In this document: in pieces, positions 1 through 42,391 of the stretch
Layout: every line of letters begins with the position of its first letter
Position numbering within the stretch: the stretch's first letter is position 1
DNA from: an uncultured Pseudomonadota bacterium
GTDB taxonomy: Bacteria > Myxococcota_A > UBA796 > SXON01
Reading direction: 5' to 3'
Assembly (NCBI GenBank): GCA_903921785.1
Contig: CAIXRH010000122.1
Location: forward strand, 1 to 42,391
Length of the DNA stretch: 42,391 nt
Position numbers and translations under genes: made by a program
The notes under the pieces: generated by a model
Seen by the model: the letters and a program-made list of their open reading frames with translations, nothing else
Databases searched by the model: none
What the model was told of the DNA's origin: nothing

Positions 1-1056
1 GACCCCGACGAGGCCGCCAAGCCCCCTCCGCCGAAGCTCGCGCCCGACGAGAAGGAGAAGGAAGAAGACGAGCTCGACTTCAACGACGACAGCAACGACG
101 GCGACGACCTGAAGCTGGGCGACGACGACGAGCAGCAGTCCGTGCAGCCCCGCCAGCCCGGCGAGGACACCGCCAAGCTCTACCGGGACACCCAGAAGAA
201 GTGCAAGGACATGACCCCCGACGAAGAGCAGATCGTCTGGGAGGACTACCTCCGGAAGTACCCGAAGAGCCTGTTCCGGGACCGCATCGAGGTTCGCATG
301 GACGAGCTCAGCGGCCTGATGTTCGGGGAGCGGGTGCCCGGGAGCGACCATGGGGGTGGCTCGGTGGACGCCGCGCAGCGCGAACTGAACTGGAACCTCC
401 CGTTCTCGCTCTCGCCGATCGACCCGCGCAGCCACATCTCCGTGGGCATCCAGTGGGGCTTCCCCGCGTGGTTCGGCGGCAAGGTCGACGCGGAGTACGC
501 CTTCATGCGCCAGATGAGCGCGCACGTGCTCCTCGGCCGCGACTTCGCCGGCGCGGTGGTGCAGCCCGGCGCGAAGTACGCGCTGATCAAGTCCTCCCGC
601 ACGGGCACCCTGCTCTCCGGCGGGCTCGACCTGAAGCTCAACGCCACGCCCACCTTCCTGGCGTTCCACCCGGTCATCGGCTTCGGTCAGCGCATCCGCG
701 TGCTCAACGGCCTCGACATCAGCGCCCAGATCGCGGCGGACTTCGAGCTCCGCGACGATTCGGACATCCGCCTGAACTGGGGCCTCAACGGCGAGCTCCG
801 CGCCAACGAGGTGGTCTCGGTGTTCTGGGAGTGGTCGTGGGACGCCAAGTACATCGGCAACCCCGACATGCCGCACAACGACTACTTCCGCTTCTTCACC
901 ACGACCTTCGGCCTGAAGTTCAACGCGGTGAAGGCGAAGACCGAGCAGGGTGGCGGCAAGATCGACGCGGGCGTCGGCGCCGTGCTCCCCTACGCCACCA
1001 ACTACTGGGGCTTCTACGCAGGCGGTGTCGACCTCATGGGCGACTTCTACCTGTAG
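1..1056 (+). CDS. Outer-membrane beta-barrel-like protein, 5' truncated by window
   Basis: The reading frame is open from base 1, so the true start lies upstream; the in-frame GTG at 142 is only an internal codon. The visible N-terminal part is very acidic and low in complexity (runs of Asp, Glu and Lys with a Pro-rich stretch). Next comes a short helical segment of the type W-x2-YL-x-KYPKS-x-FRDRI, and then about 220 residues of alternating polar and aromatic strands ending in an aromatic-rich C-terminus (DLMGDFYL). That pattern fits a transmembrane or lipocalin-like beta-barrel of the outer membrane, and ending on an aromatic-hydrophobic pair is common for BAM-inserted barrels. I do not recognise a named family, so function is unknown. 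The next gene starts about 90 bp downstream on the same strand. Confidence 0.6.
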   Translation, partial: DPDEAAKPPPPKLAPDEKEKEEDELDFNDDSNDGDDLKLGDDDEQQSVQPRQPGEDTAKLYRDTQKKCKDMTPDEEQIVWEDYLRKYPKSLFRDRIEVRMDELSGLMFGERVPGSDHGGGSVDAAQRELNWNLPFSLSPIDPRSHISVGIQWGFPAWFGGKVDAEYAFMRQMSAHVLLGRDFAGAVVQPGAKYALIKSSRTGTLLSGGLDLKLNATPTFLAFHPVIGFGQRIRVLNGLDISAQIAADFELRDDSDIRLNWGLNGELRANEVVSVFWEWSWDAKYIGNPDMPHNDYFRFFTTTFGLKFNAVKAKTEQGGGKIDAGVGAVLPYATNYWGFYAGGVDLMGDFYL

Positions 1057-1084
1057 TCGTCGGCGTCCCGAAGCGTCACGGGCG

Positions 1085-1099
1085 GGTCGACGCTGTCGA
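1085..1099. repeat. Short inverted repeat GTCGAC-gct-GTCGAC
   Basis: Two GTCGAC hexamers, each itself palindromic, flank three bases just downstream of the stop codon at 1056. The structure could form a small hairpin but has no T-run, so a terminator role is only a guess. Confidence 0.3.
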
Positions 1100-1147
1100 C
1101 ACGCCACGACGGATCGGAGTTAGGGCCGCGCCCACTTCGGGTGCCCC

Positions 1148-2650
1148 ATGCTCCTGCTCGCCGCGTCTGCTTTCGCGCTCGCCCCCCATGGCTCGGGCCA
1201 CCCCTGCGGAACGATGGAGCTCCGGGAGGAGCGGCTGGCGGGCGCTGGCCCGGCGATCGAGCCGGTGGCCCACGCCGGCAGCACCGGCGTAGACACCGAG
1301 CACTTCCACCTCGAAGGGAACCGCTACACCGCTACGGACGAGGAGCTCCAGCAGCTCGGCGACATCTTCGAGGAGGTGTGGGCCCAGGAGATCGACACCA
1401 TGGGGTACGAAGCGCCCTATGGCACGGGCTCGGCGAAGTTCAACGTGTACCTCGAAAACATGGGCGACTACCTCTACGGCTACACCGACGTGGAGCGCGA
1501 CGGCAAGACGCCCTACATCGCCATCAACCCCGACATGAGCTGGTCCGGGGAGACGACGGAAGACGCCTGGAAGGTCACCGCCGCGCACGAGTTCTTCCAC
1601 GCCGTGCAGTTCGCCTACGACTACTGGGAAGCGAGCTGGTGGATGGAGGCCTCCGCCACCTGGATGGAGGACGAGGTCTACGACTCGATCGACGACTACG
1701 ACTACTACCTTGGGGAGAACTCCTGGCCGGACTACCCGGAGATCTCCATGACCGCCGAGGACGGCTGGCACGAGTACGGCGAGGTCATCTGGCCGCGGTA
1801 CATCACCACCTTCCACGGTGGCGCCGCGTCGGAGAAGCAGCTCTGGGAGGCGTGCGCCGACCAGGACGCGCTCGACGCGATGGTGGACTTCTTCGGCTCC
1901 GAGACCGACTTCAACGACGCCCTGGTCGACTTTGAGGTCCGCAACGTGCTCGGCTACGCCGGCTACGAAGAAGGCGCGGATTGGTGGCCGATGTACACCC
2001 AGGACCTGGTGACGGACAGCAGCAAGCTGCCCGCCACGGCCGCCCCGACCGAGTACATCGCTGACTACCTCGGGGTGAACTACTGGCGGATCCCGGTCTC
2101 AGGGTCGGACGCCCGCACCCTCCACGTCGACTTCACCGCCGGCACCCTCGCCGATGGCACCAAGCTCAAGTGGATCGTGACCGTGGTCGGCACCGACGGC
2201 ACCACCTGGGACACGACCACCGTCACCACCAAGGGCGACACCTCGCTCGACCTCTCCGGCTTCGGGGACACCTGGAACGAAGGTTGGGTGCTCGTGGGCA
2301 TCCTCAGCGAGAACACCGGCGTCGACCACGACCAGTACGGGTCGAACCCCAAGTACACCAAGATTCCCCCGGCCTACTCGTTCACCGCCTCCCTCACCGA
2401 TGGCGGCGGGGACACCGGCACGGTCGACACGGGCGGTGGCGACACCGGCACGGTCGACACCGGGGCCGAGGACACGGGCGACACGGCGGTAGCGGACGAC
2501 TCCGGGGACACCAAGAGCCCCCGCAACCGGCAGGACGACACCGGCGAGGCTACCCCGGCGGGCTGCGGGTGTGACAGCGGCGGCGGGGCTTCCGGGGCCG
2601 CGGCGGGGCTGTTGCTCGCGGCGGGGATGTTGGGGCGGCGGCGGCGGTAG
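1148..2650 (+). CDS. Secreted HExxH metalloprotease with MYXO-CTERM-like sorting tail
   Basis: Predicted secreted, surface-anchored zinc protease of the kind annotated in Myxococcota as MXAN_6640-family putative metalloproteases. A short signal peptide (MLLLAASAFALA) is followed by the peptidase domain. The zinc motif HEFFHAVQ begins at residue 147, and Glu167 in WMEASATW is a plausible third ligand. The C-terminal region has two tandem GGGDTGTVDT units and a Thr/Asp/Gly-rich linker. It then ends in a GCGC motif, a Gly/Ala/Leu-rich hydrophobic stretch and a terminal RRRR, which is the MYXO-CTERM layout thought to be processed for cell-surface anchoring. The 500-aa length suits the family. ATG at 1148 is chosen because it gives the signal peptide directly, though no clear Shine-Dalgarno sequence precedes it. 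Substrate unknown. Confidence 0.85.
   Translation: MLLLAASAFALAPHGSGHPCGTMELREERLAGAGPAIEPVAHAGSTGVDTEHFHLEGNRYTATDEELQQLGDIFEEVWAQEIDTMGYEAPYGTGSAKFNVYLENMGDYLYGYTDVERDGKTPYIAINPDMSWSGETTEDAWKVTAAHEFFHAVQFAYDYWEASWWMEASATWMEDEVYDSIDDYDYYLGENSWPDYPEISMTAEDGWHEYGEVIWPRYITTFHGGAASEKQLWEACADQDALDAMVDFFGSETDFNDALVDFEVRNVLGYAGYEEGADWWPMYTQDLVTDSSKLPATAAPTEYIADYLGVNYWRIPVSGSDARTLHVDFTAGTLADGTKLKWIVTVVGTDGTTWDTTTVTTKGDTSLDLSGFGDTWNEGWVLVGILSENTGVDHDQYGSNPKYTKIPPAYSFTASLTDGGGDTGTVDTGGGDTGTVDTGAEDTGDTAVADDSGDTKSPRNRQDDTGEATPAGCGCDSGGGASGAAAGLLLAAGMLGRRRR
2402..2461 (+). repeat. Two 30-bp tandem units in the metalloprotease linker
   Basis: Two adjacent 30-bp units each encode GGGDTGTVDT; they differ at a few bases, mainly in the second and third Gly codons. 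They lie between the protease domain and the MYXO-CTERM-like tail, a usual place for repeat-driven length variation. Confidence 0.7.
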
Positions 2651-2686
2651 ACCGCGGGCGCGCGGGCGCGCTGCCAGGTCGGTCGG

Positions 2687-4426
2687 TCACTCGCCCAGAC
2701 TGAAGAAGAGCAGGGCGTCGGCCCCGCGTGACCCGTAGACGGGCGCCTCCGAGGCAGCAAGGTCGGGGACCCCGTCCCCGTTCCAATCGCCGAGGCCGGC
2801 CCAGCCGAAGCCGAGGTGCTGGCCCGCCACATTGCCGCGGATCACGAGATCGGCGTCTTCCTCGGCGAGGGTGCCGGTGAGCGGACCCCGGAGGACGAAG
2901 AGCGCTCCGTCGGCGTCGGCGAGGATCGACGCGTAGGAGGCGGGCACCACGAGGTCGGCGAGTCCGTCCGCGTCCAGGTCGGTCGCGGCCAAGTTCAGTG
3001 AATCCACGTATGAGGCCGCACCGCCCGCCAGGACCGAAGCCGGGGTCGCCCCGGTCGGGGCGCTGACGAAGCGGACGCTCCCGTCGGGCCTCGCCTGGAG
3101 CAGCTCCGGATGCCCGTCCCCATCCACGTCCCCCGCGTCCCGAACCAACGACGGGCTGACGCCCCAGGGGCGGCTCCCCGGGACCACGGCGTCGGCGTCG
3201 ACTGTCGTACGCGCATGGTCGAAGGGCCCGAGCAGGAGGTACACCGCGCCGAACTCGGGGGCACCCGCGTCGGAGAGGATGGCCCCGTAGAGGTCCTCCA
3301 CGCCGTCGCCATCCACATCGCCCGCCCAGGCGAGGCCGAGCTCGCTCCCGTCGGCGGCGCCCGGGTCGGTGATCGACGTGCCCTGGGCGCCCGCGTCGTC
3401 CCCCGGGGCGCCGGCCTGCACGACCCGCGCCCCCCAGAAGGCGACGGCGCCGGGATCGTGGCCGTCGGCGGGCAGGGCGGCGTAGGCCGAGGCGCCGTCG
3501 TAGCAGGCGGTCCCGGCCGCCACCGTGCCCCCGTCCGGCAGCGCGACCAGGCAATCGCGACCGTCCGCGAGGGGCACGAGGAGCTCGTCGACCCCGTCCC
3601 CGTCCCAGTCGGGCGCCCAGGTCGGGGCGGGAGAGTCCTCGAGCCCCGTGAGCGAGCCCATCGCCGCCGTCCCGAGCGCCGTGTGGCCGCTCACCGCCCC
3701 GGTGAGAACCCAGACATCGATGTCCCGGAGGGTGTCGAAGATCAGGAGGTCCGCGCGCCCGTCGCCGTTGATGTCGCGGCCGCTGAGGAGGCTCACCTCC
3801 GCCGTGTCGGCCGTCTCCCCGGTGCCGGCGCTGCCCCACTGCACCTCGTCCTCCGGCACCCACCCCTCGCAGCCGAGCGCGCCGCCTGGGTGCCGGTCCG
3901 GGTTGTCGTCGTCGCAGTCGGTGGCGTCGGCGACGGTGCCGGCGGGTGCGCGACAGGTCACCGCCTCGGTCGCCTCGTTGCCGTAGCCGTCCCCGTCCGC
4001 GTCCGCGTACCAGCCCTGGGCCTCCGGCGCGTCCTCGTTCACGCCCCAATCACAGTCGTGGTCCACCCCATCGCACACGTCGTCCGGCGCCTCCGGATGG
4101 GTGATGGCGTCCTGGTCGTCGCAGTCCCCGGCCGGGCCGAACCCCTCCGGCGCGGTACAGCCAGCGGCGGGCGGGCGCAGGCTGAGGTCGTTCCCCCAGC
4201 CGTCGCCGTCCTCGTCCGGGTACCAGAGCCGGGCGGTGGGGGAGGCTTCGTCCAGGACGCCGTCGCAGTCGTCGTCGACGCCGTCGCAGTCGTCGTCGGG
4301 AGCGCCGGGGTGGACGTCCGGATCGTCCGGCGCGCAGTCGGTGGCGGCGTAGCCGTCGTGGTCCCGATCCGGATCGGCGCCTGCGGCGGGATCGGTGCCG
4401 CACGCGAAGAGCAGGATCGTCCACAT
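2687..4426 (-). CDS. Lipoprotein with MopE-type metal-binding repeats and FG-GAP domain
   Basis: Predicted surface lipoprotein of 579 aa. The start at 4426 gives a very short lipoprotein signal, MWTILLFAC, with Cys9 as lipidation site. Residues of roughly 20-170 hold tandem Asp-rich modules (DxDxDG followed by CDGVDDDCDG and DCDD), the putative metal-binding motif seen in MopE-like proteins, where such loops bind Ca or Cu. The rest carries FG-GAP-like calcium-loop repeats (for example DINGDGRADLLIFD, DVDGDGVEDLYGAIL, DWNGDGVPDLAASE), which usually form a beta-propeller. Function is not known; adhesion or metal binding outside the cell is inferred. It is divergent from the lipoprotein at 4449 with only 22 bp between the starts. 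Confidence 0.8.
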   Translation of the reverse strand: MWTILLFACGTDPAAGADPDRDHDGYAATDCAPDDPDVHPGAPDDDCDGVDDDCDGVLDEASPTARLWYPDEDGDGWGNDLSLRPPAAGCTAPEGFGPAGDCDDQDAITHPEAPDDVCDGVDHDCDWGVNEDAPEAQGWYADADGDGYGNEATEAVTCRAPAGTVADATDCDDDNPDRHPGGALGCEGWVPEDEVQWGSAGTGETADTAEVSLLSGRDINGDGRADLLIFDTLRDIDVWVLTGAVSGHTALGTAAMGSLTGLEDSPAPTWAPDWDGDGVDELLVPLADGRDCLVALPDGGTVAAGTACYDGASAYAALPADGHDPGAVAFWGARVVQAGAPGDDAGAQGTSITDPGAADGSELGLAWAGDVDGDGVEDLYGAILSDAGAPEFGAVYLLLGPFDHARTTVDADAVVPGSRPWGVSPSLVRDAGDVDGDGHPELLQARPDGSVRFVSAPTGATPASVLAGGAASYVDSLNLAATDLDADGLADLVVPASYASILADADGALFVLRGPLTGTLAEEDADLVIRGNVAGQHLGFGWAGLGDWNGDGVPDLAASEAPVYGSRGADALLFFSLGE

Positions 4427-4448
4427 CCGGAACGGTTATCCGGTCTGC

Positions 4449-5294
4449 ATGTGGTGGCTCCTCGCTTGTGCGCTCACGGAGGTGGAGGACCCCGCGCCGC
4501 GGGCGCCGGACCCCGTGCCTGCGTTCACCCTCGCGGGGTGCCAGCAGGTGGCGACGACGCCCGCCTCCCTGGACGAAGAGCAAGCGGTCGAGACCACCCT
4601 CTACCTCGACGAAGACCATCTCCTGGCTGGAGCGTTCGTGCAGGGAGACTCCAGCTCCGAGTGGTGGCAACAATGGGAAGGGGAGTGCGCGACGGCCAGC
4701 GTGTACCGAGCGCGCGAGCCCGACTGGAACGTGCGGGTCGAGTGGACCGCCGAGTGCGACGAAGCGGGCAATCCGGTCTTCGCCTGGCAGCTGCAGGAGT
4801 GGTGGGACGAACAGGGCTCCCAGACCATGGAGGGGGGGCGGGAGCATACCTACACCTACGACGCCGACGGGCAGATGATCGAGGCCGTGGAGACCTTCCT
4901 CGACGCCGCCCGGGCGCCAGGGTCGATCTTCGTCACCTCGTACGTCTGGCTGGACGGGCACATCGTCCAGTCCGAGGAGGTGTCGGACGGGGAGTCCACG
5001 GAGTCGCACACCTACACCTGGGACGGCGACCTGCTCCTCGAAGACCACCAGGTCACCCCCTGGGCCGACCAGACGTACACCTACGCCTACGACGAAGCGG
5101 GCCGGCTCGCAGAGTCCAGCGAGTACGACGCGCCGACCGAATACGACAACGAGGCGTGGACCGGCGTGCGCTACGACTACAGCGACGACACCCCCAGGGT
5201 CACTGCCACCGAGTCCAGCGAGGACGCCTGGGACCACGTCACCTCCACCACCACCTCCACCTGGACCTGCCCGCCCGACCTCCCCGCCCGGTGA
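4449..5294 (+). CDS. Lipoprotein with YD/RHS-like repeats
   Basis: Predicted lipoprotein of 281 aa. I choose ATG 4449 because it gives MWWLLAC, with Cys7 as a lipobox cysteine; an upstream in-frame ATG at 4395 would overlap the divergent gene and bury the signal. The body contains YD-like motifs such as HTYTYDADGQM, HTYTWDGDLLL and YTYAYDEAGRL, typical of RHS/YD repeats that form beta-rich shells or carbohydrate-binding surfaces. It is far shorter than true RHS toxins and has no hyperconserved core or toxin tip, so it is not a polymorphic toxin. It ends in Thr/Ser-rich strands and CPPDLPAR. Function unknown. Confidence 0.7.
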   Translation: MWWLLACALTEVEDPAPRAPDPVPAFTLAGCQQVATTPASLDEEQAVETTLYLDEDHLLAGAFVQGDSSSEWWQQWEGECATASVYRAREPDWNVRVEWTAECDEAGNPVFAWQLQEWWDEQGSQTMEGGREHTYTYDADGQMIEAVETFLDAARAPGSIFVTSYVWLDGHIVQSEEVSDGESTESHTYTWDGDLLLEDHQVTPWADQTYTYAYDEAGRLAESSEYDAPTEYDNEAWTGVRYDYSDDTPRVTATESSEDAWDHVTSTTTSTWTCPPDLPAR

Positions 5295-5363
5295 CGATTC
5301 CTGGCGTGCGCCTCACAACCAGCGCTCGGCCCCCGCGATACCTTCGCCCGGCCTGGAGCCTAC

Positions 5364-6530
5364 ATGACCACGACGATGACCGCGCTGACGTTCGACACCA
5401 AGCGCGACGGCTGGGACACCTCGACCGGCATGGTGAAGGACCGGGTGGCCGTCCCCGCGTTCGACCCCCAGACCGACCACGCGAGCGTGCTCATCAAGGT
5501 GAAGTACGCCGGCTTCTGCGGCAGCGACCGCGGCATCTGGTGGCGCAAGGCGTTCGGCGACATGATCCAGGGCAGCCTCGCCGAAGAGGGCAAGACCACC
5601 CGCGTCATCGGCCATGAGCTCCTCGGCGAGATCGTCGACGTGGGGGTGAAGGTCGGTGAGAAGTACGGCTACAAGGCCGGCGATGTGGTGAGCACCGAGT
5701 CGCACATCATCTGCGGCACCTGCCACCAGTGCCGCGTCGGCGACAGCCACGTCTGCGCAAAGGACAAGATCATCGGCATCTCGCTCGATGGATGCTTCGC
5801 CGAGTACCTCAAGCTCCCCGCCAAGGCCCTCTGGCCGACGGACCTCTCGCGCATCCGCCCCGAGGTCGCGGCCGTGCAGGAGCCGTTCGGCAACGCGGTG
5901 CACGCTTGCCAGGCCACCGACCTCCGCGGCAAGACCGTGGCGATCCTCGGCTGCGGCACCATCGGCCTGTTCGCGGTGCTCATCGCCCGCGGTATGGGCG
6001 CCACCAAGATCATCGGCGTGGAGGTCGATCCCAAACACGCCCAGATGGCGCGGGACCTCGGCTGCGACGTGGTGCTCACCCCCCAGCCGAGCAACCCGGC
6101 GAAGCCCCACGCCTCCGACCCCGACTTGCGCGCGGCGATCCGCGAGCTCACCGGCGGCGTCGGGGTGGACGTGGCCTTCGAGATGGCCGGCTTCAACAGC
6201 TCGATGAACAACGCGATCAAGGTCGTCCGGCGCGGCGGGCACGTGGTGCTCTTCGGCGTCAAGAACGGCGACGCGGTGATCGAAGACGTGCACCGCGTGG
6301 TGATGGATGGCATCCAGCTCCACGGCATCGTGGGCCGGCAGATCTTCGGCACCTGGGAGATCACCCGGTGCCTCCTCGAAGATCGCGGCAACGGCATCCA
6401 GGACGCGATCTGGAACACCATCCTCGAGCGCGGCCAGGACACCATCGTCGACATCGGCGACTGGGAGAAGAAGGCCTTCGAAGGCATCATCTCGCGCCAC
6501 CCCAAGGCGGTCATCCGCTTCGCGGGCTGA
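5364..6530 (+). CDS. Zinc-dependent medium-chain dehydrogenase, L-threonine 3-dehydrogenase-like
   Basis: Cytoplasmic NAD(P)-dependent oxidoreductase of the zinc MDR family, 388 aa. Visible features are catalytic Cys52 (GFCGSD), His84-Glu85 (GHE), and a structural zinc lobe with Cys117, Cys120, Cys123 and Cys131 in perfect CxxCxxCx7C spacing. The Rossmann motif GCGTIG lies at residues 196-201. The segments ESHIICG, EPFGNAVH and GRQIFGTWE closely resemble Tdh, which oxidises L-threonine to 2-amino-3-ketobutyrate. No kbl partner gene is adjacent, and the protein is about 45 aa longer than E. coli Tdh, so another polyol or alcohol substrate is possible. Start at 5364 follows a 69-bp gap; MTTTM offers a second ATG four codons later. 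Confidence 0.85.
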   Translation: MTTTMTALTFDTKRDGWDTSTGMVKDRVAVPAFDPQTDHASVLIKVKYAGFCGSDRGIWWRKAFGDMIQGSLAEEGKTTRVIGHELLGEIVDVGVKVGEKYGYKAGDVVSTESHIICGTCHQCRVGDSHVCAKDKIIGISLDGCFAEYLKLPAKALWPTDLSRIRPEVAAVQEPFGNAVHACQATDLRGKTVAILGCGTIGLFAVLIARGMGATKIIGVEVDPKHAQMARDLGCDVVLTPQPSNPAKPHASDPDLRAAIRELTGGVGVDVAFEMAGFNSSMNNAIKVVRRGGHVVLFGVKNGDAVIEDVHRVVMDGIQLHGIVGRQIFGTWEITRCLLEDRGNGIQDAIWNTILERGQDTIVDIGDWEKKAFEGIISRHPKAVIRFAG

Positions 6531-6549
6531 TCGTCGCTGCGTGCACCCC

Positions 6550-7692
6550 ATGATCGCCCTCCTCCTGCTCGTCGCCTGTGGACACGAGCTCGCCCTCGCC
6601 GTCGCGGCCCCAGACACCACGGGCTGCACCACCGACAAGCTCGGCGATGGCGGGGAGCTCTTCGACGTCGGCGCGCTCCACGAGGTGCGCATCACCCTCT
6701 CCGACGCCTCGCTCGCCGCCATCGAGGGCGACCCGCGCACCTACGCGCTCGGCGCCGTGGAGGTGGACGGGAACGCCCTGGAGACCGTCGGCGTGCGCCT
6801 CAAGGGCAGCACCTCGTTCCAGGAGCTCGACGGGAAGCCCTCCTTCAAGGTCAAGTTCAACGAGTACTGCGCCGGGCAGAAGCTCGCCGGGCTCAAGCGG
6901 CTCACCCTGAACAACATGGTCAGTGATCCCACGCAGTCGCAGGAGATGCTGAACTACCAGCTCTGGGCCGCCGCGGGGCTCAAGGCGCCGCGCGCGTCCT
7001 ACGCCCAGGTGTGGCTCAACGGCGAGCTCTACGGGCTCTACACCAACGTGGAGTCCATGGACGACGAGTGGGTGCGGCGCCGCTACGCCGATGGCTCGGG
7101 GGACCTCTGGGAAGCCGGCAGCGGCGCCGAGTTCTCCGCCGAGGGGCTGGACGCCTGGGACCTCAAGGAGGGCGACGGCGACCGGGACGCGCTCCAGGCC
7201 GTGGCCGAGGCCCTCGATGCGCCCGGCGCGGTGTTCGACAACCTCGACGGGGTGGTGGGGATGGACCAGTTCCTCACCTACTGGGCCTGGAAGGTCGTGG
7301 TGGGCGATCCCGACGGGTACCCCTGGCACCCCAACGACATCTTCCTTTACGCCGACCCGGCTCAGGGCGGACGCTTCGAGTTCTCCCCCTGGGGCTTCGA
7401 CGAGGCCTGGAAGGACTACGTGGACTGGCAGGACGCCGATGGGCGCCTCGCCACCGCCTGCCTCGCCGACGCGGCGTGCTCGGCTCGCTTCCACGCCCGC
7501 GTGGTCACCGCCGTGGACACCTTCGAGACCCTCGACGCCGTCGGGTGGCTGGAAGCGGCGTGGGCGCTCTCGGCTCCAGTCCTCGGGGACGACGCGCGGC
7601 GGCCCTACACGGAGGCCGAGGTGGAGGCGGCGCGCGAGGCGCTGCGAACGACGGTGGAGGGCCGCGCGGCGCGGGTGCGGGACGACCTGTAG
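6550..7692 (+). CDS. CotH kinase-like lipoprotein
   Basis: Predicted lipoprotein of 380 aa with signal MIALLLLVAC (Cys10). The domain matches the CotH family: GVRLKGSTSFQ, a Lys-rich SFKVKFNEY strand, LKRLTLNNMVSDPTQ, WLNGELYGLYTNVES, and the acidic PND-IFLY and FSPWGFDEAW segments. CotH of Bacillus is an atypical protein kinase that phosphorylates spore coat proteins; homologues in Myxococcota are exported lipoproteins of unknown substrate. ATG 6550 is chosen because it starts the signal; the open frame further upstream overlaps the end of the dehydrogenase gene. It lies 19 bp behind that gene, so co-transcription is likely. Confidence 0.8.
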   Translation: MIALLLLVACGHELALAVAAPDTTGCTTDKLGDGGELFDVGALHEVRITLSDASLAAIEGDPRTYALGAVEVDGNALETVGVRLKGSTSFQELDGKPSFKVKFNEYCAGQKLAGLKRLTLNNMVSDPTQSQEMLNYQLWAAAGLKAPRASYAQVWLNGELYGLYTNVESMDDEWVRRRYADGSGDLWEAGSGAEFSAEGLDAWDLKEGDGDRDALQAVAEALDAPGAVFDNLDGVVGMDQFLTYWAWKVVVGDPDGYPWHPNDIFLYADPAQGGRFEFSPWGFDEAWKDYVDWQDADGRLATACLADAACSARFHARVVTAVDTFETLDAVGWLEAAWALSAPVLGDDARRPYTEAEVEAAREALRTTVEGRAARVRDDL

Positions 7693-7808
7693 CGGGGCGA
7701 CAGGACGCACGCGCGGCGCAAGGCGGGGCGGCGGCACACGATCCACCGTGGCGACGGCAGGGGGTGTCCCGCAGTCGGGGCGGGGCGTTGCGCCCGGGCT
7801 GGCCCCCC

Positions 7809-9353
7809 CTACTCCTCACACACCCGCGCCGACTCGTAGGCATCGCGGGCGAACCACCAGGGGATCACGGTGCGTACGGGCGGCGGGCCGGCGATCCAGT
7901 CGGCGTGGAGGTTCGCCCCGGCCTCCGCCGAATACCCACGCGGCAACCAGGGGAACGGCGGCCACGCGTGCCCCTCCCAGCGGACGTGGTCGCAGCGGAC
8001 GTCCACCCGCTGCGGCCACGCCTGCGTGGGAATGGCGACCAGCTCGCCGGGGGCCGGCGCCTGCCCTTCGTCGAGGGCCGTCCAGCCGGCGGCCTCCAGC
8101 GCCCCCTGCCACCCCCAGTGCCCGGTGAAGCGTCCCGTGCCCGTCTCGGCGACCCGGGCCGCCAACGCTGCGTCGCCGCGCGCGTGCAGCGCGTCGTCGG
8201 TGACCAGCAGCGCGCCGAGGACGAAGCCCGCGGCGAGGCGCAGGCGCGGCCAGGGCGTGGGCAAGAGCAGGAGCACCGGCGGGAGGAACGGCAGCCAGTA
8301 GCGGGCCGCGGTGAAGCGGAGCGTGAGCAAGAAGGCGAACCCGAGGAGCGCCCAGGCCCCAAGGAACACGCGCTCCGGGGTGGGCCGCGCCGGGGTCATC
8401 GGGACCGCCGCCGGGGTCGGACGCCGCGCGGCCCCTGCGCCGACGGCGGGTGCCTCCACCGTGGCGAACGCGAGGACCACCGGCGCGAACGCCGCCCCCC
8501 CGAGCGCCCCGAACCCCGCCGCCACCAGCCCCCACGGCGCCGCCGCGGCCGCCCCCACCGCCGCCGCCGCGAGGTGCGGCCCGCGCCAACGGTACACCGG
8601 CAGCGCCGCGGCCCCGCCGAGCATCGTCACCGCCGCGACCGCCTTGTGTCCCCAGTCGGCCGGGGTGTTCGATACGGACTGGAACTTCCCCATCGCGAGC
8701 AGGTGAACGCTCCCGTAGGCGGAGAGGTCGTGCAGCGCGAGGAGGCCGATCGGGACGACCACCGCGAGCGCAGGGGCGATCCGCCGCCGCTGGAGGAACG
8801 GCCACAAGAGCACCAGCGGCCACAACGCCACCCCGCTGTACCGGAACAACGCCGCCGACCCGAGCACCGCGGCCCACCCCACAACGTTGCGGTCCGCCTC
8901 CACGGCGTCGAGGAACCCGCCCATGCCTGCCAGCGTGAGCGCGAACAGCGGCAGGTCGGGCAAAAGCGCCGTGGCCGAGAGCATCACGATCGGCGCGGTG
9001 AGCAGGAAAAACGCGCCGGACTCCGCGCCTCCCAGGAAGCGCTGGCCGAGACGTCGGGCGCCCCACGCCGCCGGGAGGAGCCACGGGAGCATCCAAAGGC
9101 GCTGCACCCACACCGGCGCGTGCACCACGGGCGCCAACCACCACGCGATCCCCGGCGGGTTCGAGAGCACCTCGAACGCCGGCTGGGTGACCCCCTGCCA
9201 GTTGATGAGCACCGCGTGCGGACGCCAAGGATCGGCCACCGCACCCCGGGCGAGGGTGAGGAAGTTCACCTCGTCGAAGTCGGCCGGGCGGCCGAGGGTC
9301 CAGGCCAGGGGCAGGACGAGGCCCAGCAGGAGGAGGGCGAGGCGCCGGTTCAC
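7809..9353 (-). CDS. Integral membrane GT-C-type glycosyltransferase (ArnT/PMT-like)
   Basis: A 514-aa polytopic membrane protein with an N-terminal membrane segment (RRLALLLLGLVLPLAW) and an acidic DFDEVNFLTLAR motif at the start of the first external loop. About ten more hydrophobic segments follow, then a soluble C-terminal domain of roughly 120 aa. An Asp/Glu pair just after the first helix is the hallmark of GT-C enzymes, which move sugars from polyprenyl-phosphate donors to lipid or protein acceptors on the outer face of the membrane. Donor and acceptor cannot be read from sequence. It is convergent with the CotH-like gene (116 bp apart), and its start lies 7 bp behind the lipoprotein gene ending at 9361, suggesting one transcript. 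Confidence 0.7.
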   Translation of the reverse strand: MNRRLALLLLGLVLPLAWTLGRPADFDEVNFLTLARGAVADPWRPHAVLINWQGVTQPAFEVLSNPPGIAWWLAPVVHAPVWVQRLWMLPWLLPAAWGARRLGQRFLGGAESGAFFLLTAPIVMLSATALLPDLPLFALTLAGMGGFLDAVEADRNVVGWAAVLGSAALFRYSGVALWPLVLLWPFLQRRRIAPALAVVVPIGLLALHDLSAYGSVHLLAMGKFQSVSNTPADWGHKAVAAVTMLGGAAALPVYRWRGPHLAAAAVGAAAAAPWGLVAAGFGALGGAAFAPVVLAFATVEAPAVGAGAARRPTPAAVPMTPARPTPERVFLGAWALLGFAFLLTLRFTAARYWLPFLPPVLLLLPTPWPRLRLAAGFVLGALLVTDDALHARGDAALAARVAETGTGRFTGHWGWQGALEAAGWTALDEGQAPAPGELVAIPTQAWPQRVDVRCDHVRWEGHAWPPFPWLPRGYSAEAGANLHADWIAGPPPVRTVIPWWFARDAYESARVCEE

Positions 9354-9360
9354 CCCGCGC

Positions 9361-10332
9361 TCAGGTCGGGTCGACCACGGTCAGGAACATCGGCACCGGG
9401 TTGGTGCAAGAGGTGCACCGCAGCCCCACGATCCAGGTGCCGTCGTCGGTGAAGCCGGTGAAGGCCGCGCCGTCCGCCGAGACGGCGTTGCCGAGGTCGG
9501 CATCCGTGCCGCCGGTGAGCTCGAGCGTGAACAGGTCCTGGGCCATGACCTCGATGTCGAGGAACTGCGCCGCGACCTCCTCGGGCGTCTTGTCGTAGTG
9601 GCCGATGAGGATCTCGTCGATCTTGCTCGGGATCATCGGCTCCTGGTTGCCCGTGGTGGTCAACGCGCTCCAGTCGATGCACCAGGGCCCGGCCTTCGTC
9701 AGGGCGGTGTGTTGGAGGTCGGACAACGACACGTCGTACGCAGCCACGTCGCACGTGGGGGTCATCGCCACCTCGGTGACCTCGCTGCCCGGCGTGGGCA
9801 CGAGGAAGCCGAGCCACACGGCGTCGCCCGAGGGGTCGGTGCTGCCGGAGAAGCTGAGGAGGAAGGAGCCGCCGGCCTGCCCGTACACGCCCACCGTGTC
9901 GTACGCCGTGCCCGCGAAGTTGAACTCGCTGAGGTAGCAGTCGGTGCGCGGATCGTCCGGGATGCAGCTCACGAACCCGTTGGTGTCCTTCTGCTTGAGC
10001 GAGTTGTCGGTGAGCCCGGTGGCGATCTCGTCGGTGCTCAAGAACGGGAAGCGGGTGAGGCCCACGCTGGTGACGCCGGTGATCGGGTCGAGGTCGTGGC
10101 AGAGCAGGTCGGACGTGAGGTCCGGCCAGGTGACGTGCACGTCGGTGTACTCGGCGGTGACGTACTTGGGGATGTTGAGGTTCCCCGTCCACGAGTAGTT
10201 CTCTTCGTTGCTGAGCATCGTGCACTCGCCGGCGGTGTCGGTGCCCGAGTCCGTGGCGTAGGGGTGGCAGCCCGAACAGGCCGACAGGGCGAGGAGGGCG
10301 GCCGTCTGGGCGACCGTACGTGCGCTGGACAT
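9361..10332 (-). CDS. Uncharacterised lipoprotein
   Basis: A 323-aa exported protein. Start at 10332 (MSSARTVAQTAALLALSAC) gives a signal with lipobox LSAC and Cys19. Longer in-frame starts would run into the divergent mnmG. The mature part begins with a Ser/Thr/Asp-rich linker and has scattered cysteines (GEC, LLC, SC, DC, TC, WC and a final RCTSC), suggesting disulphides or metal binding. No domain is recognised. The ATG is 22 bp from the mnmG ATG on the opposite strand, so the two promoters must overlap or sit inside the neighbouring reading frames. Confidence 0.6.
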   Translation of the reverse strand: MSSARTVAQTAALLALSACSGCHPYATDSGTDTAGECTMLSNEENYSWTGNLNIPKYVTAEYTDVHVTWPDLTSDLLCHDLDPITGVTSVGLTRFPFLSTDEIATGLTDNSLKQKDTNGFVSCIPDDPRTDCYLSEFNFAGTAYDTVGVYGQAGGSFLLSFSGSTDPSGDAVWLGFLVPTPGSEVTEVAMTPTCDVAAYDVSLSDLQHTALTKAGPWCIDWSALTTTGNQEPMIPSKIDEILIGHYDKTPEEVAAQFLDIEVMAQDLFTLELTGGTDADLGNAVSADGAAFTGFTDDGTWIVGLRCTSCTNPVPMFLTVVDPT

Positions 10333-10354
10333 GCCAGCATAGTAGCCCGGCGGC

Positions 10355-12109
10355 ATGGACTTCGACGTGGTGGTCGTCGGTGGCGGACACGCCGGCTGCG
10401 AAGCGGCCCTGGCGGCCGCCCGCTTGGGCCGGAGGGTGGCGCTGGTCACCCTGCACCGGGACCAACTGGGGCGTTTGAGCTGCAATCCGGCGGTGGGCGG
10501 GCTGGCGAAGGGCACGCTCGTGCGCGAGATCGACGCGCTGGGCGGCGCCATGGCCCGCGTGGCCGACGCCACGACGATCCAGTTCCGCCGCCTCAACACC
10601 CGGAAGGGCCTCGCGGTGCAGGCCAGCCGCGCGCAGGTGGACATCGACCGGTACCCGAAGGCGATGGCCGCCGAGATCGCCGCCGCCAACGTCGTGGTGG
10701 TCGAAGGCGAAGCCGCGGACGTGCTCCAGGAGGGCGGGCGCGTCTCCGGGCTGGAGCTGCTCGGGGGCGCCCGCCTCCGCGCCCCGGCGGTCGTGCTCAC
10801 GACGGGCACGTTTTTGGGCGGGGTGCTCCACCGCGGCCGCGAGCAGACCGTCGGCGGGCGCGTCGGCGAGGGCGCGGCGCACGCGCTCTCCGGGGCGCTC
10901 GGGCGGCTCGGGCTGCGGCTCGGCCGCCTCAAGACCGGCACCACCCCCCGGCTGGACGGCCGCACCGTCGACTGGGCGCGGCTGCAGCCCCAGCCCGACG
11001 CGCTCCCCGGCGGCCACTTCAGCTTCCTCCCGCCCACCGAGCGCCTGCCCCGCCGGGACTGTTTCCTCGCCTTCACCTCCGAGGCCACCCACGCCACGAT
11101 CCGCGCCTCCCTCGGCGACTCCCCGCTCTACTCCGGGCAGATCACCGGCCGCGGCCCCCGCTACTGCCCGAGCATCGAGGACAAGGTGACGCGGTTCCCC
11201 GAGAAGGACCGCCACCAGCTCTTCCTGGAGCCCGAGGGGCTCGACACCGACCGGATCTACGTCAACGGGGCGAGCACCAGCCTGCCGGCCGCGGCCCAGG
11301 AGGCGATGATCCGCTCCATCGAGGGCTGCGAGCGCGCGGTGATCACCCAGTACGGGTACGCCGTGGAGTACGACTTCGTGGACCCCACGCAGCTCGCGCC
11401 CACCCTGGAGCTCCTGGCGTTGCCGGGGCTCTACTTCGCGGGACAGGTCAACGGCACCAGCGGCTACGAGGAGGCCGCCGCGCAGGGGCTGGTCGCCGGG
11501 ATCAACGCGGCGGGGGTGCCGCTCACCCTCGGCCGCGACGAAGCCTGCATCGGGGTGATGATCGACGACCTCACCCGCCGCGGCGTGGGCGGGGAGCCCT
11601 ACCGGATGTTCCCGAGCCGCGCCGAGCACCGGCTCGCGCTCCGGGAGGACAACGCCGACCGTCGGCTCATGCCGCGCGCGCGTGCGCTCGGCCTGCTCAC
11701 CGACGCCGCCTGGGCCCGCTTCGAAGCCCACGCTTCCGCCATCGAGCGCCTCGCCGCCCGCGTGCCCGACGCGCTGCGTCGCCCCGAGGTGAGCTGGGAG
11801 GACGTCTTCCCCGGCGAGGACGCCGCTGCCGCCGAGCAGGTGGAGATCGACACGAAGTACGCCGGCTACATCGCCCGCGAGGCCGCCCGTCAGGCGCAGA
11901 CCCGGCGGCTGGAGGGCGTGTCCCTCGCGGGGCTCGACTACGCCGCGATCGCCGCGATCTCGATGGAAGCGCGCGAGCGCCTCGCGAAGGCGCGCCCGGC
12001 CACGCTCGGGGCGGCCGCGCAGGTCCCCGGGGTCACGCCAGCGGCGATTCAGGCGCTCACGATGGTGGTTTTGCGGCAGCAGGCGCTCGACCGACGCGGC
12101 GCGCAATAG
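10355..12109 (+). CDS. mnmG: tRNA uridine-5-carboxymethylaminomethyl modification enzyme MnmG
   Basis: FAD-dependent enzyme that, with MnmE, installs the (carboxymethyl)aminomethyl group on wobble U34 of certain tRNAs. The N-terminal FAD motif VVGGGHAGCEAA lies at residues 7-18, followed by SCNPAVGGLAKG, LNTRKGLAVQASRAQ, LKTGTTPRLDG, a VEYDFVDPTQL segment, QVNGTSGYEEAAAQG and MFPSRAEHRLALREDNADRRL. The C-terminal helical domain ends with RPATLGAAAQVPGVTPAAI. All are diagnostic for GidA/MnmG. At 584 aa it is about 45 aa shorter than the E. coli protein, with a visible shortening after the segment IDRYPKAMAAEI. No mnmE is in the window. The next gene starts 8 bp downstream. Confidence 0.97.
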   Translation: MDFDVVVVGGGHAGCEAALAAARLGRRVALVTLHRDQLGRLSCNPAVGGLAKGTLVREIDALGGAMARVADATTIQFRRLNTRKGLAVQASRAQVDIDRYPKAMAAEIAAANVVVVEGEAADVLQEGGRVSGLELLGGARLRAPAVVLTTGTFLGGVLHRGREQTVGGRVGEGAAHALSGALGRLGLRLGRLKTGTTPRLDGRTVDWARLQPQPDALPGGHFSFLPPTERLPRRDCFLAFTSEATHATIRASLGDSPLYSGQITGRGPRYCPSIEDKVTRFPEKDRHQLFLEPEGLDTDRIYVNGASTSLPAAAQEAMIRSIEGCERAVITQYGYAVEYDFVDPTQLAPTLELLALPGLYFAGQVNGTSGYEEAAAQGLVAGINAAGVPLTLGRDEACIGVMIDDLTRRGVGGEPYRMFPSRAEHRLALREDNADRRLMPRARALGLLTDAAWARFEAHASAIERLAARVPDALRRPEVSWEDVFPGEDAAAAEQVEIDTKYAGYIAREAARQAQTRRLEGVSLAGLDYAAIAAISMEARERLAKARPATLGAAAQVPGVTPAAIQALTMVVLRQQALDRRGAQ

Positions 12110-12117
12110 GCTCCCGC

Positions 12118-13533
12118 GTGGCCGCCGCCCGCCCGCTCACGCCGCCGCAGACGCTCTTCCTCGTGGCCGTGGCCTGGCACATCGCCTGGGCCGGCACCGT
12201 GGCCACCCCCAGCGATTGGGACCCGGCGTACTACCTCAGCGTCGCCCGGCACCTCGTGGCGGGGGACGGCGCGGTCACCGACGCGGTGTGGAACCTCGGG
12301 TGGTTGCCGCCGGAGCTCCGCCACCCGGCAGACCTGCACTGGATGCCGCTCCCGAGCCGGGTGCTCGTGCCGTTCTTGGCGTTGTGGCCGGCCGGCGGGT
12401 GGCGCGCGGCGCAGCTCTGTTCGGTGCTTTTGGCGGCGGGCTGGGCGCCGCTGGGGTGGGCGTGGGCGCGGCGGCTGGGCGCGGAGCGGCTGCCCGCGTG
12501 GTGTGCCGGGCTCATCGCGGCGTTTGCCGGGGGCTACGTCCGCACCATCACCACCCCGGACTCCATCGCCCTCTACGGCCTCCTCGGCGGCTCCGCCCTC
12601 CTCGCCGCCTCCCGCCGCCTCCCGGTCACCGTTCCGCTGGTCTTGGCCGTGGCGCTCACCCGCGGCGACGGCTTCCTCCTCGGCCTCGCGTGCGCGCTGG
12701 CGTGGCCCGGAACCGGGGGCTGGCGGGTCGCTGCGGCGGGCCTCGGGGCGACGGCGGCCTGGGCGCTGCGCTGCTGGCTCCTCGCGGGGGAAGGGTGGAT
12801 CGCGCTGCGGGAACGCGCGGCCAACAGCCTCTCGCTCGGCCAGATCCTCGCGCCGCCGGCTCCCCCCGCGCCTTCGATCGCGGACCGCTTCGCGTTCCTG
12901 CTCCACGAGCTCCCGACGATCGGCGCGGTGGCGCTGGTGGTGAGCGGCGGCGTGCTGGTGTGGCCGGCGGCGCTGGAGCTGGTCAAGCGGCGGCGCGAGC
13001 GGGAGCTCTGGCCGATCGCCGCCTACGCCCTTGGTTTCCCGGTGGTGATCCACCTCCTCGCGCCGGCCGTCGCCGCCGAAGGCTCCGTCTACCGCAGCGA
13101 CGCCGCCCTGTTCGTGCCGATGGCCGCGCTCGCCGCGGTCGGCGCCGCGAACCTCACGAAGCGCTACCACCCGGCGTTCCTCCCGGGGATCCTGGTGGTC
13201 GCCACGCTGGTGAGCGCCACAGTGACCGGCCTGGAATACACGCGCGTGCTCAGCCAGCTCGGCGAAGACTGCACCGCCTTGGCGTCCGTGCCAAAAGGGT
13301 CGGCGGTCCTGTCCTACGACCCGATCGGCGTGGAGGCGCGCTGCGGCCACCCCGGCGCGATCATGGCGCGCGGCGCCGACCTCACCCCGCTCGTGGAGCA
13401 GTACCACTTCGAGTGGGCCCTGGTCGCGCCGGCCACCTACGACAACGGCACGGTCCGCGCCGAGGATTTCACGATGAGCGGCTGGACCCGGGTGAACGAG
13501 CGGCTGTGGCATCGGGAAGCGGCGGGTCGCTGA
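12118..13533 (+). CDS. Polytopic membrane protein, GT-C glycosyltransferase-like
   Basis: A 471-aa membrane protein starting at GTG 12118, 8 bp after the mnmG stop, so probably co-transcribed and perhaps translationally coupled. An early helix (TLFLVAVAWHIAWAG) is followed by WDPAYYLSVARHLVAGDGAV, a DxAYY acidic motif after the first helix as in GT39/PMT-like enzymes. There are about ten hydrophobic segments and then a soluble C-terminal tail ending in HREAAGR. Architecture resembles the protein at 7809-9353, but I see no long sequence identity. It could be a mannosyl- or other polyprenyl-phosphate-dependent glycosyltransferase. The reading frame stays open far upstream on this strand only because of high GC content. 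Confidence 0.65.
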   Translation: MAAARPLTPPQTLFLVAVAWHIAWAGTVATPSDWDPAYYLSVARHLVAGDGAVTDAVWNLGWLPPELRHPADLHWMPLPSRVLVPFLALWPAGGWRAAQLCSVLLAAGWAPLGWAWARRLGAERLPAWCAGLIAAFAGGYVRTITTPDSIALYGLLGGSALLAASRRLPVTVPLVLAVALTRGDGFLLGLACALAWPGTGGWRVAAAGLGATAAWALRCWLLAGEGWIALRERAANSLSLGQILAPPAPPAPSIADRFAFLLHELPTIGAVALVVSGGVLVWPAALELVKRRRERELWPIAAYALGFPVVIHLLAPAVAAEGSVYRSDAALFVPMAALAAVGAANLTKRYHPAFLPGILVVATLVSATVTGLEYTRVLSQLGEDCTALASVPKGSAVLSYDPIGVEARCGHPGAIMARGADLTPLVEQYHFEWALVAPATYDNGTVRAEDFTMSGWTRVNERLWHREAAGR

Positions 13534-13553
13534 GCCGGCGGGGAGGACGACAA

Positions 13554-13610
13554 GGGGGGTCCCACCTCCCGGCCCTCCTCGACCGTCGCGAGCCACGACC
13601 CGCGTCGGCG
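13554..13610 (+). repeat. Dispersed intergenic repeat, copy A
   Basis: G-tract followed by CCCACCTCCCGGCCCTCC, then GTCGCGAGCC and a terminal GTCGGCGC. The same blocks in the same order occur at 14921-14992 (reverse strand) and 30887-30967, and the first block also at 27005-27056. This copy is the shortest and lacks the GGCCCACT half of the core. It lies in the 266-bp gap between the membrane protein gene and the LRR-like lipoprotein gene; the rest of that gap is GC-rich with no other feature I can support. Confidence 0.65.
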
Positions 13611-13799
13611 CCTCCGCGCCCCCATTCTCGCCCCGGCGGCTCCTCGACCGCCAACGGGTCCGACCGGCACGCCGGTGCACCCGCGCCGCTCCTTTCCCGT
13701 CACCCGCGCCGTTTGGTGCGCCGCGCCTCGCGGGACTCCTGACCGGCTCTCGACACCACGCCCCTCCCGACGGCGTACGCTGAGGAAGTGGAGGCAAAA

Positions 13800-14918
13800 A
13801 TGCGCTTGTCCGCCTTTCTCCTTCTCCTCGGCGCGTGCGAGCTCGGCGAGCCCGGCGGAGACGAATGCTCCGGAGAGGTCTTCGTGGGCACGGTCACCTT
13901 CTCGGGCGAATCCGCCGCGGACGACGTCGCGACGTTCTGCGAGGCGTATGTCGGCGCCGACGCGGTGCGGGTCGAGGGCACGGACTGGGCCGACCTCGAG
14001 CCGCTCGCGTGTGTGTGCTCCATCGGGAGCTTGTCGCTGGTCGACAACGCGGCGTTGGCCACGACCGCGCCCGTGCGCGTGGAGCCCCGTGAGCTGGCCG
14101 AGGCGGAGGTGAGCGGCAGCCCGCTCCTCGCCGACCTCGCCGCGTACCGCGACGTGGGGGGCTTCGGGTCGCTCCACCTCGCCGAGCTCGACCTCGCCAA
14201 CCTCGACGATCTGGCCGCCGCCACCTACCTCGACGACGTCCGCGTGGAGCAGATGCCCTCCCTGGTGTCGATCGACGGGCTCGCGGCGGACGTGCGGGTG
14301 GGTGAGCTGGTCCTCGAGTCCGCGCCGCTCCTCGCTTCGATCGGGGAGTGGGGGCCGCCGCGCACGCTGGCGGGGCTCACGCTCTCCGGCACGGCCGTGC
14401 CCACGCTCTCGGGGCTTGAGGACACGGCGTCGCTGTCGCGGCTCGCGCTGGTGGGCAACTCCGAGCTGGGGAGCCTCTCCGGGTTTCCCCTGACCACGGA
14501 CTCGCTCGTGTCGCTCTCCGTCGGCGACTCGCCCGCGCTCGTCTCGTTGGCGTCGCTCTCCGGCGTCACCGCGCTCTACCACCTCTCGCTCCAGTCGCTC
14601 GCTCCCGAAGCCACGCTCGCGGGCCTCGGGTCGTTGAGCCAGGTCGGTGGGCTCAACGTGACGGGAATTCCAGCGCTTCGTTCGCTCAACGGGCTGGAAG
14701 GGCTCCGCTACGTCACCTCCACCGGGATCCACATCGAGGTGAGCGAGTCGGGCGCCGCGCTGGTCGACCTCTCCGCGCTGGACGGCTTGCAGTCCGTGGT
14801 CGGGGGGGTCACCATCACCGGCCAGGTGACCGGCCCGGCCTGCCAGGGGCTGTGGGAGTCGTTGAAAGAGGTGATCGACGCGAGCGAGTTCTCCTGCGGG
14901 ACCTTCGAGCCGGACTGA
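13800..14918 (+). CDS. Leucine-rich-repeat-like (receptor-L-type) lipoprotein
   Basis: A 372-aa predicted lipoprotein: MRLSAFLLLLGAC gives Cys13. ATG 13800 is preferred to the GTG at 13788 because a GGAGG sequence sits a few bases upstream, after the GTG. The mature part has about ten short leucine-rich turns (SLSLVDNAAL, SLHLAELDLANLDDL, LTLSGTAVPTLSGL, LALVGNSELGSLSGF, LSVGDSPALVSLASL, LNVTGIPALRSLNGL). They resemble the receptor-L-domain-like repeats found in many Myxococcota surface proteins. Cysteines near each end (DEC, FC, CVC; PACQG, SCG) may cap the solenoid. Binding partner unknown. It converges with the radical SAM gene across repeat copy B. Confidence 0.75.
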   Translation: MRLSAFLLLLGACELGEPGGDECSGEVFVGTVTFSGESAADDVATFCEAYVGADAVRVEGTDWADLEPLACVCSIGSLSLVDNAALATTAPVRVEPRELAEAEVSGSPLLADLAAYRDVGGFGSLHLAELDLANLDDLAAATYLDDVRVEQMPSLVSIDGLAADVRVGELVLESAPLLASIGEWGPPRTLAGLTLSGTAVPTLSGLEDTASLSRLALVGNSELGSLSGFPLTTDSLVSLSVGDSPALVSLASLSGVTALYHLSLQSLAPEATLAGLGSLSQVGGLNVTGIPALRSLNGLEGLRYVTSTGIHIEVSESGAALVDLSALDGLQSVVGGVTITGQVTGPACQGLWESLKEVIDASEFSCGTFEPD

Positions 14919-14920
14919 GG

Positions 14921-14992
14921 GCGCCGACCTCTGTCCTGGCTCGCGACGCCCGGAGTGGGCCGGGCGTGGGAGGGCCGGGAGGTGGGCCCCCC
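14921..14992 (-). repeat. Dispersed intergenic repeat, copy B (reverse orientation)
   Basis: Read on the minus strand: G-tract, CCCACCTCCCGGCCCTCC, a core of GGCCCACTCCGGGC followed by TCGCGA, then GCCAGGACA and GTCGGCGC. It fills the gap between two convergent genes (stops at 14918 and 15002), so it may also act as a bidirectional transcription end; the GGGAGG and CCTCCC tracts can pair. Confidence 0.7.
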
Positions 14993-15001
14993 CTCCCTCG
15001 C

Positions 15002-16501
15002 CTATCCCGTGGCGTGCTTCGCCAGCTGACGTAGGTAGTACCTTGCGAACTGGAGATGGTTCGGGTTGCGCTGGGCGAGGCCGATCGCGAGGTCTCCCGC
15101 GGTGGAGAGCGCCTTGAGCGCGCCGGGGGGCACCCGGGCGAACGCGGACGCCGGCACCCGGACCCGCAGCGGCGCCGGCACCGCGGGCATCAGCCGGAAG
15201 AGGGCTTCGTAAGCGGCGAGCGTGGCGCGATCGTCGTCCGGGGCCACGGTGCCCCAGCCGTGGAACGCGTCGCCTTCGCCGCGCTCGATGCGCTCCACCG
15301 CGGCGGCGTCGAGGTCGCCGCGGGCGAGGGCTTCCGCGGTGATCTCCACGCCAGGAAGGTAGGTCATCCAGTAGGTGCTGATGCGGCTCGGCGTGTGCTC
15401 GGCGTAGAACCGGCGCGCGGCCTCCTGGGACCCGGCCGGCTCGCCCGCGGCCCCGAAGATGTGGTCACCGCGCACGCCGATGCCGGCGGCGCGGAAGGCG
15501 TCGATCGCCCACGCCACGTCGCCCACCGTCTCGTGGCGCTTCATCGAGCGCGCCTTGTAGTGTTCGTCCACGCTCTGGATGCCCACCTGTACCCAGGTAC
15601 ACCCGGCCTCCTTCATCCACCGCACGATGTCTTCGTCTACGTACTTCGGGTGGGTGAGGCACATCCACGGGAGGCCCACCTCGCGGCGGTAGGCGTCGAG
15701 GAAACGGCGCACCCACGCCTTGTCCACGGTGAACACGTCGTCCTGGAAATCTACGTAGCGGATTCCCCAGCGGGCCTTCGCGCGCCGGAGCTCCCCGATG
15801 ACGTTCTCCACCGAGCGCTGGCGCACGTACCGCCCGCCCTTGACGCCGGAGCGCGCAGGGAGCCGCGCCCAGTAGTTGTTGAAGCAGAACGTGCAGCGGT
15901 AGGGGCAGCCGCGTCCGGTGAGCGTCATGTACGGCCGGCGGACGTCCACCTCTTCGGCGTAGAGTTCCTTGTCCGGGAACGGCAGCGCGTCGAGGTCCTG
16001 GATGAAGCCAGCTTGCGGACCGCGCACCACCGTGCCGTCCGGCGCCTTGAACCAGACGTTCTCGATGGGCGTGTGGCCGTCACCGTGCGCGAGGCTGTGC
16101 AGCAAGGTGGGCAGGGCGTGGTCGCCCTCGCCGACCACCACCGCGTCCACGCAGTCTTCGGCGATCACCCGCCCCGGAACCGCCGAAGCGTGCACCCCGC
16201 CGACCACCACCTTGCAGCCGGTCTGGGCGCGGATTGCCGCGAGGAGGTCGCGGCCGTCGCGCCAGGTGGCGGTGAGGGCGGAGAACGCGAGCACGTCGGG
16301 GGCGAGCGCCACGGCGTCGCGGATCAGGGCATCGCGGCGGTCAAAAGCGCGGGCGAGGCGGGGGAGGCGGAGCTGGAAGCGGTCGTCGAACAGCGACGGG
16401 TGGTACACGAGGCGCACGTCGTGCCCCGCGGCCTTGAGCTCGGCGGAGAGCAGCTCCACGCCGACCTGCTCCGCCGCGAACCCGAGGAAGACCACGCGCA
16501 T
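15002..16501 (-). CDS. B12-binding-domain radical SAM protein
   Basis: A 499-aa cytoplasmic enzyme of the B12-binding/radical SAM superfamily. Residues 1-140 look like a cobalamin-binding Rossmann domain (RVVFLGF, GVELLSAELKAAGHDV, DVLAFSALT, KVVVGGVHASAVP, VVVGEGDHALP), but I see no DxHxxG base-off motif. The radical SAM cluster is Cys199, Cys203 and Cys206 (GCPYRCTFCF, CxxxCxxC), followed by IRYVDFQDDVF and WVQVGIQSVDE, as in BchE/HpnJ-type enzymes. Such proteins do methylations or rearrangements in lipid, hopanoid and secondary metabolism; the substrate here is unknown. The gene is likely monocistronic: it converges with the LRR-like gene, and the upstream CheR gene ends 33 bp before its start. 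Confidence 0.88.
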   Translation of the reverse strand: MRVVFLGFAAEQVGVELLSAELKAAGHDVRLVYHPSLFDDRFQLRLPRLARAFDRRDALIRDAVALAPDVLAFSALTATWRDGRDLLAAIRAQTGCKVVVGGVHASAVPGRVIAEDCVDAVVVGEGDHALPTLLHSLAHGDGHTPIENVWFKAPDGTVVRGPQAGFIQDLDALPFPDKELYAEEVDVRRPYMTLTGRGCPYRCTFCFNNYWARLPARSGVKGGRYVRQRSVENVIGELRRAKARWGIRYVDFQDDVFTVDKAWVRRFLDAYRREVGLPWMCLTHPKYVDEDIVRWMKEAGCTWVQVGIQSVDEHYKARSMKRHETVGDVAWAIDAFRAAGIGVRGDHIFGAAGEPAGSQEAARRFYAEHTPSRISTYWMTYLPGVEITAEALARGDLDAAAVERIERGEGDAFHGWGTVAPDDDRATLAAYEALFRLMPAVPAPLRVRVPASAFARVPPGALKALSTAGDLAIGLAQRNPNHLQFARYYLRQLAKHATG

Positions 16502-16534
16502 GGGGGCGCACTCCGGTGTCCGCTCCGTATCACC

Positions 16535-17376
16535 TCACCCGCGCGGGACGATCTTCTTGTAGACCCGTGCGGTCTCGCTCACGGCCTCGAAGCGGTCGGC
16601 CACCGAAGAGAAGGTGAGCGACTCCTTGTCGCCGAGGCAGAGGAAGCCGCCGTGGTCGAGGCTCTCCCAGAACAGCTCCAGCACCTTGTTCTGGAGCGCC
16701 TCGCTGAAGTAGATGAGGACGTTCCGGCAGAAGATCACCTGCATCTCCCCGAAGGAGCTGTCCATCGCGAGGTTGTGCCGCGCGAAGGTGACGCGCCGCC
16801 GGAGCTCCCCGTCCATCACCGCGGCGTCGTATCGGGCGCGATATGCGTCGGATAACGTTCCTTCTCCGCCCGCTTCGTGGTAGTTGGCGGCCCCTCGCCG
16901 CATCACCTCCAGCGAGTAGACCCCTGCCTTGGCGGTGTCCAGCGCGGGCTGGCTGATGTCCGTGGCGTAGAGCGTGCAGCGAGGCAACAACCCCGCTTCG
17001 CGAAGGAGGATCGCGTGGGAGTACACCTCCTCCCCGGTGGCGCAGCCGGCGTGCCACACCTTCACGTGCGGCCAGCTCCGCAAGCGCGGCAGCACCGCCT
17101 CCCGGAGCGTCGCGTAGAACGCCGGGTCCCGGAACAAGGACGTCACCGACACCGAGAAGAATGGCATCAGCGAATGGAAGAAGCTCGCGTCGTGGAGCGC
17201 GGCCGCCGCGACGTCGAGGAACGTCCGCATCCCCCGCTCCACCCGGAACTGGGTGAGCCGCCGGCCCACGCTCCACAGCGAATAGCCACGGAAGTCATAC
17301 CCATACTTGAGGTGGATCGCCTCCAGCAGGAGCTGGAGTTCGATGAGCTCGTTCTCCGTGAGCTCCGGTACGGCGT

Positions 17377-17392
<16 letters not shown>
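16535..17392 (-). CDS. CheR-type protein-glutamate methyltransferase
   Basis: SAM-dependent methyltransferase of the CheR family, 285 aa. An N-terminal helical CheR_N segment is followed by SVTSLFRDPAFY (Arg88), the SAM-binding loop WHAGCATGEEVYSHAILL around residue 117, YATDISQPALDTAK, and IFCRNVLIYF. Classical CheR methylates chemoreceptor glutamates, but no receptor, CheB, CheW or CheA gene is in the window. Its place as last gene of a kinase operon suggests it modifies a signalling partner, as in CheB/CheR stress systems. The GTG start at 17392 overlaps the upstream kinase gene by 16 bp; an alternative GTG at 17380 would give a 4-bp GTGA overlap, equally plausible. Confidence 0.88.
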
Positions 17393-21465
<4,073 letters not shown>

Positions 21466-21468
21466 GGG

Positions 21469-22569
21469 CTATTGCATCTCGTGCCAGATGTAGTTCAGGG
21501 CGCTGGAGGCCCCGTGGAACGCCTCCACCAGCGTGGGATCGAAGTGCGTACCCGCGCCCTTCACGATCACCTCCACGGCGGCCTCGTGGGTGCCGGCCGG
21601 CTTGTACGGGCGGGGGGATCGGATGGCGTCATACACATCCACGATCGCGACGATGCGGGCGCTGAGCGGAATCTGGTCCCCGCGGAGCTGGTCGGGGTAG
21701 CCGCCGCCGTCCCACCGTTCGTGGTGGCCGCGGGTCACGTCGGCGCCCATGCGCACCAGCTCGTTTCGGGGGTAGCTCTGGAGCACCTTCTCCAGCGTAC
21801 GGGCGCCGATGAGGGTGTGGCCCTTCATCCGTTCGAACTCCTCCGGGGTGAGCCGGCCCGGCTTGAGCAGGATCGCGTCGGGGATGCCGACCTTCCCGAT
21901 GTCGTGGAGCATCGCCGCCGGGCCGATCATCTCTACGAAGTGATCGTCGATCGCGAGTTTCGCTTGCAGGGAACGCTGCGCCACCGCCGCGAGCGCCCGG
22001 GCCATGTGCCCGATCCGCTCGACGTGCATCCCCGTGTCGTCGTCCCGTGACTCCGAGAGTTTGGCGAGCGCAACGATGGTCGCGAGCTGAGCGTCGGAGA
22101 TCTCCTGGGTCTGGTCGTCCACCCGACGCTGCAGCTCGGTGGCGGTCACGCTGAGCTTCGCCTCCATCCGGCCGAGGTTCGCGTGGGTCGCCACCCGGGC
22201 GAGCACTTCGTCGATGTTGAAGGGCTTGGTGACGTAGTCGCGACCGCCCGCGCGCAGGGCCTCCATCTTGGTGCGCGAGTCGTGGATGGCGCTCACGAAC
22301 AGGATCGGCACCCGCCGGAGCTCTTCGTCGGCACGGAGGATGCGGCACACGTCGAAGCCGTCCATCCCCGGCATGTCCACGTCGAGCAGGATGACGTCGG
22401 GCCGCTCTGCGTGGGCCATCTGGATCGCGAGCTGACCGGTGGGGGCCGCACGAACGCGGTAGCCAACCTCCGAGAGGGCCCGCACCAGAAGCCGGAGGTT
22501 CTCCGGGGTGTCGTCCACCACCAGGACCCCGAGCTCCGACGGCTTCACGTTGGGTTCAGACTCGAACAT
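21469..22569 (-). CDS. Response regulator with HD-GYP phosphodiesterase domain (RpfG-like)
   Basis: A 366-aa cytoplasmic regulator with an N-terminal receiver (acidic VVDD, phospho-acceptor Asp63 in ILLDVDMPGMDG, Lys115) joined by a coiled coil to an HD-GYP domain. Key residues are HD at 222-223 (MLHDIGK), HHE at 282-284 and GYP at 290-292, with all signature motifs intact, so c-di-GMP hydrolysis is expected. I choose ATG 22569: it forms a TGATG overlap with the stop of the upstream kinase gene and has AAGGAG eight bases upstream. The GTG at 22578 would abut that Shine-Dalgarno sequence. It is probably phosphorylated by one of the two flanking hybrid kinases. Confidence 0.93.
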   Translation of the reverse strand: MFESEPNVKPSELGVLVVDDTPENLRLLVRALSEVGYRVRAAPTGQLAIQMAHAERPDVILLDVDMPGMDGFDVCRILRADEELRRVPILFVSAIHDSRTKMEALRAGGRDYVTKPFNIDEVLARVATHANLGRMEAKLSVTATELQRRVDDQTQEISDAQLATIVALAKLSESRDDDTGMHVERIGHMARALAAVAQRSLQAKLAIDDHFVEMIGPAAMLHDIGKVGIPDAILLKPGRLTPEEFERMKGHTLIGARTLEKVLQSYPRNELVRMGADVTRGHHERWDGGGYPDQLRGDQIPLSARIVAIVDVYDAIRSPRPYKPAGTHEAAVEVIVKGAGTHFDPTLVEAFHGASSALNYIWHEMQ

Positions 22570-25403
22570 CAACCACACTCCTTCAGTAGGGTCAGGATCC
22601 CGGTGTACTCAAAAGCCTCCGCCATCTGCCGGATCTCGGCGCCCAGCTCCGGCGCCTCCTGCTCGATGCGCTGCACCTGCTCAGCGATCCGCCGGGGGTA
22701 CCCGCCGCGCAGCGCGGCGAGCAGGCCTTCCCGCCCAGCGTCGGTCAACCCCGCCACGGACGGGTTCCGGCGCTCCCCGGAGGGAGCATCTCCCGTCCGC
22801 TCCCCATCGGTCGAGGCGGGATCGTCTCCCTCATACACGAAGCGGAGCTCGCTTGTGCGCGTTATCTCAAGGAACAACACCGATTCTTTCACAGGCTTGC
22901 ACAGGACACCGTGCCGGGACCCCGGGCGTGGCACGTCGGTGCTCCGGTCCGCCGTGGCGGTGACCAGCCGGAGGAGCGGGAGCCCGCGCACGTTGGCCTC
23001 CATCAGCAGCGCGCTCACGCCGGAGCCCCGACGAAGGTCCGCGATGACCAGCTCGAAGGGGCCCTTTCGGAGCGCCGTCACTCCGTCCTCCAGGGCCGAG
23101 GCCTCGGTGGCGAGGATGCCGACGGACGTCAAGGTCTCAAGCAACGAAGCCCGACTCTCCAGGTCCGCATCGATCACCAGGACGCGGAACGGGGGGGACC
23201 CGGGCGCGAGGCCCACGACCCGGGTGAGTTCGCGGGGCACGTGGACATCGCCGGTGCTGGCGCAAATCTCGAAGCGAAACGTGCTCGCTCGGCCGAGGGT
23301 GGAGGTCACGGTGACATCCCCGCCCATCAACCGGGCGAACCGACGGCACACCGAGAGCCCGACCCCCGCGCCCACCGAGGCCGCGCTCCGCGAGACCTGC
23401 ACGAACGGCTCGAAGACGTCCTCGATGTGCGCCTCGGCGATGCCGATGCCGGAGTCCTGCACCTCCACGGTCAGCCTCACCCGCCCCGATTCGAGCAGCA
23501 GGGTGCGCGCACGCATCGTGACGCTGCCCCGCGGGGTGAACTTCATGGCGTTCCCCAACAGGTTGATGAGCACCTGTCGGACCTTCCCCGCGTCGAGGTT
23601 GAGGCGCCCGGGGGTCTCGATCTGCCGCTCCACCCGGAACTTCAGGCGAAGCTGCGCGGCCCGGAGACGGAACATCCGCTCCACGTCGGTGAGGATGTCG
23701 TGGACGTCCACCAGCGAAGGATCGAGGACCTCCGCGCCGGACTCGATGCGTGCCATGTCCAAGACGTTGTTGACCAGCCCGATCAGGTGCTCGCCGCTGC
23801 GCCCGATCGTCTCCAGGTAGTCCCGCTGCCGCGGGGCGAGGTCCACGTCCCGCAAGAGCAGGTGGGTGTACCCGAGAATGGCGTTCATCGGGGTGCGGAT
23901 CTCGTGGCTCATGCTGGCCAGGAAGCGGCTCTTCGCGCGGCTCTCGGCCTCCGCGCGGACCAACCGTTCTTTCACCTCCTTGGAGCGGATGAGCTCCGTG
24001 AGGTCGGAGCAGGTGGCGTAGACCTGGAACGGCGTCGCCGTACCTTCCCGGAAGAGGGGAACCGCGCTGACGATGAGCCAACGACGCCCTCCCTCCACTG
24101 GGTTCTGGACCCCCATCAAGACTCCATCGACGGGCCTCCCGGTGCGCAGCGCCTCCACCACCGGGTGGGCATCCACGGCGAACGGCACCCCGTCCTCCCG
24201 GACGACGTCGAAGGTGCCGCCCGCAACGGCCCAGTCCGAAAACTCAGCCTTGGACCTTCCGAACATCCGCTCCGCTGCGGGGTTCACCGCGAGGATCGCG
24301 CCGCCGGCATCCTGATAGACGACCCCTTGCGACATCGTCGCGAACAACCTCAAATGTTGCGCCTCGCTCTCCAGCCGCCCCGCCTCCGCCTCCGCGCGTT
24401 GGAGCGCGTTGAGGATCAGCTCTCCCAAAAGCGACAAGGCGTCGGCCACGTCCATCTCGGAGGACCGGGCCCACGCTTCGATCCGGGCGCTCTCCCAGGC
24501 GAAGGCGAGGCCGCCCACCATCCGTTCATCCTCAGTGAGCGGAAACCAGAGCAAACGCGCCACGCGCCTCGAGGCGAGGGCGACGCTCGTGGTCTCGTCC
24601 ACCTCCGCCCACCGCGCCACGTTCTCCACCGAGAAGTGTGCTCGGACGTGGCCCGCTTCGCGGAGGAACAGGGCCTGGAGGCGCTCGCGACAGCCCTCGA
24701 GCAGCGGCGCATCCGCCGTGTCAGACGCCCACTCCAGGCCGAGAACGGCGGCGTCCGCCCGCGCCGGGGTGAAGGTGACACACGCGCGGCTGGCCTCCAC
24801 GAAGTTCGCGACGCGACCGAGGGCGGCGACCACGGCCGCCCGGGCATCCTCCGGCCGGCGGGCAGCCATCTCCCGCGACACGCCCGAGAGCACCGACTTG
24901 AGCCGCGAGCGCAGCTCCAGCTGCGCGGCCTTGGCATCGAGCGCACGGGTACGCTCGGCCAGCAGGCGCTCGAGCTCCGCCCGGGTGCGAGCCAGCTCAA
25001 GGAAGACCTGCACCTTCCCCCGGAGGATGCCGGGGTCGATCGGCTTCACGAGGTAGTCGACCGCCCCGCTCTCGTAGCCGAGGTCGCGATGCTGCTCGTC
25101 GGCGTAGGCGGCGCTCACGAAGATGATCGGCACCTTCGCGGTGGAGGGGTTCCCGCGGAGCAGCTCCGCCAGCTCGTAGCCGTCCATCTCGGGCATCTGC
25201 ACGTCGAGGATGGCGAGGACGATCTCGTGGCGGAGGGTGAGGGAGAGGGCGTCATTGCCGCTGGTGGCCGTGACGATGTGGGCAGGCACGCCCTGAAGCA
25301 CCCGCTCGAGGGCGTAGAGGTTCGCGGGCTTGTCGTCCACGAGGAGGATCACGCCGGAGAGGGGGCGCGCGCTCAAGCCTCCGCCCCGTCCGTCCGCGAA
25401 CAC
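22569..25403 (-). CDS. Hybrid histidine kinase: REC, GAF-like, PAS, HK, REC
   Basis: A 944-aa soluble kinase with no clear membrane helix. Domain order: receiver with Asp67 (AILDVQMPEMDG), coiled coil (about 135-175), a GAF-like region (about 175-340), a PAS domain (about 350-470, QGVVYQDAGGAILAVNPAAERMFG), HisKA with His500 (FLASMSHEIRTPMNAILGY), HATPase (about 600-715) and a second receiver with Asp789 (LVIADLRRG). A helical C-terminal tail ends in FEYTGILTLLKECG. The ATPase G2 box reads GAGVGLSV rather than GTGLGLSI, a mild divergence. Having a receiver in front implies that another kinase feeds into it. It is the first gene of the four-gene minus-strand operon. The start is GTG 25403, chosen only as the longest plausible frame. 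Confidence 0.9.
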   Translation of the reverse strand: MFADGRGGGLSARPLSGVILLVDDKPANLYALERVLQGVPAHIVTATSGNDALSLTLRHEIVLAILDVQMPEMDGYELAELLRGNPSTAKVPIIFVSAAYADEQHRDLGYESGAVDYLVKPIDPGILRGKVQVFLELARTRAELERLLAERTRALDAKAAQLELRSRLKSVLSGVSREMAARRPEDARAAVVAALGRVANFVEASRACVTFTPARADAAVLGLEWASDTADAPLLEGCRERLQALFLREAGHVRAHFSVENVARWAEVDETTSVALASRRVARLLWFPLTEDERMVGGLAFAWESARIEAWARSSEMDVADALSLLGELILNALQRAEAEAGRLESEAQHLRLFATMSQGVVYQDAGGAILAVNPAAERMFGRSKAEFSDWAVAGGTFDVVREDGVPFAVDAHPVVEALRTGRPVDGVLMGVQNPVEGGRRWLIVSAVPLFREGTATPFQVYATCSDLTELIRSKEVKERLVRAEAESRAKSRFLASMSHEIRTPMNAILGYTHLLLRDVDLAPRQRDYLETIGRSGEHLIGLVNNVLDMARIESGAEVLDPSLVDVHDILTDVERMFRLRAAQLRLKFRVERQIETPGRLNLDAGKVRQVLINLLGNAMKFTPRGSVTMRARTLLLESGRVRLTVEVQDSGIGIAEAHIEDVFEPFVQVSRSAASVGAGVGLSVCRRFARLMGGDVTVTSTLGRASTFRFEICASTGDVHVPRELTRVVGLAPGSPPFRVLVIDADLESRASLLETLTSVGILATEASALEDGVTALRKGPFELVIADLRRGSGVSALLMEANVRGLPLLRLVTATADRSTDVPRPGSRHGVLCKPVKESVLFLEITRTSELRFVYEGDDPASTDGERTGDAPSGERRNPSVAGLTDAGREGLLAALRGGYPRRIAEQVQRIEQEAPELGAEIRQMAEAFEYTGILTLLKECG

Positions 25404-25622
25404 TGCGGGCGGTCCTGGAAGCGCGGCGCCCCCCGCGGGAGGGCTCGGACCGTAGCTGGGAGGGCGCCGCGCATGCCGACCTGCATTGCAAGCGGCGCGC
25501 CGCAGGGAGGCCGCCTTGGAATCCGCCTACAACCTGGCCTGCGTCAGCCGATTGGAGCCCACCGTTCCACTTCGGAACAGCCCTTTACGGAACACCACCC
25601 CCCTCGGTTAGGTGATCAACTG
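25404..25622. promoter_or_regulatory. Divergent promoter region of the signalling island
   Basis: This 219-bp region separates the kinase operon (minus) from the sigma-54 activator gene (plus) and must hold both promoters. It contains a perfect 12-bp palindrome GCGGCGCGCCGC at 25492-25503 and an inverted repeat GTTCC-acttc-GGAAC at 25564-25578. A third GGAAC half-site lies at 25589-25593. I find no good sigma-54 -24/-12 element in it. A TAGGTGA sequence upstream of ATG 25623 is a likely ribosome-binding site. Confidence 0.55.
25564..25593. promoter_or_regulatory. Candidate operator: GTTCC/GGAAC inverted repeat plus extra half-site
   Basis: GTTCC and GGAAC arms separated by five bases form a perfect dyad, and a third GGAAC follows 10 bp later, all within 60 bp upstream of the activator gene's start codon. 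The spacing of half-sites suits binding by a dimeric regulator, possibly the encoded protein itself. Inference only. Confidence 0.4.
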
Positions 25623-26978
25623 ATGCAGCCATCCGCACCCGCCCCCCTGCGCGCCCTCGTCGTCGACGACGACCGGACCGTCCGCGCGCTCGTGTCGGCG
25701 TGGCTCCCGGCCCCAGCGAGCGTGGTGGAGTCGGCCCCGGATGGGGCGGGGCTTTTGCGGCGCCTCGAAGCGCCCGACCCGATCGACGTCGTGCTGCTCG
25801 ACATCGGGCTCCCGGACACCGACGGTCTCTCCCTGATCGCCGAGGTTCGCCGAACCCACCCGGAGAGCGCGGTGGTGATGCTCACCGCGAGCGACGACGT
25901 GCCCACCGTGGTGCGGGCGATGCAGCTCGGGGCCAGCGACTACCTTCCCAAGCCGCTCACCCGCGCCCGCCTCGAACAGGCGCTGCGCCTCGCGCGGAGC
26001 CCCGCGCGGCCGTCGGGCCCGGCTCCCGCGGCGGCGCCGCCGCCCCCGCTGGGGTTCGACGGCACCTCCAACGCCATCCGGGGGCTACGAACCGAGCTCC
26101 TTCGCGCTGCGGTGTCGCCGTTCGCTGTGCTCCTCCACGGAGAGACCGGCGTCGGCAAGGAGATCGCGGCCCGCTCCATCCACGCGGCCGGTCCGCGGAG
26201 CAAGGGACCGTTCGTGGCGGTAAACTGCGCCACCCTCACCCCGGCGTTGCAAGCGTCCGAGCTGTTCGGGCACGAGCGGGGGGCGTTCACCGGCGCGGCC
26301 CAGCGCCACGCGGGGTGCTTCGAGCGGGCCGACGGGGGCACGCTCCTGCTCGACGAGGTCGGGGAGCTCTCGGCCGGCAGCCAGGCGCTGCTGCTCCGCG
26401 CCCTGGAGGACCATCGGTTCTTCCGCGTGGGCGGCTCCCACGAGGTGAGCGTCGACCTCCGACTGATCTCCGCCACCAACCGCGATCTCGCGCTGGACGT
26501 TCAGCACGGCCGCTTCCGCGCCGATCTCTACTTCCGACTCGCGTCCTTCGAAGTGCGGGTCCCACCGCTCCGGGCCCGGATGGACGACCTCGAGGGGCTC
26601 GCCATGCGGCTCCTCGACGCGGCGGCGCGCCGCGCCGGCCGCCCGGCGCCGACGCTCTCTCCGGAGGCGCTGCAGCGGCTCAGCGCTCATTCGTGGCCGG
26701 GAAACGTGCGCGAGCTCCGGAACGTGCTCACCTCCGCGTTGCTGCGGAACGAGGGGCCGGTGCTGCTGGCGGGGGCGCTGTCCTTGCCGGCCTCCACGGG
26801 CCTGCCCACCCGCGCTCCGATGCCCACCGCCCGCGACGAGGTGGAGCGGGTGGAGGCGGAGCTGATCACCCGCGCCCTGGCCGCGCACCACGGCAACGCG
26901 ACGGCCGCCCTCCGGGAGCTGGACATGCCCCGCACGACGTTCTACCGGCGGCTCAAGCAGCTCGGGCTTCGCGGATAG
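25623..26978 (+). CDS. NtrC-family sigma-54-dependent response regulator
   Basis: A 451-aa transcription activator. Receiver domain with acidic VVDDD and phospho-acceptor Asp60 (VVLLDIGLPDTDG), Thr88 and Lys110; a Pro/Ala-rich linker (about 125-145); then an AAA+ domain with Walker A GETGVGKE (173-180), the sigma-54 contact loop GAFTGA (220-225) and Walker B GGTLLLDEVGE. A Fis-type helix-turn-helix follows at the C-terminus (NATAALRELDMPRTTFYRRL). The complete GAFTGA motif predicts true sigma-54 activation. ATG 25623 follows a TAGGTGA ribosome-binding site. Being divergent from the kinase operon, it is the likely output regulator for one of those kinases. Confidence 0.93.
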   Translation: MQPSAPAPLRALVVDDDRTVRALVSAWLPAPASVVESAPDGAGLLRRLEAPDPIDVVLLDIGLPDTDGLSLIAEVRRTHPESAVVMLTASDDVPTVVRAMQLGASDYLPKPLTRARLEQALRLARSPARPSGPAPAAAPPPPLGFDGTSNAIRGLRTELLRAAVSPFAVLLHGETGVGKEIAARSIHAAGPRSKGPFVAVNCATLTPALQASELFGHERGAFTGAAQRHAGCFERADGGTLLLDEVGELSAGSQALLLRALEDHRFFRVGGSHEVSVDLRLISATNRDLALDVQHGRFRADLYFRLASFEVRVPPLRARMDDLEGLAMRLLDAAARRAGRPAPTLSPEALQRLSAHSWPGNVRELRNVLTSALLRNEGPVLLAGALSLPASTGLPTRAPMPTARDEVERVEAELITRALAAHHGNATAALRELDMPRTTFYRRLKQLGLRG

Positions 26979-27004
26979 TTCGGCCCGATCGGCGATGAAT
27001 TCGC

Positions 27005-27056
27005 GGGTCCCACCTCCCAGCCCTCCTCCCCTTGGCCCACTTCGGGTTGGCGGCCC
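27005..27056 (+). repeat. Dispersed intergenic repeat, copy C
   Basis: Contains GGTCCCACCTCCCAGCCC, TCCTC and then GGCCCACTTCGGGT, matching the first block and the core of the other copies; the terminal GTCGGCGC block is not evident. It sits in the 163-bp gap between two convergent genes (stops at 26978 and 27142). Confidence 0.65.
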
Positions 27057-27141
27057 CCTCCGGCTCCGCCGGTCCTCGCCTGCCGTCGGCTCGGTTCGGG
27101 GCGCCCTGAGTCCCCCCATCCGGCGCTGCGCGCCTCCGCCC

Positions 27142-28515
27142 TCACTCCCCCTCGGCCTCCGCCGCGGGAGCCGCGGCCCCCGCCGCCGGCGCCCCGTCCA
27201 CCGTTCCCTCCGCCCCCAGCTCGCCACCCGCCCCCTCCACCGCCGCCCCCTCGCCCCCCACCGGCCCCGGCCGCGGCGCCGGCGGCTCCTCCGGCCCGAA
27301 CTGAACGTCGCGACGCACGGCGTAGTGCAGCGCCGCCATCTCGGGCTCGATCCAGCCCATGAGCGCCGCGCTGTGGTAGCCCACGCGCACCTCCGAGAGC
27401 GAGCGGACTTCCACCTCCGTGGTGGGGCTCAGCGGCCGATCTCCGGCCATGACCTCGGCATACCGTTGCGGGTACCGCGGCTGGCGGTTCGGCTCGGCGA
27501 GGCCCAGGGGGGCGGCGAGGAAGGTGTGGGGATCGTAGAGGTCCTCCGCGCCGAAGACGTGGCCGATCTCGTGGGCCACCGTGAGCTGGGCATAGGCAGG
27601 GTTCGTCTCATCGAGCGACACGAACGGGACGGCGATGCGCCCCGTCTGGGAACCCCGACTGTCGGCCGCGAGGTCGGAGCCGGCATGGCCATAGACGAGG
27701 TAGACCCTAACGTCCCAGAGATCGGGCTCGGCGCCGAAACGCTCGGCGAGCTGCGGCCAGTAGCGGGTGTATTGCCAGCTTGCCCAGGCGAGCTTCGGCC
27801 ACGACGCGGTGGGATCGTCCACGCGGGGCCGCGCCACCTCCGCCTCCCATGGCCCGAAGATGCGCATGTGCACCAGCGGCGTGGACGAGCCGGTGTAGCG
27901 GCGGTACTCGGCGTCGTACCACTCTTGTACGCGAAGGAGCCCGTACGGCCCATCCGCGGCGTTGAGCGCCCGAACCAGCGGATCGTCGAGCTGACCGGGG
28001 GGCACGAACTGGTACACGGCGACCGTGATCCCGTGCACCGGATCGACGTGCGCCTCCTCTGCGCGGGTGAACCGCACCACCTCGAAGAGGAAGACCACAA
28101 AGAGGAAGATGGAGAACAACTGCCGGGTGCGCCACCGGCGGCGGTTCGCGGCGTGGCGGCGCGCACACACCACGCAGAGGCGCCCACCGCCGGACTCCAG
28201 GCGACAGAGCGCGCAGATCCCCTGACCGCAATCCGTGCAGGTCCGCCCAAGGAGCTGCGGCGGGTGCTCGGGGCAGATCGTAGGGGAGAGGCGATCTTCC
28301 TGGATCACCGCCACCGTGGCGCCTTCCCCCCGGAGCTTCGCCGCGAGCGCCGCCGCGGGCGCCTCGCTGTCGAAGGACTCCAGGAGGATCGGGAACATCT
28401 GCGCCCCGGAGGCGGGGATCGACGGATGCGGCCCCACGTCGCTCGGCGGGCGCACCATCACCACCAGCCAGCGGGGCCCCGAATGCGGGGGCTCGGGCAG
28501 CGGCGTCGGCGTCAT
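27142..28515 (-). CDS. Membrane protein: DUF2007-like domain, zinc finger, TM, HEIGH metallopeptidase
   Basis: A 457-aa protein with an unusual order of parts. Residues of about 40-75 (FPILLESFDSEAPAAALAAKL) resemble the small DUF2007-type signalling fold. Residues 81-121 hold a B-box/treble-clef-like zinc finger (Cys81, His84, Cys93, Cys96, Cys101, Cys104, Cys114, Cys117, His121). One transmembrane helix lies at about 132-148. The outside part has the zinc peptidase motif HEIGHVFGAEDLYD, with His315, Glu316, His319 and Asp325 as a possible third ligand. The C-terminus is Pro/Ala/Gly/Glu-rich. Orientation by the positive-inside rule (RRRWRTR before the helix) puts the finger in the cytoplasm and the peptidase outside. 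It follows the FG-GAP lipoprotein gene by 11 bp, so the two probably share a transcript. Confidence 0.75.
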   Translation of the reverse strand: MTPTPLPEPPHSGPRWLVVMVRPPSDVGPHPSIPASGAQMFPILLESFDSEAPAAALAAKLRGEGATVAVIQEDRLSPTICPEHPPQLLGRTCTDCGQGICALCRLESGGGRLCVVCARRHAANRRRWRTRQLFSIFLFVVFLFEVVRFTRAEEAHVDPVHGITVAVYQFVPPGQLDDPLVRALNAADGPYGLLRVQEWYDAEYRRYTGSSTPLVHMRIFGPWEAEVARPRVDDPTASWPKLAWASWQYTRYWPQLAERFGAEPDLWDVRVYLVYGHAGSDLAADSRGSQTGRIAVPFVSLDETNPAYAQLTVAHEIGHVFGAEDLYDPHTFLAAPLGLAEPNRQPRYPQRYAEVMAGDRPLSPTTEVEVRSLSEVRVGYHSAALMGWIEPEMAALHYAVRRDVQFGPEEPPAPRPGPVGGEGAAVEGAGGELGAEGTVDGAPAAGAAAPAAEAEGE

Positions 28516-28526
28516 GCCCGGTCCGG

Positions 28527-30845
28527 TCAGAGCCCCTGGCCGAGCACCAGGTAGGCGCTCCCGGCCTTGCTCCCCACGCCGTAGTCTTCGTAGGGCGCAC
28601 CCACGAGCACGTCGCCCTTTCCGTCGCCGTTGGTGTCGCCCACGGAGGCGAGGCTGTTGCCGGCGTAGTCGCTGTCGCGCTCACCGGTGAGCTTCGCGTC
28701 GGCGGCCGTGAGGCTGGTGAACGAGGCGAGCGGGCCGTACATCAGGTAGGCGGCGCCGGCGCTGGTGCCGCCGGTGTCTTCGAGCACGGCGCCGATGAGC
28801 ACGTCGTCGTCGCCGTCGCCGTCCATGTCGCCGGCGTTGGCGAGGGCCCAGCCGGCGCCGTCGTCGCCGCCTTCGCCGGCCACCTTGGCGTCGGCGGCGC
28901 TCAGGTCGAGCGTGCCGGCGGCATGGGTGCCCCCGCGCACCACGTAGGCCGCGCCGGCGTCGGCCGCGCCGTAGTCGTGGTAGGGCGCGCCCACCAGGAC
29001 GTCGGTGTAGCCGTCCCCGTTCTCGTCGCCGCCGCCGGCCACGGCGTAGCCGGCCTGGTCGCTGGCGTTCTCGCCGACGAGGGTGAGGTCGGCGGCGCCG
29101 AGGTCCACGTCGCCCGAGAAGGGGCCGTACAGCACATAGGCCGCGCCGGCGCCCGCGCCCCCGCCCGCGTCGCCGACGGCGCCGATGGCCACGTCGTCCC
29201 ACCCGTCGCCGTCCACGTCGCCGAGCATGGCCACGCTGGTGCCCGCCTGGTCGGACGCGGACTCGCCGATGAAGGTGGTGGTGGCGGCCGAGAGGTCCAC
29301 CGTGCCGCCGGCGCCGTGGCTGACGAGCCAGGCGACGCCCGAGAGGGAGCCGCCGTCGTCCGCCCAGGGGCCGCCGATCAGCAGGTCGTCCGCGCCATCT
29401 CCGGTCGCGTCGCCGCCGCCGGCCACGACCCAGCCGGCGTAGTCGCCCGCGTCTTCGCCGATGAGGGTGAGGAGCGCCGCGCTCGCGACGCCTGCGCTGC
29501 CGCGGGTGGCGCCGTCCACCACGTAAGCCGCGCCGGCATCGGTGCCGCCGCTGTCATTGCCCCAGGCGCCCACCGCGAGGTCGGGGACGCCGTCGCCGTT
29601 CCAGTCGCCCACCCCCGCGAGGCCGTAGCCGAACCCATCCCCCGCTGCGGCACCTTCCACCTCGAGGAGCGCCACCGCGCCGATGCCGGTGACGCCACTC
29701 GTGGGCCCGGGGACCGCGTAGACCGCGCCGGCGCCGCTGCCCGACGCGTCCGCCCCGAAGGCGCTCACCAGCAGGTCGGCGAGGCCGTCACCGTCGAGGT
29801 CGCCCACGCCGGAGACCGCGCCGCCGACGTAATCGCTGGAGTTGTCGCCGCGGAGCTGGGCGTTGGCGGTGGAGAGGTCGGAGGTGCCGCCGAGGCCGCA
29901 GCCGTTGCTGGTGCCGTCGCAGTCATTGTCGAGGCCGTCGTGGCAGACCTCGGTCTCGGCGGGGCTCACGGCCGGGTCGGTGTCCAGGCAGTCGTCGGCG
30001 TTGGGGACGTAGCCGGAGGGCGCGGCGCAGGCGGAGGTCTCCACCGCCTCGTCTCCGTACCCGTCCCCGTCGGCGTCGCCCCAGAAGGGCGATTGGACGC
30101 CTTCATCCACGACGAGGTTGCAGTCGTTGTCCAGGCCGTCGCAGACCTCGGGGTTGCCGGGCCAGCGGGCGGCAGTGGTGTCGTCGCAATCGTCGGTGTT
30201 CGCCACGTAGCCGGACGGCGCAGCGCACGCCTGGGTCTCCACGGCGGCGTCGCCGAAGCTGTCGCCGTCGGCGTCGGCCCAGAAGGGGGTGGTGACACCC
30301 TCGTCCACCACGCCGTCGCAGTCGTCGTCCACCGCGTTGCACGCTTCATCCATCGCGGGGTTCACGGCGGCGTTTCCGTCGTCACAGTCGGCGCCGCCGA
30401 GCCCGGCGTTCTCGTAACCGTCGCCGTCCGCGTCCCGCTCCACGACGGAGAAGTGGATCGTGGCGGTGGTGGTGAGCGCCTCGGGGTCCGTCGCGGTGAC
30501 CGACAGCGTATAATCCCCGAGGGGCAGCGGATCCAGCGTGAAGTCCGCCAGTCCGTCGAGCCCCGGGGCGGAAGGCAGGTCGGACGCACCGGAAACCGGC
30601 CCATCCCAGGCGAGGGCCACCAGCTCCAGGCTCGACCCGTCGTAGTCGCCCGCGAGAATCTCCACGCGAACCGGGTCGGTGGGATCGAAGAGGTCGCCCT
30701 CGGCGGGATCCAGGAACCCGATCTCGGGCGCCCGCGGCTCCGTGACGATGTCCGCCGGTTTTACCGGCGCGCCGCCGAGCCACACCCCGCCGTCGACGGA
30801 CTCGCCGAAGTTGTCGGAGCAGGCGACGAGCCAGAGGAGCAGCAC
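28527..30845 (-). CDS. Lipoprotein with MopE repeats and seven FG-GAP repeats
   Basis: A 772-aa surface lipoprotein. GTG 30845 gives VLLLWLVAC with Cys9; in-frame ATGs further upstream lie in the intergenic repeat and add an Arg/Pro-rich sequence with no signal. After an Ig-like region (about 40-160) there are three MopE-type units (for example DADGDGYGDEAVET, CNAVDDDCDGVVDEG), then seven FG-GAP repeats. Each repeat has the form GxxxxDxAGxxxAxxGDxDGDGxxDxLxGA ending in AGAAYxxxG. Seven repeats is the number that closes an integrin-alpha-type propeller. Calcium binding is expected from the DxDGDG loops. Biological role unknown. It shares its layout with the 579-aa protein at 2687-4426. Confidence 0.85.
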   Translation of the reverse strand: MLLLWLVACSDNFGESVDGGVWLGGAPVKPADIVTEPRAPEIGFLDPAEGDLFDPTDPVRVEILAGDYDGSSLELVALAWDGPVSGASDLPSAPGLDGLADFTLDPLPLGDYTLSVTATDPEALTTTATIHFSVVERDADGDGYENAGLGGADCDDGNAAVNPAMDEACNAVDDDCDGVVDEGVTTPFWADADGDSFGDAAVETQACAAPSGYVANTDDCDDTTAARWPGNPEVCDGLDNDCNLVVDEGVQSPFWGDADGDGYGDEAVETSACAAPSGYVPNADDCLDTDPAVSPAETEVCHDGLDNDCDGTSNGCGLGGTSDLSTANAQLRGDNSSDYVGGAVSGVGDLDGDGLADLLVSAFGADASGSGAGAVYAVPGPTSGVTGIGAVALLEVEGAAAGDGFGYGLAGVGDWNGDGVPDLAVGAWGNDSGGTDAGAAYVVDGATRGSAGVASAALLTLIGEDAGDYAGWVVAGGGDATGDGADDLLIGGPWADDGGSLSGVAWLVSHGAGGTVDLSAATTTFIGESASDQAGTSVAMLGDVDGDGWDDVAIGAVGDAGGGAGAGAAYVLYGPFSGDVDLGAADLTLVGENASDQAGYAVAGGGDENGDGYTDVLVGAPYHDYGAADAGAAYVVRGGTHAAGTLDLSAADAKVAGEGGDDGAGWALANAGDMDGDGDDDVLIGAVLEDTGGTSAGAAYLMYGPLASFTSLTAADAKLTGERDSDYAGNSLASVGDTNGDGKGDVLVGAPYEDYGVGSKAGSAYLVLGQGL

Positions 30846-30886
30846 GGGGCGAGTGTAGCGCGGATCAGGCGAAGGCGCCGATCGGC

Positions 30887-30967
30887 GGGGGGGTTGGTTG
30901 TCCCCCCTCCCAGCCCTCCTCCAGCCTCGCGAGCCCAAAGTGGGCCAGCCAGGACAAACGTCGGCGC
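30887..30967 (+). repeat. Dispersed intergenic repeat, copy D (core inverted)
   Basis: G-tract, CCCCCCTCCCAGCCCTCC, core, then GCCAGGACA and GTCGGCGC. The outer blocks match copy B in order and direction. The core at 30927-30946 (TCGCGAGCCCAAAGTGGGCC), however, is the reverse complement of the core form seen in copies B and C. It lies between two minus-strand genes. Confidence 0.7.
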
Positions 30968-30977
30968 GGGCCGTCGA

Positions 30978-31304
30978 TCAGGCTCCGCGGTTGGGACGCG
31001 GGTCGCCCCGTTGCCGCCGCGCCTTGAGGTTCGCGCCGCAATGCGGACAGAAGTCGATGACGATTCCCCCGCCGCCCGCGCTCGAGGCCAAGGGAATCCG
31101 CCAGGCTCGGGCGCGAGAGGACCACTCGTACCGGACGTCCGCCCAACAGGCCCAGGTGTGGTCGTCGAAGCGCTCACAGCACGGGGTGTACCGGCTGGGC
31201 ACCTGTCGCGTGCCTTCGGGACAGGGCGTTCCGTCCAGGTGGGCGGGCGCGGGGCTCGGGGTGCCGATCGGTCGCATCGGGGCGGATAACCCGCCCCGGT
31301 CCAT
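30978..31304 (-). CDS. Small Cys-rich zinc-ribbon-like protein, third gene of rtcBA operon
   Basis: A 108-aa soluble protein. Cysteines at 28, 42, 43, 53, 86 and 89 include an ending CPHCG that looks like half of a zinc ribbon, paired with the CC at 42-43. A pattern of CC-x9-C, RYEW-x6-W, a Gly-rich strand and FCPHCGANL is reminiscent of the DUF6980-type small proteins, but I am not certain of that family. A basic tail (KARRQRGDPRPNRGA) could bind nucleic acid. It begins 7 bp after the rtcA stop on the same strand, so it should be expressed with rtcB and rtcA. A start at Met10 is also possible. Confidence 0.65.
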   Translation of the reverse strand: MDRGGLSAPMRPIGTPSPAPAHLDGTPCPEGTRQVPSRYTPCCERFDDHTWACWADVRYEWSSRARAWRIPLASSAGGGGIVIDFCPHCGANLKARRQRGDPRPNRGA

Positions 31305-31311
31305 CCCAAGA

Positions 31312-32295
31312 TCAACCGCCGCGAACCTCCACCACCGACGTCCCGTCCACCCGGAGACGGCCGGGGAGGAACCGGTCGATCACCGCGACGTTGGTCCGGG
31401 CGTGCAGCGAGAGCGGTCCCGTGCGGATCGCGCCGCCGAAGAGGGCCAGCGGGATGAGGAGCTGGTCGGCGAGGTGCTCGCTCACCGGCACATCCAGCGC
31501 CTTCCACGCCGTGAACGCCGCGAGCGCCACCTCGGCGAGGTCCTCGTTGCGGCGCTTCTCCCCGAACGCGGTGAAGACCTCCACGCCGCGGGCGAACTCC
31601 GCCTCGATCCACGCCACGAAACCGGGACCGATGGGCTCCGGCACCTGGTGGAAGTGGAGCTGCTCCCGCTCCAACCCGAGGGCATGCTTGAGCGCGCCGA
31701 GCGTGCCGTGGCCGATCCGGTGCGCGAGCCCGGAGATGGCGACGTGGGCGTGCACGGCGGTGAGCGGGCCGCGCTCCAGGAGGCGAACGGGGCTTCGATC
31801 GGGCGTGATCCGCCCCTCAAGCACACCGCCACCCGCCGGGTAGAAGCCCCAGCGGTGGAGCACGGGTTCCAGCCCGACGTGCGGTGAGAACGTACGCTGA
31901 AGGAAGGGAAATGGCGGGCTGGCGCTGTTGTGGGTGCCGCCCTCCACGGTCACCGTGGAGGGGCCATCCGCGACGAGGAGCGCCGGCAGCACGGTCTGGA
32001 GCACCAGCGACGTGCTCCCGGCCGAACCGATGGCGAAGCGGTAGTCGCCCGCCCGGGGCGCGCCGGGCACGAACACCACCCGCCCCGAGCCGAGCTCCGC
32101 CCCTTCCACCCGCGCGGACGACACCTCGGCCGCCGCCCGCACCCCGGTGAGGTGCTGGCGGAGCAAGCCGGGCTTTCCGCGCCCCGCCCGGATTCGGGTG
32201 AGGGTCACCGGCTGCCCGGTGACCATGGAGAGCGCCAGCGAGGTGCGCAGCACCTGGCCCCCGCCTTCGCCCATGGATCCGTCGATCTCGATCAT
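31312..32295 (-). CDS. rtcA: RNA 3'-terminal phosphate cyclase RtcA
   Basis: ATP-dependent enzyme that turns RNA 3'-phosphate ends into 2',3'-cyclic phosphates and can adenylate 5'-phosphates. The 327-aa protein starts with the family signature MIEIDGSMGEGGGQVLRTSL. It also has RAGRGKPGLLRQH, GSAGSTSLVLQTVLPAL, GGTHNSASPPF, EHLADQLLIPLAL and HARTNVAVIDRFL. His298 in that last segment lies 29 residues from the C-terminus, exactly as catalytic His309 does in the 338-aa E. coli protein. The gene begins 4 bp after the rtcB stop, so translation is probably coupled. Expected to be under the sigma-54 promoter upstream of rtcB. Confidence 0.97.
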   Translation of the reverse strand: MIEIDGSMGEGGGQVLRTSLALSMVTGQPVTLTRIRAGRGKPGLLRQHLTGVRAAAEVSSARVEGAELGSGRVVFVPGAPRAGDYRFAIGSAGSTSLVLQTVLPALLVADGPSTVTVEGGTHNSASPPFPFLQRTFSPHVGLEPVLHRWGFYPAGGGVLEGRITPDRSPVRLLERGPLTAVHAHVAISGLAHRIGHGTLGALKHALGLEREQLHFHQVPEPIGPGFVAWIEAEFARGVEVFTAFGEKRRNEDLAEVALAAFTAWKALDVPVSEHLADQLLIPLALFGGAIRTGPLSLHARTNVAVIDRFLPGRLRVDGTSVVEVRGG

Positions 32296-32299
32296 GACC

Positions 32300-33511
32300 T
32301 CACCCCTTCACACAGACGACCTGACGCAGGGTGTGCACGATGTCGACGAGGTCGGCCTGCGCCGCCATGACCGCGTCGATGGACTTGTACGCCATGGGGA
32401 TCTCGTCGATCACGTCGGCGTCCTTGCGGCACTCCACGCCCTCCGTGGCCCGGATCTGGTCCTCCACGGTGTAGCGCTTCTTCGCCGCCGTCCGCGACAT
32501 CACCCGCCCGGCGCCGTGGCTGCACGAACAGAACGACTCGGGGTTGCCCTTGCCCGCCACGATGAACGACTTCGCGCCCATCGAGCCGGGGATGATCCCC
32601 AGGTCGCCCACCCGCGCCCGCACCGCCCCCTTCCGGGTGACCCACACGTTCGCGCCGAAGTGGTGCTCCCGCTCGACATAGTTGTGGTGGCAGTTGACCG
32701 CCGTCTCCCCGAGGGTGAACGGCGGCAGCTCCGACGCGAGCGCCCGGACGACCGCGGCCATCATCAGCTCCCGGTTGGTGCGGGCGTAGGCCTGCGCCCA
32801 GCCCACCGCCTCCACGTAGTCGTTGAAGTGCTCGGTGCCCTCGGCGAAGTACGCGAGGTCCCGGTCGGGGAGGGTGATGAAGAACCGGGCCATCTCCTTC
32901 TGCGCCAGCTCGATGAAGTAGCTGCCGAAGCGGTTGCCCACCCCGCGGGAGCCGGAGTGGAGCATGATCCACACGTTGTCCGCCTCGTCGAGGCAGAGCT
33001 CGATGAAGTGGTTGCCGGTGCCGAGCGTGCCGAGGTGGTTCACGTCGTTGCCCTTGCCGAGCTTCGGATGCTTCTCGAGGATCGCCGCGTACGGGGCAGC
33101 GAGGCCGGCGGCCCAGCGCTCACCGGTGGCGACCGGCACATCGTGCCACGCGCCCCGGTCGCCCTTGCCGCCGTTGTGGGTGCGGCCGTGGGGGACCGCC
33201 ACCTCGATGGCCGTGCGGACCGCGAGCAGCGAGTCGGGCAGGTCGTTGGCGGTGAGCGAGGTCTGCACGGCCATCATGCCGCAGCCGATGTCCACGCCGA
33301 CGGCGGCGGGGATGATCGCCTTGTGGGTGGGCACGACGGAGCCGACGGTGGCGCCGATGCCCATGTGCACGTCGGGCATCACCGCCACGTGCGAGTGGAT
33401 GAACGGCAGCCCCGCGAGGTTGCGGAGCTGCTCGGCGGCGCGGTCCTCCAGGGGGACGCCGTCGATCCAGGCCTTGATGAGCCCCTTGGGGGCGGGAACG
33501 TGGGTGTACAT
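32300..33511 (-). CDS. rtcB: RNA-splicing ligase RtcB
   Basis: GTP- and Mn-dependent RNA ligase joining 2',3'-cyclic-phosphate or 3'-phosphate ends to 5'-OH ends. The 403-aa protein is close to the E. coli length (408). Key residues are Asp74 and Cys77 in VGVDIGCGM, His168 in GTGNHFIE, His185 in HSGSRGVGN, the NCHHNYVERE segment, and the guanylylated His332 in CSHGAGRVMSR. I choose ATG 33511 (MYTHVPAPKG) because GGAGG at 33517-33521 precedes it and RtcB proteins start there. The frame remains open to 33610 but that part covers the promoter. First gene of an rtcB-rtcA-small protein operon. Confidence 0.97.
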   Translation of the reverse strand: MYTHVPAPKGLIKAWIDGVPLEDRAAEQLRNLAGLPFIHSHVAVMPDVHMGIGATVGSVVPTHKAIIPAAVGVDIGCGMMAVQTSLTANDLPDSLLAVRTAIEVAVPHGRTHNGGKGDRGAWHDVPVATGERWAAGLAAPYAAILEKHPKLGKGNDVNHLGTLGTGNHFIELCLDEADNVWIMLHSGSRGVGNRFGSYFIELAQKEMARFFITLPDRDLAYFAEGTEHFNDYVEAVGWAQAYARTNRELMMAAVVRALASELPPFTLGETAVNCHHNYVEREHHFGANVWVTRKGAVRARVGDLGIIPGSMGAKSFIVAGKGNPESFCSCSHGAGRVMSRTAAKKRYTVEDQIRATEGVECRKDADVIDEIPMAYKSIDAVMAAQADLVDIVHTLRQVVCVKG

Positions 33512-33516
33512 GGGAA

Positions 33517-33521
33517 CCTCC
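33517..33521 (-). promoter_or_regulatory. Ribosome-binding site of rtcB
   Basis: GGAGG on the minus strand five bases before ATG 33511. It fixes the rtcB start and lies inside the very short leader predicted from the sigma-54 promoter. Confidence 0.75.
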
Positions 33522-33533
33522 GCGGCGAGACAT

Positions 33534-33549
33534 TGCACGGGGCGTGCCA
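33534..33549 (-). promoter_or_regulatory. Sigma-54 promoter (-24/-12) of the rtcBA operon
   Basis: On the minus strand the sequence reads TGGCACGCCCCGTGCA. It matches the consensus TGGCACG-N4-TTGCA at every conserved base except G for the first T of the -12 box, with the required 10 bases between GG and GC. The predicted transcription start is near 33523, giving a leader of about a dozen bases before ATG 33511. RtcR, encoded divergently, is the sigma-54 activator known for this operon in E. coli. Confidence 0.85.
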
Positions 33550-33575
33550 CGGGGCGGTGAACGGGGGAAGGAGGA

Positions 33576-33612
33576 TTATCTCGATATGGACGGGCGGACC
33601 CGTATCGCATAA
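33576..33612. promoter_or_regulatory. Candidate RtcR activator site (interrupted dyad)
   Basis: Left arm TTAT-ct-CGATA-tgg-ACGGG at 33576-33594 and right arm CCCGTATCG-c-ATAA at 33599-33612 are reverse complements apart from small insertions. The centre lies about 70 bp upstream of the predicted rtcB transcription start, a fitting place for a sigma-54 enhancer. It also lies just before rtcR, so autoregulation is possible. Inference from position and symmetry. Confidence 0.55.
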
Positions 33613-33630
33613 GCGCGTTACATTATCTGA

Positions 33631-35193
33631 ATGGATAAGATCGTGCTCGGGCTCCTCGGCACCACGCTGGACACGCCGAGCGGCACGGTGCGGTGGACGC
33701 GGTGGCGGCCCACGGTGTCGCTCTTTCAGGCGGAGGACCTCTCCATCGCCCGGCTGGAGCTCCTCCACCCGCCGTCCCACGCCGCGCAGGCCGCGCTCCT
33801 CGTCGAGGACATCAGACGGCTCTCGCCCGGCACGGTAGTGAACCTCCACCCGCTCACGGTGGTGGACCCCTGGGACTTCGAGGAGGTCTTCGCGGCGCTC
33901 CACGACTTCGCCCGCGGCTACCCGTTCCTCCCGGAGGAGGAGGAGTACCTCGTCCACATCACCACGGGCTCCCACGTGGCGCAGATCTGCCTGTTCCTCC
34001 TCACCGAGTCCCGGCACTTCCCGGGGAAGCTCCTCCAGAGCTCGCCGCCGCGCGGCCTGGAGGTGACCAGCCCGGTGGTGATCGACCTCGACCTCGCCCG
34101 CTACGACCGCCTCGCCGCGCGCTTCGCCGCCGACCAGGCCACCGGGCAGGGGCTGCTCAAGTCGGGGATCGCCACCCGCAACGCGGCCTTCAACCACACG
34201 ATCGAGCAGATCGAGAAGGTGGCGGGGAGCACCCGGGCGCCGATCCTGCTCACGGGGCCCACCGGCGCCGGCAAGTCGCAGCTCGCCCGGCAGGTGGTGG
34301 CGCTGAAGCGGGCGCGGCACCTCGTGGCCGGACCGCTGGTGGAGGTCAACTGCGCCACGCTCCGCGGAGACACCGCGATGAGCACGCTCTTCGGCCACGC
34401 GCGCGGCGCCTTCACCGGCGCCGAGCGCCCCCGCCCGGGGCTCCTCCTCTCCGCCCACCGCGGCGCGCTCTTCCTCGATGAGATCGGCGAGCTCGGCCCG
34501 GACGAGCAGGCGATGCTGCTGCGCGCGCTGGAGGAGAAGCGGTTCTTGCCCCTCGGCAGCGATCAGGAGGTGGAGAGCGACTTTCAGCTCGTCGCCGGCA
34601 CCAACCGCGATCTGCGGGCCGCCGTCCGCGAGGGTCGCTTCCGAGAGGACCTCCTGGCGCGCATCGACCTCTGGACGTGGCGCCTACCGGGCCTCGCGGA
34701 GCGCCCGGAGGACGTGGAGCCGAACCTCGACTTCGAGCTGGAGAAGTGGCGCCGCGCCACCGGCACGCAGCTCCGCTTCAACCGAGAAGCCCGCGCCGCG
34801 TTCGTGGCCTTCGCCACCTCGCCGGAGGCCGTGTGGTCGGCCAACTTCCGCGACCTCAACGCCGCGATCACCCGGATGGCCACGCTGGCGCCCGGTGGCC
34901 GGATCGACCGGTCGACGGTGGACGACGAGATCGCACGCCTCCGCGCCCACTGGCACGGCGAGCCGGCGCGCTCCCGGGTGGAGACCCTCCTCGGGGCGCG
35001 GCCGATCGACCGGTTCGACGAGGCTCAGCTCGAAGCGGTGCTCGAGGTGTGCGCGCGGAGCAAGAGCCTCTCGGACGCAGGGCGGCAGCTCTTCGCGGTG
35101 TCGCGGCTGGAGAAGAGCTCCACCAACGACGCGGATCGGCTGAGGAAATACCTGGCGCGGTGGGGGCTGGACTGGGAGTTTGTGCGGGGGTGA
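33631..35193 (+). CDS. rtcR: RtcR, CARF-domain sigma-54 activator of rtcBA
   Basis: Transcription activator of 520 aa, very similar along its length to E. coli RtcR. The N-terminal CARF-type domain (about 1-180; TRWRPTVSLFQ, NPWDFEEV-like VDPWDFEEV, HITTGSHVAQIC) is thought to sense an RNA-derived ligand and to repress the AAA+ part until bound. The AAA+ domain has Walker A GPTGAGKS (209-216), GAFTGA (259-264) and FLDEIGELG. A C-terminal helix-turn-helix includes KSLSDAGRQLFAVSRLEK and NDADRLRKYLARWGL. It is divergent from rtcB across the promoter region. The intact GAFTGA and the near-consensus sigma-54 site next door support a working circuit. Confidence 0.97.
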   Translation: MDKIVLGLLGTTLDTPSGTVRWTRWRPTVSLFQAEDLSIARLELLHPPSHAAQAALLVEDIRRLSPGTVVNLHPLTVVDPWDFEEVFAALHDFARGYPFLPEEEEYLVHITTGSHVAQICLFLLTESRHFPGKLLQSSPPRGLEVTSPVVIDLDLARYDRLAARFAADQATGQGLLKSGIATRNAAFNHTIEQIEKVAGSTRAPILLTGPTGAGKSQLARQVVALKRARHLVAGPLVEVNCATLRGDTAMSTLFGHARGAFTGAERPRPGLLLSAHRGALFLDEIGELGPDEQAMLLRALEEKRFLPLGSDQEVESDFQLVAGTNRDLRAAVREGRFREDLLARIDLWTWRLPGLAERPEDVEPNLDFELEKWRRATGTQLRFNREARAAFVAFATSPEAVWSANFRDLNAAITRMATLAPGGRIDRSTVDDEIARLRAHWHGEPARSRVETLLGARPIDRFDEAQLEAVLEVCARSKSLSDAGRQLFAVSRLEKSSTNDADRLRKYLARWGLDWEFVRG

Positions 35194-35207
35194 GTCCCCC
35201 GGGGCCC

Positions 35208-35984
35208 CTACTGCCCCGCCGCCAGATCCGCGAACAGCCCGATCACCTGCTCGTGCAACCACGGGTTCGTGGCGAGCACCGTCGGCGCGCCGGGGCGGTG
35301 TTTCTGGCCGCTCAGCCGTGAGACGACGCCGCCGGCCTCCACCACGAGCACCTGCCCGGCGGCGGTGTCCCAGGGTTTGAGGCCGAACTCCCAGAAGACA
35401 TCCACCTGCCCGGCGGCGACCGTTGCAAGGTCCATGGCGGCGCTGCCGCTGCGGCGCATGCCCTGGGTGCAGCGGAGCACGCGCTCCACATAGGCCAGGT
35501 ACACGTGGGCGCTCTCGCGGCGGTCGTAGGGGAAACCGGTCACGCAGAGCGCGTCGTCGAGCGAGCGGAGCTCGCCCACCGCGAGGGGCTCGCCGTTGCG
35601 CCGGGCGCCGCCGCCGGCGGTGCCCACGTAGAGGTGGTCACGCACCGGGTCGTAGATCACCCCGACCACCGGGCTGTCGCCGTGCACCAGGGCGATGCTC
35701 ACGCAGTAGAACGGGTACCCGTGGACGAAGTTCGTGGTCCCATCGAGCGGATCGACCACCCAGCGAGTGCCCTCCTCCGCCCCGCCGCCCTCCTCCCCCT
35801 GCACGGGCAGCCCCGTGCCCGCGAGCGCCTCGCGGATGCAGCGTTCGCTGGCGAGGTCGATCTCGGTCACGAGGTCGATCGCGCCCTTGTGGCGGACCGT
35901 CGCCGGGCGCTGCCGCAGCAGCGCTCCCGCGGCCTTCGCCGCCTTGGACGCTTCGTCCGCCAGCCCGAGCAGCTCCCGCTTCAC
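35208..35984 (-). CDS. Inositol-monophosphatase-family protein (SuhB/CysQ-like)
   Basis: Mg-dependent, Li-sensitive-type phosphatase of 258 aa. Metal ligands are visible: Glu64-Glu65 in the GEE motif, motif [16 protein letters not shown] with Asp78 and Asp81, and motif B KPWDTAAG near residue 203. Likely substrates are inositol-1-phosphate or, for related family members, fructose bisphosphate or PAP; the sequence ([22 protein letters not shown]) is nearest to SuhB-type enzymes. Its ATG overlaps the dtd stop by 4 bp, so it is the second gene of a two-gene unit. It converges with rtcR, 14 bp apart. Confidence 0.92.
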
Positions 35985-36415
35985 GCGCGCGCCGGGGAGT
36001 CGATCACCAGGGTGACCGGGCCGTCGTTGACCAGCGCCACCTTCATGTCCGCGCCGAAGCGGCCGCGCTCGGCGCGCAGCGCGTCCGCCAGCGCCTCGTA
36101 GAGCGGCTCCGCCAGCTCCGGGCGGGCGGCGCCGTTGAACGAGGGCCGGCGGCCCTTGGCGCAGTCGCCGTACAGGGTGAACTGGGAGACGACGAGCACC
36201 CGCCCGCCGGCCTCGCCCACGTCGAGGTTGAGCTTGCCCTCGGCGTCCGGAAAGATGCGTAGTCCGGAGAGCTTGGCGGCCATCCAGGTGACCTCAGCGA
36301 CGGTGTCCGTCGGGGCCACGCCCACGAGCACGAGCAGGCCAGGGCCGATCTCGCCGACCACCTCGCCCTCCACCCGCACGCTCGCGGCGCTCACCCGCTG
36401 CACCACCACCCGCAT
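35981..36415 (-). CDS. dtd: D-aminoacyl-tRNA deacylase
   Basis: Enzyme of 144 aa that frees D-amino acids (and mischarged glycine) from tRNA. The start [13 protein letters not shown], the catalytic SQFTLYGD at 77-84 and the [10 protein letters not shown] motif around Gly132-Pro133, which forms the cross-subunit chiral pocket, are all present. Length is usual. It begins 4 bp after the stop of the kinase-like membrane protein gene (36420) and overlaps the phosphatase gene at ATGA, so the three may form one transcript. Confidence 0.96.
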
Positions 36416-36419
36416 CGGC

Positions 36420-38270
36420 TCAGCCGCCGCAGCTGAGGTTGCTGCCGAAGTCGTTGCAGGTGATCGTGCCGCCGTGATCGAGCTGGATCACGCCCTGCTT
36501 CTTGTCCTTGTCGGACTTCACCTTGCAGGTGGTGACGCTCTGGAAGGTCATGGTCGTGCCGCCGACGAACTCGGCGGTCTGCCCGTCGCCGCACTGGATC
36601 TTGCCTTCTTTGCCCGGAACGCTGAACTTCACCGTGAACGGGCCCGACTCGGCGACCGGCGCCGCGGGCGTGCCCTTTGGCGGCTTGGTGGTCGTGGTCG
36701 TCGGCGCGGGCTTCGGCGCGGGCGCGGGCTTCGCGGCCGGAGCGGGCTTCGGCGCAGGCGCGGGCTTCGGCGTGGCCTCCGGCTTCGGCGCGGGCTTCGC
36801 GGCCGGAGCGGGCGTCGGCGCGGGAGCAGGCGTGGGGGCCGCGGTCGGGGCCGGCGTGGGGGCCGGAGCGGGCGTAGAAGGCGCCGGATCCGCGGGCTTC
36901 GTGGACGGCTCCGCGGGCGCGGCGTCGGGCTTCGTTTCGGTCGGCGTGGCGGGCGTCGTGGACGTCGGCACCTCCGGCACCGCCACCTCGGGCGTACGCG
37001 ACCACCACCACCAGCCGCCACCGGCGGCCAGCGCTCCGGCGCACAGCACACCAAGGATCACGAAGACGGCGCCGGCGGCGAGGAGCCCCCCGCCCTTCTT
37101 GGGCGGCGGCTCGGCGAAAGGATCCTCGTCGACCACGACCGGGGCGGCTTCGACGCGCCGGCCGCCTTCGCTCACGTGGCGGACGGGCGACGGCGACGGA
37201 CGGGAGGGCTCGGCGGCGGCGCGGAACGGCTCGGCGGCCGGGCGACCGGCCTCGATGCGCGGGGGCGGCTCGGGATCGCGCGGACGCGGGGCGGGCGGCG
37301 GCATCGACGGCGGCGGGGGCACCACGGGCGGCGCCGCGACGGGCGCGGGGATGACCGGCGGCGGCGGCACCGAAGGCGACGGCGCGGACCAGCCCCCCGA
37401 GAGGTCCCGCGCGGCGGGCGGCGGCAAGGACTCGCGCGCCTCCACGGGGGTGGCGGGCTGCCGGCGGGGCGTGGGCGGCGGCAGGGGCTCGTCGTCCTCC
37501 TCCGCCAACATCTGGGCGATCTTCTCGCGACTCCAGAACGAGGTGCTCTCGCCCTTGGACGAAGGCGCCTGCCGCACCCCGCCGCGCGCGAGCGGCGCGG
37601 AGATGCTGGTGGGGCCGCCGAGGATCTCCTGCTCGATCACCGGCATCGCCGGCGCCATCTCCTCGCGGTCGGCCTCGGCGGCCCAGCCGAGCAGCCCCTC
37701 GCCGGGGACCTGCGCGGCCACGCTGGCGAGCACGTTCGCCGCATCCAACGGGAGCGGGCGATCTTCAGGCGTCCACGCGAGGATGTTGCAGAGGAACTTG
37801 CGGACGTCCTCCACCCAGCGTTTGCCCTTGGCGGCGCGGAAGTCCATCCCGAGGACGCGCTCGATCACGGCGTCGTCGTGGGCGTCGGCGTCGTGGGGGA
37901 GGTCTCCGAAGGCGGTCTCGCTGAGGATGCTGTGGAGCACGATGCCGAGGCCGTACATGTCGGCCGTGGCCACATCCGTGCGGCCCTCGGGCGCGCGGGT
38001 GGTGCGGCGAGGCACGCCCCAGCCCTCCACCGACACGTCCCCGTTCGGCGAGACCTTCACACACGCCGGGCGCATGTCCCCGTGGACGAGGCGATCTTCC
38101 TCCGCGATGCAGAGGATGTCGGCGATCGCGGCGCCAAGCTCGAGCGCGGCGCGCAGCGGCGGACGCGAGCGCTCGGCGAGGTCGGTGAGCGAAGCGCCCG
38201 CGGCCGAACCTTCACGAGCGAGCACCTGCCCGAGCTCACCTGCCTCACGCGTGTAGTGGAAACCGGACAT
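36420..38270 (-). CDS. Membrane protein with N-lobe-less kinase-like domain and Cys-containing C-terminal domain
   Basis: A 616-aa protein. ATG 38270 ([17 protein letters not shown]) is chosen; an upstream ATG adds about 50 Pro/Arg-rich residues. Residues of about 35-185 resemble the C-lobe of Ser/Thr kinases: [13 protein letters not shown] stands where HRDLKPxN should be, VEGWG replaces DFG, and [15 protein letters not shown] is the F-helix. There is no Gly-loop or VAxK lysine, so ATP-dependent catalysis is unlikely. A Pro-rich segment (about 260-390), one transmembrane helix (about 394-418), an Ala/Pro/Lys repeat (about 465-530) and a C-terminal domain with Cys560, Cys582, Cys605 and Cys614 follow. 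The last part would be outside the cytoplasm. Possibly a signalling scaffold. Confidence 0.75.
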
Positions 38271-38435
38271 TCCGGTGCGGGCTAACCGGGCGCGGGGTCC
38301 GGGGCACCGGATCCCGACGGTGTCGACGGGGTGGAGGGCGGGCACGGCCTTTCCGTCCGGACGCGTCGGCGGTCGAGGAGCCACCGTCGGCGAGCCTGGC
38401 GGGGCGGGCTCCATGGCCACCCCGAAGGCGAGCGC

Positions 38436-39383
38436 TCACTCCGCCGCGGGCTCGGCGCTCTCCGCGCTCCCTTCAAGCGCTTCCTCCGCCGCATCGGGGG
38501 CGTCCTCCGCCCCCTCAGGCGAATCCTCCACTGCCGCGGCGGCCCTCCGCCCCACCCCACAGTCCTCCGGGGTCTCCAGGCTGAGCGGCCCGAGGCGCCC
38601 GTCGCGCAGGTCGTGGATGAGCCGCTCTGCCGCCCGCTGGAGGTCCACCACGCCGCCCTTGCCGAGGAACCCGCGCGACCGCCCCACGTTCTCCACGAGG
38701 AACGCGGGATCGTCGGGAATCCACTTCGCCCCGTAGAGCGCCACCAGCCGCTCCGGGTAGCGGCTCAAGAGGAACCGAGCCGCGAAGGCGGCGATGTCCT
38801 GGTAGTCGAGCACCCGGTCGGCGATGGCGCCGGTCACCGCGAGGCGGTAGCCGCACGCGGCGGGGCTCAGCTTGGGCCAGAGGAACCCCGGCGTGTCGAA
38901 CAACGCGAGGTCCTTCCCCGCGTTGATGCGCTGCTGCATCTGGGTGACCGCGGGCTTGTTCCCCGTCTTCGCGATCGTGCGGCGCGCGAGGGTGTTGATG
39001 AGCGTGGACTTGCCGACGTTGGGAATCCCGAGGATCAGCGCCGCCATCGGACGCCCGCGCACCGTGCCGACCATCTCCTTCGCCCGCTCGATGAGCATCG
39101 CCGGGAAGCCGCCTTCGCCGTGCTGGTGCGCGATCGCGGTGACGCCCGGGCGGGTGCGGATCGCCGCCAGCCAGGCCTCGGTGATCGCGGGATCAGCCAG
39201 ATCGCGCTTGTTGAGGACCTGGATCCTCGGCTTTTTCCCGCGGAGCCCCTCCACCAGGGGGTTCTCGCTGGAGTAGGGGATGCGGGCGTCGAGGACCTCG
39301 ATCACCAGGTCCACCTCGGGCATGATCGCGCGGATCTCCCGCTTCGCAGTGGCCATGTGGCCGGGGAACCAGTGGATCGGCAT
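38436..39383 (-). CDS. ylqF: Ribosome-assembly GTPase YlqF/RbgA-like
   Basis: Circularly permuted GTPase of 315 aa that helps late assembly of the large ribosomal subunit. The permuted order is visible: G4 LNKRDL at 57-62, then G1 GIPNVGKST at 119-127, then G3 DTPG at 163-166. The N-terminal IHWFPGHMATAKREI and the GNKPAVTQ segment are family signatures. I choose ATG 39383 because WFPGHM normally lies within the first ten residues. The last 40 residues are a Glu/Ala-rich tail (EGAEDAPDAAEEALEGS) not typical of the family. The 165-bp gap to the next minus-strand gene holds GC-rich sequence with nothing I recognise. Confidence 0.95.
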   Translation of the reverse strand: MPIHWFPGHMATAKREIRAIMPEVDLVIEVLDARIPYSSENPLVEGLRGKKPRIQVLNKRDLADPAITEAWLAAIRTRPGVTAIAHQHGEGGFPAMLIERAKEMVGTVRGRPMAALILGIPNVGKSTLINTLARRTIAKTGNKPAVTQMQQRINAGKDLALFDTPGFLWPKLSPAACGYRLAVTGAIADRVLDYQDIAAFAARFLLSRYPERLVALYGAKWIPDDPAFLVENVGRSRGFLGKGGVVDLQRAAERLIHDLRDGRLGPLSLETPEDCGVGRRAAAAVEDSPEGAEDAPDAAEEALEGSAESAEPAAE

Positions 39384-39485
39384 CGGGGCGACGTTCGGGG
39401 GAGGGCCGCGCGTAACCCAGCCGCTGGCCGGGGAGGGAGGGCGCGCGGCGGGTCCCGTTGTGTCCACGCCCGGTCACCCGATTGT

Positions 39486-39504
39486 CCGTCCACTTTGCGG
39501 ACGG
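39486..39504. promoter_or_regulatory. Inverted repeat CCGTCC-N7-GGACGG upstream of the metal-efflux operon
   Basis: A perfect 6-bp dyad with a 7-bp spacer, 27 bp before the GTG of the small Cys/His-rich protein gene and about 100 bp upstream of ylqF on the other strand. Its place and symmetry suit an operator for a metal-responsive regulator, but no regulator gene is in the window. Confidence 0.4.
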
Positions 39505-39531
39505 CGGACGCGCGGCTATGGATCGTTCATC

Positions 39532-39900
39532 GTGCTCCGCCGCCTCGTCGCCGTCCTCGCCGCCTGCCTCGCGCTCGTCGCGGTGCAATCCGCGTGGGCG
39601 GTGCCGATGTTCTGCCGGGCCGAGGCTGAAGCCCGGGTGTGCCACTGCCACCACGAGGCCGGCAGCCTGCAGAAGGACGATTGTTGCGAGCGCGGCGAGC
39701 GTGATGCGGTCGGCGCACCCGGCGTCGTGCTGCCACTCCCCAGCTTTGTCGCCCCGAAGCTCGCGGGGTACGCGCCGCCGCCCGCGGCGAGGCCGGCGCC
39801 GGAGGTCGCGGTCGCGGAGGCCGCGTACGTCGCCTCCGCGCCCGCCCGGGGCCCGCCCGGAACGCCCCGGTTCCTCCGGCTCAGAACGCTGGTGATCTGA
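39532..39900 (+). CDS. Small secreted Cys/His-rich protein of the metal-efflux operon
   Basis: A 122-aa exported protein. GTG 39532 gives a signal peptide LRRLVAVLAACLALVAVQSAWA with likely cleavage after Ala23. The mature N-terminus has a candidate metal site: Cys28, Cys37, Cys39, His40, His41, Cys51 and Cys52 (CHCHH and DDCC). The remainder is Pro/Ala-rich. It stands just before a TolC-like channel and a CusB/CzcB-like adaptor gene, so a periplasmic metal-binding or chaperone role is inferred from context and residues only. The longer open frame upstream overlaps ylqF antisense and is not used. Confidence 0.6.
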   Translation: MLRRLVAVLAACLALVAVQSAWAVPMFCRAEAEARVCHCHHEAGSLQKDDCCERGERDAVGAPGVVLPLPSFVAPKLAGYAPPPAARPAPEVAVAEAAYVASAPARGPPGTPRFLRLRTLVI

Positions 39901-39973
39901 CCTCCCAGGCTCGACGTGTGTCCGCCGTCCGCGACTGCCGCGGCCGCCCACTCCGAGAACGACGAGGTCTTCT

Positions 39974-41272
39974 GTGCTTTTCTTCCTTTCGATGGCGCTC
40001 GCCGCGCCGCCGGACTTCCCGAACCGGGCCGAGGTGGTCCGCGCCCTGCTGGCGCTGGATCCCCGCGTAGCCGAGGGCGATGCGATGGCCGCGATGGCCC
40101 GCGCCGAGGTCGTCCCCAGCGCCGTGGCGCCGCTTCACGTCACCGCGGGGGTCGCCCCGGCGTCCACGATGATGTTCGGCGCCGAGGTCGGCGTGGACTG
40201 GATGCTCCCCGGCCCGCGGATGCGCCGCCTGGAGACCGACAGCGCCGCCGCCGCCGCGCGCGCCGCCGCCGCCGACGCGACCATGATGCGCATCGAGGCC
40301 GCCGCCCGTTGGTCGCAGCTGGTCGACGTGGTCTGGGACCTCGCCGCGGAAGGCAGCGTCGTCGCCCACCACGCCGTGGTGCTCCGCGACGCCGCGGACT
40401 CCGTAGAACGCCGCGTCGCCACCGGCCTCGCCACCCCCGACCAGCGGGTGATGGCGCAGATGGCCCTCGTGGAGGTGGACGAAGCCCGCCTCGGCCTCGA
40501 CCGCCGCGCTCGCGAGGCCGAAGCCCTCCTCGACGCGCTCGCCCGCCAGAACGACGGCGTCCTGCCCGCGCCGGCGGCCGCCCTGCGCGCGTGGACCCGC
40601 GCCACCGTCCCGCCCCCCGCCGACCCCGGCCCCGTCCTCGCCGCCACCGCGCCGTCCGGGCTCGTCGCGGCGGCCGGCGCGCCCGCGGTGCTCACGGCCC
40701 AGGCGCAGCTCGAGGCCGCCCACGCCATGGACGGCATGGCCCGCCGGGGCGGCGCCCCGATGACCGAGGTCATGCTCAGCTATTCCACGATGTGGGACGA
40801 CCCGACGATGGCGCTGATGGCCGGGTTCGGGGTGAACGTGCCGCTGGACACCGCGGTCCTCCGGGCGAAGCGCCTCGCCGCCACCGAGGGCGTCCGCGCC
40901 GCCGAGGCGCACCTCCACGCCGAGCGGGCCGACTCCGAAGCGGGCGTCGAACGTGCCCAGGCCGCCGTCGACGAGATGGCGGCCATGGAGACGTTCGCCG
41001 TGACCCGCATGGCCCCGCTCACCGCCGAGGCGCTGCGCCTCGCGCGCACCGCGTACGAGACCAACCGCGGCACCCTCGACGCCTGGCTCGACGCCGAACG
41101 CGCCGACACCGACACCGCCCAGAAGCTCGCGAAGGCGCGCGCCGAGCGCCGCCAGATGGAAGCGATGCTCGCCATGGCCCGCGGCGAACTCGCGGGCCTC
41201 CCCGGCGTCCCCGCTGACCCGACCGCCACCTCCGGCGCCACCGCGCCCTCCGCCTCTGGAGCCCCCCGATGA
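39974..41272 (+). CDS. TolC-family outer membrane efflux protein
   Basis: Outer-membrane channel component of a tripartite efflux pump, 432 aa. The start at GTG 39974 gives a short signal (MLFFLSMALA). The rest shows the long Ala-rich amphipathic helices of the OEP fold in two similar halves, with short beta segments (GAEVGVDWMLPGPRM in the first and MLSYSTMWDDPTMALMAGFGVNVPL in the second) before long coiled-coil helices. The C-terminus is a Thr/Ala/Pro/Ser tail. Its stop codon overlaps the ATG of the adaptor gene (ATGA at 41269-41272), so the two are translationally coupled and very likely partners. Confidence 0.82.
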   Translation: MLFFLSMALAAPPDFPNRAEVVRALLALDPRVAEGDAMAAMARAEVVPSAVAPLHVTAGVAPASTMMFGAEVGVDWMLPGPRMRRLETDSAAAAARAAAADATMMRIEAAARWSQLVDVVWDLAAEGSVVAHHAVVLRDAADSVERRVATGLATPDQRVMAQMALVEVDEARLGLDRRAREAEALLDALARQNDGVLPAPAAALRAWTRATVPPPADPGPVLAATAPSGLVAAAGAPAVLTAQAQLEAAHAMDGMARRGGAPMTEVMLSYSTMWDDPTMALMAGFGVNVPLDTAVLRAKRLAATEGVRAAEAHLHAERADSEAGVERAQAAVDEMAAMETFAVTRMAPLTAEALRLARTAYETNRGTLDAWLDAERADTDTAQKLAKARAERRQMEAMLAMARGELAGLPGVPADPTATSGATAPSASGAPR

Positions 41273-42391
41273 TCCTGCTCCTCGCCCTCTGCACGCTCGT
41301 GGCCTGCACCCACGACGACCCGCGTGATCGGCGCGACGAACCCCGCGATGCGGCCGCGCCCGCCGGGGGCGCCGCCCCCGTCGCCGCCGCGGCGCCCGCC
41401 GCCGAGTTCTACACCTGCCCGATGCACCCCTCGGTGCATCAGGCCGAGCCCGGACGCTGCCCGATCTGCGGGATGGACCTGGTGAAGGTGACCGGGGTGT
41501 CGGAGGCCGTGATGGTCGACGCGGACCAGCGCGAGCGCTTCGGGATCCACACCGTCGCCGCGGTGGAGAAGTCGCTCACGCGCACGGTGCGCTTCGCGGG
41601 CACCGTGGGCTGGGACCTGCGGCGCCAGCGCGACGTGGCGGTGCGCACCACCGGCAACGTGGAGGGCCTACGGGTGACCGTGGGCAGCGCCGTCCGCGCC
41701 GGAGACGCACTTTTCTCCCTGCGCAGCCCCGAGCTCACGGCGGCGCAGAACGACCTCTTCGCCGGGCCGGCGCCCGACTCCGCGCGGGCGCGGCTGCTCT
41801 CGCTCGGGCTCACCGCCACGCAGGTGGCCGGGATCGTCGCCCGCGGGGCACCGATGACGGCGGTGCCGGTGCTCGCGCCAGTGAGCGGCGTGGTGACCCA
41901 GCTCGACGTGGTGGAAGGGAGCCCGGTGGGGCCCGGCGCCGCCGTCGCGCGCATCGCCGACGCAGGCGCCGTGTGGATCGAGGCCAACGCCTCCGGCTCC
42001 GACGCGGCGGTGCTCGCCGACGGCGTGGCCGCGACCGTCTCCGTGGAGGGCCGCGCCGCGCTCGCCGGGGTGATCCACCCGCTCGCCAGCGGCGACGCCG
42101 TCGCCCGGGTGCGCGTGGACGTGCCCGACGCCGGCGGGCTCCGCCCCGGGGCGGTGGCGGTGGTCGAAGCGCCGGTCACCAGCGCCCCCGGCGTGGTGGT
42201 GCCGGTGGACGCCGTCGTCTTCGCGGGCACCCGGCAGGTGGTCTTCGTGGACGACGGCACCTCGCTCGTGCCCCGGGAGGTGGAGCTCGGCGCGCGCGCC
42301 GGCGACGAGATCGTGGTGCTCAGCGGGGTGAACGCCGGAGACCTCGTGGTCGCCGAGGGCGCCTTCCTGGTGGCGGCGGACAGCCGCCTCC
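41269..42391 (+). CDS. Efflux RND adaptor, CusB/CzcB-like, with heavy-metal-binding domain (3' truncated)
   Basis: Periplasmic adaptor (membrane fusion protein) of a heavy-metal efflux pump; 374 codons are visible before the window ends. The N-terminus MILLLALCTLVAC is a lipoprotein signal with Cys13. Residues 47-72 form the heavy-metal-binding domain (YTCPMHPSVH and CPICGMDL) found in CusB-like proteins for copper/silver. A barrel-sandwich hybrid region follows (VRTTGNVEGLRVTVGSAVRAGD, LAPVSGVVTQLDVVEGSPVGPG), then the beta-barrel (AVWIEANASGS) and membrane-proximal parts. A CusA/CzcA-type RND pump gene is expected downstream. Metal specificity cannot be fixed from sequence, though CPMHP suggests copper or silver. 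Confidence 0.92.
   Translation, partial: MILLLALCTLVACTHDDPRDRRDEPRDAAAPAGGAAPVAAAAPAAEFYTCPMHPSVHQAEPGRCPICGMDLVKVTGVSEAVMVDADQRERFGIHTVAAVEKSLTRTVRFAGTVGWDLRRQRDVAVRTTGNVEGLRVTVGSAVRAGDALFSLRSPELTAAQNDLFAGPAPDSARARLLSLGLTATQVAGIVARGAPMTAVPVLAPVSGVVTQLDVVEGSPVGPGAAVARIADAGAVWIEANASGSDAAVLADGVAATVSVEGRAALAGVIHPLASGDAVARVRVDVPDAGGLRPGAVAVVEAPVTSAPGVVVPVDAVVFAGTRQVVFVDDGTSLVPREVELGARAGDEIVVLSGVNAGDLVVAEGAFLVAADSRL

Follow-up and report, generated by a model that had tools for sequence, protein, structure and literature searches.

Prokaryotic B-box domains have reportedly been described together with membrane-associated peptidases by Burroughs, Iyer, and Aravind in 2011, who are said to have suggested a role in protein processing. 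Among peptidases, the snapalysins (family M7) carry the motif HExxHxxGxxD, and ADAMDEC1 is a mammalian enzyme that is not known to carry a bacterial-type anchor or finger. ADAMDEC1 has been described as an ADAM protease with HEXXHXXGXXD that is active in vitro and is the known mammalian exception to the His ligand (PMC5174729), and in snapalysin a Met located beyond the third ligand is conserved (PMC3890501). In Listeria, the metzincin Mtz cleaves its paired lipoprotein Tim (PMC8235301).

The gene analyzed here lies in a window (the whole stretch of DNA that was analyzed) of 42,391 nucleotides, and its features are listed in Table 1. Matches to the window protein at E ≤ 1e-3 were found in 28 of 93 related genomes, its own included, and therefore we consider the gene to be real. 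Across alignment A1 (24 rows), homologs share 36–58% identity with the window protein and keep the finger and active-site residues, a conservation that, judged by sequence, is far beyond chance. A W16-x-V-V block is retained in nearly all rows of A1, suggesting that the protein starts before this block. Alignment A1 leaves out L001 (the window protein), L020 (start unresolved, finger present), L026 and L028 (both fingerless), L027 and L029 (two pieces of G035), and L030 (a different B-box protein), while alignment A2 (77 rows) leaves out L079, L080, L090 (cut), and L101 (X). An earlier note on this DNA had proposed that an N-terminal domain, a zinc finger, a transmembrane (TM) helix, and a metallopeptidase follow one another on a single chain, and this order is borne out by the ORF, by A1, and by the structural model.

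Table 1. Features of the peptidase gene and its upstream neighbor (positions in the window)
Feature	Position	Strand	Basis or remark
Whole gene, B-box finger / TM / ADAM-fold metzincin (likely), 457 aa	27142..28515	-	ATG at 28515
N-terminal beta/alpha domain, residues 14-75, reduced ClpS / L7-L12-CTD-like fold (predicted)	28291..28476	-	separate model, fold search
B-box-type binuclear zinc finger, residues 79-119, eight ligand positions	28159..28281	-	conserved ligands, Pfam scores
Single TM helix, residues 132-150, N-in by charge (predicted)	28066..28122	-	charge rule, model helix
Metallopeptidase domain, residues 158-391, adamalysin/TACE fold, predicted periplasmic	27343..28044	-	model, fold matches
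Active-site motif HEIGHVFGAEDLY, putative zinc ligands H315, H319, D325, catalytic E316	27535..27573	-	conservation
EVMAGD, residues 354-359, invariant M356, Met-turn candidate	27439..27456	-	A2 conservation
C-terminal tail, Pro/Ala/Gly-rich	27145..27303	-	low model confidence, unconserved
FG-GAP/MopE lipoprotein gene, upstream partner	28527..30938	-	11 bp gap to peptidase gene

The HExxH peptidase core named in the earlier note is well founded: the full motif HExxHxxGxxD, with Asp at the third-ligand position, is present in 80 of 80 wider relatives, though one of the two patterns used to search for them demanded HExxH and the Gly (the Asp was not required by it). H315, E316, H319, G322, and D325 are invariant in A1, and A2 adds Y327, P336, G338, P349, Q350, and M356 to this invariant set. 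As the motif suggests, H315, H319, and D325 probably bind zinc, with E316 as the general base, and the predicted catalytic activity rests on these residues being intact. In the AF2 model (mean pLDDT 86.7), the top Foldseek match was TACE (E 1.6e-5), and a VIA search over residues 158–391 recovered BaP1 (2w12; Z 11.3, rmsd 4.1, 177 aligned), TACE (3ewj; Z 11.2, rmsd 4.4, 190 aligned), and adamalysin (2aig; Z 11.1, rmsd 4.0, 175 aligned).

The predicted model thus has the adamalysin fold of the ADAM/reprolysin family M12B (Z 11.0–11.3), and its HExxHxxG helix, with the third ligand three residues after the Gly (80/80), is that of the metzincins, MA(M). The third-ligand His of M12B is an Asp in all 80 relatives, and no M12B profile scored above its cut-off (Reprolysin_2/3/4/5, 14.0–15.0 bits vs. 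Pfam cut-offs of 22–27). No M7 match was found for the window protein in Pfam, and PF02031 appeared in two of the 24 A1 rows at E ≤ 0.1 (best E 0.011). The Asp at the ligand position is also that of the Asp-zincins, MA(D), a group defined by having no Met-turn; the invariant M356 (77 rows), a Met-turn candidate, argues against this assignment. By sequence, no curated peptidase family was reached, with only weak Pfam and NCBIfam matches in the 24 rows scanned. We conclude that the domain is likely an ADAM-fold metzincin, as modeled, with Asp, as in ADAMDEC1 and snapalysin, as its third zinc ligand; ADAMDEC1 shows that an ADAM-type protease with such a ligand can be active (PMC5174729).

Upstream of the finger, a separate model of residues 1–122 (pLDDT 85.4) predicts a strand, loop, strand, helix, strand arrangement (strands 15–22, 43–48, and 67–73; helix 51–63). 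This N-terminus had been described as DUF2007-like, a label that we replace: Pfam gave no DUF2007 match at E ≤ 10 under HMMER filters that may drop very weak matches, and ClpS and L7/L12 lead by fold. In the VIA fold search, the ClpS entry 9ayn reached Z 6.2 (rmsd 3.5, 63 aligned) and the L7/L12 entry 8yeq Z 5.8 (rmsd 3.0, 60 aligned), values in a range (Z under 8) that by itself can reflect a common arrangement. The top four rows and seven of the top 12 were ClpS, four of the remaining top 12 were L7/L12, and all of the top 13 carried one of these titles except for chain BL of 6gb2, which belongs to a 39S mitoribosome, and the malarial protein 4o2x. The ClpS/L12 link is helped by the N-terminus of homolog L050, which scored 25.4 bits against Ribosomal_L12 (cut-off 25.9, E 1.8e-5), and by profile comparisons: hhalign gave the window N-domain family a probability of 26 against L12, and the N-domain comparisons, at 26, 46, and 68, are suggestive only. 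A SPOR identity was rejected, as it was represented by a single weak match (E 0.094, Pfam scan).

The ClpS/L7-L12 fold has two helices between strands 1 and 2, and the window model has a loop and one 4-residue helix in place of this pair. Our reading is that the N-domain is a reduced ClpS/L12-like fold that, according to the model, would have lost most of the helical pair in the window's branch. It is conceivable that a ClpS-like adaptor head hands membrane or cytosolic substrates to Clp, linking cleavage outside with degradation inside; however, while ClpS heads the fold rows and L7/L12 follows, a Z of only about 6 and the reduction of the helical pair make this very unlikely.

The B-box-like finger of the earlier note is present and conserved, but the nine ligands that the note had counted are eight, since the ninth candidate (H121) is not conserved in A1. 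Its spacing is C81-x2-H84, C93-x2-C96, C101-x2-C104, C114-x2-C117; the first seven of these positions are invariant in A1, and the eighth, C117, is His in two rows (L019 and L025). Going by the residues, eight ligand positions in cross-brace order suffice for two zinc ions. The Pfam family zf-B_box (PF00643) scored 20.5 bits on the window protein in one scan and 25.4 in another (cut-off 24.1), and was matched at E ≤ 0.1 in 21 of the 24 A1 rows. Among solved chains, the finger weakly recovers B-box and RING-like treble clefs, with the B-box chains at only Z 2.9–3.0.

The full-length model contains a continuous helix at residues 115–156, and in 24 of 24 A1 rows the flank of the TM segment that bears the finger has the more positive net charge; both back a single TM helix, at about 132–150, as the earlier note had proposed one. 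An earlier K/R count over 77 rows, in which the TM segment was misplaced in some rows and N-termini were clipped (N-side richer in 19, ties in 15), is superseded. The charge bias, together with the fact that a Cys-rich finger suits the cytoplasm, argues for an N-in orientation and supports, as a prediction, the earlier placement of the finger inside and the peptidase outside on one chain. A cytosolic head, one helix, and a periplasmic enzyme is the simplest predicted topology.

The finger is present in 26 of the 28 matching close-relative genomes (absent in G019 and G065). In a sample of 377 Myxococcota genomes, 43 have the peptidase; of these, 28 match the profile as far as the finger, 14 lack the finger (all 14 were read), and one has a fragment. 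Among 80 wider relatives, seven of which (L031–L037) are apparently on the same contigs as close-relative loci, nine have the finger, two a zinc ribbon, and 69 neither by pattern. The fusion of finger and peptidase put forward in the earlier note is thus not general in the family, as 14 of 43 Myxococcota genomes and 69 of 80 wider relatives (three of the 69 cut at the front) show no B-box; fingerless homologs, which the note had named as grounds for refutation, therefore exist. It follows that the enzyme can do without the finger, and that catalysis does not call for a sensing role. What this unnamed family has in common is the TM helix and the peptidase; most members have only a short inside stretch.

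A tree was built on the TM helix and peptidase alone, with finger columns excluded, from 69 rows (33 of the 80 wider loci, spread by hand, 24 A1 rows, and 12 extra genomes). The B-box label changes six times on this tree, at least five of the changes being forced by well-supported branches (six and four in a quick tree), and gain and loss are indistinguishable. The cytosolic head looks like a labile accessory. The B-box-plus-N-domain head occurs in two Myxococcota clades, that of the window and a second one, and two desulfobacterial-type records bear a zinc ribbon instead of the B-box. In a search of 140 Myxococcota genomes with a profile of both parts, no full-length second user of the ClpS/L12-plus-finger head was found; weaker matches extended over the finger and, at best, a portion of the N-domain.

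Several individual records illustrate this variety. In L102 (4007-5206) and L046 (1709-2644), the same peptidase has, ahead of its TM helix, a zinc ribbon of the form CxxC...CxxC in place of the B-box, and L102 has an additional domain ahead of the ribbon that is L12-like by eye. In L193 (G100) and L189 (G124), the peptidase frame continues upstream through a segment that looks secreted and holds a further hydrophobic stretch, which makes a different fusion partner. B-box-type fingers also open other Myxococcota membrane proteins, polytopic or with a single TM helix and a small outer domain (L205–L220; by eye). Headless relatives are found in Zoogloea, Dechloromonas, Methylovorus, and many uncultured proteobacteria, and in four Acinetobacter baumannii records (about 38% identity), one of which (L221, 3941-4699) is annotated as "hypothetical protein" and lies downstream of topA. 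Among the neighbor ORFs of headless relatives, named by eye, no common operon partner was seen.

With most of the wider relatives lacking both B-box and zinc ribbon, short forms lying next to unrelated genes (ORFs that by eye resemble CysQ, Btu, fumarase, and Dus, or, in Acinetobacter, topA), and B-box heads sitting on unrelated membrane proteins in the phylum, the protein could be a housekeeping periplasmic protease whose head is a generic anchor without signaling and whose lipoprotein neighbor is incidental. However, within the window clade the finger holds on to all eight of its ligand positions although neighboring residues drift, and the head recurs in the second clade; we regard this as a possible explanation, but not a probable one.

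Immediately upstream, the lipoprotein ORF ends at 28527 and the peptidase ATG is at 28515, so that the 11 bp gap given in the earlier note is correct. This lipoprotein contains seven FG-GAP and three MopE stretches (Pfam) and an LVA-C lipobox; its start is uncertain, being either TTG 30938 or GTG 30845, the latter being followed directly by a very short hydrophobic segment and then the lipobox Cys. It lies immediately upstream of the peptidase gene in 10 of 10 other same-genus (g1) loci (62–74% identity) and in the sister genus (g3) genome G012 (53% identity), so that, counting the window's own genome, the two genes form a tight same-strand pair in 12 of 12 genomes of g1 and g3. The remaining nine of the 20 loci fetched all lie outside g1 and g3, and in them the lipoprotein gene does not adjoin the peptidase gene. 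Within the family (22 genomes of completeness 76–96, where incompleteness may hide some genes), 14 have both genes (12 adjacent), four the peptidase only, two the lipoprotein only, and two neither. The co-occurrence expected in the earlier note therefore holds within the genus and in one sister genus but not elsewhere, where each gene occurs alone, and the linkage is lineage-specific. One record titled Klebsiella pneumoniae (L035, CAMAWH010000005.1) carries the myxobacterial gene pair, and its title is probably wrong.

The distance from the lipoprotein stop to the conserved Trp is 8–56 nt in 11 g1 loci, own included. In five of the 10 same-genus loci (L113, L115, L116, L117, and L118), no ATG, GTG, or TTG lies in frame between this stop and the Trp codon, and a CTG overlapping the lipoprotein TGA is the only candidate start seen, suggesting translational coupling. 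The window's flanking genes RtcA, orf108, and NtrC were not recovered beside the pair in 11 loci (seven with >3 kb upstream); L113 has a single 33% partial NtrC match more than 10 kb off. Several same-genus loci do have flanking genes in common, so the linkage there is partly general synteny. Outside the genus, the only conserved neighbors seen by eye were DUF547-like, short, and glycosyltransferase-like ORFs in three to five distant Myxococcota loci, and the neighbors in beta- and gammaproteobacterial loci were, also by eye, unrelated housekeeping ORFs. An anti-phage role was considered and rejected, as neither the peptidase nor the lipoprotein had a PADLOC match at E ≤ 0.01.

That the pair holds together despite differing flanks speaks against an incidental neighbor of a housekeeping protease, while the parting of the two genes outside g1/g3 speaks for it. 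The tight linkage, the overlapping CTG starts, and the Listeria precedent (PMC8235301) would also fit a dedicated maturation enzyme that clips the lipoprotein near the membrane and releases it, as Mtz does with Tim. Against this, G013 and G017 keep a lipoprotein ortholog but lack the peptidase, and four genomes have the peptidase alone; we hold this alternative only tentatively. The lipoprotein has a Ser after its lipid Cys, and by the E. coli rule such a protein is sorted to the outer membrane, where an enzyme of the inner membrane would not be close by; this, like the large number of FG-GAP/MopE proteins in these genomes, counts against the lipoprotein as the substrate. Overall, the evidence that the two form a functional pair in g1/g3 is fair, but it does not extend to an obligate substrate.

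Taken together, we consider it rather probable that the protein is a membrane-tethered periplasmic metzincin with a docking or regulatory cytosolic head and with the lipoprotein as the likeliest substrate in the genus. It would sit in the inner membrane through a single TM helix, its N-terminus in the cytoplasm and its metzincin, with an intact catalytic site, on the periplasmic side. In Myxococcota, its head would comprise the ClpS/L7-L12-like domain and the B-box; exchangeable between lineages, this head most likely lets a cytosolic partner dock or regulate the protein. The enzyme may cut an extracytoplasmic protein near the membrane in a sheddase-like manner. Within the genus, the likeliest single candidate substrate would be the FG-GAP/MopE lipoprotein, since the two genes lie 11 bp apart and remain together where flanks differ, and in view of the Mtz/Tim precedent. 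A bolder scheme, in which the head binds a partner or signal and switches the metzincin from inside to free the co-encoded lipoprotein, with headless and zinc-ribbon forms answering other inputs elsewhere, seems to us unlikely.

In a search limited mostly to the open literature, we found no B-box/metzincin fusion, no bacterial membrane-anchored HEXXHXXGXXD family, nothing on MopE/FG-GAP proteins in Myxococcota, and nothing on the headless metzincin form. Our analysis points to an unnamed membrane metzincin family of Myxococcota, beta- and gammaproteobacteria, and a few other groups, which, if active, would be a tethered bacterial ADAM-fold protease with a cytosolic part swapped between lineages. 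The family, its predicted Asp ligand in an ADAM-like fold, and its exchangeable heads are worth follow-up, and, if the enzyme is active, they offer a direct way to ask if a B-box head on the inside governs proteolysis on the other side of a bacterial membrane.

The proteins of Burroughs et al. reportedly also join a B-box finger with a membrane peptidase, and the window protein, with finger, TM helix, and peptidase on one chain, would fall within that class; the concept of such a chimera is therefore not new. In Listeria, a metzincin gene is likewise paired with a lipoprotein gene, but Mtz is secreted and Tim is TIMP-like (PMC8235301). ADAMDEC1 shares HEXXHXXGXXD in an ADAM-type domain (PMC5174729). 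In snapalysin, the Met follows about ten residues after the Asp (PMC3890501), vs. 31 residues in the window protein. Finally, ADAM17/TACE and the adamalysins (M12B) share the predicted peptidase fold (Z about 11) and a membrane tether; unlike ADAM17/TACE, the window protein has no disintegrin domain among its Pfam rows, its predicted third ligand is Asp and not His, its anchor is N-in/C-out, and its sequence falls below the Pfam cut-offs.
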